A stretch of DNA of 56,938 bases from positions 1-56,938 of IMG/VR virus record IMGVR_UViG_3300030107_001272. One strand, written 5' to 3'. The stretch's first letter is position 1. Each line of letters starts with the position of its first letter. The DNA comes from a virus. This document shows positions 1-56,938 of this stretch, in pieces. The notes under the pieces are model-generated. The model was not told the DNA's origin and ran no database searches. It saw only the letters and a list, made by a program, of their open reading frames with translations. The position numbers and the translations under genes were made by a program.

Positions 1-416
1 AACCAAGTGTGGTTGGTGATGCTGCATGGAATAAATGGAAAAACAAACATGAAACTGATGACTATGGCAGATATGTTTGGGAAGAGTACACGTTTACTGA
101 ATGGACAATTCCTGCCACTGACACAGAAGAAGCAGTTCATCATAGCTACCCTACTGACTACATTCCGAGTGATTTAACAGCACCAAGTGATGCGACTGTA
201 GTTTCAAAAGATAGCGATGGTACAAACCTTATGAGAAGAAAACTTAACAGTAGCTATAACCCCTCTACGACTTATATCCCAAGAGAGCAAAGACCAGAAT
301 GGGATGCTGTAGGAATGATGGGAAAACTCCGTATTCGTAAAGGGCAAACTGTAGGTGACAGGTGGATTAAGATGCGTGACGTATCTTCTTCTGTCGAAGA
401 ATGGCTAGTAAAATAG
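1..416 (+). CDS. Tail fibre protein, C-terminal fragment (5' truncated)
   Basis: The open frame enters from the left edge (codons from position 3) and stops at 414-416, so the gene is cut. The visible part, rich in Trp, Tyr and Asp and ending in DVSSSVEEWLVK, resembles the region that follows the S74 chaperone domain in marine phage tail fibres. That resemblance is from memory. The S74 signature (SDxRxK) is not present here and must lie in missing sequence. The first in-frame start, GTG at 9, is not taken as the true start. It probably belongs to the same gene as the truncated fibre at 56503, across the circular join. Confidence 0.7.
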   Translation, partial: PSVVGDAAWNKWKNKHETDDYGRYVWEEYTFTEWTIPATDTEEAVHHSYPTDYIPSDLTAPSDATVVSKDSDGTNLMRRKLNSSYNPSTTYIPREQRPEWDAVGMMGKLRIRKGQTVGDRWIKMRDVSSSVEEWLVK

Positions 417-427
417 GAAAATAACAA

Positions 428-1783
428 ATGAGTAGAGCCAGAGACATTGCTAATCTACAAAGTGGTGGCGTTATAAATGACGCTAGTGCCGACTTAGACT
501 TTCGTATTGAGAGTAACGGTTTAACTCACGCTCTTTTTGTTGATGGTGGTACTGACACTGTTACGATAGGAACAAGTAGTACTGACGCTTACAGTTCAGC
601 AGATAATCTTGTTGTAGGAACTGGCTCTGGTCACAATGGCATAACAATATTTTCTGCCAATGCAAATCAGGGTACAATATTTTTTGCAGATGCTCTAGGT
701 GGTGATAGTGATGCTTCAACGTATGATGGTTATATCATTTATGATCATAGTGCTAGGCACTTTAGATTTGGCACAGCAGGTGGAGAACGTGTCAGGATAA
801 ATAGTGATGGTGATTTACTTTTGGGTTCTAGCACAGACGCAGGATACGGCCCTCTGCAAATTGGAAGCACATCAACAGCAAGCACTATTCTACAAATGCT
901 AGCTGCTGACGATGGCTATAATACTATTCACTTTGGAGATGGAACATCAGGAACTGCTAGGTATAGGGGGTATGTTCAATATAACATGGCTGATGAAGCT
1001 ATGATGTTTGCCACAGGTGCTACTGAACGCATGAGGATAGATAGTTCTGGTAAAGTGGGTATTGGCACAAATTCGCCTAGCCGTAATTTGACAGTGAGTT
1101 CATCAAGTCAAACAGATTTAGCTATTGTTGCAGGAACTTCTTCATCAGCACAATTATGTTTTGGAGATAGTGGTGACGATAACATAGGGCAGATTGAGTA
1201 TAATAATTCTAGTAATTATATGGCTCTTTATACAAATACTACTGAACACATAAGGATACATTCTAATGGTAATGTAAAAATAGGGCAAAATACTGGTACT
1301 TTACTTGATAATTGTCCTCTTCAAATTGAAAGGGAAGAATCTAGTAATGACTCTTGTGTAAGAACAAAGAACCCATCAACTAATTCAAGGTTTCATTTTG
1401 ATTTTTGGAATAGTAGTGGAACTCAGGGAAACATAACGGTAAACGCATCTTCTGTTAATTTCAATTCTACGTCAGACTATAGGAAAAAAGAAAATGTAAA
1501 TTATGATTGGGATGGAACAACGGAAATTAAAAAATTAAAACCTGCTAAGTTTAATTTTATTGGTAGCTCAGATACTATCCAAGGATTTTTGGCACATGAA
1601 GTTTCTAGTGTCGTGCCGATTGCTGTTACTGGAGAAAAGGATGGAACTGAAAAATATACTGATGAGGATGGTAAAGAAAAAACAAGAGAAGTCTATCAAA
1701 GTATGGATGTTTCAAAACTTGTACCTCTTTTGGTCAAAACAATACAAGAATTAGAAGCACGAATAGCAAAGTTAGAGGAATAA
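428..1783 (+). CDS. Tail fibre with C-terminal peptidase S74 chaperone domain
   Basis: Receptor-binding fibre of about 451 residues. The N-terminal two thirds is a Ser/Thr/Gly/Asn-rich beta repeat with motifs of the type MRIDSSGKVGIGT. The C-terminal part is an intramolecular chaperone of the endosialidase (S74) family, which trimerises the fibre and then cuts itself off. The catalytic signature is S349-D350-Y-R-K-K354. In the family, cleavage is between Ser and Asp with a Lys five residues after the Ser. The protein ends in a short leucine-zipper-like coil (LVKTIQELEARIAKLEE) nearly identical to that of the fibre at 54079. It follows the truncated fibre by 11 bp. Confidence 0.85.
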   Translation: MSRARDIANLQSGGVINDASADLDFRIESNGLTHALFVDGGTDTVTIGTSSTDAYSSADNLVVGTGSGHNGITIFSANANQGTIFFADALGGDSDASTYDGYIIYDHSARHFRFGTAGGERVRINSDGDLLLGSSTDAGYGPLQIGSTSTASTILQMLAADDGYNTIHFGDGTSGTARYRGYVQYNMADEAMMFATGATERMRIDSSGKVGIGTNSPSRNLTVSSSSQTDLAIVAGTSSSAQLCFGDSGDDNIGQIEYNNSSNYMALYTNTTEHIRIHSNGNVKIGQNTGTLLDNCPLQIEREESSNDSCVRTKNPSTNSRFHFDFWNSSGTQGNITVNASSVNFNSTSDYRKKENVNYDWDGTTEIKKLKPAKFNFIGSSDTIQGFLAHEVSSVVPIAVTGEKDGTEKYTDEDGKEKTREVYQSMDVSKLVPLLVKTIQELEARIAKLEE

Positions 1784-2185
1784 ATGTTTACCCTATCTGC
1801 ATTCTCTAGTAACGCCTTTGGTGAATCAGATGCAGACATACTGTTTATTATATCGGGAGCTTCAGCCAGTACTGCAGTAGGTTCTTTAAGTGTAACAGCA
1901 GACTCTAACATAACAATCTCTTCTGTATCTGCTACATCAACTGCAGGTGCAGTAACAGTAAGCACAACATCAAGCATAGACACAACAGTTGCAATAGAAA
2001 GAACTGTCTATGTACCACAAAAAGCCAATGCTAATACAGTTGTCCACATAACAGAGCAACCTAGAGTGGTAGCAATACAAAGAAGACTAAACGAAAATAA
2101 TGTCATATACATATCAGAGCAAAGTAGAATGGTATATGTACCAGAAAGAAACAATCTCTACAATAAAACATATAAGGTAGCGTAA
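1784..2185 (+). CDS. Hypothetical fibre-associated protein
   Basis: Not recognised. 133 residues. The ATG directly follows the TAA of the S74 fibre gene. The N-terminal half is a low-complexity Ser/Thr/Ala/Val beta-type sequence. The C-terminal half has two similar segments, each pairing a TERTVYVP- or QPRVVAIQ-like strand with an arginine-rich turn, ending in NKTYKVA. Its position between a fibre and the fibre-tail adaptor suggests a small virion component. That is inference. Confidence 0.6.
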   Translation: MFTLSAFSSNAFGESDADILFIISGASASTAVGSLSVTADSNITISSVSATSTAGAVTVSTTSSIDTTVAIERTVYVPQKANANTVVHITEQPRVVAIQRRLNENNVIYISEQSRMVYVPERNNLYNKTYKVA

Positions 2186-2186
2186 C

Positions 2187-2732
2187 ATGTCCTTTAGATG
2201 GCCCAACAAAGATCCAGATGAAACTTTAGACTACAGTATAGATTGGTCTAGATACCTTGGCAGTGCTACTATAAGCTCCGTACAGTGGCTTATTGTGGAT
2301 GACCAGAGTACTACCCTATCAGCTGCAATTACAGCTTCAGCAACTAGTATAACGCTGACTGACGCTAGCATATTTACTACCAATACAAATGACACACAGT
2401 TAAAGATTGGCAGTGAGATCCTAGAGTATGATTCGGGTGGCATTAGTAGTAATACTGTAACAGTTACTAGGGGTGCTGACTCTACTACTGCAGCTGCTCA
2501 TGCTTCAGGTGCAACAGTTACAGGTGGAGAAGTACCTATTATCGCATCAATACAGGTAACAGTTAATGGGCTGACTGTTCCTGCTAATACTATCTCTAAT
2601 ACAAGTACAGTTGCTACTATAAGATTTAGTGGTGGTACAAATAATAGAACCTACAAGATTATCTGCAGAATAACAGACAGTGCAAACTTAACTTCAGAAA
2701 GAAGTGTAAGACTAAAGATTAAGGAAAACTAA
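2187..2732 (+). CDS. Fiber-tail adaptor-like structural protein
   Basis: 181 residues. The start (WPNKDPDETLDYSIDWS) and end (FSGGTNNRTYKIICRITDSANLTSERSVRLKIKE) match the short phage fiber-tail adaptor fold as I remember it: an Ig-like module that links fibres to the tail. A Ser/Thr-rich insertion (about residues 40-105, containing KIGSEILEYDSG and VTRGADSTTAAAHASGATV) interrupts the domain. The same kind of insert occurs in other phage structural proteins. It is followed with a 1-bp TAATG overlap by the head-tail adaptor. Family recognised from memory, not from an alignment. Confidence 0.65.
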   Translation: MSFRWPNKDPDETLDYSIDWSRYLGSATISSVQWLIVDDQSTTLSAAITASATSITLTDASIFTTNTNDTQLKIGSEILEYDSGGISSNTVTVTRGADSTTAAAHASGATVTGGEVPIIASIQVTVNGLTVPANTISNTSTVATIRFSGGTNNRTYKIICRITDSANLTSERSVRLKIKEN

Positions 2733-3460
2733 TGGCTTATAATTTTATTGGATTAGTAAATGAAGTCAACAGAAGACTCAACGAGGTAGAGATAGACAAT
2801 ACTTCTACTGCCTTTATAGCCGCTACTGGCTTTTATAATACAGCTAAAGATGTCGTTAATGCTTCTATTAGACACATACAACAGGAAGAGTTTGGGTGGC
2901 CTTTTAATCATATAGAAGAAGAAGAAGTACTAGCAGTAGGTATTACAAGATATAGCTATCCAGAAGATGCTAAGTCTATAAATATAGACAGCTTTAGATT
3001 AAAAAGAAATGATACTCTTAATATTGCTACCATTAAATTAAAAGCAATGGACTATCAAGAGTATCTTAATAAACATATTGATTATGAGTATAACACAAGC
3101 AGTACTCTAAGAGGTGTGCCTAGATTTATTATTCGTGCGCCTAGTGATGAGTTTATTATTATTCCTACTCCTGATAAAGCCTATGAATTAGTCTATGAGT
3201 ATTATAGAAATCCTATTGACTTAGAACTTTTTAATGATGTACCTAATATACCTAAAGAGTTTAAATATGTCATAGTAGAAGGGGCTATGTACTATGCCTA
3301 TCAATTTAGAGGTGATGTACAGAATGCCCAACTATCACAACAAAAGTTTCAAACAGGCATTAAACACATGCGTTCTCTTTATATTAATAGATATGAATAT
3401 ATTAGATCTACTGCTATTGAACAAGGCAGTATCTCAAATAATGTACTAAGAGTTTCTTAA
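2732..3460 (+). CDS. Head-tail adaptor (SU10 / T7 gp11-like)
   Basis: 242 residues. Likely forms the ring under the portal and starts the short tail. Typical features are an N-terminal helical stretch (FIGLVNEVNRRLNE), then FYNTAKDVVNASIRHIQQEEFGWPFN, a mid-region describing a beta sheet (FIIRAPSDEFIIIPTP, YELVYEYYRNP), and a helical C-terminus. These match podoviral adaptor proteins of the SU10 type. It overlaps both neighbours by one base, which points to translational coupling with the tail genes. The adaptor plus nozzle pair supports a podovirus morphology. Confidence 0.75.
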   Translation: MAYNFIGLVNEVNRRLNEVEIDNTSTAFIAATGFYNTAKDVVNASIRHIQQEEFGWPFNHIEEEEVLAVGITRYSYPEDAKSINIDSFRLKRNDTLNIATIKLKAMDYQEYLNKHIDYEYNTSSTLRGVPRFIIRAPSDEFIIIPTPDKAYELVYEYYRNPIDLELFNDVPNIPKEFKYVIVEGAMYYAYQFRGDVQNAQLSQQKFQTGIKHMRSLYINRYEYIRSTAIEQGSISNNVLRVS

Positions 3461-5376
3461 TGGCAACAGAGTGGCAGACATTTCCAATTGAATTTAAGGG
3501 TGGTCTTGTATCTAATCTAACTCCCTTACAACAAGGTATTCAGGCTGTGGGTTCTGCAACAGTATTGCAAAACTTTGAGCCTAGCATTTCAGGTGGATAT
3601 AAAAAAGTATTAGGCTACTCTAAATTTAATAGTGATCTTATAGCAGGTAGTGGCGTTATGCAAGGTGTAGCTGTTACCAATAACACAACAACTACTACGG
3701 CTGTTGTTGTAAGATCAGGAGCATTTTATGAAGTTACTGCAAGTTCTATTAGTAGTTCTGCATTAGCAACAGGATCTACAACTTCATCTACTAAGGTACG
3801 GTTTACACATTTTAACTTTGACGGTACAGATAGAATTATGTTTGTTGATGGTGTAAACTTTCCTGCTCACTATAGCGCAGGTTCAGTTACTTTTTTATCA
3901 ACTTCTAATACGACAGGTGCAGGTGCAGACGTAGAAGATGCTACCCACGTAGTTAATTTTAAAAATCATCTAGTGTACGCCAAGGGTAGGAATATTATTT
4001 TTAGCGCACCCTTGACGCATACAGATTTTACATCAGCAAATGGTGCAGGTACTATAGATGTTGGTGGTACAATTACTGGGCTAATTGTTTTTCGTGAACA
4101 GTTAATGATTTTTACTGCCAGTTCTATTAGTAGGCTAACAGGAGATCACAGAGAAGCTTTTTCTTTACAACCAGTTACAGGAGACATAGGCTGTACAGAA
4201 GATGATAGTATTCAAGAAATTGGTGGTGACATTATGTTTCTCTCACCTGATGGACTTAGACTCTTATCTGCTACAGAGCGTATCGGTGACTTTAACTTGA
4301 ATGTTCCTTCTAATACAATTAAAAATACATTTAACAATTTTATTACAGGTAATAATAATTTCCATAGTTTAACCTTACGAGAAAAAAGTCAGTATAGAAT
4401 ATTTGGATATAAAAGTAGTACAATTTCTACTGATTCTGCAGCAGGTATATTAGCTACTAAGTTTTCAGCACAAGGATCTGAAGGATTTCAATGGGCTACC
4501 CTTAAAGGTTTTGAAGTTTATTGTGGAGACTCTAGATATTTAGGAGCAAATGAAGTTGTTCTTTTTGCTAATGATGATGGTTATATTTATCAAATGGAAA
4601 AAGAAGGTGAAGTATCCATAAACTACAGACAGTCTGCAGATGATGACGATGATGATGGTATAGCTGCAAGTCAATCTGTAGGCAGTGCAACTACAATGAC
4701 AATTAATGGGGCGTTAGCTTCAGGTGGGGCAGTCTCTTTAAATACACCTAAATTTGTTAGCATTAAAAGTGCAGGAGATGATTCGGGTAGAAACTTTGCT
4801 GTTGTTGGTACGACAGATGGTAGCACTGCATTAACAGAAAATATAACAGGATCAAATGAAGGTACAACTATAAGTACTAATGCCTTTCAAACAATTACTT
4901 CTATAACAACTAATGGAGCAACTGCAGGGGCAGTAACTGCAGGAGTAGTTGGAAAGAGTAGTATTGATTGTATATTTGTATCTCCGTATATGCCCATCAA
5001 TGATCCACAACAACGAAAGACTTTTTATAAGATAGCATTGTACATAGATCCTGATGGAGCATTTACAACAACGAGTAAAATTATATTAGATCAAAATTTA
5101 CCAGGTGCAGTACAACCACCAGTTATTTCGCCTACTATACAATTAAGTGGTACTGCTTCTGTTGCTATCTATGGAGATGAAAACTATTTATATACTACGT
5201 CATCCTCTACTTCTACAACAGCACCTAGATATGGATCAGAAATGCAAAGAGAATTTTCTAGACAATTAGTGGGATCAGGAAGAAACTTAGCAATTAGTAT
5301 AGAAGATAGTAGTACTAATCCATCTTTTACATTAGACACGGCAGTTGTTGAATACGCTGTTAATGATAGACTATAA
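3460..5376 (+). CDS. Tail nozzle / stabilisation protein (T7 gp12-like position)
   Basis: 638 residues, mostly beta-propeller-like sequence without membrane segments. It begins with WQTFPIEFKGGLVSNLTPLQQG, a typical start for podoviral stabilisation or nozzle proteins. It includes repeated strands (DGTDRIMFVDGVNFPAHY, FREQLMIFTASSISRLTGD, DIMFLSPDGLRLLSATERIGDF) and an acidic run DDDDDDG near residue 395. It directly follows the adaptor with a TAATG overlap, the standard podovirus order. The product should sit at the tail tip and seal DNA in the capsid. The family call rests on motif style and order. Confidence 0.7.
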   Translation: MATEWQTFPIEFKGGLVSNLTPLQQGIQAVGSATVLQNFEPSISGGYKKVLGYSKFNSDLIAGSGVMQGVAVTNNTTTTTAVVVRSGAFYEVTASSISSSALATGSTTSSTKVRFTHFNFDGTDRIMFVDGVNFPAHYSAGSVTFLSTSNTTGAGADVEDATHVVNFKNHLVYAKGRNIIFSAPLTHTDFTSANGAGTIDVGGTITGLIVFREQLMIFTASSISRLTGDHREAFSLQPVTGDIGCTEDDSIQEIGGDIMFLSPDGLRLLSATERIGDFNLNVPSNTIKNTFNNFITGNNNFHSLTLREKSQYRIFGYKSSTISTDSAAGILATKFSAQGSEGFQWATLKGFEVYCGDSRYLGANEVVLFANDDGYIYQMEKEGEVSINYRQSADDDDDDGIAASQSVGSATTMTINGALASGGAVSLNTPKFVSIKSAGDDSGRNFAVVGTTDGSTALTENITGSNEGTTISTNAFQTITSITTNGATAGAVTAGVVGKSSIDCIFVSPYMPINDPQQRKTFYKIALYIDPDGAFTTTSKIILDQNLPGAVQPPVISPTIQLSGTASVAIYGDENYLYTTSSSTSTTAPRYGSEMQREFSRQLVGSGRNLAISIEDSSTNPSFTLDTAVVEYAVNDRL

Positions 5377-5388
5377 AGGAATAAAATA

Positions 5389-8300
5389 ATGGGAACAGGT
5401 TACGTAAGAAACGATACATCAGGCAACATAGCTAACGGTAAAGTTATTGACGCTACAGACTTAGACGGTGAGTTTGACGCTATCGTAACAGCCTTTAGCA
5501 CATCAGGGCATACCCATGATGGTACAACTGCAGAAGGTGGGAAGGTTACTAAACTGTTAGGTACAAGCTTAACATTAGGAGATGGCACTGCAGGTACAGA
5601 TATTACTGTAACTTTTGATGGTGAAGATAATGATGGCATTTTAAAATGGATGGAAGATGAAGACTACTTTCAATTTAATGATGACATTCTTATGAGTACT
5701 AATGAAAAACTTCAGTTTAGAGATACAGGTATCTACATCTCCTCTAATGCTGATGGTGACTTAGATATTGTATCTGATGGTACGGCTGTAGATTCTATTA
5801 ATATTGAGTCAGCAGGTGGGATCACTCTTGATGCAGGTACGGCAGCTAGTGGTGTTATCTTTGAAGATGACGGTACAGAGATGCTACGTATCTATAATAG
5901 TAGTAGTGATGTTTATATAGAGTCTAAAGTATCAGATAAGGATATTCTTATTAGGGGCAATGACGGTGGAAGTGCAGTTACAGCCGTGACCTTTGATATG
6001 TCTGCTGCAGGATTAGCCACATTTGGCGGTGGCGTAACGTCTACGGCTGTAGCTAATACATTAGGTGCTACCTCTTTTAACGATGCAAACATAACTAATG
6101 TAGGTAATATAGCTCTTGACAGCATTACGGCTGATGGATCTACTATTACAATTACAGGTAACACTACCTTTGCTGACGGTGCATATAACTTTAACATTGC
6201 ATCACACGATGGATCTAATGGATTACAATTAGGTGGTACACTAGTAACTGCTACTGCTACAGAACTAAACATCATAGATGGAGTTACAGCTACAACTGCG
6301 GAGTTAAACATTATGGATGGAGTTACTGCAACTACTGCAGAACTTAACATTATGGATGGGGTAACTGCTACCACTGCAGAACTTAACATTATGGATGGTG
6401 GTACAAGTGCTACTTCTACTACTGTAGTTGATGCTGATAGAGTTGTTCTTAACGACAATGGAAGTATGGTTCAAGTAGCAGTAACCGACTTAGCTGCATA
6501 CTTTGATGACGAGATTACAGCTATGCCCAATCTTGTAACGACTGCAGCTACAACTGTAGGAGCTTTAAATAGTGGGTCTATTACATCAGGTTTTGGAACT
6601 ATAGATACAGGTTCATCTACAATTACAACTACAGGTTTAATATCAGGTGGGTCTTTAGATATTGATGATGTTCTTATCAATGGAACTACAATAGGACATA
6701 CAGATGACACAGATCTTATTACATTAGCTGATGGAGTTGTTACAGTAGCAGGGGAAATAAGTGTTACAACTTTAGACATAGGTGGTACGAATGTTACTTC
6801 TACTGCTGCTGAATTAAATATACTTGATGGTGTTACAGCCACTGCCACAGAATTAAATATTATAGATGGAGTCACTGCAACTACTGCAGAGTTAAACATT
6901 ATGGATGGAGTTACCTCTACAACAAGTGAACTTAATCTTTTGGATGGTTCTGCTAAGTCTACTTCTTCTATTACTATTGCAGATGCCGATGCCTTTATTG
7001 TTATTGATGGAACTACTACTAAACAAATACCTGCTTCTGATATTGCAACATATGCTACAGGTAGCACAGGTGTTTTATCAACTGGTACAAGTAACACTGC
7101 TATTGGTTCTGGTGCTTTAGATTCTGTACAATCTGGTGGTAATTATAATACGGCTCTTGGTTTTAATGCTCTTACTGCTGTTACACTTGCTGACAATAAT
7201 ACAGCCGTTGGTTTTGAGGCAGGAAAAAGTATAGTAGAAGGTAGTTCTGGTAATGGAAGCCACACTCTTGTAGGTTATATGGCAGGGTCAGAACTTACAA
7301 CAGGCGTATATAACACGCATGTAGGGTGGAGTGCAGGTTTAAATGCTACCACAACAGACAGATGTGTTTTTATTGGACACAGTGCAGGTCATGGACAAAC
7401 GAGTGGCGTAGCTAACACAGGTGATGACAATACTTTTGTTGGAGGTAACGCAGGTTCTTATACTACAACAGGTAGTAATAATGTAGCTTTAGGAGGGTCT
7501 GCTTTAGGGAGTCTTACCACAGGTGATACTAATGTAGCAATAGGTGGTGCTGCAGGTAATGGTATTACTACTGGAAGTAAAAATGTAGCAATTGGTTATA
7601 ACTCTTCAGATGCAACTACAACTGCAGATAAAAATACTACTGTAGGATATGAAGCTTCTAAAAGACTTACGAGTGGAACTAACAATGTTATCCTTGGTAA
7701 CAAAGCAGGTATGGGTGTTATTACTGGAGATCATAATGTTGCTATTGGTGGTGAAGCAGCTATGGGCTTTGGCGATGTTTCTTTGCTTGAAAATGAATCT
7801 GCTTATAATGCTTTTACCGTAGGAGATAGAAATGTAGCTATTGGTAGTAGGGCTATGTATAACTCAGCTACTGCAAGTGATGCTACTGAAAAAAATACGG
7901 CTGTTGGATATGGGGCATTAACAACTGTTCAAGGTGGTGACAACAATACAGGTATTGGATATAATGCAGGTGATAGTATTACTGATGGTACTAATAATAC
8001 TTGTATTGGTTATCTGGCTGATACTGCTGCAGCTGATTCTGATAATTCTATAACGTTAGGCAATTCATCAATTTCTTCTTTAAGGTGTGCAGATACATCT
8101 ATATCTTCTTTGTCAGATGAAAGGGATAAGAAAGACATTGTGGATTCAACCTATGGTCTTGATCTTTTAAAAACTTTTAGGCCAGTTTCTTTTACGTGGA
8201 ATAAACGCCCAGAAACAGCAACTAAACCTTCTTGGGTGTCTGATGAGGAATGGAAGAAAGAACAAGATGCAATAAGCAACGCAGTAGATCCTTACAAAGA

Positions 8301-8508
8301 TAGACCTGCTATTGGTTTTCTAGCTCAAGAGCTACGAGATGCTGTGCCAGAATCAGACAGAAAAAGATTAGATCTAGTAGATGAGCAAAATCCAGATCGT
8401 CTTGAAGCAAAGCAAGGTAAACTTATACCCATTCTAGTCAAAGCCCTACAAGAACTCTCAGCTAAGAATGATGCATTGGAAGCTAGAATTAAGACATTAG
8501 AGGGGTAA
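5389..8508 (+). CDS. Large repeat tail fibre with S74 chaperone domain
   Basis: 1039-residue fibre. Order: N-terminal attachment region (TGYVRNDTSGNIANGKVIDATDLDGEFD); beta repeats; tandem 13-residue ELNIMDGVTATTA units at about residues 290-336 and again near 470-520; a long array of NTAIG/NVAIG-type turns (about residues 565-890) like the head repeats of trimeric adhesins; then the S74 domain with S909-D-E-R-D-K914 and a coiled-coil C-terminus (LVKALQELSAKNDALEARIKTLE). Self-cleavage between S909 and D910 is predicted from the family. Residues of about 335-520 are nearly the same as in the fibre at 51479. Confidence 0.85.
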   Translation: MGTGYVRNDTSGNIANGKVIDATDLDGEFDAIVTAFSTSGHTHDGTTAEGGKVTKLLGTSLTLGDGTAGTDITVTFDGEDNDGILKWMEDEDYFQFNDDILMSTNEKLQFRDTGIYISSNADGDLDIVSDGTAVDSINIESAGGITLDAGTAASGVIFEDDGTEMLRIYNSSSDVYIESKVSDKDILIRGNDGGSAVTAVTFDMSAAGLATFGGGVTSTAVANTLGATSFNDANITNVGNIALDSITADGSTITITGNTTFADGAYNFNIASHDGSNGLQLGGTLVTATATELNIIDGVTATTAELNIMDGVTATTAELNIMDGVTATTAELNIMDGGTSATSTTVVDADRVVLNDNGSMVQVAVTDLAAYFDDEITAMPNLVTTAATTVGALNSGSITSGFGTIDTGSSTITTTGLISGGSLDIDDVLINGTTIGHTDDTDLITLADGVVTVAGEISVTTLDIGGTNVTSTAAELNILDGVTATATELNIIDGVTATTAELNIMDGVTSTTSELNLLDGSAKSTSSITIADADAFIVIDGTTTKQIPASDIATYATGSTGVLSTGTSNTAIGSGALDSVQSGGNYNTALGFNALTAVTLADNNTAVGFEAGKSIVEGSSGNGSHTLVGYMAGSELTTGVYNTHVGWSAGLNATTTDRCVFIGHSAGHGQTSGVANTGDDNTFVGGNAGSYTTTGSNNVALGGSALGSLTTGDTNVAIGGAAGNGITTGSKNVAIGYNSSDATTTADKNTTVGYEASKRLTSGTNNVILGNKAGMGVITGDHNVAIGGEAAMGFGDVSLLENESAYNAFTVGDRNVAIGSRAMYNSATASDATEKNTAVGYGALTTVQGGDNNTGIGYNAGDSITDGTNNTCIGYLADTAAADSDNSITLGNSSISSLRCADTSISSLSDERDKKDIVDSTYGLDLLKTFRPVSFTWNKRPETATKPSWVSDEEWKKEQDAISNAVDPYKDRPAIGFLAQELRDAVPESDRKRLDLVDEQNPDRLEAKQGKLIPILVKALQELSAKNDALEARIKTLEG
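6259..6396 (+). repeat. Tandem 39-bp repeats in fibre gene (ELNIMDG units)
   Basis: Four consecutive units encode E-L-N-I-(M/I)-D-G-V-T-A-T-T-A, 13 codons each. Two or three further units appear at about 6800-6950 in the same gene, and related units occur in the fibre at 51479. Copies differ at third codon positions, so this is an old, selected repeat and not a recent slippage product. Confidence 0.8.
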
Positions 8509-8509
8509 T

Positions 8510-8986
8510 ATGTTTGACCCCATAACGATTGGTGCTTGTCTAACCACAGCGAGTACAGCCTTTGCAGGTCTAAAGAAAGCATTTGCTGCAGGTCGAGATA
8601 TAGAGTCCATGACAGGAGATCTCTCAAGATGGATGAGTGCAGTGTCAGACATAGACCAAAAGGAAAAGGCAGCTAAGAAACCACCTATTTTTCGTAAGGT
8701 ATTTGGATCAGTAGAACAAGAAGCACTTGAGGCATTTGCCGCTAAGAAGAAACTAGCTGAACAAAGATACGAGCTTGAACAGTTTATAAAATTTAGTCAT
8801 GGTCACAAAGCTTGGGAAGAGTTGTTGGGCATGGAAGGTAAAATCAGAAAAGCAAGACAAGAACAACTATACAAACAACAAGAAATAAAAGATAGAATTA
8901 TTGAGGGCATATTCATTTTCTTTCTTTTATGTACAGTAGTAGGTTTTGGTTGGTTAGTGTGGTATTTAAAGTCAATTCAGGAGTAA
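8510..8986 (+). CDS. Hypothetical protein with C-terminal membrane helix
   Basis: 158 residues, not recognised. The N-terminus (GACLTTASTAFAGLKKAFAAGRDIESM) is amphipathic. The middle is a charged helix-forming segment (QEALEAFAAKKKLAEQRYELEQF, KIRKARQEQLYKQQEIKDRI). Residues of about 132-153 form one hydrophobic helix (IFIFFLLCTVVGFGWLVWYL). It starts 1 bp after the fibre stop and sits before another small membrane protein. The pair may act in virion assembly or in membrane passage during DNA entry. That role is a guess. Confidence 0.6.
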   Translation: MFDPITIGACLTTASTAFAGLKKAFAAGRDIESMTGDLSRWMSAVSDIDQKEKAAKKPPIFRKVFGSVEQEALEAFAAKKKLAEQRYELEQFIKFSHGHKAWEELLGMEGKIRKARQEQLYKQQEIKDRIIEGIFIFFLLCTVVGFGWLVWYLKSIQE

Positions 8987-8989
8987 ATA

Positions 8990-9220
8990 ATGGAAATTAG
9001 TATGTGGATGTTTTGGAATATTATTTTAACATTGGTTATAGCTCCTGCAGTATGGGCATTTAGAGGACTTATACAAGAAGTCAAACGTGTAGATATATTA
9101 TTAAATAAAACTAGGGAAGAGTACGTTACACGTAGAGAGATGCGAGATGATCTTACAAAAGTAATGGATGCACTCCATAGAGTAGAAGATAAATTAGATA
9201 AAGTATTAAGCAAGGATTAA
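8990..9220 (+). CDS. Small membrane-anchored coiled-coil protein
   Basis: 76 residues. One N-terminal membrane helix (FWNIILTLVIAPAVWAFRGLI, about residues 8-28) is followed by a highly charged coiled coil (MRDDLTKVMDALHRVEDKLDKVLSKD). The layout recalls DUF2746-like and spanin-like small phage proteins, but I cannot assign a family. It lies 3 bp after the previous membrane protein and 4 bp before a large virion gene. Confidence 0.6.
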   Translation: MEISMWMFWNIILTLVIAPAVWAFRGLIQEVKRVDILLNKTREEYVTRREMRDDLTKVMDALHRVEDKLDKVLSKD

Positions 9221-9224
9221 TTAG

Positions 9225-11423
9225 ATGGCACTTAAAATAGCAATAAGCCCAGAGGGTAAAGAAAAGATAGCACGTAGTATGGGCTATAAAGGAGACATGC
9301 GTAAGTTTAAAGAGTTCTTAGCAAGTGATCCTTCTAAACAAGCCCAACTTAAAAAGTATTACAAAGCCGCTAGAGGTGGTGCTATTAAAATGTTAAAAGA
9401 TGGTGGCGTTATAGGATACGCTTCAGGTGGATTAACTGATTCACAAATACAGAATATGTCTAAAGACCAAGCCGCTGCTATGGTGGATCAGTTAGGTGGA
9501 GCTAATATAAAATGGGATGGAACTAATCATGGTGACTACTCTAATCTAGACTCATTTAAAACGTATAAGGGTTGGGATAATGTACCTGGTGGATTTGATA
9601 CTTGGAAAAAGGTAGCTGAGAAAGCAGGGCTTGGACAAAAAAATAAAGCATCTTCTGACAAGAATGTAAAATCGGGTGCTTTAGAGTATGATTCAAATGT
9701 TTATCAACAAACAGGAGCAGATGCTGAAAAAGCAGTTGAGAAAAAACCTGACATTGGTAAGGCTAATCCGTTACCTACATATGACCTCACTAAAGATATG
9801 CAAGGTAAAGCTACTAATCCTACACTAACAGGTGATATGAAAGTTACACCAGAAAAAATTACAGTTGAAGATAACCAACTTATAGATAAAGAAACAGGTC
9901 AAGTAACAGGAGATCAAAAAGCTACTGCTACTACTGCTACAAAAGAGGATGATGTAGATGTTCCTGATACACCCACTGTTGCAAAAACAAGCGCAGTAAC
10001 TGCAGAAGATGATGTTGAAAAAGAATTAGATAAGCTTAGTCCTGAAAAACTTGATGATGAAACAAAAGAAGATGCTACAATAGTAGCTGAAGAAGAAGAT
10101 GAAAGTTCTGTATCAGATTTAAAAGCAACGCAGGGTAAATCTATTGTAATGAACAATGAAACCCAAAGAAAGATAGAGGATGGAGAACTAGTTGATAGTC
10201 AAGTTGATCCACAAAAAGCTTCTCAATACGTAGAGGAAGTGCAAGCTGCTACTGCTACACCTACTGCTAAAGCTACTGTCAAAGGTCAGCTTGATGATTT
10301 AATGAAAGACTTTGAAGGTGGAGAAACACCCACTTGGGCAGCAGGAGCTATGCGTGCAGCCACTGCTAAGATGTTATCTAGAGGATTATCTCATTCTAGT
10401 ATGGCAGGTCAGGCTATTATACAGGCTGCAATGGAATCAGCTATGCCTATAGCACAGGCAGATGCATCAACACAAGCTTCTTTTGAAGCACAGAACTTAT
10501 CTAATAGACAACAGGTAGCTATGCATGCAGCCCAACAAAGGGCAGCCTTTATGAAGCAAGACTTTGATCAAAAGTTTCAAGCAAAAGTATTGAATGCTTC
10601 TAAGATTGCTGATGTAGCTAACATGAACTTTACGGCTGAACAACAGATAGCTTTAGAGAATAGTAGGAATGCTAATACTATGAACTTGGCTAATCTTAAC
10701 AACCAACAAGCTCTTGTTATGGCTGAAGCTGCCGCACTATCGCAATTAGATATAGCTAATTTAAGTAACAGACAGCAAGCGGCTGTACAAAATGCACAAA
10801 ACTTCTTGGCAATCGACATGGCGAACTTGAATAATGCACAACAAACTACCATGTTTAAAGCACAGGCTAATGTACAGGCACTCTTTAATGATCAGGCCGC
10901 TCAAAATGCAGCCAATCAATTTAATGCTAGTAGTGAGAATCAAGTCAATCAATTTTTTGCAGGGTTAAAAGCACAGGTAGGACAGTTTAATGTGGCACAA
11001 GCTAATGCTATGGCACAGTTTAATACTGGACAGACTAATGCTATGGCACAGTTTAACACTAACATTGCTAATCAACGAGATCAGTTTAATGCACAGAACG
11101 AATTGATTGTAGCACAAGGCAATGTTCAATGGCGTAGGGCTGTGGCTACAGGCAATACTGCTAATATAAATAGAGCTAACGAATTTAATGCTACATCATT
11201 ATTGGGTATTTCTCAACAGGCGTATGCTAACTTGTGGCAACAGCAGGGTGATGCAATGGAACTTGCATGGCAAACTGCAGAGAATGCACAAGATAGAATT
11301 ACTCAACTAGCTAACACACAGCTACAGGTATCAGGGCAACAAGCGATGGCAGATGCCGAAAGAAAGTCAAACAATATATCTGCTATTGGTGGCTTTATAA
11401 CAAACCTTTTGGGAATATTTTAA
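9225..11423 (+). CDS. Large Gln/Asn/Ala-repeat virion protein
   Basis: 732 residues, function unknown. The N-terminus carries a Gly-rich segment (GGAIKMLKDGGVIGYASGG) seen in several phage virion proteins. The middle (about 150-330) is acidic and low-complexity. The C-terminal 330 residues are a long helical array of imperfect repeats built on NLNNQQA / NQFNA / MAQFNTGQ, ending in GGFITNLLGIF. Such Ala/Gln/Asn helical repeats occur in injected internal proteins of short-tailed phages. The role is inferred from position next to the tail and from size. Confidence 0.65.
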   Translation: MALKIAISPEGKEKIARSMGYKGDMRKFKEFLASDPSKQAQLKKYYKAARGGAIKMLKDGGVIGYASGGLTDSQIQNMSKDQAAAMVDQLGGANIKWDGTNHGDYSNLDSFKTYKGWDNVPGGFDTWKKVAEKAGLGQKNKASSDKNVKSGALEYDSNVYQQTGADAEKAVEKKPDIGKANPLPTYDLTKDMQGKATNPTLTGDMKVTPEKITVEDNQLIDKETGQVTGDQKATATTATKEDDVDVPDTPTVAKTSAVTAEDDVEKELDKLSPEKLDDETKEDATIVAEEEDESSVSDLKATQGKSIVMNNETQRKIEDGELVDSQVDPQKASQYVEEVQAATATPTAKATVKGQLDDLMKDFEGGETPTWAAGAMRAATAKMLSRGLSHSSMAGQAIIQAAMESAMPIAQADASTQASFEAQNLSNRQQVAMHAAQQRAAFMKQDFDQKFQAKVLNASKIADVANMNFTAEQQIALENSRNANTMNLANLNNQQALVMAEAAALSQLDIANLSNRQQAAVQNAQNFLAIDMANLNNAQQTTMFKAQANVQALFNDQAAQNAANQFNASSENQVNQFFAGLKAQVGQFNVAQANAMAQFNTGQTNAMAQFNTNIANQRDQFNAQNELIVAQGNVQWRRAVATGNTANINRANEFNATSLLGISQQAYANLWQQQGDAMELAWQTAENAQDRITQLANTQLQVSGQQAMADAERKSNNISAIGGFITNLLGIF

Positions 11424-11435
11424 CAGGAGAATACA

Positions 11436-11645
11436 ATGACTAAAAATTTTACTAAACTAGCTTATGATAATATGAAAAAAATGAAGCTAGATGTAGAAAG
11501 TGAATCTAAAGCTACAGGCTTATTAGGTAGAACATCTAGTAAACCTAAAGATAAAGAAACATTAGAACCACCTGCAGTACGTGTAGCTAGATATGTACAG
11601 ATTATGAAACAGAAGCGTGAGGAAATGAAAGATGCCAAGAGTTAA
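11436..11645 (+). CDS. Small hypothetical protein
   Basis: 69 residues, Lys-rich and soluble, not recognised. A good ribosome site (AGGAGAATACA) precedes the ATG. Its end overlaps the next gene by 14 bp in another frame, as expected for a coupled virion operon. Confidence 0.55.
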   Translation: MTKNFTKLAYDNMKKMKLDVESESKATGLLGRTSSKPKDKETLEPPAVRVARYVQIMKQKREEMKDAKS

Positions 11646-12135
11646 TCCACAAGACATAGATTTATTTAATGCCCCTATTCCCGGCCAGTCTTTAACGGCT
11701 GAACTAGGAAGTAGACCTTGGCAAAAACCCCCACAACTAACCACTGTTGAGGAAGTAATAAACTATTACTCCGATAAGTTTTTAGAGCCAAAGGTTTCTG
11801 CTGATCTTGTTACCATGATGAGTGATGATATACCTATTACTGTTATTGTAGACTCTACGATGTTAGCAAATGTAATGGAAGGTAAACATACTATAGATGT
11901 GGGTATGTTAGTTGCTCCATTTCTTGTGGAGATGTGTTCGTTCTTAGGAGATGAAGCAGGAATAAAATATACAACAGGATTAGACGAAGAAGAAGATAAC
12001 AGTATTGTGGATACCGTAGCTGCAAGACAGGTTATGTCGGAGTTTAAATCGGAAGTAGGGCAAGGCACACCTACTGAAGAAGAGGAAGCACCTGAACCAG
12101 TTAAGTCAGGATTAATGGCAAGAGGAGCAGTATAA
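11632..12135 (+). CDS. Hypothetical virion-operon protein
   Basis: 167 residues, acidic, no membrane segment. It contains a possible helical core (VEEVINYYSDKFLEPKVSADLVTMMSDDIPITVIVDSTMLANVMEG) and an acidic, Pro/Glu-rich tail. No family recognised. It shares a TAATG-type overlap with the downstream gene at 12135. Context places it among internal virion proteins. Confidence 0.6.
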   Translation: MPRVNPQDIDLFNAPIPGQSLTAELGSRPWQKPPQLTTVEEVINYYSDKFLEPKVSADLVTMMSDDIPITVIVDSTMLANVMEGKHTIDVGMLVAPFLVEMCSFLGDEAGIKYTTGLDEEEDNSIVDTVAARQVMSEFKSEVGQGTPTEEEEAPEPVKSGLMARGAV

Positions 12136-12929
12136 TGTTATTAGATTTTTTAGGTGGGATGGCTCGACAAGGCACAAAGATACTAGATGAAAAGAGAGAG
12201 ATACAAAATAAAATAGATCTTACTGAAAAGCTTACAGAGATAGAACTCAAAGCCAAACAACGAGCTGCGGCTAATGCACGTGCTGCTAAACGAAAAGAAA
12301 ATACAATGAATGCTATGGAAATGTTACTGCCTTTAACTGGTGGAGATGAAGCGTTAGCTCAACAGATCTACGCACAGTATGGTGAAGGGGTAGGTGATCT
12401 TGTTGCTAAAGGTAGGATATATCAGTCTATGGGTATACCTTTTCTTACTGGTGGAGATGGCCCTAAAGGTGTAAACCCTGCGCTAATACAACCAGACATA
12501 TCTGAATCTAAATCTGTATATGAAACTATTCTGTTAAATAGTAATGATCCTGAACAAAAGTCTGTTGCCAGTATGCAATTAGAAAAAATAAGAATGATGG
12601 AAAACGCAGGTGAAAATTCTAATCTAAGTACAACAGCGTGGCAAGGTGCTTTTAACGCTATAGATAGTGCATTAACACAAGCTATGAAAAACGATGCAGT
12701 AGAGTTTGGTTTAACAAGTAAGTTAGATGCTTCAACAGGAAGATTAGTCTATGAACCAAATGAAAAGTGGAAAGAATGGATGCGAATAAAAGGCGTGGAT
12801 GTGTTTAATGAACGCTCACGGCTTATGCAACTTACGCCAGAAAATGATATGGAGTTAAGAAAGATATATCTTCCAACATTTGCTTCTCCAACTAGCGAGG
12901 GATGGAGTGCTGTAGAGGAAACACCTTAA
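12135..12929 (+). CDS. Hypothetical coiled-coil virion protein
   Basis: 264 residues. The N-terminal 55 residues form a strongly helical charged segment (KILDEKREIQNKIDLTEKLTEIELKAKQRAAANARAAKRKEN). The rest is mixed and has no recognised domain. It ends with TAATG overlapping the start of the giant internal protein. It is probably a partner of that protein, by position only. Confidence 0.6.
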   Translation: MLLDFLGGMARQGTKILDEKREIQNKIDLTEKLTEIELKAKQRAAANARAAKRKENTMNAMEMLLPLTGGDEALAQQIYAQYGEGVGDLVAKGRIYQSMGIPFLTGGDGPKGVNPALIQPDISESKSVYETILLNSNDPEQKSVASMQLEKIRMMENAGENSNLSTTAWQGAFNAIDSALTQAMKNDAVEFGLTSKLDASTGRLVYEPNEKWKEWMRIKGVDVFNERSRLMQLTPENDMELRKIYLPTFASPTSEGWSAVEETP

Positions 12930-15900
12930 TGCCACTATTTACAGTTACAGCACCTGACGGAAAAAAGTACACTATAAATGGGCCAGAGGGTTCTACTCAA
13001 CAAGATGCTATTCTTGAGGTGCAAAAACAACTTAGTACTCAACCTTCTACCACTCCTGATACAGACAATACAGTAGAAGCGTTGACTCAACCTACACCTG
13101 AAGAAGATGAAAGAGCTAGAATAAAACAAGATACAATAGAAGAGTTAAAAGAGGATGACTTTACTTATAGTGATCTAAAACAAAATCAAGAAGTGCAGAA
13201 TGCTGCTATTAGATTTGCTAATAATAGATGGGGAGAAGACAGTGTAGCTCCTGAAGATGCTATTGATGAAGTAATAGAACACTTTAGAAGCTTTGATGTT
13301 AATGAAATAACTGCAGGGCGTGACTTTGGCTATGTTAGTGGCCTAAAAACAGATGGAAAAGAAGCAGAACTTAACGACTATAGATTGTTGTTTAATGCGT
13401 ATAATGAATTACCTAATCTGTATGAAGAAGGGGCAGCTCCTGGTGCATTCTTGGACTATGCAGAAGGCTTACTTACTGCACCCTCTACTTGGATTGGTGC
13501 ATTACTACCTGTAAGTGGTGGTAAAATTGCAGGTCAAGCAGCTGTACAAGCATCTAAGCTAGGTATTGCTAGGCTTGTTGGAACTATGGCAGCTAATCCA
13601 ATTAAAACTACTATTGCAGTTGAGGGGTTAGGTGGCGTTGCACAAGATGTTGCGGCACAAAAAACTTTAATAGAAGCTGATATACAAAAAGAATATTCAG
13701 AAGCACAGACAGGTATAGCCTTTGCACTAAGTGCAGCACCTGCCTCTCTTATTCCTTTGTTTGCTAAACAAAAAACAGTAGCTTGGGTGGAAAGAAATAC
13801 AGGCAATATTATTGAGGAATCTACTGAGGCTATTAAAAAACGTACAGAAAATGGTAATAAAAAAGTAGATACATTTTTGTCAGGTAAAAAACTAGATGAA
13901 AAACAAACTCTATTTAATAACATAGCTACTAGATTATCTACTGCTGATGAAACACTTAGACCTTTAAACGAACAACTAGTAGCAAAAGGACAAACAACTC
14001 TTAAAGGTATCCAAGGTTCTAAAAATGTATACAATGAAGCAGACATAAATGCACCCTTAAAATTGTCTATAGAAGCTCAACGATTTAAAAATATTACAGG
14101 GGCTTTGTCTGAATTTCTATATAAAAATGGAGGACTTCAGGAAGGAGAAAGAATCACTGAAGGACTAGCACGTGCATTAAGAAAGCAAGGAGCAACCGAT
14201 GAAGTTGCTGATAACTTTGGAGAATTTTTAAAGAAATATAATCTAACCACTGATGATGTAGCAAATGTTTTTATGTCTGAAGTATCTGAAGCAGGTAGGC
14301 TTCTTCAAACGGTAGGTATGGAAAAGAAAAACTTTAATAAGTTTATGCAAGACTTAGATGATATTGCAAACTATGATCTATTTGGATTTGATAAACAAGC
14401 AGTTGAAAATATAAAGAAAGCTAATAAAGTTGCTAAAGATGGTAGTGTAAGAAGCTCTTTAGGTGGTGGGTTAAAGGCTGTTGATCAAGCAAGACTTGCT
14501 TTTATGACTTCTCAAGTTGGTACGACAGTACGCAATACTATATCTGGATACTCACGTATAGGTTTTGATGTACTAACTCAAACTGTGAATAGAGGAATAC
14601 AGAAAGCCACAGGCACTGCACCGTTAACTCCTAACAGTGATGTGTTTGCTATTGCTTATGGTCTTGTTAATAGAAAAGAATCTAGTGCAGTACGATCTAT
14701 TTTTCAAGAGGGGTTTGGTAAAGAAGCAGGTAGACTATTCAGAGAACTAGCTGATGTTCAAGATGTAACTAACGGAAAAGTATCTAGACTACACGGTGTA
14801 TCACGACAATTAAATGCACTGAATACTTTGAGCGATAATATGTTTAAACAAGCTGCCCTCACTGGAAGTTTAAAAAGACAACTCAATGTTATGTATAGCA
14901 AAGCATTAGATGCAGGGGCAAAGATAGATGGCAAACTAGTAACTAAAGAAAACTTTGATCTAATTGAAATTATGAGAACAGGTAGATTCAACGATGTATT
15001 TGGTACTAAGGATGGAAAAGTTGCACTCAAGCAAGCTGTAGAAGAGGCATTAGAATTTACATATCAAAGATCTTTTCAGAATGATACAGCCAGAGCATTC
15101 TCTAATGTAGTGCATGCTGTTCCTTTTATTGGTACATCTTTTGTACCCTTCCCTAGATTTATGATGAATGCTATGAAGTTTACTTATGAGTACTCACCTT
15201 TTAATATGGCTGCTTATCGTGAGGCTTTTCAAGTTGCAACTGGAACAGGACAACGTGAGATAGGACAATCGTATGAGCAAGTATCTAAGGGTATGGTAGG
15301 AGTTGCTGCTCTTGCAGGTGCTACTGCGTTTAGAATGTCTGAACTAGCAGGAGATAGATGGTATGAAGCAAGAAGCACAGAGGGTGGCACAACAGATCTA
15401 AGACCTATGTTTCCTGCAGCACCCTATCTATTCTTAGGTGATTTAATAGCAAGACAGATAAAAGGTGAGCCTGTTATGGAGAATAGAAGAACTATACAGG
15501 ATGGTATACAGGCTATTAGTGGCGCACAATTTAAAGCAGGTATGGGATTATACATGCTTGAAAATGGTTTAGAGGATCTTACTTCAGGTGATACAGAAAG
15601 AGTTAATAAAATGATAGCTAACTTTGGTGCTAACATACTTAGTACTTTTACAATACCTGCCACTGTTCTTCAAGACCCATACAATACATTTATATCTAAA
15701 GACGATGAACGCATCATTAAAGATACTAACAGCGATAGTATGTTTAATTTGATTGTAAATAAAACAATTGCTAGATTACCGGGCAACAATGCTTTAGCGG
15801 AATATCTAGAAGATACTTTAGGTAAGGATATTTACAAAGCACCAGAACCTTTAGAGGTAGCATCAAGTGGCGAAACCATACGAAGAACTACGCCACTTAC

Positions 15901-16399
15901 TAGACAAACACAGGGTTTATTGTATAGAGAAAGACGCAATGAATTAGAAGCAGAAATGGAAAGACTAAAGATACTCCCCTCTACACTATACAAAAGAACT
16001 AGAGATCCAGAAGTAGACGCTATTAATTCTGTGATAATATCGCATGGTGTACAGGATGTACTAATCCCTTACCTTAAATCAAAAGAGTATACTGATGTAG
16101 GTGATTATGAAGGAGAAGGATTATCAAAATCTGAAATACAACGCATGCTCTTAAAAAAGAAGATAACTGAAATTAAAACTGAGATGAAGAAACAGGCTAA
16201 AGAATACTCTAAAACATTAAAGGGTACACCACTACAACGTCACGAATTTGAAAAGCTACCTGACACCATTAGAACGTTAGCTATAGCAGAATATGACGGT
16301 TCGGTTGGCAAGCCTGACAATGAAGATGATTATAACTATACTGCACTGCTAGATATTGCTAGTAAAATATCTTCTGACGTTTCAACCACACAGTTTTAG
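12929..16399 (+). CDS. Giant internal virion (ejection) protein
   Basis: 1156 residues from the ATG at 12929, which overlaps the previous stop (TAATG). An in-frame upstream ATG at 12902 would add nine residues but overlaps the neighbour by 28 bp. The N-terminal signature MPLFTVTAPDGKKYTINGPEGSTQQDAI is common on large podoviral internal proteins. The central part is long helical sequence with hydrophobic patches (near residues 215-285, and FIGTSFVPFPRFMMNAMKFTYEYSPFN at about 730-755). No lysozyme or transglycosylase active site was recognised. It is the last rightward gene and abuts the opposing mazG-like gene. Confidence 0.7.
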   Translation: MPLFTVTAPDGKKYTINGPEGSTQQDAILEVQKQLSTQPSTTPDTDNTVEALTQPTPEEDERARIKQDTIEELKEDDFTYSDLKQNQEVQNAAIRFANNRWGEDSVAPEDAIDEVIEHFRSFDVNEITAGRDFGYVSGLKTDGKEAELNDYRLLFNAYNELPNLYEEGAAPGAFLDYAEGLLTAPSTWIGALLPVSGGKIAGQAAVQASKLGIARLVGTMAANPIKTTIAVEGLGGVAQDVAAQKTLIEADIQKEYSEAQTGIAFALSAAPASLIPLFAKQKTVAWVERNTGNIIEESTEAIKKRTENGNKKVDTFLSGKKLDEKQTLFNNIATRLSTADETLRPLNEQLVAKGQTTLKGIQGSKNVYNEADINAPLKLSIEAQRFKNITGALSEFLYKNGGLQEGERITEGLARALRKQGATDEVADNFGEFLKKYNLTTDDVANVFMSEVSEAGRLLQTVGMEKKNFNKFMQDLDDIANYDLFGFDKQAVENIKKANKVAKDGSVRSSLGGGLKAVDQARLAFMTSQVGTTVRNTISGYSRIGFDVLTQTVNRGIQKATGTAPLTPNSDVFAIAYGLVNRKESSAVRSIFQEGFGKEAGRLFRELADVQDVTNGKVSRLHGVSRQLNALNTLSDNMFKQAALTGSLKRQLNVMYSKALDAGAKIDGKLVTKENFDLIEIMRTGRFNDVFGTKDGKVALKQAVEEALEFTYQRSFQNDTARAFSNVVHAVPFIGTSFVPFPRFMMNAMKFTYEYSPFNMAAYREAFQVATGTGQREIGQSYEQVSKGMVGVAALAGATAFRMSELAGDRWYEARSTEGGTTDLRPMFPAAPYLFLGDLIARQIKGEPVMENRRTIQDGIQAISGAQFKAGMGLYMLENGLEDLTSGDTERVNKMIANFGANILSTFTIPATVLQDPYNTFISKDDERIIKDTNSDSMFNLIVNKTIARLPGNNALAEYLEDTLGKDIYKAPEPLEVASSGETIRRTTPLTRQTQGLLYRERRNELEAEMERLKILPSTLYKRTRDPEVDAINSVIISHGVQDVLIPYLKSKEYTDVGDYEGEGLSKSEIQRMLLKKKITEIKTEMKKQAKEYSKTLKGTPLQRHEFEKLPDTIRTLAIAEYDGSVGKPDNEDDYNYTALLDIASKISSDVSTTQF

Positions 16400-16726
16400 T
16401 TATCGTTTATCCCCACTACCTTGTATTTTTCCTTGTTCCTTACGCCTCTCTAGTTTCTCTAGATTCTGTGCTGCAAGTGAGCTTAGTGATAAGTTAAGAT
16501 CATCAGCTAGAACTGCACAGTACCACAAAACATCCCCGATTTCTGAACCAAGTTGTTCTTTCCAATCTGGGGGTAGTTTTTGAACACCATCCCTCATAAT
16601 CTTTTTTACCTTGTTAGCTACCTCACCTGCTTCTCCAGATAATCCCAAGGCAGGATACATGATCTTATGTTCTTGGGCATATATAGCTGTAGTCTTAGCT
16701 TTGTTTTGATACTCATCTATTCTCAT
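16400..16726 (-). CDS. mazG: MazG-like nucleotide pyrophosphohydrolase
   Basis: 108 residues from the start MRIDEYQNKA. An in-frame ATG at 16777 would give 125 residues but overlap the upstream gene by 65 bp. The family fold normally begins at the MxxxEYQ motif. Metal-binding motifs are visible: GLSGEAGEVANKVKK (ExxE type) and EIGDVLWYCAVLADDL (ExxD). MazG enzymes hydrolyse (d)NTPs to monophosphates and may lower ppGpp. Phage copies are thought to support nucleotide supply or host metabolism. It is the last gene of the leftward operon. Its stop touches the stop of the converging virion operon with no spacer. Confidence 0.85.
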   Translation of the reverse strand: MRIDEYQNKAKTTAIYAQEHKIMYPALGLSGEAGEVANKVKKIMRDGVQKLPPDWKEQLGSEIGDVLWYCAVLADDLNLSLSSLAAQNLEKLERRKEQGKIQGSGDKR

Positions 16727-16982
16727 GCTGTTGTACTTCCTCTTGATCCAAGCGTCTGCTTCTTTCTTTAGCTTCATGTTGCTTAACCTTTTTAAGTCTA
16801 TCGTGATATGCCCTAGTAAATCCTCTCTCCCATTCTCTGTATTGCATAGAGTGTAAATGAAAAGGATTAACTAAGTTACCCGATTTAAAATCGTTAATAC
16901 CTCTAGTGTATTGTATGATTAGGGGAGCATCATACTTCCCCAATCCCATTTCTTTTCTACTTCTTAGGTTTCTTCTCTTCAT
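16713..16982 (-). CDS. Small basic protein with RMF-like motif
   Basis: 89 residues, basic. The middle (RGINDFKSGNLVNPF, then W-E-R-G-F-T-R-A-Y) follows the G-x-G...NP...W-x-x-G pattern of ribosome modulation factor-like proteins, which cap idle ribosomes. The similarity is by eye and limited. A second ATG at 16949 could be used. Overlaps both neighbours (14 and 26 bp). Confidence 0.5.
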   Translation of the reverse strand: MKRRNLRSRKEMGLGKYDAPLIIQYTRGINDFKSGNLVNPFHLHSMQYREWERGFTRAYHDRLKKVKQHEAKERSRRLDQEEVQQHENR

Positions 16983-17169
16983 CTTTAACTCCTAAACTTG
17001 TTTTCAGTTCTTGGGTTTTACCTTGTTGTACTGCGTTAACGCACTGCGCTATGTGGTTAAGCAAGTTCAATGCGTTACTACCTAACGATAGCATGTTAAG
17101 TAGTTGCATCTTTTCTTGATCGTCTTCTTTAACTTCATATTCTGTTTCATCTATTGTAATCTTTGGCAT
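16957..17169 (-). CDS. Small hypothetical protein (DUF6447-like)
   Basis: 70 residues. It begins MPKITIDETEYEVKEDDQEKMQ and continues with a helical stretch and a Lys-rich tail. The arrangement of a short beta hairpin (ITIDETEYEV) then a helix is that of a widespread small phage family I remember as DUF6447. Function unknown. Eight bp downstream of the ribonucleotide reductase. Confidence 0.55.
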   Translation of the reverse strand: MPKITIDETEYEVKEDDQEKMQLLNMLSLGSNALNLLNHIAQCVNAVQQGKTQELKTSLGVKDEEKKPKK

Positions 17170-17176
17170 AGTTACC

Positions 17177-19087
17177 TCACTTTCCTATATCTACAATTTC
17201 ACATGAGTCACCACTGCAAGCAAGTGTTTGACTCGACAGGGTATTGTCTTCACCCTCATAGTCCTTTAGTTTATCCCAATTTATATCGGCACTAATGGCT
17301 AGTATATCATTGTACTCTTTTTCTGTACACTCTTGGTAGGGAGCTTGCTGATATATATGATCAGTGTGTGGCAAGAAAGACACACCTGACATGTCAGTAA
17401 AGTACTTAAACACAAATGCACCTACCTCAAGCCACTCTTCTTCACGCACAGATACCGTAATGGATGGCTTGTGTTCACACCAATGCTCTTGATAGATTCT
17501 CCACATTTCTAATTGTTCTATAGCTGACATATCATTTCTAGTTATGGATGCGTCAGGTGACTTAACTGGAAAACTAAAGACCGTAGTGTCCATTGGCTTG
17601 TTAACTTCAGGCTCATTAGGTACACCCTGATCTATCATAAACTTTGTAAGAGGATCTTTGTTGTCACCACGTACAGTACGTATGTAATACTGCGAATGTC
17701 GAGCATGAATACCACTAGCCGAATCACATAACTGTGATACAGTGCCACTAGGCTTGACGCATGTGATGGCAGTAGATTGTGGTATACCTAGTAGATCCGC
17801 ATACTTCTTGTTAGTATCAATAGCTACCTTTCTAAAAACGTCTAGCCTCTCACGTAATCCCATCTCTGTACCATTGGTTAATGGACTATCCATAATGCCT
17901 GTAAGACTTACACCTAACAACCTTTCTTCTTCTGTGTTGTTCTTCCATACCTTTCTTAGGTAGGGAAAGTTAGTCAGCTTAGATTGTAGAGTACCTAAGA
18001 TAGTTGCAATAGCTATCTTCTTTTGTAAACTCTTACGTGTATCATCCTTTCTAACAACAACTTCAGTAAGATTACAGAACTGATATGGTCGTAGGATAAT
18101 CTCACTGCATGGGTTAGTACCAAAGTCATAGTCAGGATCTCTTCTACCATTCTTCTTAGCTTGGTACTGTGCAGATATTCTATTGAAGATACCTCTCTCG
18201 CCTGACTTAGATTCTACCAGTGAAGTCCACTCTCGTAAGAAAGTTTCGGAGTCGGGCTTATCTGTGTACACCACAGAGTTATTAGAGAGTGCCATGTGTG
18301 GTGCAGTCTCCCACCACTGTCCTGTCTTAGCGTGACGCATACGTATGTCGGACAAGTTGGACAAACTGATCATGGCTGATCGCCTTACGCCGCCCACTAC
18401 CACAATCTCACCTACCTTACACATAATACTATGACACTCATAGCTTGTAAGCTTTCTGCCTACAGCACCCTTAAACATGTTGATGGTAAACTTGAATAGA
18501 TCTTCAAGAGGTGCAGGGCCAGAAGCTCTACCGCCAAAGATCTTTAGCCTAGCACCTGCAGGTCTAACTTTGCTGACATCGTAAGTGGGTATTTCTCCTG
18601 CATAGAGCAATGCTATTAGCATACGAAAGGACTTTGCCCATCCCTCTTTACTATCGCTTACTGATATACACGTATCGCTATTATATAGATGTTCAGGTAT
18701 CTCTGGTAGTTTGTTGATGTAGTTACGTTCAACGCTAAAGCCTACACCTGTACCACACAGCAAGATGTACATAGCTTCATCAAAAGATTTTACATCATCG
18801 ACAGGCAGGTAGCTACAGTTATATCCTGCAGTGTTGTCACGATCAAGTGCTTTACCTGCAGTCATCAAGGCTCTCATAGATGGCATAACTTCTAGGTTGT
18901 GTATAGCATTCCATATTTTTTTCTTAGTTCTATGGTGCATGATGTTGTCAACATTCGTTCTATCCCAAATGAAATCCACGTATCGTGTTACTGTCTCTTC
19001 CCAAGTTTCCCTTCTCCCTTCATCTTCTTTCCATCTTGCATAGCGAGAGGTTGCAATAAAGTTTTGGTAATCTGTTGGTAATGTCAT
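17177..19087 (-). CDS. nrdJ: Class II (B12-dependent) ribonucleotide reductase
   Basis: 636 residues. Reduces ribonucleotides to deoxyribonucleotides using adenosylcobalamin, so it needs no oxygen and no second subunit. Visible residues: N-terminal redox Cys91 (YNCSYLP), the active-site loop N325-P-C327-S-E329-I, a second conserved FCNLTEVV segment, and the C-terminal redox pair C624/C629 in CSGDSCEI. The length and NPCSEI...FCNLTE pattern match monomeric enzymes of the Lactobacillus RTPR type. No ATP-cone and no intein is seen. AGGAGA lies 7 bp before the ATG. Supplies dNTPs for phage DNA synthesis and implies a host with access to B12. Confidence 0.92.
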   Translation of the reverse strand: MTLPTDYQNFIATSRYARWKEDEGRRETWEETVTRYVDFIWDRTNVDNIMHHRTKKKIWNAIHNLEVMPSMRALMTAGKALDRDNTAGYNCSYLPVDDVKSFDEAMYILLCGTGVGFSVERNYINKLPEIPEHLYNSDTCISVSDSKEGWAKSFRMLIALLYAGEIPTYDVSKVRPAGARLKIFGGRASGPAPLEDLFKFTINMFKGAVGRKLTSYECHSIMCKVGEIVVVGGVRRSAMISLSNLSDIRMRHAKTGQWWETAPHMALSNNSVVYTDKPDSETFLREWTSLVESKSGERGIFNRISAQYQAKKNGRRDPDYDFGTNPCSEIILRPYQFCNLTEVVVRKDDTRKSLQKKIAIATILGTLQSKLTNFPYLRKVWKNNTEEERLLGVSLTGIMDSPLTNGTEMGLRERLDVFRKVAIDTNKKYADLLGIPQSTAITCVKPSGTVSQLCDSASGIHARHSQYYIRTVRGDNKDPLTKFMIDQGVPNEPEVNKPMDTTVFSFPVKSPDASITRNDMSAIEQLEMWRIYQEHWCEHKPSITVSVREEEWLEVGAFVFKYFTDMSGVSFLPHTDHIYQQAPYQECTEKEYNDILAISADINWDKLKDYEGEDNTLSSQTLACSGDSCEIVDIGK

Positions 19088-19088
19088 G

Positions 19089-19259
19089 TTATTCTCCTAC
19101 TAATAGTTTAATTTTATTTAGATGAAATCCATCTACATCATAGATGAATGATTCTATTTGATCTTGTATGTCATCCTGTAACTGTTCATCAACAGATGTA
19201 GGATAGTCTTCCGTGTCTACCTCTAGTGTAATGTACACTTTAACTTTTCTTATCGACAT
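19089..19259 (-). CDS. Small acidic hypothetical protein
   Basis: 56 residues starting MSIRKVKVYITLEVDTEDYP and ending KIKLLVGE. It has a beta-strand-rich start and an acidic middle. It overlaps the DUF3310 gene by 20 bp, stops 1 bp before the nrdJ start and carries the ribosome site of nrdJ in its last codons. Tight packing and a balanced composition support it as real. Function unknown. Confidence 0.6.
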   Translation of the reverse strand: MSIRKVKVYITLEVDTEDYPTSVDEQLQDDIQDQIESFIYDVDGFHLNKIKLLVGE

Positions 19260-19515
19260 TGTCAACAGTCTCCATTAATAATTCTAGATACCAATTAGCT
19301 TTCTTTAGATCTTCTATGCCGTTCTTGTATCGGTATCTCCATAGGTACTTCATTACATTACCTTGTAAGTAGTACTCAAATCCTTCTCCACAGGCTGACT
19401 TCAAAGCTTCAATACATTCTACACCGTACTGGTTGTAGTGTGGTGGGTGGTTTACCATGTCATCACTAGACACAGAATACGTTCCATTAAAGTTATCTTT
19501 ACTATTTTCTACCAT
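19240..19515 (-). CDS. DUF3310 family protein
   Basis: 91 residues from the ATG at 19515, which has GGGAG about 10 bp upstream and follows the previous stop by 1 bp. An ATG at 19530 is the alternative. The DUF3310 pattern is clear: VNHPPHYNQYGVECIEAL, then YLQGNVMKYLWRYRYKNGIEDLKKANWYLELL. This small phage family is often mislabelled as nucleotide kinase. Its true role is unknown. It lies in the DNA-metabolism operon next to nrdJ. Confidence 0.8.
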   Translation of the reverse strand: MVENSKDNFNGTYSVSSDDMVNHPPHYNQYGVECIEALKSACGEGFEYYLQGNVMKYLWRYRYKNGIEDLKKANWYLELLMETVDNVDKKS

Positions 19516-19516
19516 G

Positions 19517-19891
19517 CTATGCACTCCCATCTATCTTGCCTGAAAATGCTACCTTAATAACATTGCCAGTTGTTTCAGTTACTTTACTTTTAGTCGGTTT
19601 CTTTCTTAACTTAGCTATCTGTTTAGCTTTCTCTTCTTCTCTTTCTGCATCAACAAAAGCTTGGATCTCTTCTCTAAAGTCTGGATCTTCCGACATCATT
19701 GGCACAGTGGCACATATAAGATTCGTGAACTCCATCATATAAAAGAAATCATTATCTGTTAATGGGTTATCATGTGAGGTGATTATACCTAACTTCACAT
19801 CTCCTGTCCAGTTGTTATTACTATCTCTTTGGGGATGTATCTTTATAATAAAATCTTCTTCGTCTATATCAAGTGGTATATGTTTTGTCAT
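19517..19891 (-). CDS. Hypothetical protein
   Basis: 124 residues, not recognised. It begins with an acidic beta-rich segment (IPLDIDEEDFIIKIHPQ) and has a highly charged helical stretch (EEIQAFVDAEREEEKAKQIAKLRKK). It sits 1 bp after endonuclease I and before DUF3310, so it is likely cotranscribed with recombination genes. Confidence 0.55.
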   Translation of the reverse strand: MTKHIPLDIDEEDFIIKIHPQRDSNNNWTGDVKLGIITSHDNPLTDNDFFYMMEFTNLICATVPMMSEDPDFREEIQAFVDAEREEEKAKQIAKLRKKPTKSKVTETTGNVIKVAFSGKIDGSA

Positions 19892-19892
19892 A

Positions 19893-20345
19893 TCAATTCC
19901 TCACTATCTTTTTACGAGTAAAGGCAATAAACTTTGGGTGTACTACCTTACCCTTTTCTTTTAGCCATGCTTCGGGTATAACCCTATTGTCATACTCAAA
20001 TCCATACCTATCACACCATTGAGCATACGTAGACTTAGCACCCTTGCGTAACTTACGTCTGCTGTTCTCAAAGATGAATCGTATATCTAACTTTGGATGC
20101 TGTTTCTTAATAGCAATGTGCTTGCGTCTATCCATTGCTGTGAACATACCCTTAGTCTCAACTATGATTCCATTGTCAAGAATAAAGTCAGGTGTATACG
20201 TTCTATACGCTAGGTCTTCCCATTCAATCTTGATTGATTCATAGGAATACTTAACACGTAATTGGGTAAGGTAGAGTGCAAGCTTTTGCTCTAACCCTGA
20301 CCTATACCCATACTTACGTGCAGCTTTAAACTGCTTGCTATCCAT
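19893..20345 (-). CDS. T7 endonuclease I-like Holliday junction resolvase
   Basis: 150 residues, the length of T7 gp3. It cuts branched DNA (Holliday junctions) during recombination, packaging and host DNA breakdown. The PD-(D/E)XK active site is intact: RSGLE (E19), YTPDF (D53), VETKG (E63 and K65). It is followed by the family-typical HPKLDIRFIFENSRRKLRKGAKSTYAQWC and VIPEAWLKE. It overlaps the upstream exonuclease gene by one base. The pairing with a family A polymerase and a RecB-like exonuclease parallels the T7 replication and recombination set. Confidence 0.92.
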   Translation of the reverse strand: MDSKQFKAARKYGYRSGLEQKLALYLTQLRVKYSYESIKIEWEDLAYRTYTPDFILDNGIIVETKGMFTAMDRRKHIAIKKQHPKLDIRFIFENSRRKLRKGAKSTYAQWCDRYGFEYDNRVIPEAWLKEKGKVVHPKFIAFTRKKIVRN

Positions 20346-21193
20346 CAGACATACGCTACTATCTTAGGGTTCTTAGCTACAGACATTTTCTGTGGCAACT
20401 CTTTCATAGTAGGATAACACGCCTTACGATAAGAACAAAATCCACAAGTCACACCTAATATCTTGTTACCTGTTGGCTTACCTCTGAAGGTTTCCTCTAT
20501 AGGCTCAAAGCATCTTTCAAACTTTTCGGTGCTTACCTTGTTTACGTTGGCCTTGATCTTATCTACTTCTTTATCAACTTCAATTCCTTCTGCAGGTACA
20601 TACTTGATATTGCCGTTAGCTTTATTGACTACCCACCAACCGCCTGCTTTCTTACCTGTGGCTTTCGCATAACCTGCTAACTGCCCTACATAACCAAAGG
20701 CATCTCCACTTTTAAGCGTGTCAAAAGAATCAAACTTGTTTCTATATGACCAATCAGACGCTGACTTAACGTCATCAACAGCACCATCAATAGCAATATC
20801 ATATGTTCCAGTAACCAACCGTTGTTCGGTGTCATCTCCCAAGTCAAGGGTAACACGTTTAGAATCCTCATACTTTACTCCTGCTTCTTTTAGGATGCCT
20901 TTGAATACAGCTTCTACTATATCTCCTAGCAACATGTTCATTATAAATGTAGTCGGTTTGGGTAACGCTTCCTGTGGCTTGTTCTTGTCAAACCACAGTT
21001 GGCATGAGGGTCTGCCCACGTTGGACATACGAAAGGCAAACCCATCACGCTTGTTACCCCCACCAAACTGACGAACAACAGCATCCCTAACATCTTTACA
21101 GATTTGATTCACTGTACTAGTTGATACAGTTGTCTCACCATTAGATGCCTTATCAAGGTACTGATGTATAATCATTTCGGCAGGGTGTTTCAT
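20345..21193 (-). CDS. Cas4/RecB-like PD-(D/E)XK exonuclease with Fe-S cysteines
   Basis: 282 residues. The nuclease core shows LLGDIVEAVFKGI (about 88-100), G-T-Y-D132-I, D141-V-K143 and GYVGQLAGYAKATG. Four cysteines are placed as in Cas4/AddB iron-sulfur nucleases: one early (C64 in RPSCQLWF) and three near the C-terminus (C250-x2-C253-x5-C259). It probably resects DNA ends during phage recombination, as T7 gp6 does. Overlaps both neighbours by one base. Confidence 0.8.
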   Translation of the reverse strand: MKHPAEMIIHQYLDKASNGETTVSTSTVNQICKDVRDAVVRQFGGGNKRDGFAFRMSNVGRPSCQLWFDKNKPQEALPKPTTFIMNMLLGDIVEAVFKGILKEAGVKYEDSKRVTLDLGDDTEQRLVTGTYDIAIDGAVDDVKSASDWSYRNKFDSFDTLKSGDAFGYVGQLAGYAKATGKKAGGWWVVNKANGNIKYVPAEGIEVDKEVDKIKANVNKVSTEKFERCFEPIEETFRGKPTGNKILGVTCGFCSYRKACYPTMKELPQKMSVAKNPKIVAYV

Positions 21194-22092
21194 TATGAAA
21201 CTACTTCATCTGTGTCAATCTCAATGAAGTCATCAAGAACACTGCTATCCACTTGCTCTTTATTGTGAACGTTTTCATCCCACTGATTTAGGATATAGTC
21301 GTTGTAGTTCTGTATCCACAGGACTAGGTTAGCAAACATCGTCTGATCGGAATCACCTACCTCTACCGTCTTGGTGAGGTCTAAGGTCGGACTCGGTAAA
21401 AAGAATGTGTTACCATTAGCAAGTGAATTAGCTTCAGTAGATAAAGCTATCTCATGTTGTACAGGTAATCTCTTAGCACGTGCCAAGTCGTTGAAGCATT
21501 TACCTATACTTTTGAAAGCATCTCTGTTCTCTACTTCCCAAATAAAAGCTTGGGGTTGAACATCAACACTCTCACCTGTTGCATCCACAGGATCTATCAT
21601 AGTGACAAGACCAAACACAACACGAACACGTTTGCAAGATCGGATCAGTTGTTGTTGAGCTTCAGGCAAGGCTTTGAAATCTGCAATCCAACCTGACGGT
21701 TTACCACAATTGAAACCCCCATCACTATCTTTTAAATCTATGTTAAGATTGTCAGCCATTATAGTTTTGATAAACCTATTCTTGGTATTACCTTTACCCA
21801 TAATGAAACGCTTAAACATAAACCTTTGCATAAAAGGTCTGACCCTTATGCTCTTTGAAAAGTAAGTAGGCCCATCAGGTATCTCCAGTTTATACATGCC
21901 ACCTTCAACAACCTCTACGTTGACATCCTTACCCTTAACTTCAGCCGTACCCATGATGGGTGCGTGATTGATCCTCAAACGTGCAAGAGTACTCGCTTTC
22001 TCTTTGGTGCTTTCAGATCTCTCATTAGCCATTCCCATAGCTTTAGCCATTGCTTCGTAATCATTGGTATTAATCGTAACTAAATCTGTCAT
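21193..22092 (-). CDS. Putative single-stranded DNA-binding protein
   Basis: 299 residues. No family motif is certain. It contains a beta-rich, basic core (KSIRVRPFMQRFMFKRFIMGKGNTKNRF, CKRVRVVFGLVTM) and ends in a strongly acidic tail (DDFIEIDTDEVVS), the usual mark of phage ssDNA-binding proteins such as T7 gp2.5. It lies between DNA polymerase and the exonuclease and has its own promoter at 22126-22154, in line with the high level needed for such a protein. The function is inferred from these points. Confidence 0.6.
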   Translation of the reverse strand: MTDLVTINTNDYEAMAKAMGMANERSESTKEKASTLARLRINHAPIMGTAEVKGKDVNVEVVEGGMYKLEIPDGPTYFSKSIRVRPFMQRFMFKRFIMGKGNTKNRFIKTIMADNLNIDLKDSDGGFNCGKPSGWIADFKALPEAQQQLIRSCKRVRVVFGLVTMIDPVDATGESVDVQPQAFIWEVENRDAFKSIGKCFNDLARAKRLPVQHEIALSTEANSLANGNTFFLPSPTLDLTKTVEVGDSDQTMFANLVLWIQNYNDYILNQWDENVHNKEQVDSSVLDDFIEIDTDEVVS

Positions 22093-22125
22093 TAGTTTCT
22101 CCTTTTTAAATGTGAATAGTTCCTA

Positions 22126-22154
22126 GTTATATCATGCCACATCTCTAGTGTCAA
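22126..22154 (-). promoter_or_regulatory. Sigma70-type promoter for the SSB-exonuclease-RNR group
   Basis: Read on the minus strand: TTGACA (22154-22149), a 17-bp spacer, TATAAC (22131-22126), then TAGGAACTATTC, and the AAGGAG ribosome site before the ATG at 22092. The -35 is a perfect consensus. The -35 and spacer lie inside the last codons and stop of polA. It gives an internal promoter that boosts the downstream genes. Confidence 0.75.
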
Positions 22155-24186
22155 GCCAATTGTTACCTATTTTTGACTCAAGTAATAATGGCACATTAAA
22201 ATCTAGATTCCATCGTGTTTCTATTAGATTGATTAGTTCTTGGTTGGTTTGTTTGATTACATCTAACACTGCTCCTCTCTCGTCTGGATGCACATCAATA
22301 ACAATTGAATCGTGTACAGAATTAACGATACAACTTTTCATATTGTCAAGCTTACTATCTATGTGCAGTAGAGACAACGGTACTATGTCTGCTGTTGCCA
22401 ATGACTGCACAGGATAATTCTTTAGTTGCGTAAAGTGTGACACACCATTACGCTTACGTACCATGTCAGGGAATGCAAACTCCCTGCCTGATGGTGTCTT
22501 AATCTTACCTTTGTTCAGAGCTTCGCTTGCCAACTTCTTGTGCCACTTGGCTATACCACTGTACTTGGTATTGAACTGCTTGTAGTATAACGCTTCTGCA
22601 GGTGTCCTGCCAAAGCCACTAGCTCCATACAGGGGAGCAAACGTATGTGCCTTGGCATCTTGCCGTGACATCTTCTGTCCTGCATCTGTGATTACTTTAG
22701 CGGTGTAGCTGTGTACATCAAAGCCTGTCTTCACTTCTTCAATAGCGGTACTGTCCTGCCCAAGGTAGGCAGCCACACGAAACTCTAGCTGTGCAAAGTC
22801 AGCCTCAAGTATCTTACCATGTTTGAAACGTGAGATGAATACCTTCTTCACAGGAAACGTACCACCTCTAGGCATGTTCTGCATGTTAGGATCTGCACCA
22901 CTGAATCTACCAGTAGCAGTACGATGCTGTAGTAAACGCACGTGTAACTTGCCATCCTTCTTGGTATGAGTTTGGATACCATCAATGAAGCTACTCAAAT
23001 AGGTATCAAGTGCAGACAATCTACGCACACGTTGCAAGAACAACTCAGCATCCTTCATTCCACGTGATCGTGCTACCTTCTCAAGCACCTCAAGATTTGT
23101 TTTGTTAGTTGTAAAGCCATTGGCACTCGCCCACTTAGGATTGGGTGGGGAGAACTTTAGTCCTGCCACAGTAGCAGGAGTAGTATCAATGAAGATATAG
23201 CCAATAGCATCACATGCAACGCATCTGTTTCGGTTAGCAAATGGAGTTCCATCTTTCTTTTTCTTTCTTATATAACCTGACCCATAACAGGTAGAACATT
23301 TGATGGCACGTTTCTTTAACATGACACTAGAGTTCTGTTTGATTGTTTGCCTGAAGTCATTGTCAGACATGTATGGATCAAACGAATTACCCCACATAGT
23401 TTTATCGTGGGGCTTACGGCTATAGATAATCCACGACAGTTGTTCAGGACTGTTGAGATTGATAGGCATATCACCCATTAGCTCTCTAGTCTGTGCGTTG
23501 AGACTCTTCTCAATCTGGTTCTTCTCTGTCTCAAACTCCTCACGTACACTGTTGAGTACATCAAGGTTAACTTTGAAACCTCGCTGATAGATACGTGCAA
23601 GACACACAGCCACTTGATCAGTCAACTCTGCAGTATCTCTTAGTCCTGCGTTGTCTGCTTCGTTGTACCTACGCATTAGGTTATGGTACACATCCCTAGT
23701 TGCCAATAGATCAGCACGTAAATACTCACACAGTTCTGCATGGGGTATGTCACGTGTGCTATATCCTTTAGCAAAGTAGTCTTTGAGTGTATCCTGTTTA
23801 GGCGTAGCACCGTAGCGTTCAGCACAAGCTTGAAGAGACAGGGGTTCTTTCACTCCACGTTGAAGAACATACTCATTGAGCATGGTGTCATAGACTTCTC
23901 CATCATACTTGAAACCCGATTCCCATAGCCACAGTAAATCATATGCAATATTGTGACCAATTAGAAGAGTAGTCTTATCTAAAATTAATTGTAACTCTTC
24001 TTTGCCATTGAAGGTAGGTTCTATATCTGCATGGTCAAATGTATAGATGAGTGTCCTAACGTCATCTTTAATATCTGCAGGTAAGATACCCACCATAACC
24101 AAACTATTGTCTGGTTCAAATGGGTCAAGGTGCATCTTACCATCACGCTTAGTTACTGTGTTCTCTACATCAAGTATTAGTTTCAT
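22132..24186 (-). CDS. polA: DNA polymerase, family A, with 3'-5' exonuclease
   Basis: 684 residues from the ATG at 24186, which is preceded by GGAG. An upstream TTG adds five residues and is less likely. Exonuclease residues: D6/E8 (LDVEN), D83 (HNIAYDLLWL), D159 (YLRADLLAT). Polymerase motif A EADFAQLEFR (D463), motif B R508..K512..F516..Y520-G, motif C VHD (H625, D626). The residue equivalent to E. coli Pol I 762 is Phe. Unusual: a CxxC...CxxC zinc-ribbon-like insertion (C297, C300, C322, C325) between the exonuclease and polymerase domains. There is no 5'-3' exonuclease domain, as in T7. Replicates the phage genome. Confidence 0.93.
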   Translation of the reverse strand: MKLILDVENTVTKRDGKMHLDPFEPDNSLVMVGILPADIKDDVRTLIYTFDHADIEPTFNGKEELQLILDKTTLLIGHNIAYDLLWLWESGFKYDGEVYDTMLNEYVLQRGVKEPLSLQACAERYGATPKQDTLKDYFAKGYSTRDIPHAELCEYLRADLLATRDVYHNLMRRYNEADNAGLRDTAELTDQVAVCLARIYQRGFKVNLDVLNSVREEFETEKNQIEKSLNAQTRELMGDMPINLNSPEQLSWIIYSRKPHDKTMWGNSFDPYMSDNDFRQTIKQNSSVMLKKRAIKCSTCYGSGYIRKKKKDGTPFANRNRCVACDAIGYIFIDTTPATVAGLKFSPPNPKWASANGFTTNKTNLEVLEKVARSRGMKDAELFLQRVRRLSALDTYLSSFIDGIQTHTKKDGKLHVRLLQHRTATGRFSGADPNMQNMPRGGTFPVKKVFISRFKHGKILEADFAQLEFRVAAYLGQDSTAIEEVKTGFDVHSYTAKVITDAGQKMSRQDAKAHTFAPLYGASGFGRTPAEALYYKQFNTKYSGIAKWHKKLASEALNKGKIKTPSGREFAFPDMVRKRNGVSHFTQLKNYPVQSLATADIVPLSLLHIDSKLDNMKSCIVNSVHDSIVIDVHPDERGAVLDVIKQTNQELINLIETRWNLDFNVPLLLESKIGNNWLDTRDVA

Positions 24187-24187
24187 T

Positions 24188-24700
24188 TTATATATCTCCA
24201 ATAGTTTTTTGTATCGAAATCAAGTTTACTTTAAACCATTCCCCATTCCTGTCAATAGACAAGCTATCTAGTCTGCTATGTGTTTCCTCTTCTGCTTGTC
24301 TTCTGTCAAGAAAGTAACGGCAATATTCTAGTTTGTAATCTCTACGTGGGCTTGATGTTTGATAGCTCTTGAGCCTATCTTCTGCATCTATAGCCATACC
24401 AACCTTATACCAACCTTTCCACGCAGGATTAGATATGATGTAAACATAGCCATCCTTTGCCTTATTATACTCTCGTAAAGCTCTGCTATGTATACTACGA
24501 GCTAGTCTTTTTAATCTATTTTCTGCACCTTTAGCAATGTCGCATACTTTACATATATAATTTCTTTTTCTTTCATTGCCCACGCACCATGTGTCGGGTA
24601 CTACTAAAACTTTAGCGCACCTGTTACATTTTTTTATTGGCAAATGCTTCTGGAATAAAGGAACATCATCCCTTACCATATAGTTTCTTTTACCTCTCAT
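24188..24700 (-). CDS. GIY-YIG (T5orf172-like) nuclease with zinc fingers
   Basis: 170 residues. The N-terminal half holds a CxxC (KKCNRCAK) and a second CxxC (YICKVCDIAKG) like a zinc ribbon. The C-terminal half is a GIY-YIG domain: GYVYIISNPAWKGWYKVGMA, then the Arg in AEDRLKSYQTSSP, and Glu in AEEETHSRLDSL. Free-standing nucleases of this type are often homing endonucleases, and this one sits between the helicase and polymerase genes. It overlaps the helicase stop by ATGA and ends 1 bp before polA, so it fits the operon smoothly. Confidence 0.75.
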   Translation of the reverse strand: MRGKRNYMVRDDVPLFQKHLPIKKCNRCAKVLVVPDTWCVGNERKRNYICKVCDIAKGAENRLKRLARSIHSRALREYNKAKDGYVYIISNPAWKGWYKVGMAIDAEDRLKSYQTSSPRRDYKLEYCRYFLDRRQAEEETHSRLDSLSIDRNGEWFKVNLISIQKTIGDI

Positions 24701-25920
24701 GCCATGTACCTCGCTGTTTTATAGTCAAGCTCACAATGGATAACACCATGCCATCCTGTAAGTTTATTTTTGACTAGGTTTAAATGTCGTTGGTTGTCCT
24801 CTTCATCCTGACCCTCAACTACAGGATTCTTTGCAATCAAAAGCATCAGGTCTGCTTCGGCAGCCTTACCTGTACGTGATCCTTCCATCATACTTTGATT
24901 GAGTAGTACCTTACCCTCTGCTTCAGCAGATAGCTGTGACATGTAGAAGATGGCACACCCTTGTTGCTTTGCAATACTACGTGCATGTATTGCATTGGCC
25001 TTGAGTGCTTCATCCTGCCTCGCAAAGCCACTAGTCACAGCAAACTTATCACCCATGTCAAGCACTACAATGTCGGGCTTGTACGCTTTGCATACGCTCT
25101 CTACCCACGACATGTCTCTGCCTGTAGCGTCACGCAATCGGATGTTCTTACGTACAGGTTCATACTTATCGTGTGCCAGTTTAGGATTCTGCTTGACTTC
25201 TTGCATCGTCATGCCTGTGGCAGCCGTGAGGTATCTAGCACCTACACGGTGCGTACCTTCCTCGTTACACAAAACAATACACTTAGCACCCTGCCTAGCA
25301 AATCCATTAGGAGATGCAATCAAACTGGCATGGAAGGAAGTCTTACCTGTGTTAGGTCTAGCACCTATCTCAACTAGGTGTCCTTCATTCACACCCTCAA
25401 GCTTACGTACAAGTGTGGGTATGTTGAATGTCCATCGTGCTTCAAGGTCATTCTTCTCTAGCAGTGTGCTTATATCTATATCATCCCATTGTATATTTAG
25501 GTTGGGTGTAAAGTCATCACCATACTGTTCAAGTAGGTTACGCACAGGCTCAAGGCTAGTCTTCGTACCATTGACGTAATCAAATCCTAAGTTGGCTATG
25601 TCCTCTCCCACTACCTGTTGGAATAGCTTAGACAATACCTCTTGTGCAATGTCTGCTCCCATTGGTTGCTCACGCTTGATCTTATCAAACAGTTGTGCGT
25701 GAGCCATCTTCTGTGCTGTAGTCATGGAAGGGTTGCTTGATAAAAACAAAGCTTCCACTTCATCTGGTGTAACAGTACGCTCATACCTCTGCATGCAAGA
25801 ATCAATTACTGACTTGATCTTCTGTGCATCTTTGGTGAACAATCTGTTAGGACACTTAGCACCTCTATGATCATCATAAAATTGCTTGTCCATTAGGCTA
25901 CGTAGTAATGCTAGTTCCAT
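24697..25920 (-). CDS. DnaB-type replicative helicase
   Basis: 407 residues. RecA-fold motor with Walker A G-A-R-P-N-T-G-K-T-S (residues 186-195), Walker B KPDIVVLDMGD (about 285-297), and helicase motif region FYMSQLSAEAEGK...MEGSRTGKAAEADLMLLI. The N-terminal 150 residues resemble a DnaB N-terminal domain. In T7 primase and helicase are fused. Here the primase is a separate gene just upstream. It unwinds DNA ahead of the PolA enzyme. Confidence 0.87.
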   Translation of the reverse strand: MELALLRSLMDKQFYDDHRGAKCPNRLFTKDAQKIKSVIDSCMQRYERTVTPDEVEALFLSSNPSMTTAQKMAHAQLFDKIKREQPMGADIAQEVLSKLFQQVVGEDIANLGFDYVNGTKTSLEPVRNLLEQYGDDFTPNLNIQWDDIDISTLLEKNDLEARWTFNIPTLVRKLEGVNEGHLVEIGARPNTGKTSFHASLIASPNGFARQGAKCIVLCNEEGTHRVGARYLTAATGMTMQEVKQNPKLAHDKYEPVRKNIRLRDATGRDMSWVESVCKAYKPDIVVLDMGDKFAVTSGFARQDEALKANAIHARSIAKQQGCAIFYMSQLSAEAEGKVLLNQSMMEGSRTGKAAEADLMLLIAKNPVVEGQDEEDNQRHLNLVKNKLTGWHGVIHCELDYKTARYMA

Positions 25921-25921
25921 A

Positions 25922-26674
25922 TTATACTCCTATGTTGGTTAGGTTTTCTATATCTATTTCGTTTCTATACTTCAAGTCATCGGTCAACTTCAATACACCT
26001 ACCTTGTCTACGTGTTGGCGTAGCTCTTTGGCGAACTGCATTGTCTTAGGTAACGCATCGGGATCTAACGCTACAATTGCTGTTGAGAACTGCGACAAGT
26101 ACTTCTTGTGTGCTTCGGAAAGTGACGTACCCAACACAGCCACCCCGACATATACGCCAATCTCGCCTACAACTACAGCACTGACGCAATCCTCAACAAC
26201 TACAGCAACAGTACCACACCCATAAGTAAAAGGCAAGTCACTATTGCCATACCTTTTCCACTTAGGTAGTCGTTGGTCTGTTGCCCTACCGATTGCGTCT
26301 ACACATCTCCACGATTTCCATATGGTAAACACAACACGATCCTCTTTAACATCGTACATCAACTCCAGATCTTTAGGTAGTCGGTATTGATCTACAAACT
26401 TTTGTGTATAGGATGGTTGATAGACTAGTTGTTTAGGTAACTCCCAATCTATATCACTACTAGTATCCTCTGGTGGTGCAAAAGATTTCTTAATGTCCTC
26501 TGCACTCAAGCGTACACGCTTACCCCCACTCACAGTACAGTTAGCTTTATAACAATTCCATATCAAGCTACCCATATTGTTAGTGATAGTAAATGTTTTC
26601 CTACCCCTACACACAGGACAGTCAACACGTTTAGTCTCACCATTCTTAACATCATAATCCCATACACTCCACAT
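25922..26674 (-). CDS. DNA primase (T7 gp4 primase-like)
   Basis: 250 residues from the ATG at 26674, which has a strong GGAGG 9 bp upstream. A GTG three codons earlier is less likely. The zinc-binding domain shows C19-x2-C22 and C41-x4-C46. The Toprim core shows VVVEDCVSAVVVGE (E161) and ALDPDA (D204, D206). It makes RNA primers for lagging-strand synthesis and probably works with the helicase encoded next, as a split version of T7 gp4. Confidence 0.85.
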   Translation of the reverse strand: MWSVWDYDVKNGETKRVDCPVCRGRKTFTITNNMGSLIWNCYKANCTVSGGKRVRLSAEDIKKSFAPPEDTSSDIDWELPKQLVYQPSYTQKFVDQYRLPKDLELMYDVKEDRVVFTIWKSWRCVDAIGRATDQRLPKWKRYGNSDLPFTYGCGTVAVVVEDCVSAVVVGEIGVYVGVAVLGTSLSEAHKKYLSQFSTAIVALDPDALPKTMQFAKELRQHVDKVGVLKLTDDLKYRNEIDIENLTNIGV

Positions 26675-26675
26675 G

Positions 26676-27788
26676 TTATACACCCTCCTGCTGCTTCATC
26701 GCAGATGATACCCATGTTTTTCTAGTTGTCAAGGCATTAGTTGCAGATGCCAAAGTATTTTTCATATAGGGTGTAACTGACGCAGGGTTAGCATGCCCAC
26801 TAACAGACATGATCTGTGGTAGTGGCACACCACCATCAACCATCTCCATTATACCAGACCTTCGTAAGTCTAGTAGGCGTAGATCATCAGACAACTTAGC
26901 CTTGCGTATGACACGCCTACCTAATTGGGATAGGTTCATCTTACCATAAGGATGATATGCCCCATCAGTGGGGTTTACATTAGGTGCTACGTACCTTTGA
27001 AAGCCAAAGTCTTTTCTCTGATCAAGCAAAGTCTGTCGTAATGTATCATTCACAGGTAACTCCACCTCTGCCCTACGTTTAGACTGTTGTAAATATAACA
27101 CAGTCATGTCCTTATTGAATCTATCCCACTCTAATACACGCATGTCACCGACACGCTGACAAAACTCATAGGCCATCTGTACTATTAACGCAATGCTACG
27201 TGTAGAGAAATCAGCATATGCCACATCAAGAAACTGTTTAACTTCATCCCTCTTCCAAATGGCAGTTCTCTTTTGTGCAGCCACACGTTTAATGTTAGCA
27301 AAGGGATTCTTGTAGGCTTGCTCTTGTTCAATAGCATGATTGTATACACGTGATACACACGTACATACATGATTGGCAAAGCTAACACCACGTTCAAGCC
27401 ACAGTTGATAATGTTTCTTGGCTAACTTAGAACTAATATCCATGAATCTCCTCTGTCCTAGTGACTTATTTGCAACAGATAAAAAGTATTTGTAATCCTT
27501 CTGTGAGAAATCTCTTAACTTTTGAAAATCATATGACTCCAAGTAGCTGTTGATAAGACATGTCAAGGTACTATTTGATTTTATATTTGTAGCTGTTGCA
27601 TTTTTATCATACCATTCATCTATCTTCTGGTTGTCTTCACGTACCAGTTTACGTACCTGCTTCAGGTCAGACCCAAACTGTCTGCGTGTGACAACACCTG
27701 CATCGACTAACTTCTGTGGTGGGTTGAATCTGTACTCAACCACACCACATGCCGTAGTCCTAGCCTGTGTATATCTAGGAAGTTTCAT
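26676..27788 (-). CDS. Tyrosine recombinase / integrase-like, HxxR His replaced
   Basis: 370 residues. N-terminal arm and core-binding regions (SYLESYDFQKLRDFSQKDYKYF; LAKKHYQLWLERGVSFANHVCTCVSRVYNHAIE) precede the catalytic domain. Catalytic residues: R212 (CQRVGDMR), K237 (QQSKRRAEVELP), R309 (LDLRRSG), H332 (VSGHANP), nucleophile Y341 (TPYM). The HxLR box reads L306-D-L-R, so the usual His is Leu. It overlaps the DUF932-like gene at one base and lies within the replication operon with no free DNA for an attachment site. It may integrate, resolve concatemers, or be degenerate. Confidence 0.85.
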   Translation of the reverse strand: MKLPRYTQARTTACGVVEYRFNPPQKLVDAGVVTRRQFGSDLKQVRKLVREDNQKIDEWYDKNATATNIKSNSTLTCLINSYLESYDFQKLRDFSQKDYKYFLSVANKSLGQRRFMDISSKLAKKHYQLWLERGVSFANHVCTCVSRVYNHAIEQEQAYKNPFANIKRVAAQKRTAIWKRDEVKQFLDVAYADFSTRSIALIVQMAYEFCQRVGDMRVLEWDRFNKDMTVLYLQQSKRRAEVELPVNDTLRQTLLDQRKDFGFQRYVAPNVNPTDGAYHPYGKMNLSQLGRRVIRKAKLSDDLRLLDLRRSGIMEMVDGGVPLPQIMSVSGHANPASVTPYMKNTLASATNALTTRKTWVSSAMKQQEGV

Positions 27789-28651
27789 TAAGCTATCACC
27801 TTTTCTCTAGTTGTTAGGTCTTTCCATATAGGCGAAGAGATCCACTTGGCTACCTCTTTCTCACGCTTCCACATAGTCTCTGCCCTTGTGTCGTTACCTG
27901 TGTTACGTACTGTGAATCCATTACGTTCATCACCATACGTAGCGTAGTTAGTGAACGCACTGTATAAGGCAAAGAGATTCTCACCACGCTTACGTGTCTC
28001 TTCTCTGTACAAGGCAAGCATCTTGTCTGCCTTTCTGTCGCTATCCATCAGGTGATCAAGCACAGACTTAACACACAGGGTACGTGTGCTAACCTTACAC
28101 CAATCACTTAGCTTCTCTGCTTCATCTTCAAAGTTTACAACTGAATCAGCTAACTCACCTTGAAAGATATCTATATTAAATAAGGCAGAGTTCTTTTTCT
28201 TGATGTAGTTGTGATCACCTGTCACCATACCATTCAGACAGAACCCATCAATCAAACCATAGAATACTTGGTTGGAACACTTGCCATCCACACCATGTAG
28301 GGCAACCATTCGTTTGAATACTTCTGTTTCATGTAGGTCACTGGCAATAGTGATGCCTTGATCCTTGAAGATCGCATCCATCATAACGAATGCACCGTTA
28401 CGTGCTGATCGCCAGTTAATTTCAGCTAAGAGACAAGACTCTACACCTAGTGTCTCTTCTACTGTAGCCCACACTTTGTCGTAGTATTCACCATGACTAG
28501 TGAGTGCGTAGCTATCTCCTACTATACCTAGATAATCTCCTGAGTAGTCATTCACTACATAAGATTCTCCTTTAAATAGAGTAGGTTCTTTGCGTACCTT
28601 AAAGTTTAAATCGTAAGGTAGTTGGTGGTTTGTTACAAAATCTAAAGCCAT
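27788..28651 (-). CDS. DUF932-like phage/plasmid protein
   Basis: 287 residues. It matches the family often called phage/plasmid-like protein (DUF932): YVVNDYSGDYLGIVGDSYALTSHGEYYDKVWATVEE at the front, a central FKRMVALHGVDGKCSNQVFYGLIDGFCLNGMVTGD, and ERNGFTVRNTGNDTRAETMWKREKEVAKWISSPIW at the end. Function is unknown, though it often travels with replication genes. It has a promoter at 28690-28718 and an AAGGAG ribosome site. Confidence 0.75.
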   Translation of the reverse strand: MALDFVTNHQLPYDLNFKVRKEPTLFKGESYVVNDYSGDYLGIVGDSYALTSHGEYYDKVWATVEETLGVESCLLAEINWRSARNGAFVMMDAIFKDQGITIASDLHETEVFKRMVALHGVDGKCSNQVFYGLIDGFCLNGMVTGDHNYIKKKNSALFNIDIFQGELADSVVNFEDEAEKLSDWCKVSTRTLCVKSVLDHLMDSDRKADKMLALYREETRKRGENLFALYSAFTNYATYGDERNGFTVRNTGNDTRAETMWKREKEVAKWISSPIWKDLTTREKVIA

Positions 28652-28689
28652 TTGTTTCTCCTTTGCTTTATTGTTTCAACTGATAACTA

Positions 28690-28718
28690 GTTATATCACA
28701 TATACTAATTTTAGTCAA
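28690..28718 (-). promoter_or_regulatory. Sigma70-type promoter for the DUF932-recombinase-primase group
   Basis: Minus strand: TTGACT (28718-28713), 17-bp spacer, TATAAC (28695-28690), followed by TAG. The -10 and its flank (TATAACTAG) are identical to the promoter at 22126-22154. It lies in the 68-bp gap between the cell-wall hydrolase and the DUF932-like gene. Confidence 0.75.
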
Positions 28719-28719
28719 G

Positions 28720-29112
28720 CTACTTGTAGAATATATGATCCCCCACTTGCTTAACAACTCGCAAGCTGTCTGCCCAATAGGGGTTTACTTCTGTGGTGTG
28801 ATAGTGTGTCGCACCATTCACTACATCTATACTGTTGTTGTCATCAAGCATCATACCTGCCAACATCATAGACTTCTGCCATGCTTTGTCCTCATGTGGT
28901 GTGTCACTTGCACCATCACATGTCCAAGAAAAAGCACAGATGCTCTTACCTTTTTGATACACTACATCACATACTGTATCAGGATAGTGTTTACTATCCA
29001 CTCTGTTGACAGTTACCTGTGCCACTGCCAACTGTCCTGCCGTACTCTGATCACGTGCTTCGTGATAGATGTTTAGTGCAAGGCAGACCAATGCACTTTT
29101 GAGTAATACCAT
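28720..29112 (-). CDS. SleB-like cell wall hydrolase
   Basis: 130 residues. The Hydrolase_2 (SleB) core is clear: CLALNIYHEARDQSTAGQLAVAQVTVNRV with the probable catalytic Glu18, then CAFSWTCDG and GATHYHTTEVNPYWADSLRVVKQVGDHIFY. These enzymes cut peptidoglycan glycan strands. The hydrophobic N-terminus (VLLKSALVCLALNIY) overlaps the domain start, so it is not a clear signal peptide. It sits in the leftward, metabolic operon, apart from the M15 endolysin at 40265. Confidence 0.82.
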   Translation of the reverse strand: MVLLKSALVCLALNIYHEARDQSTAGQLAVAQVTVNRVDSKHYPDTVCDVVYQKGKSICAFSWTCDGASDTPHEDKAWQKSMMLAGMMLDDNNSIDVVNGATHYHTTEVNPYWADSLRVVKQVGDHIFYK

Positions 29113-29192
29113 TTGCTTGTAAACCTTTCTTCAATTAAAACTTCCCATGTATATGCTGCACATATGATCAGGAAAAAGATTGCGTTTCTCAT
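29073..29192 (-). CDS. Tiny membrane protein before the cell wall hydrolase
   Basis: 39 residues, MRNAIFFLIICAAYTWEV at the start (one membrane helix) and a basic/aromatic tail. Strong GAGGAG ribosome site 9 bp before the ATG. It overlaps the hydrolase start by 40 bp in another frame. Together they may form a small lysis pair. The role is speculative. Confidence 0.5.
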   Translation of the reverse strand: MRNAIFFLIICAAYTWEVLIEERFTSKWYYSKVHWSALH

Positions 29193-29194
29193 AC

Positions 29195-29734
29195 TTAGAA
29201 ATCTCCTCTAACTTTTTGTCCAAGATGGATTGCCTTATGCAATTCACTTTCTAACTTGGTTTGGCTATCTCTGTTAGCTTGCCATAGAATACCTAACCCA
29301 CCTGCCTCTGTCCATCTCTTGATATTAGTGTGCTTGTCATCAACAAGGATGTTAGGTGTACCATCTACCGTATGGGTAGCATAGGTTTCTTTCTTGTGAG
29401 TGAACACCAAGTAAGGTATCTTATCGGGCATGAGATTATTCCTATTCAACCAACTGCGTTTCCAATAGGCAGAGTTATCTCTGTCATTACGCAAAGGTGT
29501 AGAACATATCCCCCAATCCAAGTGAGGATATTTATATGTCAACTCTTTGACATAGCCCACGATAGGATAGGTAGTCTCAAACATACCTAAGTATCCAAAG
29601 AAACTTGTGTCTTTTAGTTGAGATAGTGCGTCATCTATATCTGGTATATCTTTCCAATGCGTTACCTTGAATCTCTTCTCAAGCCCACCAAAGAAATCGG
29701 CTAACACACCATCCATATCTAAGTATATAATCAT
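29195..29734 (-). CDS. HAD-family 5'(3')-deoxyribonucleotidase-like
   Basis: 179 residues. HAD phosphatase motifs: D6-M-D8-G-V-L-A-D (nucleophile D6), ICSTPLRND (motif II Ser/Thr), TPNILVDDKHTNIKRW (motif IV acids). The layout with GLEKRFKV as cap matches phage 5'-nucleotidase (NT5C)-like proteins that dephosphorylate dNMPs. It shares one base with the next gene upstream and belongs to the nucleotide-metabolism genes. Confidence 0.75.
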   Translation of the reverse strand: MIIYLDMDGVLADFFGGLEKRFKVTHWKDIPDIDDALSQLKDTSFFGYLGMFETTYPIVGYVKELTYKYPHLDWGICSTPLRNDRDNSAYWKRSWLNRNNLMPDKIPYLVFTHKKETYATHTVDGTPNILVDDKHTNIKRWTEAGGLGILWQANRDSQTKLESELHKAIHLGQKVRGDF

Positions 29735-30489
29735 TATAATTTCTCCTCACAAAATATTCCACATTCAAAGTTATAATTTTTAAGTGATCTACCTCTTGCA
29801 TCTATAGGTAAATCTTCAAGAGATATTCTCTTACCTTTGTAGATAGCTAACTTAGCACCTATTCTTTTTGATTGTTCCACCCTCTTAGCAAATACTTTTG
29901 GAAACTTATCACGTACTAAGTTCCAGTAGGTAGGTGATCCTGCTTTGACACACCCAATACAATTTGCATTTGGAAATCCATACTTGTATATCTTTGGTGG
30001 TTCTATATTTGCACTAGCAATTACATCAAAGCAATCCTGTTTGGTTAATCCTTCATCTACTAATACAGGTATAAGATTATTTCTCTCTGTCATAATAAAT
30101 CTATCGGCTCTTTTCTTTTCTTCAGCCGTAAATCCTAGCACAAGATAATCAGAGTTGTTTTTATTCTCCCACTGTTGCCTTGCATGTTTCTTTAGTCTCA
30201 TAGTACAAGGCGCACCTGCAATACCACTCATGTATTTGTGCTTATCCCACACAGTTTCAGCAGAGCAGTCAGGAAAGTCTTCATTAATAGCATACTCTAT
30301 CGTTATGCCTAGCCACTTCTCTACATCCTGTAAAAATCTTTGATTGTCTTCATGCTCCTCTTTCACAGGATTGTTTACAACTCTAACCCTGTTATCTTTA
30401 CCATACTTCTTCAAGGTTAAATACGTAGCAACTGCACTAGCACTACCACAAGAAAACCAAACTGTAATATCTTTATTTTTTAAACTCAT
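29734..30489 (-). CDS. PAPS reductase-like (PP-loop) protein
   Basis: 251 residues. An N-terminal PP-loop-like motif (VWFSCGSASAVATYL) has Cys where SGGxDS is usual. Further conserved points are APCTMRLKKHARQQW, VLGFTAEEKKRADRF, NANCIGCVKAGSPTYWNLVRDKFP and a terminal ECGIFCEE. The cysteines (CxxC and CxxxC) suggest an iron-sulfur cluster or thiol chemistry. Phage members are annotated as phosphoadenosine phosphosulfate reductase family. The true substrate is unknown. It overlaps the next gene by ATGA and is two genes from the DNA methyltransferase. Confidence 0.75.
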   Translation of the reverse strand: MSLKNKDITVWFSCGSASAVATYLTLKKYGKDNRVRVVNNPVKEEHEDNQRFLQDVEKWLGITIEYAINEDFPDCSAETVWDKHKYMSGIAGAPCTMRLKKHARQQWENKNNSDYLVLGFTAEEKKRADRFIMTERNNLIPVLVDEGLTKQDCFDVIASANIEPPKIYKYGFPNANCIGCVKAGSPTYWNLVRDKFPKVFAKRVEQSKRIGAKLAIYKGKRISLEDLPIDARGRSLKNYNFECGIFCEEKL

Positions 30490-30839
30490 TTTCTCGTACT
30501 TTCTATGCTGTTAATCTTGTGTTCAAGTGTATGAACAGCATGACGTAATCCATAGGTTATACTATCTGTCCACTTATCTTGTGTTATCTCTGGCTTCTCG
30601 TCAATGTACACTCTAATGTGGGTACAAGCCTCAATAGGCGCACCTTTTGACCAATAGGTATCAGGGTACTTAACCTTGTCAAGGTACTGCCCCTTGACCC
30701 TTATATTGTATCTGTGCTTGTTTAAGTATTTCTTCATCAGCCTTACCAACTGCTGTCCTTCTTCGTCATTAGGTATCTCACAGAATTGATAGCGTGAATT
30801 CTTTTGGTAGTGCTTATGCTTTTCTAAATTAGTTTTCAT
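30486..30839 (-). CDS. Hypothetical protein linked to methyltransferase
   Basis: 117 residues, basic, not recognised. Segments include KHYQKNSRYQFCEIPNDEEGQQLVRLMKKYLNKHRYNIRVKGQY and THIRVYIDEKPEITQDKW. ATGA overlaps on both sides bind it between the methyltransferase and the PAPS-reductase-like gene, so the three are surely cotranslated. Its ribosome site (AAGGAG) lies in the last codons of the methyltransferase. Confidence 0.6.
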   Translation of the reverse strand: MKTNLEKHKHYQKNSRYQFCEIPNDEEGQQLVRLMKKYLNKHRYNIRVKGQYLDKVKYPDTYWSKGAPIEACTHIRVYIDEKPEITQDKWTDSITYGLRHAVHTLEHKINSIESTRK

Positions 30840-31828
30840 CTCTTTACTCCTTTCAATGCTTGGTATCCACAGCCACAGCCATCAAACAAACTCACGACAG
30901 TACCAAGTGACTGTTCAGGTATGCCATTGAGTATGTGCTTGATCACATCCACTGTCCATCCATTACCTATCATCTTGTATCGCCTTGAATTGCTGATCTG
31001 TTTGACCTGTTTATCAGGGAAGATACCTACCTTGGTATACCAATCGGGCATAGTCTGCAATCGTTCACACTCAAGAGGTGTCAATGCTCTCCAACGTAAG
31101 TCACCATCCTCAACCTTCGGCATGCGCCACCCACCTTGCATGGTGGTCAGGCCAGAGGACTTAGCCTTACGAGAGTAGACACGCTTGATGATGTCATAGC
31201 CTTTGAGGTTAGCTTCACCCACTTGTCTGCATTGAGTATGCTTGTTGAACACCACTTGTCTACGTGCTTTCTCAAAGTACATCTTCATAGATCCACCCTT
31301 AAAATAGTTAGCGTCTACACAGTAGGCTTTCTCTCTGTCGGTCATGCTCTCATCCTCAAGGATATCCTCAAGGTTGATACCAAGATCAGGCAGATCGTCA
31401 TGGGGTATGTTAGTCCAATACAAACGCTTACGATTCTGTGCAGATACAGACGCAGAGTTATGTACACGTGGCTCACATCCGAACTCACGTGAGAACACAT
31501 CCATATATTCCTTCTTCATAGGAGTTTCTTCAATGAGAAAGTACTTAGGTTTCCACTGGTGGAACAACCTAAAGAACTCTATTGTAGGCTTGGCTCTCTC
31601 GTCATTAAAGTTAAGCTGATTACCTGCAAAGGAGAATGGTTGACAAGGTGGGCCTGCCATTAGCAGGTCTATACCTTTGTGTACATACATAGGCTGTTTA
31701 AATACATTATTTCTAACGTGCCTGATACCAAGTACACTACCTATCTGCTTTACGTCAGGGTGATTGTAGTGAGCGACCCCCATAGCGTAGGGGTCTATCT
31801 CACTTGCGAATGCTTGTTGGTATTGCAT
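30836..31828 (-). CDS. C5 cytosine DNA methyltransferase, circularly permuted
   Basis: 330 residues. Motif order is unusual. The protein opens at motif II (FASEIDPYAMGVA, residues 7-19), then IV with the catalytic Cys (G-P-P-C62-Q-P-F-S-F-A-G), VI (IEETP, E100, normally ENV), VIII (AQNRKRLYW, 130-138), a target region (VYSRKAKSSGLTTMQGG), IX (RALTPLECERLQTMP) and X (YKMIGNGWTVDVIKHIL). Motif I (VVSLFDGCGCGYQALKG), which binds S-adenosylmethionine and normally comes first, is at residues 311-327. An in-frame stop precedes the ATG, so no second motif I exists. Probably protects phage DNA from restriction. Confidence 0.9.
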   Translation of the reverse strand: MQYQQAFASEIDPYAMGVAHYNHPDVKQIGSVLGIRHVRNNVFKQPMYVHKGIDLLMAGPPCQPFSFAGNQLNFNDERAKPTIEFFRLFHQWKPKYFLIEETPMKKEYMDVFSREFGCEPRVHNSASVSAQNRKRLYWTNIPHDDLPDLGINLEDILEDESMTDREKAYCVDANYFKGGSMKMYFEKARRQVVFNKHTQCRQVGEANLKGYDIIKRVYSRKAKSSGLTTMQGGWRMPKVEDGDLRWRALTPLECERLQTMPDWYTKVGIFPDKQVKQISNSRRYKMIGNGWTVDVIKHILNGIPEQSLGTVVSLFDGCGCGYQALKGVKR

Positions 31829-32160
31829 TAGCCATTAGCCTTTCTCTTTTGTCCGACATCGGACTTTGTTACAGTGTAGCTACCCTTATCTACAGTAGCA
31901 CCCTTGCCGTACTTACGCACAATATGATCAGGGTGATTCTTCTGAATGAACTGTATCCTATAGACAATCCTATTGAATGGCTCATTCAAAGTGGAAGCAA
32001 TCTCTTTGATAGTACAATCTTGGTATACTTCCATTAGTATGCCATCAATAGTCGCATAGTTGTAGCTATAGTTCCTTGCTCGTTTCATGTGGAACGTGTG
32101 ATTGCTGTAGTCTACAATTTCTAGGGCAGGGTTATTTGCTGTGTTGATTTGCTGTGTCAT
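31828..32160 (-). CDS. Hypothetical protein, possible helix-turn-helix
   Basis: 110 residues. The middle (DGILMEVYQDCTIKEIASTLNEPFNRIVYRIQFI) looks like a helix-turn-helix, so DNA binding is possible. The C-terminus includes KSDVGQ, encoded by a copy of the palindromic repeat (31851-31864). The stop overlaps the methyltransferase ATG by one base. It may regulate the downstream genes. That is inference. Confidence 0.55.
   Translation of the reverse strand: MTQQINTANNPALEIVDYSNHTFHMKRARNYSYNYATIDGILMEVYQDCTIKEIASTLNEPFNRIVYRIQFIQKNHPDHIVRKYGKGATVDKGSYTVTKSDVGQKRKANG
31851..31864. repeat. 14-bp palindromic repeat, copy 1
   Basis: GTCCGATGTCGGAC on the minus strand (arms GTCCGA/TCGGAC, or a 5-bp stem with an ATGT loop). 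This copy lies 22 bp upstream of the methyltransferase start and inside the 3' end of the gene at 31828. It is followed by AAAAGAGAAAGG, which holds the ribosome site. Confidence 0.9.
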
Positions 32161-32414
32161 AATAATTTCTCCTTATTATATGTTGTTGCATCTTGGGGTT
32201 GAAATATAAAACCTAGATCACTAGGCTCGTCTTCAATCTCGTACTCCTTTACGAAATCGAACTCTGTTTGAAGGTTAGGGTAGAATAGCTTTGCTAATCG
32301 CATCACATGATCTACCGCTTCCTTCCAATCTTTTACAGGTGTAGCATTACTATCCACTGTCACAATAGATGGTTGCTTTTCTATGGATACACCTATCTCA
32401 TAGTACATAGCCAT
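32157..32414 (-). CDS. Small acidic hypothetical protein
   Basis: 85 residues from the ATG at 32414, which has AAGGAG about 6 bp upstream. A TTG seven codons earlier is unlikely. Acidic and soluble, with MAMYYEIGVSIEKQPSIVTV at the start and EYEIEDEPSDLGFIF near the end. Not recognised. Overlaps the next gene by ATGA (32157-32160). Confidence 0.6.
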   Translation of the reverse strand: MAMYYEIGVSIEKQPSIVTVDSNATPVKDWKEAVDHVMRLAKLFYPNLQTEFDFVKEYEIEDEPSDLGFIFQPQDATTYNKEKLL

Positions 32415-32415
32415 G

Positions 32416-32535
32416 CTATCTCCTTCTCTTTGCAAGCGTGTCTATCTTAGCGACAAGCCAACCTGTTATAAAGCATGCATATCCAAATACACATGCCATG
32501 AAAAACCACATATAAATTTCAGGTATCTGTTCCAT
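32416..32535 (-). CDS. Tiny membrane protein
   Basis: 39 residues, one membrane helix (YMWFFMACVFGYACFITGWLVA) and a basic end (KIDTLAKRRR). GGAGATATG precedes the start at a normal distance. The ATG overlaps the previous stop as TAATG, and the stop carries the ribosome site of the next gene. Function unknown. Confidence 0.6.
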   Translation of the reverse strand: MEQIPEIYMWFFMACVFGYACFITGWLVAKIDTLAKRRR

Positions 32536-32681
32536 TACGCATATCTCCTTTTGTTTTTGCGTTCCTGTCTGTAGGCATTGCCATGCCTTGTCTTATCTCT
32601 GAGGTTAAGCTTCTTCTTCTGCTTGAACTTCTCAAAGTTCTTTACTTCGTAATGCGTTACGCTTCGCTTTCGCTCTGTCAT
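32535..32681 (-). CDS. Tiny basic protein
   Basis: 48 residues, very basic (MTERKRSVTHYEVKNFEKFK, then KKKLNLRDKTRHGNAYRQERKNKRRYA). It overlaps the previous gene by 50 bp in another frame and the following one by one base. A helix with many Lys/Arg suggests RNA or DNA binding. No family recognised. Confidence 0.5.
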   Translation of the reverse strand: MTERKRSVTHYEVKNFEKFKQKKKLNLRDKTRHGNAYRQERKNKRRYA

Positions 32682-32787
32682 AGCTACCCTTTCCTTTCTT
32701 AGGTCTAACTGTTTGCATTGGTTTACGTAGCATCAGCATTGCCTTTGCTACAGGATTAACTCTTGTGATTGTAAGTTTCTTTTTCAT
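32632..32787 (-). CDS. Tiny basic protein with KPMQTVRPKKGKGSY motif
   Basis: 51 residues, starting MKKKLTITRVNPVAKAMLML and continuing RKPMQTVRPKKGKGSYDRAKAKR. Similar tiny proteins occur in many alphaproteobacterial and marine phages as far as I recall. Role unknown. TAATG overlap with the upstream gene. Confidence 0.6.
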   Translation of the reverse strand: MKKKLTITRVNPVAKAMLMLRKPMQTVRPKKGKGSYDRAKAKRNALRSKEL

Positions 32788-33521
32788 TACGCTACCCACT
32801 TCTTTCCTGTGCCATGTGCAGGTATGAGTATGGACTTGGCATTGATCTTCATGCCACTACATAGCTTACACTTGTCACATGTAGTACGTCTACCTGCTTC
32901 CGCACTGGCAGGACATAGCACCTCTTTGTCTTTCACCATAGATGTAAGGTGGCCTACCCTAAAGGTACGTTCACCTTTTGCCCAAGCTACCTTGGCTTCT
33001 TCCACTGTGTCAGCACTACGCATGCACACAGTAGGATCGTAGTCAGCACCAACTGTATTAGCTTGGTGACTGTAAGCCGTATGTGCTTTAGCATGCTTGA
33101 TCCATAGCTTGTTATTTCTTTTAGGCACACAAGCAGGATCACCGTACATACCTAGACGTACAGTCCTATCCCTTGTCATCTCAACAAAGTCAACCGTCTT
33201 GATGCGAGGGTATTTACCTGCCTTGTATGCTTTGTACACACCTAGTATACTTAGCAACATGACATAACATCCACGTTCATCAGCCGTAGCCCGATCATCT
33301 CTGTCATGTGGCTTGCCACGTAAATGACACGTGCCACAGATAGAGTAGTCTTCACCACTCTTGTTGGCAGAGATAGGATCAATGTCACTACGTATGTATA
33401 GGATTTGGATCATGTTACCTGTCTTGCTATTGTTACTACCTGTTAGTGCTATAGCTACGATAGGCTTGCCATCAAGTAAGCTATCACCTTCGTATAGTAT
33501 ATATCCACTTGGCTTAGTCAT
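32787..33521 (-). CDS. Conserved Cys-rich phage protein of unknown function
   Basis: 244 residues. Cysteine groups at ICGTCHLRGKPHDRDD, GCYVML, LCPASAEAGRRTTCDKCKLCSG suggest zinc or iron-sulfur binding. The C-terminus ends SILIPAHGTGKKWVA. I recall it as a widespread phage protein without a known role. The gene follows a copy of the palindromic repeat and AAAGG. Confidence 0.65.
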   Translation of the reverse strand: MTKPSGYILYEGDSLLDGKPIVAIALTGSNNSKTGNMIQILYIRSDIDPISANKSGEDYSICGTCHLRGKPHDRDDRATADERGCYVMLLSILGVYKAYKAGKYPRIKTVDFVEMTRDRTVRLGMYGDPACVPKRNNKLWIKHAKAHTAYSHQANTVGADYDPTVCMRSADTVEEAKVAWAKGERTFRVGHLTSMVKDKEVLCPASAEAGRRTTCDKCKLCSGMKINAKSILIPAHGTGKKWVA

Positions 33522-33543
33522 CTCAATACCTTTCAGTTAAATT

Positions 33544-33557
33544 GTCCGACATCGGAC
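33544..33557. repeat. 14-bp palindromic repeat, copy 2
   Basis: GTCCGATGTCGGAC (minus), followed by AATTTAACTGAAAGG and the ATG at 33521. The distance from the palindrome to the start codon is 22 bp. Confidence 0.9.
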
Positions 33558-33561
33558 TTTG

Positions 33562-33807
33562 TTACCCTTCATTACCACAGAGGCTATCCCATTCAGCAGG
33601 TGTCACACCTGTCATAATGAACTCACGCTGATCTGCATCAAGCGCAGGGAATACGTCTTGAACACACTCATCCCCCATGTAGTAGCGATCAAGCATACCC
33701 TGCGTGACAGGCAACACCATTGAGTTCACATTACCTGTGAAGTCTGATGAACGAGTGAGTTCTACTGAACCCTCTGCTACATGAGTACAATTCCAATTAG
33801 TAAACAT
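33562..33807 (-). CDS. Small conserved hypothetical protein
   Basis: 81 residues, acidic: VAEGSVELTRSSDFTGNVNSMVLPVTQGMLDRYYMGDECVQDVFPALDADQREFIMTGVTPAEWDSL. A familiar small phage family without a known function. It lies between two copies of the palindromic repeat. Confidence 0.65.
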   Translation of the reverse strand: MFTNWNCTHVAEGSVELTRSSDFTGNVNSMVLPVTQGMLDRYYMGDECVQDVFPALDADQREFIMTGVTPAEWDSLCGNEG

Positions 33808-33829
33808 TTAATTTCCTTTCAGTTAAATT

Positions 33830-33843
33830 GTCCGACATCGGAC
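33830..33843. repeat. 14-bp palindromic repeat, copy 3
   Basis: GTCCGATGTCGGAC (minus), followed by AATTTAACTGAAAGGAAATTAA and the ATG at 33807. The flanks match those of copy 2 almost exactly for about 15 bp. Confidence 0.9.
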
Positions 33844-33848
33844 TTGTT

Positions 33849-34091
33849 TCAATCTAGGTCTAAGACCCATTCGCCATACCTAAACCACGCTAGGTATACA
33901 GGCTGAAAGTAATTTCTACCCATTGCCTTATGAATGGGATAGTCTGTAGCATTTTCATCTCTACACTCCCAAACCTTAATCGTAGGTACGCCATTCAGGT
34001 GAACTACCTCTTTGACTTCGCACTCTACATACCCATAGTCTGTGCCGTAGCCTGAGTTAATCTTGTGACATGTTACTTTCATACCTTGCAT
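33849..34091 (-). CDS. Small hypothetical protein
   Basis: 80 residues, likely a small beta-rich fold (KVTCHKINSGYGTDYGYVECEVKEVVHLNGVPTIKVWECRD). Not recognised. Preceded by copy 4 of the palindrome and GAAAAGGATAAA as ribosome site. Confidence 0.6.
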   Translation of the reverse strand: MQGMKVTCHKINSGYGTDYGYVECEVKEVVHLNGVPTIKVWECRDENATDYPIHKAMGRNYFQPVYLAWFRYGEWVLDLD

Positions 34092-34111
34092 GATTTTATC
34101 CTTTTCAAATT

Positions 34112-34125
34112 GTCCGACATCGGAC
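34112..34125. repeat. 14-bp palindromic repeat, copy 4
   Basis: GTCCGATGTCGGAC (minus), followed by AATTTGAAAAGG and the ATG at 34091. Same arrangement as copies 2 and 3. Confidence 0.9.
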
Positions 34126-34153
34126 TTGTTTCAGTTAAGTTATATTATATTAG

Positions 34154-34192
34154 TTATATAACACTTTCATATACATTTCAAGTGTTATATAA
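34154..34192. repeat. 13-bp perfect inverted repeat, AT-rich
   Basis: Arms TTATATAACACTT (34154-34166) and AAGTGTTATATAA (34180-34192) flank a 13-bp spacer. Located in the 158-bp gap between the first and second genes of the leftward operon. A dimeric protein binding two half-sites, or an RNA hairpin, would both fit. Confidence 0.75.
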
Positions 34193-34243
34193 ATAATATA
34201 TTATAAAGGCAGTTTATAGAGTTGCCTAGCTCTGCTAGTGAAA

Positions 34244-34263
34244 AGTTACCTATAAAGGTAACT
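34244..34263 (-). terminator. Hairpin over the stop codon of the first leftward gene
   Basis: Perfect 8-bp arms AGTTACCT / AGGTAACT with a 4-nt loop; on the minus strand followed by TTTC. It spans the stop codon of the gene at 34250. It is AT-rich and the T-run is short, so it would give at most partial termination or stabilise the 3' end. Confidence 0.45.
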
Positions 34264-34954
34264 CTTCGGTAGTAATGGTCATGTTTTCTTCATCCACTGT
34301 TGGATTGCACACAGGTCTAGTTGTGCTTATTCCGAGCAATTCAGATAAAGGTAACTCTTCGCTTGTGTTGGCTACCTTTTGAGTAGCTTGAAAGTCAGTG
34401 ACAGGATCATCAGCTTCATCCATAAGTAGCTCTGCTACTTCCAGTATGCTGATGTTATGGACTTGTGTCCACAGCTTGACTGCTTGTACCAAGCTCTGCT
34501 TGCTTGAGCCTAGACTGATACTATCAGTACGAACCTCTGCTTTCGGTTTAGCTTCGCTAATGGTAGCTTCGCTAGATTGTCCGACATCGGACTTAACATC
34601 ACCTTCGGTGGAAGGCTTGTTTGCCTTGTTCACCGCTTTCTGCAAAGCAGATAAGCTTGTGAAACCTTTCTTGGACTTGGAGATGAAATCTCTAGCTACC
34701 TCTTCGTTTTCAACGAACCACAAAGCTTCGCTTCGTCTTTGCTTTGGGATATCCTTGAGACCAACTCTAGAGAGTTGAGCAGAGGATATACGACCATTTG
34801 GGCTTTCAGCCTTGAGTTGCTTCAGCAACTTGCCTAACCGAGTGTCAAAGCCTTTGGCTTGAGTAGTAACCCTAACGCAGTTAAGCTTTTTCCACCAAGC
34901 ATTTAAGGCTTTGCCTTCTCTGACGAGGTCAGCGATGTTTGCATAATTTCCCAT
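34250..34954 (-). CDS. First leftward (early) gene, unknown function
   Basis: 234 residues, not recognised. The N-terminus is helical and basic (NIADLVREGKALNAWWKKLNCVRVTT, KGFDTRLGKLLKQLKAE). It holds GRISSAQLSRVGLKDIPKQRRSEALWFVENEEVARDF, which could be a winged or helical DNA-binding region. The second half is acidic, with KSDVGQ (palindrome copy 5) and the pentapeptide EELPL twice, once at the very end. It is the promoter-proximal gene of the leftward operon, so it is a candidate early host-takeover or regulatory protein. Confidence 0.6.
   Translation of the reverse strand: MGNYANIADLVREGKALNAWWKKLNCVRVTTQAKGFDTRLGKLLKQLKAESPNGRISSAQLSRVGLKDIPKQRRSEALWFVENEEVARDFISKSKKGFTSLSALQKAVNKANKPSTEGDVKSDVGQSSEATISEAKPKAEVRTDSISLGSSKQSLVQAVKLWTQVHNISILEVAELLMDEADDPVTDFQATQKVANTSEELPLSELLGISTTRPVCNPTVDEENMTITTEELPL
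34579..34592. repeat. 14-bp palindromic repeat, copy 5 (inside a gene)
   Basis: GTCCGATGTCGGAC (minus) within the coding region of the gene at 34250, where it encodes part of KSDVGQ. Unlike copies 1-4 no start codon follows. Confidence 0.9.
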
Positions 34955-34999
34955 TTCGATTTTCCTTTGTTTGTTTTGGTTTTGTTTTTATAAGAGAAC

Positions 35000-35030
35000 A
35001 ATATATCTCTCACAAGAAGTGAGATATATT
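35000..35030. repeat. Inverted repeat in leftward leader
   Basis: Left arm AATATATCTCTCAC and right arm GTGAGATATATT pair through two 6-bp stems separated by a 2-nt bulge, with a 5-nt loop. It lies just downstream of the leftward -10 box and upstream of the first gene, so it would be in the RNA leader. Operator or attenuator are both possible. Confidence 0.55.
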
Positions 35031-35041
35031 TTCTCGTTAAA

Positions 35042-35070
35042 AACATAAACCAATACAACCTAGCTGTCAA
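35042..35070 (-). promoter_or_regulatory. Leftward early promoter
   Basis: Minus strand: TTGACA (35070-35065), 17-bp spacer, TATGTT (35047-35042). About 90 bp upstream of the ATG at 34954. Perfect -35, fair -10, ideal spacing. Confidence 0.7.
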
Positions 35071-35092
35071 GTCGGTGAGGGGATATGTACCA

Positions 35093-35110
35093 CACTAACT
35101 AAAGTTAGTG
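35093..35110. promoter_or_regulatory. Palindrome CACTAAC-TAAA-GTTAGTG
   Basis: Perfect 7-bp arms around 4 bp. It sits 22 bp upstream of the leftward -35 box, a position suited to an activator or repressor site. Confidence 0.55.
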
Positions 35111-35168
35111 ATAGGTGTATTTTTGGGGTATCTGTGGCAGATTTATCTGTCAACTGATGTGATAACAG

Positions 35169-35186
35169 TTTAATCTTTCGATTAAA
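35169..35186. promoter_or_regulatory. Palindrome TTTAATC-TTTC-GATTAAA
   Basis: Perfect 7-bp arms around 4 bp in the centre of the divergent region. Possible operator. No homologous site recognised. Confidence 0.5.
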
Positions 35187-35424
35187 TGCCTTATTTTGTT
35201 GGGTTTTGTCAGCCTTGTGTGGATGGATGACGCATGCTTGTGTTCACATTTGCGTGGCTAGGCTACCTAGGCATGTATCTGTGTACATACAGGGGTGTAG
35301 GCAAGGGCCAGTGCGCCCCCATACGTATACGTATACACATATATACACAGATCAGGTAAATCACTTGTTAACCACAGTATATGTATCATAAATAACACAC
35401 ATCTAGTATAATCGTACACACATA

Positions 35425-35453
35425 TTGACTACCCTATTGTTTTGTGGTATAAT
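35425..35453 (+). promoter_or_regulatory. Rightward promoter of the virion module
   Basis: TTGACT (35425-35430), 17-bp spacer, TATAAT (35448-35453). Five of six -35 bases and a perfect -10 match the sigma70 consensus. About 150 bp upstream of the first rightward gene, leaving a long AT-rich leader. Confidence 0.78.
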
Positions 35454-35476
35454 TATATATAGACATAACGAACGGT

Positions 35477-35551
35477 ACACTTTAACTGTCTACACTTTAA
35501 CTATATATTACCTAAAATATAAATAACACTTTAAATGCTAAACACTTAAAC
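35477..35551 (+). repeat. Iterated ACACTTTAA motifs
   Basis: ACACTTTAA(C/A) at 35477, 35492 and 35526, with a variant ACACTTAAAC at 35542. Spacings are 15, 34 and 16 bp. They lie just downstream of the rightward -10 box. They could be binding sites for a repressor or iteron-like sites of an initiator. Confidence 0.55.
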
Positions 35552-35601
35552 TGTGTATTGTTAACATAAATATCCGTACTAATTAAAAAAAGATATTGAC
35601 A

Positions 35602-35808
35602 ATGGCTAAAAAATCAGTAAAACTATACACAGACAATGTTATTGAAGAGTTTTATAAAGCTATAGCTAATAACAGTCTGCATAAACTCCACATACCACAT
35701 AGTGATGTATTCTACGTAAGAAAGGCGGTAGAGTCTCGCTATGGTAGGTCTTTTTCACTTAAAGAAGTGGAAGAAGCGATGATCGCTGAAGGGTGGTCTG
35801 GTAATTAA
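35602..35808 (+). CDS. Small hypothetical protein, first rightward gene
   Basis: 68 residues from the ATG at 35602 (an in-frame TTG at 35596 is less likely). No clear ribosome site. Sequence features: KLYTDNVIEEFYKAIANNSLHKLHIPHSDVFYVRKAVESRYGRSFSLKEVEEAMIAEGW, mostly helical, and could hold a small DNA-binding fold. Not recognised. Promoter-proximal position hints at a regulator. Confidence 0.6.
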   Translation: MAKKSVKLYTDNVIEEFYKAIANNSLHKLHIPHSDVFYVRKAVESRYGRSFSLKEVEEAMIAEGWSGN

Positions 35809-35828
35809 AGTAAAAGGAAACTTTAAAT

Positions 35829-36743
35829 ATGGCAAGAGATTACAGTACTAATAGATATAAAGATAAAATTAAGAAGATACAACAGCAAAAAAGAACAGCT
35901 GCAGATAAAAGAAAATCCGTAAAGGATCTTAAACGAGAGGTATCTTCTAATAAAAAGATTGACGCTCGTAATAGAAAGAATAAAGCTAATGAAGCTTTTG
36001 GTAAAAGAGTCGATACGATTCTAAGTTTATTTACAGGTAATAAAAAAGCTAGGCCTGGTGCTAGGTCAGGAATTAAGACTGGAACTAAGACAGGGTTAAA
36101 TAGACCCATGAGTTTTAGTGATACAGCTAAAAAGAAAACATCACCTACAGTTGTAGCACCAAAAACTTACAGAAGTGGTAAGGTAGGAACACCAGGAATG
36201 GGAACACGTAGTGGAGTACAGACAGGTAAAAAACCTGAAGCAGGTGGATTTTACGCCTATGACAGACAGGGTAAAAAGGGTGAAAGCCCTAAAGCAAAAT
36301 CAAGAGCAACCCCTGGAACACCAGGAATGGGAACACGTGCAGGGCCTAAGACAGGTGGCAGGAAAGCTAAGACCTTAACTGAAGCTCAAAAGAAAGCTAT
36401 ACGAGATACAAAGCAAGTAACAGTTAAGAGTGGAGATACCTTAACCTCTATAGCAAAAAGTAAAGGCACAACGGTAGCTAATCTTAAAAAGATTAATCCT
36501 CAAATTAAAGATTTTGATAAGATTAAACCAGGACAAAAGATTAGATTTGGTGGATCAGATGCTCCTACAAAAAGAATAAGCGAAGTATCAAAGTCTCCTA
36601 CAAGGCCACGTACCATAGCCCAAGCACAGAAGATGGGCAAGAAGTACTTTTATGATAAGAATGGTAAGCGTAAGGCTGCCGTAACTGCAGAGCAGCTGAA
36701 GAAGTCAGGTCTAACCCTGTCTCAATGGCTTAAAAAGAAATAG
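35829..36743 (+). CDS. LysM-domain protein, basic
   Basis: 304 residues. A LysM peptidoglycan-binding domain is at about residues 196-240 (VTVKSGDTLTSIAKSKGTTVANLKKINPQI, IKPGQKIRF). The rest is Lys/Arg/Gly-rich and disordered, with two copies of GTPGMGTR (near 118 and 160). No signal peptide and no catalytic domain. It may be a virion or lysis accessory that binds cell wall during entry or release. Confidence 0.75.
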   Translation: MARDYSTNRYKDKIKKIQQQKRTAADKRKSVKDLKREVSSNKKIDARNRKNKANEAFGKRVDTILSLFTGNKKARPGARSGIKTGTKTGLNRPMSFSDTAKKKTSPTVVAPKTYRSGKVGTPGMGTRSGVQTGKKPEAGGFYAYDRQGKKGESPKAKSRATPGTPGMGTRAGPKTGGRKAKTLTEAQKKAIRDTKQVTVKSGDTLTSIAKSKGTTVANLKKINPQIKDFDKIKPGQKIRFGGSDAPTKRISEVSKSPTRPRTIAQAQKMGKKYFYDKNGKRKAAVTAEQLKKSGLTLSQWLKKK

Positions 36744-36754
36744 GGAGATAAATT

Positions 36755-37225
36755 ATGGTAGCAATAAAAACGTTAGATGGCAAAAGAAGCCCTAATTCCT
36801 CTAAACCTAGTGGTAGGACAGGCCCTAGAGGGGGTACAGGAAAGAGTAATAGTCCATCGAATATATTATTAAAGTTAATGGAAAAGCATCCTAGAATTTT
36901 AAAATTAATAAGTTCTATAAAAAAGAAGAAACCAAAGACAATGAAAGCTGCAAAAGGTGGTATGACCAAAAAGCAGTTTGATAGTATGTCAACAGCACAG
37001 ATGGATAAACTATCTAATGACGAACTAATGAATCTTCTTATAAAGTTTTATCCTAGTATTGGGAAAGGGGAAACTGACCAAGAAACTTTTAAAATAAGTG
37101 AGGGTGGTTATAGAAAAAAAGGTGGTGTTATACAACCACGTAAAGCTGCAGGCGGCGGCATGATGGATATGCGTAAGACAGGCATGTTCTATGGCGGTGG
37201 TATGACTAAAAAGAAAACGTACTAG
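36755..37225 (+). CDS. Basic Gly/Lys/Met-rich hypothetical protein
   Basis: 156 residues. The N-terminus is Pro/Gly/Ser-rich. The middle has MTKKQFDSMSTAQMDKLSNDELMNLLIKFYPSIG, and the end is rich in GGGM and Lys. Gly-Met-Lys tails like this occur in several virion-module genes of this genome (for example 9225 and 45434). Preceded by GGGAG. Unknown function. Confidence 0.6.
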   Translation: MVAIKTLDGKRSPNSSKPSGRTGPRGGTGKSNSPSNILLKLMEKHPRILKLISSIKKKKPKTMKAAKGGMTKKQFDSMSTAQMDKLSNDELMNLLIKFYPSIGKGETDQETFKISEGGYRKKGGVIQPRKAAGGGMMDMRKTGMFYGGGMTKKKTY

Positions 37226-37573
37226 ATGACCAAAGACTTCAGGTATGCGTCAGCTAAAAAAGATCTGACAACAAATAGTGCCATTGTCGTATACACATGT
37301 CCTGATAAAAGGACAGCCGTAGTGGACTCTATTTTAGTATCTGAAGACTCTGGCAATGCCGATACAATAACCTTAACCATAACAGATACAGCAGACACAC
37401 CTGCTACATTTAGCTTATATAAAACAAAAGCTATTGGTGCTAATGGTACAGTAGAACTGTTAACACATAATAGTATATATATGACTGCAGGTGAGATATT
37501 GAAAGCGACAGCTGCGACAGCTAATCGGTTACATATTATAATATCTGTACGAGAAGTATTATACCAACAGTAG
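37226..37573 (+). CDS. Hypothetical beta-rich structural protein
   Basis: 115 residues starting directly after the previous stop. A beta-sandwich-like pattern (IVVYTCPDKRTAVVDSILVSEDSGNADTITLTITD...TANRLHIIISVREVLYQ). General similarity in size and strand pattern to the gene at 53720. Possibly a decoration or fibre-base protein. Confidence 0.55.
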   Translation: MTKDFRYASAKKDLTTNSAIVVYTCPDKRTAVVDSILVSEDSGNADTITLTITDTADTPATFSLYKTKAIGANGTVELLTHNSIYMTAGEILKATAATANRLHIIISVREVLYQQ

Positions 37574-37581
37574 GAGTATAT

Positions 37582-37824
37582 ATGATAACACCAGAAAGAC
37601 TAGACTCATGGCGTATTGTGCCTAGAGCATTGATCCTGTCCTACATGGTTGTGTTCTATCAGACATGCAGTTGGTTTATGCATCTACCTGATCCCAATAA
37701 CGCACAGGCAGGGTTTGTGTCTGTCGTTGTGGGGGCAGGTGCAGCTTGGTTTGGACTATACGTGAATGGTGGAAAGTCAAGGGTTGAAGTATCATCTAAA
37801 GTAGAGCAAAGGGAAAATATATAA
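37582..37824 (+). CDS. Holin-like membrane protein
   Basis: 80 residues with two membrane helices (RALILSYMVVFYQTCSWFM and AGFVSVVVGAGAAWFGLYV) and a charged C-terminus. AGGAG precedes the ATG. Small two-helix proteins of this shape often act as holins. Two other candidates exist in this operon. Confidence 0.6.
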   Translation: MITPERLDSWRIVPRALILSYMVVFYQTCSWFMHLPDPNNAQAGFVSVVVGAGAAWFGLYVNGGKSRVEVSSKVEQRENI

Positions 37825-38108
37825 TGGATAGTAAAAAATTTAATTCGCTTGTAAGAAGTATGACTAAAACAGAAACACAAAAATTACTTGATATGTTATA
37901 TAGAAGAAAATACGATAAAGATGGTAACTTAATTAAACCTAAGATGCCTAAACCTAAGCCGTATAAGCCACCTAAAAACGGTGGCCCTAAGTTTAAAAAA
38001 ATGCCTTGGAAAAGAAAGTACGACAAGGATGGTAAGGAAATTAAACCTGATTTTAAATCGGGAAAACGCTTAATGAATAAAGGTGGTTTAAATAAAAGGG
38101 GAAAATAA
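37824..38108 (+). CDS. Lys/Pro-rich small protein
   Basis: 94 residues. KYDKDGNLIKPKMPKPKPYKPPKNGGPKFKKMPWKRKYDKDGKEIKPDFKSGKR includes two KYDKDG(N/K)xIKP units. Strongly basic and probably disordered. One-base TAATG overlap with the holin-like gene. May bind nucleic acid. Confidence 0.55.
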   Translation: MDSKKFNSLVRSMTKTETQKLLDMLYRRKYDKDGNLIKPKMPKPKPYKPPKNGGPKFKKMPWKRKYDKDGKEIKPDFKSGKRLMNKGGLNKRGK

Positions 38109-38109
38109 T

Positions 38110-38250
38110 ATGTGGGGAAGAGTAATGAATTTTTTTAGCTCACGTGGTGAGGGTACTGCGTGGGATTTAGATTACGGCAAACTTATAATCATAGGTTTAT
38201 GTATATACATAGCTGTAATGGTTAGTGGTTGTCATTCAATAGGTGCTTAA
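38110..38250 (+). CDS. Tiny membrane protein
   Basis: 46 residues (MWGRVMNFFSSRGEGTAWDL, then one membrane helix LIIIGLCIYIAVMVSGCHSIGA). The stop overlaps the next ATG (TAATG). The VSGC motif resembles a lipobox, but it comes at the C-terminal end of the helix. Unknown function. Confidence 0.5.
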   Translation: MWGRVMNFFSSRGEGTAWDLDYGKLIIIGLCIYIAVMVSGCHSIGA

Positions 38251-38462
38251 TGGATAGTATGAAACATATAACAGTAATGATTCTCGCAATAGGACTTATG
38301 AGTTTACTAGGTCTTATTGTTGTCGATGAGTTTATGATGGCTGCAGAGCATGGTGGTAAGTTTGACGAGGGCATCTTAGCTCTATTAAACAATGCTCTCG
38401 TAGGCGTTGTAGGTATTGTGGCAGGGTATGTCACAGGTAGTAAATCGTGTAATTGCAAATAG
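38250..38462 (+). CDS. Holin-like membrane protein, two helices
   Basis: 70 residues from the ATG at 38250. Two membrane helices (VMILAIGLMSLLGLIVV and ALLNNALVGVVGIVAGYVTG) and a Cys-rich end (SKSCNCK). Upstream in-frame start at 38229 is rejected because it overlaps the previous gene by 22 bp. Confidence 0.6.
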   Translation: MDSMKHITVMILAIGLMSLLGLIVVDEFMMAAEHGGKFDEGILALLNNALVGVVGIVAGYVTGSKSCNCK

Positions 38463-38470
38463 GAGAAATT

Positions 38471-38710
38471 ATGGCAGATACTAAAGTGGATATTGAAATC
38501 TCTGATGAGATGAAATTAGAAAAAGAAATAGAGGAAAAGCAGAAACAGCTACATGAACTTAGGTATGGTGATATGGAAAGGGCTTATAAAGAGTTTGAAG
38601 AAGCCAGAGATATTGCGATAAAGAAGTACAATGTATGGAAACAGGCTGCCTTGAAACATGGACAAGCTCCTAAAAACATGCTAGTCTATTTTAATACGTG
38701 GAGTATATAA
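38471..38710 (+). CDS. Small coiled-coil protein
   Basis: 79 residues from the ATG at 38471 with AGGAG upstream. Charged helix (DEMKLEKEIEEKQKQLHELRYGDMERAYKEFEEARDIAIKKYNVW). Could be a spanin-like or assembly protein, but has no membrane segment. Confidence 0.55.
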   Translation: MADTKVDIEISDEMKLEKEIEEKQKQLHELRYGDMERAYKEFEEARDIAIKKYNVWKQAALKHGQAPKNMLVYFNTWSI

Positions 38711-38814
38711 TGATAAAATCCCCCAATTGGCCTTATGCAATTCCTTGTCCGTCTTGCGAAACTTATAAGGAATGCAGAGATAATACTAAATGTATAAAAT
38801 ACGATAAGGAGTAA
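38710..38814 (+). CDS. Tiny four-cysteine protein
   Basis: 34 residues with a CPSC and two further Cys (YKECRDNTKCIKY), enough for one zinc site. TAATG overlap at the start. Ends with an AAGGAG ribosome site for the next gene. Function unknown. Confidence 0.5.
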   Translation: MIKSPNWPYAIPCPSCETYKECRDNTKCIKYDKE

Positions 38815-38816
38815 GT

Positions 38817-38999
38817 ATGCCTTCTGTTAAAAAAAGTAGCGTAAATAAAGCAGGTAATTATACAAAACCTAGTATGCGAAAGACTCTTTTTAATAAAATT
38901 AAAGCAGGTACAAAGGGAGGTAATGCAGGGCAGTGGTCTGCACGTAAAGCACAGATGCTTGCTAAACAGTATAAATCAAAAGGCGGTGGTTACAAATGA
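38817..38999 (+). CDS. DUF5872-like small basic protein
   Basis: 60 residues: MRKTLFNKIKAGTKGGNAGQWSARKAQMLAKQYKSKGGGYK matches the small DUF5872 family as I recall it (GG.pGQWSARKAQ...YK..GGGY). Members occur in phages and giant viruses. The role is unknown, but the very basic sequence suggests nucleic-acid contact. Confidence 0.65.
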   Translation: MPSVKKSSVNKAGNYTKPSMRKTLFNKIKAGTKGGNAGQWSARKAQMLAKQYKSKGGGYK

Positions 39000-39166
39000 A
39001 AGTAAAAGCTCCTAAAGGGTATCACTGGATGAAACAGGCAGGTAGTAACTATAAGTTAATGAAACATACAGGTGCATTCACAGCGCATAAAGGAGCAAGC
39101 TTAACAGCTAACTTCCCTATTCAAAAGGTACACAGTGGCACTAGCAAAAAGTCAAAAAAGTCTTAA
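38996..39166 (+). CDS. Tiny basic protein
   Basis: 56 residues (MKVKAPKGYHWMKQAGSNYK at the start, GAFTAHKGASLTANFPIQKVHSGTSKKSKKS at the end). ATGA overlap with the previous gene. Appears cotranslated. Unknown function. Confidence 0.55.
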   Translation: MKVKAPKGYHWMKQAGSNYKLMKHTGAFTAHKGASLTANFPIQKVHSGTSKKSKKS

Positions 39167-39371
39167 AGATTGGGGTAAGCAAAAATGGAGAACTTCTTCT
39201 GGTAAACCCTCAAAGGGCAAGAGAAGGTATCTTCCTGATGCTGCTTGGAAGTCTTTATCTGCATCTGAAAAGGCTGCAACAAATAGAGCTAAAGCTAAAG
39301 GTGGTAAGGCAGGTAAACAGTTTGTTAAACAACCTAAGAGCATTGCAAAGAAAACTGCGAGACATAGATGA
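39135..39371 (+). CDS. Small Lys/Arg-rich protein
   Basis: 78 residues with a GTG start at 39135, overlapping the previous gene by 32 bp. SLKDWGKQKWRTSSGKPSKGKRRYLP, then AWKSLSASEKAATNRAKAKGGKAGKQF. A common companion of DUF6321-type proteins in phages as I recall. Unknown function, strongly basic. Confidence 0.6.
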   Translation: MALAKSQKSLKDWGKQKWRTSSGKPSKGKRRYLPDAAWKSLSASEKAATNRAKAKGGKAGKQFVKQPKSIAKKTARHR

Positions 39372-39655
39372 CAAAAAAGGGTAGCATGAAAGGACACACG
39401 ATTGGTGGTGGACAGAAACGCCCCACTAAGTCTGGTGCAGGTATGACTGCAAAAGGTGTTGCAAAGTATCGTAGGGATAACCCAGGCTCAAAGTTAAAGA
39501 CTGCTGTAACTGGTAGTCCAAAAAAAGGCAGTAAAGATGCTAAAAGAAGAAAGTCGTATTGCGCTAGATCTGCAGGACAGATGAAACAATTTCCTAAAGC
39601 TGCCAAAGATCCTAACAGTAGATTACGTCAAGCACGAAAGAGATGGAAATGTTAA
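39368..39655 (+). CDS. DUF6321-like basic protein
   Basis: 95 residues. GAGMTAKGVAKYRRDNPGSKLKTAVTGSPKKGSKDAKRRKSYCARSAGQM and RLRQARKRWKC fit the DUF6321 pattern (LTAKG...LK.pVTG..k.GS..akRRksFCaRs). Function unknown. Together with its neighbours it forms a cluster of tiny basic proteins. Confidence 0.65.
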   Translation: MTKKGSMKGHTIGGGQKRPTKSGAGMTAKGVAKYRRDNPGSKLKTAVTGSPKKGSKDAKRRKSYCARSAGQMKQFPKAAKDPNSRLRQARKRWKC

Positions 39656-39729
39656 CATTTTTTGTTATATTAATGTATGTTGCACTTGTTTATAACTTAG
39701 TAGCTTTATTATGGATTTCAGATGAATAA
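39649..39729 (+). CDS. Very small membrane peptide
   Basis: 26 residues, nearly all one membrane helix (MLTFFVILMYVALVYNLVAL). It overlaps the previous gene by 7 bp and the next small frame by 8 bp. Size alone makes it uncertain. Confidence 0.35.
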   Translation: MLTFFVILMYVALVYNLVALLWISDE

Positions 39730-39799
39730 ACTTATTGCATGGTTAGATAAACTGTTTTCTAAGAAGACAGTAGCTTACCTATCAGGTAAAAGAAAATAA
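39722..39799 (+). CDS. Very small basic peptide
   Basis: 25 residues (MNKLIAWLDKLFSKKTVAYL, then SGKRK), an amphipathic basic helix. It fills the gap before the holin. Uncertain because of its size. Confidence 0.3.
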   Translation: MNKLIAWLDKLFSKKTVAYLSGKRK

Positions 39800-39800
39800 A

Positions 39801-40166
39801 ATGTTAGGCGGTTTAACACAACTATTAGGTTCAGTCGGTGGGCTTGCAACATCTTGGATAGATGGTAAGACTGCAGTTCAAAAGGCTGAAGCACAGATTC
39901 GTATGAAGGAAGCAACAGGCGAAATTGATTGGGAGCTTGCTGCTATAAGAGCGACACAAAATTCGTGGAAAGATGAATGGTTAACTATAATTTTTACACT
40001 ACCATTAATCCTTTCATTCTGTGGCGATTGGGGAAGACAGATCGTGCATGATGGGTTTCTTTCGTTGCAGCAGATGCCTGATTGGTATCAAATAAGTTTG
40101 GGGGCGATAGTGGCCGCATCGTTTGGGATACGATCTGTGAGTAAGTTTTTTGGTAGAAGAAAGTAA
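39801..40166 (+). CDS. Holin of the 3TM / gene-transfer-agent type
   Basis: 121 residues. KDEWLTIIFTLPLILSFCGDWG and MPDWYQISLGAIVAASFGIRSVSKFF are the typical end of the holin_3TMs family. The N-terminus is amphipathic (LGGLTQLLGSVGGLATSWIDG) and then charged. Forms membrane lesions that release the endolysin encoded next. Confidence 0.75.
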   Translation: MLGGLTQLLGSVGGLATSWIDGKTAVQKAEAQIRMKEATGEIDWELAAIRATQNSWKDEWLTIIFTLPLILSFCGDWGRQIVHDGFLSLQQMPDWYQISLGAIVAASFGIRSVSKFFGRRK

Positions 40167-40264
40167 AAAACATTATATACGTTATAGGCAAGATTACATA
40201 GGCAATAGGAGATACCCACTAGAAAGCTTGAAGCACACAAGTCAGTGGGCAAAGAAAAGGAAAG

Positions 40265-40744
40265 ATGAACATGAGTTATACATTAAGTTCAAGAAGCTTG
40301 AGCAAATTAGAAGGCGTACACGAATACTTAGTGAGTATCGTAAAAGAAGCGATAACCCTGACTAAGGTTGATTTTGGAGTGATCTGCGGCCCCCGGACAA
40401 AAAGTGAACAGGCTGCTCTCGTTAAGTCGGGAGCTTCACAAACAATGAATAGCCGCCACCTACCCCAAGCATCAACAGGTAAATCACACGCTGTAGATCT
40501 TATGGCTTATTGTGGATCAAGGGCAAGTTGGGAGTTGAATCTTTACGATGACATAGCTGACGCAATCAAAGCCGCCGCTGTTACGCAAGGACATCCTGTA
40601 ACATGGGGTGGTGCGTGGCATAAGAAGTTAAATGATTGGGATGGTAGCTCTGTGGATTTAATGAATGAGTATATAGATACAAGACGTAGCCAAGGCAGAA
40701 AACCCTTTATAGATGGGCCGCATTTTCAACTTGAAATAAACTAA
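40265..40744 (+). CDS. M15-family peptidase endolysin
   Basis: 159 residues; a second ATG at 40271 also has AGGAAAG upstream. Zinc peptidase motifs: SRH65LPQASTGKSHAVD78LMAY and I-D150-G-P-H153-F. Compared with the usual SRHxxGxAVDL, the first motif has a roughly 6-residue insertion. H65 or H75 could be the ligand. Cuts peptide cross-links of peptidoglycan (L-Ala-D-Glu or D-Ala-D-Ala type). No signal peptide, so it depends on the holin. Confidence 0.85.
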   Translation: MNMSYTLSSRSLSKLEGVHEYLVSIVKEAITLTKVDFGVICGPRTKSEQAALVKSGASQTMNSRHLPQASTGKSHAVDLMAYCGSRASWELNLYDDIADAIKAAAVTQGHPVTWGGAWHKKLNDWDGSSVDLMNEYIDTRRSQGRKPFIDGPHFQLEIN

Positions 40745-40956
40745 TGTGGATGCCCATAATACTAGTATGTACCGCACCGTATGTACAATCTTGTAATATT
40801 ATTACAGGTCTGGAATTGTTAAGGGATCAGAACACATGTTTTGCTGAAGCAAGTAATAAAGCTACGCTTCTACTAGAACGCCCTAATATTTTTATGGCTA
40901 AACCTGCGTGTCAGATTCTTCCCACAACAATTAAAGAAAAAGAAATGGATATATAA
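40744..40956 (+). CDS. Small exported Cys-containing protein
   Basis: 70 residues. Hydrophobic signal-like N-terminus (MWMPIILVCTAPYVQSC), then Cys at TCFAEA and KPACQIL. One-base TAATG overlaps on both sides. Placed right after the endolysin, it may be a periplasmic lysis accessory (spanin-like). No family assigned. Confidence 0.55.
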   Translation: MWMPIILVCTAPYVQSCNIITGLELLRDQNTCFAEASNKATLLLERPNIFMAKPACQILPTTIKEKEMDI

Positions 40957-41327
40957 TGGCTAGACAGTTAACTGAAAAACAACAACGCTTTCTTGATGTA
41001 TTATTTGAAGAAGCAGGTGGTAGTGTTGTAACTGCAAAGAAGCTTGCAGGATATTCTGAAGGAAGTAGTACAACAGATATTACTAGAGGTTTAAAGGAAG
41101 AAATACTAGAAGCTACACAAATGTATTTAGCACGTAATGCACCCCAAGCTGCTGTTGCTATTGCAAGTAGTTTATCTGATCCGACACAACTAGGTATAAG
41201 AGATAGACTCTCAGCAGCTAAAGAACTATTAGATCGTACAGGTTTAATTAAAACAGAGAAGGTGCAGGTTGAAACAAGTGGCGGTGTCGTACTGATGCCA
41301 CCTAAGAATAGTGAAGATAATGAATAG
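40956..41327 (+). CDS. Terminase small subunit-like
   Basis: 123 residues. LTEKQQRFLDVLFEEAGGSVVTAKKLAGYSEGSSTTDITRGLKEEILEAT is the helix-turn-helix start typical of TerS, which recognises the packaging site. AAKELLDRTGLIKTEKVQVETSGGVVLMPPK is the typical TerS ending. It is two genes before TerL. Confidence 0.75.
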   Translation: MARQLTEKQQRFLDVLFEEAGGSVVTAKKLAGYSEGSSTTDITRGLKEEILEATQMYLARNAPQAAVAIASSLSDPTQLGIRDRLSAAKELLDRTGLIKTEKVQVETSGGVVLMPPKNSEDNE

Positions 41328-41712
41328 ATCACTAGGGCGTTGGAAGTTACCACAGCCTACCGATATTAAAGAAGACAATGAGTGGCAACCAATACCCCGA
41401 ATAGCCAGAACTATACCCTTTGGGTATGTACAGGATGATAAAGATTCTGAATTATTAATACCTGTACCTGAACAATTAGATAAGTTAGAAATGGCTAGGA
41501 AGTATGTAGACCAGTATTCATATCGTGAAGTAGCAAACTGGTTGAGTACACAGACAGATAGATACATTTCTCATGTAGGATTAAGAAAAAGATTACAACA
41601 TGAACGACAGCGTAAGAACAAAGCTAGAAGCCTACGCAAGTGGGCAGAGTATGCAGAAGAGGCAATCGCCAAAGCGAAGAAACTCGAAACGCAAAGAACA
41701 GGTGCAACCTAA
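41320..41712 (+). CDS. HTH protein between TerS and TerL
   Basis: 130 residues from the ATG at 41320 (a GTG at 41311 is less likely). WKLPQPTDIKEDNEW, GYVQDDKDSELLIPVPEQLDKLEMARKYVDQYSYREVANWLSTQTDRYISHVGLRKRL. The last part looks like a resolvase-type helix-turn-helix. Likely assists DNA recognition in packaging. Its end overlaps TerL by 113 bp. Confidence 0.6.
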   Translation: MNRSLGRWKLPQPTDIKEDNEWQPIPRIARTIPFGYVQDDKDSELLIPVPEQLDKLEMARKYVDQYSYREVANWLSTQTDRYISHVGLRKRLQHERQRKNKARSLRKWAEYAEEAIAKAKKLETQRTGAT

Positions 41713-43159
41713 AAAACAAGTAACCCCTGTTATACAAAGGGAAAGACTTGAAACTGAAGAAAATCATAATGTGATATTTAAACCTAATGCAGGGCCACAA
41801 ACAGATTTTCTAGCATCAAGCGAAAGAGAAGTTCTTTATGGCGGCTCGGCAGGTGGCGGCAAGAGTTACGCAATGTTAGCTGATCCATTAAGATACTTAC
41901 AACATAGATCTTTTAGTGGATTACTTTTGAGACATACAACAGAAGAATTACGAGAGCTTGTGTGGAAATCACAAGAACTATACCCTAAAGTTATACCAAA
42001 CATAAAATGGTCAGAGAGAAAAATGCAATGGGTTACACCGTCAGGTGGTAGATTGTGGTTCTCTTATTTAGATAGAGAGGAAGACGTATTACGTTATCAA
42101 GGTTTAGCATTTACATGGATAGGATTTGATGAACTTACTCAGTGGCCTACTCCTTTTGCATGGAACTACTTACGTTCTCGTTTACGTACTGCTAGTTCTG
42201 ATCTTCCAATTTATATGAGAGCAACAACAAACCCAGGAGGTAGAGGACATCATTGGGTTAAAAAGATGTTTATAGACCCTGCACCTGCAGGTAAACCCTT
42301 TGAAGCTACAGATATTGAATCAAATGAAACGCTTAGATATCCAAAAGGACATTCAAAAGAAGGGCAAGCTTTATTTAAACGAAGGTTTATTCCTGCGAGA
42401 TTATCTGATAATCCTTATCTTGCAGAACAAGGTGATTATGAGTCTATGCTCTTGTCCTTGCCTGAACAACAAAGAAGACAACTCCTTGATGGAGATTGGG
42501 ATATTAAGGAAGGTGCAGCATTTACAGAGTTTGACCGCAACATTCATGTCATTGAGCCTTTCGATATACCTCATAATTGGACACGGTTTAGGTCATGTGA
42601 CTACGGATACGGAAGTAAATCAGCAGTTGTATGGTTTGCTGTTTCTCCTGACGAGCAACTTATTGTATATAGGGAATTGTATGTTTCTAAAGTACTAGCT
42701 ACAGATTTAGCAGATATGGTACTGGAGGCAGAACAAGATGACGGAACTATGCGTTACGGTGTGCTTGATTCTTCTCTTTGGCATAAGCGTGGCGATACTG
42801 GCCCATCGCTCGCAGAACAGATGATCCAAAGAGGTTGTAGATGGCGGCCATCCGATAGAAGTAAGGGAAGTAGAGTGGCAGGTAAGAACGAAATACATAG
42901 ACGATTACAGGTAGATGATTTTACAGAAGAACCTAGATTAGTATTCTTTAATAACTGTACTAACATTGTATCTCAACTTCCCTCAATACCTTTAGATAAA
43001 AAGAATCCTGAAGATATAGACACATTATCAGAAGACCACTTGTATGATGCTTTAAGATATGGTATAATGTCAAGACCTAGGTTTAGTATATTTGATTATA
43101 ATCCTACTTCTGGGCCTCAAAATAAAATGCCAGTAGCAGATACAACATTTGGTTATTAG
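41600..43159 (+). CDS. terL: Terminase large subunit
   Basis: 519 residues. ATPase: Walker A G-G-S-A-G-G-G-K-S (81-89), Walker B FTWIGFDEL (171-179), coupling motif ATTNPGG. Nuclease acids: SCDYGYGS (about 332), YGVLDSS (about 388) and EDHLYDALRYG (about 490). The start overlaps the previous gene by 113 bp. ATG at 41651 is an alternative, since residues 1-55 are low-complexity. Pumps DNA into the procapsid and cuts it. Confidence 0.92.
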   Translation: MNDSVRTKLEAYASGQSMQKRQSPKRRNSKRKEQVQPKKQVTPVIQRERLETEENHNVIFKPNAGPQTDFLASSEREVLYGGSAGGGKSYAMLADPLRYLQHRSFSGLLLRHTTEELRELVWKSQELYPKVIPNIKWSERKMQWVTPSGGRLWFSYLDREEDVLRYQGLAFTWIGFDELTQWPTPFAWNYLRSRLRTASSDLPIYMRATTNPGGRGHHWVKKMFIDPAPAGKPFEATDIESNETLRYPKGHSKEGQALFKRRFIPARLSDNPYLAEQGDYESMLLSLPEQQRRQLLDGDWDIKEGAAFTEFDRNIHVIEPFDIPHNWTRFRSCDYGYGSKSAVVWFAVSPDEQLIVYRELYVSKVLATDLADMVLEAEQDDGTMRYGVLDSSLWHKRGDTGPSLAEQMIQRGCRWRPSDRSKGSRVAGKNEIHRRLQVDDFTEEPRLVFFNNCTNIVSQLPSIPLDKKNPEDIDTLSEDHLYDALRYGIMSRPRFSIFDYNPTSGPQNKMPVADTTFGY

Positions 43160-43172
43160 TTAAGGAAATAAT

Positions 43173-45305
43173 ATGGCTGATGAAAAAGACAATATAATGA
43201 TAGATGATGAAGCTATTGCTATTGGCGATTCACCTAACGAAGATAGAAATATACAGAATATTATTTCTTTTGTTTTAGAAAAATATAAAAAAGCAGAAGA
43301 CTATAGACAAACTGATGAACAACGATGGCTTAAAGCATATAGAAACTATAGGGGTCTATACGGATCGGATGTTCAATTTACTGAAGCAGAAAAGTCGAGA
43401 GTCTTTATTAAAGTAACAAAAACAAAAACATTAGCGGCGTATGGACAAATTGTTGAAGTACTGTTCGCTAATAACAAATTTCCATTATCTATTGATCCTA
43501 CGGTACTTCCCGAAGGAGTTGTAGGTGATGTACATTTTGATGCAAAAAAACCTGAACAGTTAAAAAATAATGACGAGATGGAAAGCCCTTATGGTTTTGC
43601 AGGAGATGGCAAAGATATACCTAAAGGTGCAACACAAGATAGTTTAATGGAAATGCTTGGCCCATTAAAAGATGATCTTAAAGGAATAGAAAGTCTAGAA
43701 GAAGGTGCAGGAAAATCTCCTAGTGCTGCTACGTTTAGTCCTGCTATGGTAGCGGCTAAACAGATGCAAAAAAAGATACACGATCAACTTGAAGAGTCAG
43801 GAGCAACTAAGCATCTAAGAAGTACCGCATTTGAAATGGCTCTATTTGGTACAGGGATAATGAAAGGCCCATTTGCTATAGATAAAGAATATCCTAATTG
43901 GGATGAAAGTGGTGATTATAGCCCTAAGTTTAAAACAATGCCACAACTATCGCACGTATCGGTTTGGAACTTTTATCCTGATCCAGATGCTAATAACATG
44001 GATGAAGCTCAATACGTTATTGAAAGACATAAAATGTCACGTAGCCAAGTGCGTTCATTAAAAAAGCGACCACACTTTAGGGCTTCAGCTATTGATAGTT
44101 GTATAGAAATGGGAGAAAATTACGATAGAGAATATTGGGAAAGCGATTTAGCCGACTATTCTTTAGAGCATAATATAGATAGATTTGAAGTGCTAGAGTA
44201 TTGGGGTACAGTTGATACTGATCTTATTAAAGAACAGGGCATTACTGTACCTAAAGAATTAGAAGCGTTTGATGAGTTGCAAGCTAATGTTTGGATATGT
44301 AATGAAAAGGTATTAAGGTTTGTATTAAATCCATTTAAACCTGTACGTGTTCCCTATATGGCTGCACCGTATGAATTAAATCCTTATAGTTTCTTTGGAA
44401 TAGGCATAGCAGAAAATATGGATGATACGCAAACTCTTATGAATGGTTTTATGCGTATGGCTGTAGACAATGCTGTACTATCAGGTAATTTATTAATTGA
44501 GATTGACGAGACTAATTTAGTTCCCGGTCAAGATTTAAGTGTATATCCTGGTAAAGTTTTTAGAAGACAAGGTGGCGCACCTGGTCAGGCTATCTTTGGA
44601 ACAAAATTTCCTAATGTATCAAACGAAAACCTACAGCTATTTGACAAGGCTAGAGTATTAGCAGATGAATCTACAGGTTTTCCTTCTTTTGCACATGGAC
44701 AGACAGGTGTATCGGGCGTAGGTAGAACAGCCAGTGGTATCTCTATGCTTATGAATGCAGCTACTGGTAGTATTAAAACGGTTATAAAGAATATAGATGA
44801 CTACATGCTCAAACCAATAGGCGAAGGTTTTTTTCAATTTAATATGCAGTTTGACTTTGATCCTGAAATAAGAGGGGATTTAGAAGTGAATGCAAGAGGA
44901 ACAGAAAGTCTTATGGCTAACGAGGTGCGTAGTCAAAGACTAATGCAGTTCTTACAAGTTGCTTCTAACCCTGCACTTGCTCCCTTTGCTAAGATGGATT
45001 ATATTATCCGTGAGATTGCAAAGGCTATGGATCTTGATCCTGATAAGGTAGCTAATGATATGAGAGAAGCTGCCATACAAGCAGAACTTATGAAAGCTTT
45101 CCAACAACAACAACCCCCACAACAAGGCGCACCTGCAGGTGCAGATGCTATGGATACCTCTGGAGCAGGGGGTGGAAATATAGGTGTAGGACAAGCTCCT
45201 ACGCCAAATGAACAAGGATTTACAGGAAATGCACAACAAGGAGCAGCTACTCAATCGCCTCAAGGTGGTGGTCAACAATCCCCAACAGTGGGAAGTGTTC
45301 AATAA
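43173..45305 (+). CDS. Portal protein
   Basis: 710 residues, as usual for P22/SU10-type portals. Features: KAEDYRQTDEQRWLKAYRNYRGLY, FIKVTKTKTLAAYGQIVEVLF, WNFYPDPDANNMDEAQYVIERHKMS, GIAENMDDTQTLMNGFMRMAVDNAVLSGN and a Gln/Pro/Gly-rich tail. Directly after TerL. Forms the dodecameric DNA channel. Confidence 0.9.
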   Translation: MADEKDNIMIDDEAIAIGDSPNEDRNIQNIISFVLEKYKKAEDYRQTDEQRWLKAYRNYRGLYGSDVQFTEAEKSRVFIKVTKTKTLAAYGQIVEVLFANNKFPLSIDPTVLPEGVVGDVHFDAKKPEQLKNNDEMESPYGFAGDGKDIPKGATQDSLMEMLGPLKDDLKGIESLEEGAGKSPSAATFSPAMVAAKQMQKKIHDQLEESGATKHLRSTAFEMALFGTGIMKGPFAIDKEYPNWDESGDYSPKFKTMPQLSHVSVWNFYPDPDANNMDEAQYVIERHKMSRSQVRSLKKRPHFRASAIDSCIEMGENYDREYWESDLADYSLEHNIDRFEVLEYWGTVDTDLIKEQGITVPKELEAFDELQANVWICNEKVLRFVLNPFKPVRVPYMAAPYELNPYSFFGIGIAENMDDTQTLMNGFMRMAVDNAVLSGNLLIEIDETNLVPGQDLSVYPGKVFRRQGGAPGQAIFGTKFPNVSNENLQLFDKARVLADESTGFPSFAHGQTGVSGVGRTASGISMLMNAATGSIKTVIKNIDDYMLKPIGEGFFQFNMQFDFDPEIRGDLEVNARGTESLMANEVRSQRLMQFLQVASNPALAPFAKMDYIIREIAKAMDLDPDKVANDMREAAIQAELMKAFQQQQPPQQGAPAGADAMDTSGAGGGNIGVGQAPTPNEQGFTGNAQQGAATQSPQGGGQQSPTVGSVQ

Positions 45306-45453
45306 TTACTTAGACTATTTAATTAAACAACAAATTTCTATATTAGAAAGAGAAGAAAAGACTACTTTAATTTATCAAGCGCAAGGTGCAATAGCACAAT
45401 TACGCAGACTTAAACTGTTAAGAGATGAAGTAAATGCAAAAAAACTCGCATAG
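45208..45453 (+). CDS. Small helical protein overlapping the portal end
   Basis: 81 residues, starting 98 bp inside the portal gene in another frame. WEVFNNYLDYLIKQQISILEREEKTTLIYQAQGAIAQLRRLKLLRDEV is an ordinary helical sequence of a kind often found between portal and scaffold genes. The first about 27 residues may be overlap only, if a GTG at 45295 is used. Confidence 0.6.
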   Translation: MNKDLQEMHNKEQLLNRLKVVVNNPQQWEVFNNYLDYLIKQQISILEREEKTTLIYQAQGAIAQLRRLKLLRDEVNAKKLA

Positions 45454-47797
45454 TGGTATTACATTAAAGAATTACATTAAAGCCCACAAAGGTACGCTTA
45501 TTAACGGTGAGATAGTTTATCCAGATAAAAAAGATAGTGAGTCACCAGAGTCAGTTAAACCCCAAATTGGAATAGCTAATCCGTATTCCTTAGTTGAACC
45601 AAAGCAACAAGTTAAATTAGATGATGGTGGAGCAAAGCCAATTGATAGACCTCTTATAGATGATGGTGGGGCAAAACCACAAGCACCAATTGAGACACCG
45701 TTTATAAAAATTCCAGATATGGGGATGGAGGGTATGACTGCAGTTAGAGGATCTGACTATGATCTTAAGAGGCATCTCAGGCATCCTGCATCAAGGATAG
45801 ATAGATCTGTTGTAGAACCTGCACCTATTGCAGAACCCAGACCTAGTAGGATATATACTCCTTTTAATAAAAAGTTGCAAGAGTATATTGCTCCAAAACA
45901 AAAATTGCACCAAGAAAATATGAAGGGCATTAAGGATCAGTTAGATGCAGGTATGATTAATGAAGCCCAAGCACAACAAATGTGGAAAGCTAGAAATAAA
46001 ACTTTTCAAGAAGAATTAAATAAAGATCCCGAATATGTAAAACTTAGAGATTCATTTAAAAAAAATATGCCAAAACCAAAGGCAGTACCTATTAAAACTA
46101 AAGAGACTACATCAATAAAAGATTATATAAAGTTATTTAATGACAATATGAAAAAACGTAAAAATATGAGTTATTTTAACAAGGGTGGAACAACAATGGA
46201 AAAACAAATGGAATTATTTGACGATGGTGGACTTAAAGATGAAGGTGGTATGACAGATAAAAAATCTGGCAATAAAGTACCTTCTGGTTCAACTCGTAAG
46301 GAAGTAAGAGATGATATTCCTGCTATGGTTAGTGAAGGTGAATTTATTTTTCCTGCAGATGTAACACGTTATATTGGCTTAGATAGACTCATGGAGTTAA
46401 GACAAGACGCTAAGATGGGTTTACAAAAAATGGAAATGATGGGGCAGATGGGTAACTCTGATGAAGCAGTGCTTCCTGATGACATGCCTTTTGATATGGA
46501 TGATATTATTGTAATTGACGATATGGCTATGGGTGGTTCTGTTAATGACGATGATGACGTTATGAATATGGATTTAAAAATGGCTATTGGTGGAAATATT
46601 GGTGGCGATACAGACGTAATGAATACCGATATGAGTATGCAAATGGCTGAAGGTGGAGATACTAAGTACGCAAGTAAAAAAGTAAAGTACATTAATGATA
46701 AAGGTGAGATTAAATATATCATGCACGATTGGATGGATCGGCCTATGACAGCTATTCCTGCAGGATATACAGTTGCGCCAGATCAGTCGGAAGAAACAGA
46801 ACCAACACCTACTCCGACACCTACACCGCAAACTCCTGCACCAGATGACGATGATGATAAATTAGATCCTATGAAAATGCAAGAAGATGCAGAGAGATCT
46901 GCAGGAGTAACAGCTAAACGACTAGGAATGTCAACAGAAGACTACCTAAAGTTACCTATGAAAACACGTTTTGCTTTATTAGGACAAGAACTAAATGTCA
47001 TGCGTGGTAATGACTTAGATATAAATGTTAGAGATCAAATTATACAAAGTGGTGGTCAAGGTGGTGATACAGGCTTTGGTTTAATTGGAGGTCTACTAGG
47101 TGGCATTGGTAATTTCTTTGATAAAGATGGTGATGGCTCTATGTTTACTGCAACAAGTGCAGACGGTACAGTAACAAACTGGTTTGGACAACCTATAGGA
47201 CAGTTAGATAAAAAACAGCTTGCTGCATTAGGTACATTTAACAGTGAAACTGGTAGATGGTCAGGTGGACAACAGCGAACTAATATTAGTAATGTTAATA
47301 GACAAAGTAATACGGGAACTAGATCAGGCAGTGGTAGTAGTAGTAGTCGCAAGTCAACTATTTCAAATATAGATGAAAAGAAACAAGGCTTTCAAGCTAG
47401 AAAACACGGTTCGTATAGAGGAGTAACTAAATCTAATCCTTATGGTAGTAAGGCATCACAATTTAAAAGAGGTGAAGATAAAGAGTATAGACCAGGACAG
47501 ATATTTGAAACATCAAAACAAAAACAAGATAGAGAAGATAAAATAAGAGATTTTGGTCAAACTTCAAATAGAGGAACTTCATCTGGAAAGTCAAGAGCTA
47601 AAGCTAAAGCATTAGCAACGTCAAAAAATGTATCAGTGGATACTGCTAGAGGTTTATCAGGTGCAGGTATGGAAGCTGCAGATGCATCTAGAGATAAGAG
47701 TAGTGGGCCTTTTAGTAAAGGATCTCTAGTTACTAAAAGAAAAACAACAAAGAAACCAACAACACAGAGGAAGACTTTAATAAAAAGGAAATCCTAA
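45434..47797 (+). CDS. Large virion-associated protein with acidic and Gly repeats
   Basis: 787 residues. A central conserved block (VRDDIPAMVSEGEFIFPADVTRYIGLDRLMELRQDAKMGLQKMEMMG, about 290-340) is common in marine podoviruses as I recall. Acidic stretches (MDDIIVIDDMAMGGSVNDDDD), an EF-hand-like loop FFDKDGDGSMF (about 560) and a Ser/Arg/Lys-rich tail follow. No known fold for the rest. Lies between portal and scaffold genes, so it is probably a virion protein. Confidence 0.65.
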   Translation: MQKNSHSGITLKNYIKAHKGTLINGEIVYPDKKDSESPESVKPQIGIANPYSLVEPKQQVKLDDGGAKPIDRPLIDDGGAKPQAPIETPFIKIPDMGMEGMTAVRGSDYDLKRHLRHPASRIDRSVVEPAPIAEPRPSRIYTPFNKKLQEYIAPKQKLHQENMKGIKDQLDAGMINEAQAQQMWKARNKTFQEELNKDPEYVKLRDSFKKNMPKPKAVPIKTKETTSIKDYIKLFNDNMKKRKNMSYFNKGGTTMEKQMELFDDGGLKDEGGMTDKKSGNKVPSGSTRKEVRDDIPAMVSEGEFIFPADVTRYIGLDRLMELRQDAKMGLQKMEMMGQMGNSDEAVLPDDMPFDMDDIIVIDDMAMGGSVNDDDDVMNMDLKMAIGGNIGGDTDVMNTDMSMQMAEGGDTKYASKKVKYINDKGEIKYIMHDWMDRPMTAIPAGYTVAPDQSEETEPTPTPTPTPQTPAPDDDDDKLDPMKMQEDAERSAGVTAKRLGMSTEDYLKLPMKTRFALLGQELNVMRGNDLDINVRDQIIQSGGQGGDTGFGLIGGLLGGIGNFFDKDGDGSMFTATSADGTVTNWFGQPIGQLDKKQLAALGTFNSETGRWSGGQQRTNISNVNRQSNTGTRSGSGSSSSRKSTISNIDEKKQGFQARKHGSYRGVTKSNPYGSKASQFKRGEDKEYRPGQIFETSKQKQDREDKIRDFGQTSNRGTSSGKSRAKAKALATSKNVSVDTARGLSGAGMEAADASRDKSSGPFSKGSLVTKRKTTKKPTTQRKTLIKRKS

Positions 47798-47836
47798 TTA
47801 GCTACCCAACTTAGTTGGCCCTTAAAGGAGAAAATT

Positions 47837-48697
47837 ATGGAACAAACAACTGCAATAGAAGAAGTACAACCTGAAACTAAGAAGATGATCATAAATAGAC
47901 CATCTGCAAATCGAGAAAGAATTAAACAAGATGAAGCTGAACTTGCCGCATTACTAGAAAAAGATAAAGTTGTAGAAGAGGCTACAGAAGAAACAGATGA
48001 AAACTTATCTAAAGAAGAAAAGACTTTTAAGAAACGGTATGGTGATTTGCGTAGACATATGCAAACAAAAGATAAAGAGTTTCAAGATCAGATAAATCAA
48101 CTTAGATCTCAACTGGAAGAAAGCACTAAGCAAGAAATTAAATTACCAAAGTCGGAAGAAGATATAGAAGAATGGGCTAAGAAGTATCCAGATGTTGCAG
48201 GAATAGTAGAAACTATTGCAATTAAAAAAGCAAAAGAACAAGCTAATTCTATAGAGGAACGTGTAAAAGAACTTTCCGAAATGCAAAAGGATGTTACACG
48301 TGAAAAGGCTGAAACAGAATTATTACAGTTTCATCCTGACTTTAACGAAATTAAAGAGACAGATGAGTTCCATGAGTGGGCAGATGAGCAACCTAAGTGG
48401 GTACAAGATGCTCTTTATGAAAATGAAAATGACGCTAGATCTGCAGCAAGAGCTATTGATTTATATAAGTCAGATAAAGGAATAGGTAAAAAAAGAGTAG
48501 CTAAAAATGATGCTGCTAAATCTATTAGTACAAAAGGAAGTAGAACTTCTCCTGAAACTAATGAAGCTAATTCCTTTTTAAAAGAATCAGAAGTAAACAG
48601 AATGTCAACAAAAGAATACGAAAAAAATGCTGACATAATAATGGAAGCTATCCGTAGTGGCAAGTTTATTTATGATATAAGTGGCACGGCTAGATAA
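47837..48697 (+). CDS. Scaffold protein
   Basis: 286 residues, highly charged and helical (ETDENLSKEEKTFKKRYGDLRRHMQTKDKEFQDQINQLRSQLEES; SIEERVKELSEMQKDVTREKAETELLQFHPDFNEIKETDEFHEW). Ends in a basic region. Composition and position just before the capsid gene are those of scaffolds that guide capsid assembly. AAAGGAG precedes the ATG. A weak hairpin (CCAAC-TTA-GTTGG, 47806-47818) lies in front. Confidence 0.8.
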   Translation: MEQTTAIEEVQPETKKMIINRPSANRERIKQDEAELAALLEKDKVVEEATEETDENLSKEEKTFKKRYGDLRRHMQTKDKEFQDQINQLRSQLEESTKQEIKLPKSEEDIEEWAKKYPDVAGIVETIAIKKAKEQANSIEERVKELSEMQKDVTREKAETELLQFHPDFNEIKETDEFHEWADEQPKWVQDALYENENDARSAARAIDLYKSDKGIGKKRVAKNDAAKSISTKGSRTSPETNEANSFLKESEVNRMSTKEYEKNADIIMEAIRSGKFIYDISGTAR

Positions 48698-48703
48698 AAA
48701 GTC

Positions 48704-48731
48704 TTGACATTTAAGTATTTATAACTATAAC
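48704..48731 (+). promoter_or_regulatory. Promoter of the major capsid gene
   Basis: TTGACA (48704-48709), 16-bp spacer, TATAAC (48726-48731). The -10 box is part of TATAACTATAACTATAAG. The 241-bp gap to the capsid gene is an AT-rich leader with a GTAGC...GCTAC hairpin near 48751-48768. No gene seen in it. Confidence 0.7.
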
Positions 48732-48938
48732 TATAAGTACAATAGTATTATGTAGCTCCAATAGGCTACCTACATAGTACAACCATAGCAAACATCAAGT
48801 GTTAATGCTAGACTAACCTAATATCTTTAAGCCCAAATATATATGTAGGCATACATACATATCTTGCACCTTAATAGAATTAGCCTCTAATACTACAATT
48901 GAATTTGCATCTGTAGAAAAGCTATAAGGAGAAATCAA

Positions 48939-50012
48939 ATGGCGTTTTCAACTGCAACAGGTTATGGCAATTTACCTAATGGTAATTTTAGTCCTATAAT
49001 CTACTCCAAGCAGGTACAGCTTGCATTTCGTAAGTCTACTGTTGTTGGAGAAATAACTAACTCAGATTACTTTGGTGAAATTTCAAATCAAGGTGATACT
49101 GTTAAGATCATTAAAGAGCCAGAGGTATCCGTAAGTTCTTACTCAAGGGGTACTACAGTTACGGCTCAAGACCTAGATGATGAAGAGTTTTCTCTTACTG
49201 TTGATAAAGCAAACTATTATGCTTTTAAGATGGATGACATAGAAGAAGCTCACAGTCATGTAAACTTTATGGAGCTTGCAACGAGTAGAGCTGCTTATAG
49301 ATTAGCTGATAACTATGATCAAGAAGTTCTTGCATATTTATCTGGTTACTCTCAAGCAAATGCCCATGAAGTCGGTAGTGCAGTAAATACATCAGTTAAT
49401 GGTGTAAGAGCCGTTTCTACTGCAGGAACAGACGAACTTCTTACTTCAATGAAATTGATTAAGAGTTCATTTGCTAGTATTACAACAACTTCTGCAGGAG
49501 ATCACTCTATCCCTGTAGTTAACTTAACAGGTGGAGCTACTTCTGTAGGTACTACGGCTGTTACACCAATGGTTGTTGTTAATCGTATGGCAAGACTGTT
49601 AAATCAACAGCAGGTAGATACACAAGACAGATGGATTGTTATTGACCCTGTGTTCCTAGAGCTACTTGGTGACGAGAACTCTAAGTTGATGAATGCAGAC
49701 TTTGGTGGCGCAGGAAAACTGCAAAATGGACTAGTACTTAATAACCTAGCAGGTTTTAAAGTATATGTCTCAAGCAACTTGCCGTCTGTAGGAACTGGTT
49801 CAGGTACTTCAGGCACTGCTAACCAAAACGCAAACTATGGTGTTCTTGTTGCAGGACATGGTTCAGCTATCGCTACTGCTGAACAACTAAGTAAGACCGA
49901 GACATACCGTGACCCTGACAGCTTTGCTGACATTGTTCGTGGCATGCATTTGTATGGCAGAAAAATACTTCGTCCTGAAGCTATTGTTACTGCTAAGTAC
50001 AACGCAGGTTAA
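48939..50012 (+). CDS. Major capsid protein
   Basis: 357 residues. NFSPIIYSKQVQLAFRKSTVVGEITNSDYFGEISNQGDTVKIIKEPEVSVSSYSRGTTV, KANYYAFKMDDIEEAHSHVNFMELATSRAAYRLADNYDQEVL, VVVNRMARLLNQQQVDTQDRWIVIDPVFLELL and MHLYGRKILRPEAIVTAKY are typical of the podoviral HK97-fold capsid proteins of this type. A strong ribosome site (AAGGAGAAATCAA) and a private promoter suit high expression. Follows the scaffold. Confidence 0.9.
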   Translation: MAFSTATGYGNLPNGNFSPIIYSKQVQLAFRKSTVVGEITNSDYFGEISNQGDTVKIIKEPEVSVSSYSRGTTVTAQDLDDEEFSLTVDKANYYAFKMDDIEEAHSHVNFMELATSRAAYRLADNYDQEVLAYLSGYSQANAHEVGSAVNTSVNGVRAVSTAGTDELLTSMKLIKSSFASITTTSAGDHSIPVVNLTGGATSVGTTAVTPMVVVNRMARLLNQQQVDTQDRWIVIDPVFLELLGDENSKLMNADFGGAGKLQNGLVLNNLAGFKVYVSSNLPSVGTGSGTSGTANQNANYGVLVAGHGSAIATAEQLSKTETYRDPDSFADIVRGMHLYGRKILRPEAIVTAKYNAG

Positions 50013-50026
50013 AGGGAGACTAGAAA

Positions 50027-50554
50027 ATGGCTACAATTACTTCTTTAAAAGTTGATGCTAGGGGTTCTGGTAACAGAGGAAGAATGCCTTACTTTGTTCA
50101 AACTACTCTAGACTTCTCCCATGCTGATATTGACGCTCTTAGTGCAGGTGATATTGTTGAAGCAATTACTGTTCCTGCTAATACTATGATAGTAACAGCA
50201 GGGGCTGAAATGATTACAACAGTACAATCGGGTGCTGATGGCAATACTGTAAACTTAGGTATTACAGGTACAGACGTAGACGCTTATGTGGCTGCAATTG
50301 ACATAGATGATGATGCAAGTAATTTATCTTCTGGTGTTGGTTACTTAACCGCTGCGGCAACTGCGGCTAATCCTATTATTTTAGGATCGGCTGATACCAT
50401 TGATCTTGAGTTACAGGCCACTTCTACTGCCCCAACTGAAGGAAAGATTCGTATCTTTGCTGTTCTATTGGATGTAGATGGAATGGGTATTGAATCAACA
50501 GGTGGAGTTGCGGCACTAGCTGCTGCTGAAGCAGACAGAGATCTGTTAGCTTAA
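50027..50554 (+). CDS. Capsid-associated (decoration?) protein
   Basis: 175 residues, Ala/Thr/Asp-rich beta sequence (MPYFVQTTLDFSHADIDALSAGDIVEAITVPANTMIVTAGAEMITTV ... GKIRIFAVLLDVDG). GGGAG before the ATG. It is the second gene after the capsid promoter and ahead of a terminator, so it is probably made in high amounts. Decoration of the capsid is the likely role. Confidence 0.65.
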   Translation: MATITSLKVDARGSGNRGRMPYFVQTTLDFSHADIDALSAGDIVEAITVPANTMIVTAGAEMITTVQSGADGNTVNLGITGTDVDAYVAAIDIDDDASNLSSGVGYLTAAATAANPIILGSADTIDLELQATSTAPTEGKIRIFAVLLDVDGMGIESTGGVAALAAAEADRDLLA

Positions 50555-50569
50555 CTTGACTATACTGTT

Positions 50570-50595
50570 AAGGGGGCAGGGAGACTTGCCCTCTT
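50570..50595 (+). terminator. Intrinsic terminator after the capsid genes
   Basis: AAGGGGGCAGG-GAGA-CTTGCCCTCTT: an 11-bp stem (two G-U pairs) with a 4-nt loop, followed by AATTTAT. The T-run is short, so it probably terminates in part and reduces transcription of downstream genes. Confidence 0.7.
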
Positions 50596-50605
50596 AATTT
50601 ATCTA

Positions 50606-50998
50606 ATGATATTAAAAGCAAAAAATAAACTGCCTGAATGGAATATTAAAGTTTTTAACTTAGATGAAGTTTATTGGGAGTTAGATGAATGTGCAATACA
50701 AGATAATAGATTTAGAAATGCTATAAATAAATCTTTAAATGAAAAAGGGATGCTTTGGCCTCCGATAGTTTGGTTACAAAAAACGTATTTAAAATATACA
50801 GAAGAACAATCACACAGAGTAGATCCAACTAAAGCACATGAACAGGGTTTAGAATATCGTTGTGCTATAGGAAATAATAGATTTAATTATGCTAAAGAAA
50901 ATGAGTACAAAAAAATAGAGTGTGTTTATGCACCTACATGGCAGGATAAAGATACAATTTTAAAAAGTACTTATATGGAATACTGTGTAGATTTTTAA
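50606..50998 (+). CDS. Hypothetical protein with ParB-like end
   Basis: 130 residues. IKVFNLDEVYWELDECAIQDNRFRNAINKSLNEKGMLWPPIVW, then EYRCAIGNNRFNYAKENEYKKIECVYAPTW resembles the ParB/sulfiredoxin pattern (GNNR...Y..IEC). Its codon use and helical, lysine-rich character differ from the Ser/Thr-rich genes around it. Possibly an accessory gene inserted in the virion module. Confidence 0.5.
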   Translation: MILKAKNKLPEWNIKVFNLDEVYWELDECAIQDNRFRNAINKSLNEKGMLWPPIVWLQKTYLKYTEEQSHRVDPTKAHEQGLEYRCAIGNNRFNYAKENEYKKIECVYAPTWQDKDTILKSTYMEYCVDF

Positions 50999-51008
50999 AG
51001 GATTTTTA

Positions 51009-51479
51009 ATGGCTATTACTACTGCGATATGTAATTCATTTAAAAGCGAATTACTCAAAGGCTATCACGATTTACACGGCAGTAGTACTATTAAGATGGC
51101 CTTGATTAAAGATAGCCCTAGTGGTACTTACAATAAGTCCACAACGAATTATACCAACGTAACAGGAAGTTCTGATGAGGTATCAGCTAGTGGAACAAAC
51201 TATTCCACAGGTGGATATACTCTAACTAATGTAGCTGTGTCGCTCTCTAGTGATACGGCTATTGTTGATTTTGACGATGTGGTAATATCAAGTGCATCAT
51301 TCTCTGCAGATGGTGCAATCATCTACGAGACAGAAGCTAGAGGTGAATCAGGTGCAACAGAAACTGGTAAGGCTATAGCAGTCATAGACTTTGGTGGAAC
51401 GCAAACATCTACTAATGGTACGTTTACAGTTAGCATACCATCAGCAGGTGCTTCAACAGCAATCATAAGGATCGCATAG
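51009..51479 (+). CDS. Hypothetical virion structural protein
   Basis: 156 residues. ITTAICNSFKSELLKGYHDLHGSSTIKMALIKDSPSGTYNKSTTNYTNV is a pattern I recall from many phage head or tail proteins. The rest is Ser/Thr beta sequence. Its TAG overlaps the GTG of the next fibre gene. Confidence 0.65.
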   Translation: MAITTAICNSFKSELLKGYHDLHGSSTIKMALIKDSPSGTYNKSTTNYTNVTGSSDEVSASGTNYSTGGYTLTNVAVSLSSDTAIVDFDDVVISSASFSADGAIIYETEARGESGATETGKAIAVIDFGGTQTSTNGTFTVSIPSAGASTAIIRIA

Positions 51480-53716
51480 TGGCTTTAGTTGTAAAAGACA
51501 GAGTTAAAGAAACAACCACAACAACTGGTACAGGTACAGTTACATTAGGTGGTGCTGTATCTGGGTTTCAAACTTTTACTTCAGTATTATCAAATGCTGA
51601 TACAACTTACTATGCTATTATAGATTATACTAATAATGAATTTGAAGTAGGACTAGGAACATTTACATCTAGTGGCACAACACTAGCACGTACAACCATA
51701 CTGGAAAGTTCTAACTCTGGTAGTGCAGTAGACTTTGGCAGTGGAACTAAAGAAGTCTTTATTACCTACCCTGCAGAAAAGTCTGTGTATCTTGATGCAA
51801 GTAACCAACTTGTAATCAATGGTACTGCAGTAACAGCTAGTGCAACTGACCTCAATCTTATTGATGGAATTACAAACGGCACAGTGATTGCAAGTAAAGC
51901 TATTATTACTGACAGCAATAAAGACATATCGGGTGGCCGTAACATTACAATCTCTGGTGAGTTAGATGCTGCTACTTTAGATATAAGTGGTAATGCTGAT
52001 ATTGATGGCACACTTGAAGCTGATGCCATAACTATAGATGGAGTAACACTAGTAGAAACAATCAGCGATACTGTTGGTGCAATGGTATCTAGTAATACTG
52101 AAACAAATATTACTGTTACCTATGATGACTCTGATAATACATTAGACTTTGTTATTGGAACACTTAATCAAGATACTACTGGTAATGCTGCTACAGCTAC
52201 TGCATTAGAAACTGCCAGAACAATACATGGTGTATCTTTTAATGGTACAGCTAACATAGATCTATCAGAGGTAATAGAAGATACTGTTGGTGCTATGTTT
52301 AGCTCTAATACAGAAACTAATATTACAGCTACGTATCAAGATGGCGATGGAACAATAGATTTAGTTATAGGTACGCTAAATCAAGACACAACAGGAACAG
52401 CCGATAACTTTACAGTAAGTGCTAATAACAGTGCAGATGAAACAGTCTATCCTGTATTTGTAGATGGAGCTACAGGAAGCCAAGGTGCAGAGACAGATAC
52501 TGGATTAACTTACAATCCCTCTAGTGGTATGCTTACCTCTACAGGGTTTACAGGTGCATTGACAGGTAATGCAAGTACAGCAACTACATTAGAAACTGCT
52601 AGAACCTTGGGTGGAGTTTCTTTTAATGGCTCTGCTAATATTAATCTTCCCGGTGTAAATACTGCAGGTAATCAAAATACAAGTGGGAATGCTGCTACAG
52701 CTACGTTATCTTCTACAGTTACAGTTACAGATAGTACAGCTAATACAAACTTTCCTGTCGTATTTCACGATGAAAGCAATTCTTTACTTGACGATACTGG
52801 AGCTTTAAGGTATAATCCAAGTACAGGTGAATTACTTGTACCAAAGCTAACAGTAGCAGGTGCAACAACAGTTGTTGATACTGTTACTATGAATGCATCT
52901 AATGCTATTATCTTTGAGGGTGCAACGGCTGATGCCCATGAAACTACATTAAGTATTGTAGATCCAACGGCTGATCATACACAATACCTAATCAATCAGG
53001 GTGGATATATACCTGTACTTTCTGCAGCGACTACAACAGCAATTACTTCTACACCTGCAGAACTCAACATCATGGATGGCGATACATCAGCTTCTTCTAC
53101 AACTGTAGCAGACGCAGATAGAGTTGTTCTTAACGACAATGGAACAATGAAGCAAGTTGCTGTAACAGATTTGTCAGCTTACTTTGACGATGAAATAACG
53201 GCAATGCCTAACTTAGTTACAACTGCTGCAACAACAGTAGGGGCATTAAACAGTGGAAGTATTACAAGTGGGTTTGGTACTATTGACACTGGTAGTTCTG
53301 CTATTACTACAACTGGCTTAATCTCTGGTGGCTCATTAGATATAGATGATGTTGTTATTAATGGTACAACTATTGGTCATACAAACGATAGTGACTTAAT
53401 TACTGTTGCAGATGGTCTTGTGACTATTGCAGGAGAGATTAGTACTACAACACTAGATATTGGTGGAACAAATGTCACTTCAACAGCAGCTGAACTAAAT
53501 ATACTTGATGGTGTAACTTCTACTGCTACTGAACTTAACATTATGGATGGAGATACTTCAGCATCCTCTACAACATTAGTAGATGCAGATAGGGTTGTAG
53601 CAAATGATAATGGTACTATGAAACAGGTTGCACTTACCGATATTAAAACTTACTTGACAACTGCAGGATACGCTTCACAAGATGACGCTACAGCATTAGC
53701 AATAGCATTAGGATAG
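51479..53716 (+). CDS. Repeat tail fibre without S74 domain
   Basis: 745 residues with a GTG start overlapping the previous stop. The N-terminus (VVKDRVKETTTTTGTGTVTLGGAVSGFQTF) is a phage fibre module. The body has repeats NITATYQDGDGTIDLVIGTLNQDT, ATELNIMDGDTSASSTT and a 140-residue block shared with the fibre at 5389. It ends GYASQDDATALAIALG, with no S74 signature and no zipper, so it may need another chaperone. Confidence 0.8.
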   Translation: MALVVKDRVKETTTTTGTGTVTLGGAVSGFQTFTSVLSNADTTYYAIIDYTNNEFEVGLGTFTSSGTTLARTTILESSNSGSAVDFGSGTKEVFITYPAEKSVYLDASNQLVINGTAVTASATDLNLIDGITNGTVIASKAIITDSNKDISGGRNITISGELDAATLDISGNADIDGTLEADAITIDGVTLVETISDTVGAMVSSNTETNITVTYDDSDNTLDFVIGTLNQDTTGNAATATALETARTIHGVSFNGTANIDLSEVIEDTVGAMFSSNTETNITATYQDGDGTIDLVIGTLNQDTTGTADNFTVSANNSADETVYPVFVDGATGSQGAETDTGLTYNPSSGMLTSTGFTGALTGNASTATTLETARTLGGVSFNGSANINLPGVNTAGNQNTSGNAATATLSSTVTVTDSTANTNFPVVFHDESNSLLDDTGALRYNPSTGELLVPKLTVAGATTVVDTVTMNASNAIIFEGATADAHETTLSIVDPTADHTQYLINQGGYIPVLSAATTTAITSTPAELNIMDGDTSASSTTVADADRVVLNDNGTMKQVAVTDLSAYFDDEITAMPNLVTTAATTVGALNSGSITSGFGTIDTGSSAITTTGLISGGSLDIDDVVINGTTIGHTNDSDLITVADGLVTIAGEISTTTLDIGGTNVTSTAAELNILDGVTSTATELNIMDGDTSASSTTLVDADRVVANDNGTMKQVALTDIKTYLTTAGYASQDDATALAIALG

Positions 53717-53719
53717 GAT

Positions 53720-54079
53720 ATGGCAAATACATTTAAAGTAGTTTCACATGATGTAATGCCTGCTTCAGCAGGTACACCAGAGGATCTATATACAACACCC
53801 TCAAGCACAACAACGGTTGTCTTGGGTTTAATATTATCTAACGTACACACTTCTCAAGTTACAGCATCAGTAAAACTTGTAAGTGATACATCTGGTGGTG
53901 GTAGAGCTGCAACAAATACTACAACCTTCTTGTTAAAAGATGCTCCTATTCCTGTAGGGTCTTCATTAGAAATACTTTCAGGTAATAAGGTAGTGTTAGA
54001 AACTACAGATCAAATAGAGATAGACTGTTCAGTGGCTGATAAAGTGTCAGCAACACTAAGCATTATGGAGATTACTTAA
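53720..54079 (+). CDS. Hypothetical beta-rich structural protein
   Basis: 119 residues, mostly strands (VVSHDVMPASAGTPEDLYTTPSSTTTVVLGLILSNVHTSQVTASVKLVSDT ... TLSIMEIT). Similar plan to the gene at 37226. Lies between two fibre genes with tight spacing. Probably a small fibre or head protein. Confidence 0.55.
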   Translation: MANTFKVVSHDVMPASAGTPEDLYTTPSSTTTVVLGLILSNVHTSQVTASVKLVSDTSGGGRAATNTTTFLLKDAPIPVGSSLEILSGNKVVLETTDQIEIDCSVADKVSATLSIMEIT

Positions 54080-56499
54080 TGGGTTACATTGGGTTAAGTG
54101 CTAGAAATGACATAAGGATTACCACGATTGGTAGTGCCAATCTAGATGGATCTGTTATTGTCAATGAGAGTAGTGCTGATAAAGACTTTAGAGTAGAGTC
54201 TGATGGTAATACTCACATGCTCTTTGTTAATGGTGGAAATAACTGCGTTGGTATTGGCAATGCAAGTCCTACCTCAACTTTACATATAAGTGGTACTGTT
54301 ACGGCAACTGGTGATCTTCAAGCCCCTGGAATTTATGTTGGAGCTACAAATACTAGTTATGATTTCTATAATAACGGTACTTCATATTTTAATGGTGTTG
54401 TAACCTTAGATAAAAACACTACTTGCAATGCTGATTTTCAAGCTGCAGGAGTTTATGTTGGGGCTACAAACACTAGCTATGATCTTTATAATAATGGTAC
54501 ATCTTATTTTAATGGTGCTGTAATTGTAGATGATAATCTAACCGTTAATGGTACAATAAATGGAGTAGGTATATCTTATAATATTGCTAATTTTAGTGAA
54601 AGTATGCTCATTAGCAATGATGCAGGTACAGGAACTTTAAGTACAGCTAGTAACAACACAGGCTTTGGACATGAAGTATTTGATGATTTAACAAGTGGCA
54701 ATAACAATACAGCAATAGGGCGTTCAGCAGGAGCAAAAGTTACATCAGGTAATGAAAATACACTTATAGGATCAAACGCAGGTGATGCAATAACTGACGC
54801 AGATTATAATGTAGCAATCGGTTATAATGCTTTAACAACTAACACGATAGGAAGTAAATCTATTGCAATAGGCCGTAACTCCCTTCTTTTTCAAATTCCT
54901 GACTCAGCTTTAGATTGTCATAATATAGCTATTGGTGATGGAGCAGGGTCACAAGTAACAACAGGTAGATTTAATGTTTTTATTGGTAATGATGCAGGTG
55001 ATAACTTTAATACTGGAGGAGCTAATACAGCAATAGGCCATGCTGCTTTAAGTGGAGATACCAAAGGTGATCAGAGCGTTGCCATAGGCACAGGCGCATT
55101 AAACGCTCAAAACTTTACCTCTGCTACTGATGCTTACAATACGGCTGTAGGGCGTTCAGCAGGTTTGTTGTTACAAACAGGCGTACAAAACACTATTATT
55201 GGTGCTTTAGCAGCTGATGCAGCAACTACTCCAGATACTTGTACTATTATAGGTTATCAAGCATGTGGTGATGGAGTTCTAACAGGAAACAGAAATGTTG
55301 TTATAGGTGGAAACGCAGGGTTGGGTCTGACCGAAGGAAGAGATAATGTAATAATTGGGAATAATGCAGTTGATGCTGATACTAAAGGTTGGGCAACTAC
55401 TGCTATAGGCTATTCTGCACTAGGCGCACAAACTTTTACTTCAGGTACAGAGGCAAACAACCAAAGTGACAATACAGCAGTAGGCTATTTTGCAGGTAGC
55501 TTAACTACAACAGGTAAGAAAAACACTTATATTGGCTCTTTAGCAGGTGATGATTGTATAGATGGCAGTTTCAATACTGCTATAGGGTATAATACTTTAA
55601 GTGCTGATCACGGAGATCACAACACAGTAGTTGGTAATCTTGCAGGAAATCTTTCTACAGGCACAAGAAACACTTTAGTTGGAAGTATGGCAGGTGATAA
55701 TTTAACTCTTGGTAATGATAATGTATGTCTTGGTGCTTATACTTTAGATGCAGGTAATACTGATTCACAGAATGTGGCTATAGGAACGTATGCATTAAAT
55801 AATCAAGTAGGGGGTGGAGGAAGTGCAAATGCAATGAACAACACTGCTGTTGGGTTTAATGCAGGAAGAAACCTTACTTCAGGATACTACAACACTTTTA
55901 TTGGTAATTCAGTTGCTACAGCAGGTACAGTTACTGGAACTGATAATACTATGATGGGTTATTTAGCAGCTTATTCTCTTAGTAGCGGTAGTAATAATCT
56001 ATGTTTAGGTAAAGAAGCAGGTCGTACAGGTAGTCCTGGTGGCAATGTAACTACTGGTTCTAATATTATTGTATTAGGAGATGAAAATATATCATCAGCT
56101 AATATACAAGTTGATTGGTCTGTAGCTTCTGATGAAAGAGATAAGACAGATTTTAATACACTGAACTTAGGTTTAGATTTTGTAAAAGCTATGAAACCAT
56201 ACACTTTTAAGTGGGATAAACGTTCTAAGTATGGTGATAAACATGCAGAGGATTATGATTTAGATGCAATAACTTCTGATGGTACTCATAAAGAAGATTG
56301 GTTAGATTTAGGTTTTAAAGCACAAGATGTTAAAGCACTAGAAGAAGCATCTAATTATAAGATTGCAGATAAAACAAACTTAACTGTAAGTGTTACGGAT
56401 GATGGCAAACAATATGGAATGAGGTACTCTAAGTTAGTTCCAATCCTAGTTAAAGCAATACAAGAACTAGAAGCTAAAGTAGCAAAGTTAGAGGAATAA
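54079..56499 (+). CDS. Tail fibre with S74 chaperone domain
   Basis: 806 residues. N-terminal head similar to that of the fibre at 428 (DKDFRVESDGNTHMLFVNGGNNCVGIG), then a direct repeat (GVYVGATNTSYDLYNNGTSYFNGAV, twice with small changes), a long array of NTAIG/NVAIG turns (about residues 195-665), and an S74 domain with S684-D-E-R-D-K689. Ends with LVPILVKAIQELEAKVAKLEE. Predicted self-cleavage between S684 and D685. TAATG-like overlap with the previous gene. Confidence 0.85.
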   Translation: MGYIGLSARNDIRITTIGSANLDGSVIVNESSADKDFRVESDGNTHMLFVNGGNNCVGIGNASPTSTLHISGTVTATGDLQAPGIYVGATNTSYDFYNNGTSYFNGVVTLDKNTTCNADFQAAGVYVGATNTSYDLYNNGTSYFNGAVIVDDNLTVNGTINGVGISYNIANFSESMLISNDAGTGTLSTASNNTGFGHEVFDDLTSGNNNTAIGRSAGAKVTSGNENTLIGSNAGDAITDADYNVAIGYNALTTNTIGSKSIAIGRNSLLFQIPDSALDCHNIAIGDGAGSQVTTGRFNVFIGNDAGDNFNTGGANTAIGHAALSGDTKGDQSVAIGTGALNAQNFTSATDAYNTAVGRSAGLLLQTGVQNTIIGALAADAATTPDTCTIIGYQACGDGVLTGNRNVVIGGNAGLGLTEGRDNVIIGNNAVDADTKGWATTAIGYSALGAQTFTSGTEANNQSDNTAVGYFAGSLTTTGKKNTYIGSLAGDDCIDGSFNTAIGYNTLSADHGDHNTVVGNLAGNLSTGTRNTLVGSMAGDNLTLGNDNVCLGAYTLDAGNTDSQNVAIGTYALNNQVGGGGSANAMNNTAVGFNAGRNLTSGYYNTFIGNSVATAGTVTGTDNTMMGYLAAYSLSSGSNNLCLGKEAGRTGSPGGNVTTGSNIIVLGDENISSANIQVDWSVASDERDKTDFNTLNLGLDFVKAMKPYTFKWDKRSKYGDKHAEDYDLDAITSDGTHKEDWLDLGFKAQDVKALEEASNYKIADKTNLTVSVTDDGKQYGMRYSKLVPILVKAIQELEAKVAKLEE

Positions 56500-56502
56500 C
56501 AT

Positions 56503-56938
56503 ATGCCCTATTTAGGTAAAACTCCATCTCAAGGTGTAAGATCTCGTTACCAGTTTACCCCTAACGCAGGTACAACTAGTCTCTCTGGTGCTGATGCCAA
56601 TGGAGATACCCTGACGTTTACTGATGGTAACTACGTGGATGTTTACCTCAATGGAGTTATGCTGAAAGCAGGAGTGGACTATGTAACAACCACAGCTAAT
56701 ACTATTGGTAGTCTTGCTGCTACTGTCGCTAGTGATGTTGTGGATGTAATCGTGTACGACACCTTCAGTCTTTTTGGTGGTACACTTGAGGGTAATGTTA
56801 AAGTAAATAATGGTACGCTTAATGTAACAGGTGCAACAGATCTTGACAGTACACTTAATGTGGATGGTGCTAGTACTTTTGGTGGTGTGCTAAAAGCCCC
56901 TGATGGTTCTAACTCTGCCCCTGCCTATACATTTTCAG
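56503..56938 (+). CDS. Tail fibre protein, N-terminal fragment (3' truncated)
   Basis: 145 codons visible, open to the right edge. MPYLGKTPSQGVRSRYQFTPNAGTTSLSGADANGDTLTFTDGNYVDVYLNGVMLKAGVDYVTT is the N-terminal fibre module often found in marine podoviruses as I recall. It ends in KAPDGSNSAPAYTFS, after which a GDxxTGIY segment and an S74 domain would be expected. Probably the missing front of the gene cut at the left edge. Confidence 0.75.
   Translation, partial: MPYLGKTPSQGVRSRYQFTPNAGTTSLSGADANGDTLTFTDGNYVDVYLNGVMLKAGVDYVTTTANTIGSLAATVASDVVDVIVYDTFSLFGGTLEGNVKVNNGTLNVTGATDLDSTLNVDGASTFGGVLKAPDGSNSAPAYTFS

What the first reader, a model, noticed from the sequence alone, without database searches (positions are those of the whole stretch)
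30836..31828. Circularly permuted C5 cytosine methyltransferase: motif I at the C-terminus
The motifs run II-IV-VI-VIII-IX-X-I. Residues 311-330 (VVSLFDGCGCGYQALKGVKR) are the cofactor-binding start of an ordinary enzyme. The N-terminus (MQYQQAFASEIDPYA) is what should follow it, so end and start join without loss. An in-frame stop (TAA) precedes the ATG, and no other motif I copy is present. Known permuted C5 enzymes (M.BssHII, plant DRM) break elsewhere. Motif VI also reads EET instead of ENV. This could be a functional permutation.
Basis: partly seen in the sequence, partly recalled or inferred. Interest (0 to 1): 0.85.

Follow-up and report, generated by a model that had tools for sequence, protein, structure and literature searches.

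The report
Phage cytosine methyltransferase with permuted order
A marine phage carries a DNA-methylating enzyme whose cofactor-binding start has moved to the far end of the protein; the same rearrangement is kept under selection in related phages, and it is a chain order that a published survey had found only in laboratory-engineered versions.

Summary
ORF 30836-31828 (-), 330 aa, is a C5-cytosine methyltransferase with motif order II-III-IV-VI-VIII-TRD-IX-X-I. It is not an artefact: seven other IMG/VR contigs encode full-length relatives (68-93% identity) with motif I at the same C-terminal place, under purifying selection (pN/pS 0.23; 0.16 over motif I). No second motif I exists in the window. 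AlphaFold gives the C-terminus motif I's expected strand and helix. Relatives at 38-50% identity in the same phage gene neighbourhood are canonical, so the permutation arose within this phage lineage. A 2018 study (PMC5944983) made this topology artificially (cp33M.SssI, cp35M.MpeI, active) and reported that every natural permuted C5 enzyme in REBASE breaks in the variable region. The break here, 9 residues before the motif II Glu, matches to within a residue. I also found a second natural topology, IV-X-I-II-III, in 38 distinct phage proteins, and a fused tandem methyltransferase (L321), the intermediate that permutation by duplication predicts. Motif VI EET is fixed in this clade (ENx elsewhere) but keeps the catalytic Glu. 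Activity, target site and benefit to the phage are untested. Verdict: a real, conserved, probably functional circular permutation; a new variant of a known enzyme kind.

The parts
30836..31828 (-). Circularly permuted C5-cytosine methyltransferase gene, 330 aa, order II-III-IV-VI-VIII-TRD-IX-X-I
31781..31810 (-). Motif II (FASEIDPYAM, residues 7-16); new N-terminus is 9 residues before Glu10
   Evidence: profile block II 37.5 bits; sequence
31730..31744 (-). Motif III (IGSVL, residues 29-33); usual Asp is Ser31 here
31631..31657 (-). Motif IV with catalytic Cys62 (AGPPCQPFS, residues 58-66)
   Evidence: block IV 110.9 bits; Cys invariant
31523..31540 (-). Motif VI FLIEET (residues 97-102): catalytic Glu100 kept, Asn->Glu101, Val->Thr102
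   Evidence: fixed in all clade members
31418..31438 (-). Motif VIII QNRKRLY (residues 131-137)
31109..31393 (-). Variable region / target recognition domain (residues 146-240), 54-61% identical to TRDs of several canonical phage relatives
31043..31093 (-). Motif IX (residues 246-262, RALTPLECERLQTMPD)
   Evidence: block X profile includes IX
30929..30982 (-). Motif X (residues 283-300, RYKMIGNGWTVDVIKHIL)
   Evidence: block X 93.1 bits
30902..30928 (-). Linker joining the old C-terminus (X) to the old N-terminus (I), residues 301-309
   Evidence: sequence; similar-length linkers in other permuted proteins
30839..30901 (-). Relocated motif I (residues 310-330, TVVSLFDGCGCGYQALKGVKR): strand 310-314 and helix 318-327
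   Evidence: block I 23.3 bits, E=1.7e-6; AlphaFold pLDDT about 72-84
31828..32160 (-). Upstream 110-aa gene, stop overlaps the methyltransferase start (TAATG); no motif I in it
   Evidence: 57-90% identical orthologues next to every clade member
30486..30839 (-). Downstream 117-aa gene, start overlaps the methyltransferase stop (ATGA)

Best explanation
It is a circularly permuted C5-cytosine DNA methyltransferase whose new ends lie in the loop between motif I (strand 1 and helix A of the SAM-binding fold) and motif II (strand 2). The old C-terminal helix (motif X) is joined by a short linker to motif I. The relocated motif I most likely packs back into its usual place in the same chain, so the active site is that of a normal C5 methyltransferase: it binds SAM, flips a cytosine and methylates it with Cys62 and Glu100. 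The gene most likely arose in this phage lineage by tandem duplication or fusion of a canonical gene at the same locus, with later trimming of both ends. It most likely methylates phage DNA so that host restriction enzymes do not cut it. Shown: order, conservation, purifying selection, position, single copy. Predicted: fold. Inferred: catalysis, route of origin, anti-restriction role.
For: Seven further contigs with full-length relatives and the same order. pN/pS 0.23 overall and 0.16 for motif I, with dS 0.3-0.8 against the window. The clade is monophyletic at 100/100. Same gene neighbourhood as canonical methyltransferases of related phages. Catalytic Cys, Glu, Arg-x-Arg and Asn and the motif I glycines are invariant in the clade. 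AlphaFold pTM 0.72, C-terminal strand-helix confident. PDB matches DNMT3A/B and M.HhaI, best E 6e-12. Engineered cp33M.SssI and cp35M.MpeI were active in E. coli; by alignment M.MpeI residue 35 is 10 residues before the motif II Glu, against 9 in the window. Canonical methyltransferases in head-to-tail tandem exist in phages and a fused tandem one exists (L321).
Against: No biochemical data. Asn-to-Glu in motif VI is not seen in any relative outside the clade, and Asp-to-Ser in motif III could weaken SAM binding. Motif I has a low profile score (23 bits, against about 45-60 in canonical relatives such as those). The N-terminal residues 1-9 and most of the TRD are modelled with low confidence. 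The long branch to the clade (1.15) shows unusually fast change after the split.
Confidence: 0.82

Rival explanations
1. The protein works only as an intertwined dimer: the C-terminal motif I of one chain completes the SAM site of the other (domain swap), rather than folding back within the chain.
For: C5 methyltransferase fragments complement each other in trans, for example M.MpeI 1-61 with 62-395. The new termini and linker leave room for exchange.
Against: The X-to-I linker is short and the native termini of C5 enzymes lie close together (PMC5944983), which favours closing within the chain. The monomer model is reasonable.
Confidence: 0.08
2. The enzyme is a degraded or repurposed methyltransferase fold (for example a DNA-binding or decoy protein) that no longer methylates.
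For: Clade-specific changes in motif VI (EET) and motif III (Asp to Ser); long branch.
Against: All other catalytic residues are invariant and dN/dS is low throughout, including motif I and the TRD. Motif III Ser or Asn also occurs in 11 of 108 canonical relatives.
Confidence: 0.09
3. Assembly or sequencing artefact, or a frameshift that hides a normal N-terminal motif I.
For: None found.
Against: Same order in 8 separate contigs from different sample sets; no motif I remnant in any frame nearby; gene overlaps on both sides fix the ends.
Confidence: 0.01

Closest known systems
Engineered circular permutants cp33M.SssI and cp35M.MpeI (Albert et al. 2018, PMC5944983)
   Same: Break between motifs I and II, about 9-10 residues before the motif II Glu; order II...X-I; these constructs methylated DNA in E. 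coli
   Different: Made in the laboratory from CG-specific bacterial enzymes; here the order is natural, conserved in a phage clade, and has its own evolved linker
Natural permuted C5 enzymes M.BssHII, M.Alw26I, M2.Eco31I, M.Esp3I, M2.BsaI (type H)
   Same: C5 methyltransferases with motif X before motif I in the chain
   Different: [quoted passage not shown] this one keeps VIII-TRD-IX continuous and breaks between I and II
Plant DRM methyltransferases
   Same: Rearranged C5 catalytic domain (motif IX/X region precedes motif I)
   Different: DRM order is VI-X then I-V (own knowledge); weak sequence similarity only
Canonical phage C5 methyltransferases (phrog_116; e.g. Roseobacter phages CRP-9 and CRP-603, and IMG/VR relatives at the same locus such as L027, L068, L100)
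   Same: 38-50% identity, same TRD type in several, same gene neighbourhood in the IMG/VR ones
   Different: Canonical I-X order with motif I at the N-terminus; motif VI ENV
Second permuted phage group found here (order IV-X-I-II-III; e.g. L092, L166, Phage nd4 OR777945.1)
   Same: Natural permutation with motif X joined directly to motif I, similar linker length
   Different: Break lies between motifs III and IV; AU test does not reject common origin of the marine members with this clade (p=0.43), but the best tree separates them

Membership tests
C5-cytosine DNA methyltransferases (PF00145) | Profile match above the curated cut-off | tested here: met
   93.9 bits against a cut-off of 22
C5-cytosine DNA methyltransferases (PF00145) | Catalytic Pro-Cys (IV), Glu (VI), Arg-x-Arg (VIII), SAM-binding F-x-G-x-G-x-G (I) | tested here: met
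C5-cytosine DNA methyltransferases (PF00145) | Motif VI in the full form ENV (typical, not strictly defining; the Glu is the catalytic residue) | tested here: not met
   EET in all clade members; the catalytic Glu is kept, so family membership is not in doubt
C5-cytosine DNA methyltransferases (PF00145) | Transfers methyl to C5 of cytosine | not testable with these tools
   -
Circularly permuted C5 methyltransferase (any type) | All blocks present once, motif X before motif I in one open frame | tested here: met
Natural type H permuted C5 enzymes (M.BssHII kind) | N-terminus in the variable region between VIII and IX | tested here: not met
   VIII, TRD and IX are contiguous
Plant DRM | Order VI-X, I-V | tested here: not met
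   order II-IV-VI-VIII-IX-X-I
I|II permutants (engineered cp33M.SssI / cp35M.MpeI) | Break between motifs I and II | tested here: met
   new N-terminus 9 residues before motif II Glu; 10 in cp35M.MpeI by alignment; 9 in cp33M.SssI from own knowledge of its sequence

The most novel reading that the evidence does not exclude
Phage C5 methyltransferases are repeatedly circularly permuted in nature through fused tandem duplicates, giving at least two topologies (I|II and III|IV) that had been seen only in engineered enzymes, with intermediates still present in phage genomes; in this clade the permutation is accompanied by a fixed change of motif VI from ENV to EET that may compensate for it.
Probability: 0.6. 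Interest if true: 0.75.

Novelty: new variant of a known kind. Interest (0 to 1): 0.64.

Why it matters
A systematic engineering study noted that nature seems to use only one of ten workable permutations of C5 methyltransferases and suggested that breaks near the SAM site (between motifs II and III) might cost cofactor affinity. Here are natural enzymes broken next to the SAM site, kept under purifying selection, with canonical relatives at the same locus for comparison. That makes the question directly testable and gives a natural series (single gene, tandem genes, fused tandem, two permuted forms) for studying how proteins change topology. Such enzymes may also be misannotated or missed by tools that expect motif I first.

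Tried and rejected
Hidden or displaced motif I upstream: none in any frame within 900 bp, or elsewhere in the window. Assembly error: rejected by independent contigs. Cellular genomes: the 11 relatives found included no permuted form among those that could be classified. GenBank phages: no I|II permutant found. Single origin of all permuted forms: best tree needs four changes of order, but one origin is only marginally disfavoured (AU p=0.064; this clade with the marine III|IV members p=0.43; with the marine and L166-168 members p=0.12), so I do not claim four independent events. No restriction-site avoidance test was made. Two literature searches failed on their terms.

Full report
What is there. 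The ORF at 30836-31828 on the minus strand begins at an ATG that overlaps the previous gene's stop (TAATG), ends in a stop that overlaps the next gene's start (ATGA), and encodes 330 residues. Pfam PF00145 covers residues 4-303 but only from profile position 23 on, so the first 22 positions of the profile, where motif I lies, are missing from the N-terminus. With block profiles built from canonical relatives the order is II (residues 9-37 of the open frame), IV-VIII (55-140), IX-X (248-308) and I (313-328), counted with two residues before the ATG. Motif I scores 23.3 bits, E=1.7e-6 among 1005 ORFs; it is the only significant motif I in the window, and none of 20000 shuffles of the tail reaches the real score.

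Is it real? A scan of IMG/VR found seven further contigs with full-length relatives at 68-93% identity (L007-L013), all ending in VVSLFDGCGCG[YF]QALKGV[KRQ]R and starting at the same place. The seven distinct genes show pN/pS 0.23 overall and 0.16 for residues 310-330, with dS 0.3-0.8 between the window and the others. This excludes an assembly error and argues against a decaying gene. No motif I remnant lies upstream and no motif II-III remnant downstream in any frame.

Where it comes from. The canonical relatives at 38-50% identity include genes in the same neighbourhood: the upstream 244-aa, 81-aa and 92-aa gene families and the downstream endolysin and integrase families flank canonical methyltransferases in many related contigs (L027, L040, L044, L068, L077, L097, L100, L118, L144 and others). 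The permutation therefore most likely arose within this phage lineage at this locus. Phage methyltransferase genes in head-to-tail tandem are present in several fetched contigs (L033, L083, L111, L161, L164, L186), and L321 holds a single 568-aa frame with the order I-II-IV-X-I-II-IV-X, which is the intermediate that permutation by duplication requires. The 11 relatives found in cellular genomes gave no permuted form. The closest cultured phages by DNA are marine roseophages (CRP-1, CRP-345, CRP-738).

A second topology. Searching with the joined motif X-motif I stretch brought up another natural permutation, IV-VI-VIII-TRD-IX-X-I-II-III, broken between motifs III and IV: 38 distinct proteins from IMG/VR contigs and from GenBank records MT836645.1 and OR777945.1 (Phage nd4). 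In a tree of concatenated blocks the window's clade is one group (100/100), and the III|IV proteins fall in three places; strongly supported branches force at least three changes for them. Common origin of the window's clade with the marine III|IV proteins is not rejected (AU p=0.43), with the marine and L166-168 groups p=0.12, and of all permuted proteins p=0.064. The number of origins is thus between one and four, most likely more than one.

How it probably works. The break lies in the loop between helix A and strand 2 of the SAM-binding fold, 9 residues before the motif II Glu. AlphaFold (23 sequences) gives pTM 0.72, a strand at 310-314 and a helix at 318-327 with block pLDDT about 72-84, and a strand at 5-9, as expected if motif I packs back into its normal place; I could not measure the contact itself. 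A III|IV relative (L166) modelled in the same way gives pTM 0.71 with its relocated motifs I-III at pLDDT 85-97. The best PDB matches of the window model are DNMT3A/B and M.HhaI. Catalytic residues are kept. Two clade features are unusual: motif VI is EET, where 108 of 108 canonical and 18 of 18 other permuted relatives have ENx, and motif III Asp is Ser in 4 of 6 clade rows. The TRD is 54-61% identical to those of several canonical relatives, so the target may be shared. The likely role, protection of phage DNA from host restriction, follows from the general biology of orphan phage methyltransferases and is inferred.

Comparison with what is known. PMC5944983 built permuted M.MpeI and M.SssI. 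cp35M.MpeI and cp33M.SssI were active in vivo, though cp35M.MpeI was poorly soluble; alignment to the M.MpeI chain puts residue 35 ten residues before the motif II Glu. The same paper searched REBASE and found 27 natural permuted C5 enzymes, all broken in the variable region, and remarked that the most active other topology (break between II and III) did not seem to occur naturally. Literature searches here found no later report of natural I|II or III|IV forms, but the library holds open-access papers only, and REBASE itself could not be searched.

Verdict. The enzyme is a member of the C5 methyltransferase family by sequence and a new variant by topology. Activity remains to be shown.

Noticed in passing
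L090-L093, L166-L168, L170-L191, L206, L239-L243, L319-L322, L399-L417; GenBank MT836645.1 (L159) and OR777945.1 (L160): Second natural permuted C5 methyltransferase topology (IV-X-I-II-III), 38 distinct phage proteins; one large group starts directly with motif IV (MKLLIGGSPCTHWS...).
   Followed up: yes
L321:2310-4014: Single open frame encoding two complete C5 methyltransferases in tandem (I-II-IV-X-I-II-IV-X, 568 aa), in a 282-kb viral contig.
   Followed up: partly
L321:4861-6331: Third methyltransferase in the same array carries an intein-like insert in motif IV at the catalytic Cys (GGSPC-FTAGNLVMTNDG...VVNNLIVHN-CQGFS), judged by eye.
   Followed up: no
L005:1413-1507 (PQ867839.1): Annotated phage cytosine methyltransferase has an in-frame TAA just after motif I (LNVLSLFDGKSSG*PARERAGIPV); the annotated protein starts after it and lacks motif I.
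   Followed up: no
L174:2317-4240, L178:2578-4867, L182:2806-4864: Some III|IV permuted methyltransferases carry a long C-terminal extension that resembles a GNAT-type acetyltransferase domain (judged by eye, not searched).
   Followed up: no
window 29734-30489: Phosphoadenosine phosphosulfate reductase-like phage gene (phrog_424, PF01507) close downstream of the methyltransferase.
   Followed up: no
window 31705-31744: Window-specific insertion after motif III (around GIRHVRNN) absent from the other clade members, together with motif III Asp to Ser.
   Followed up: partly
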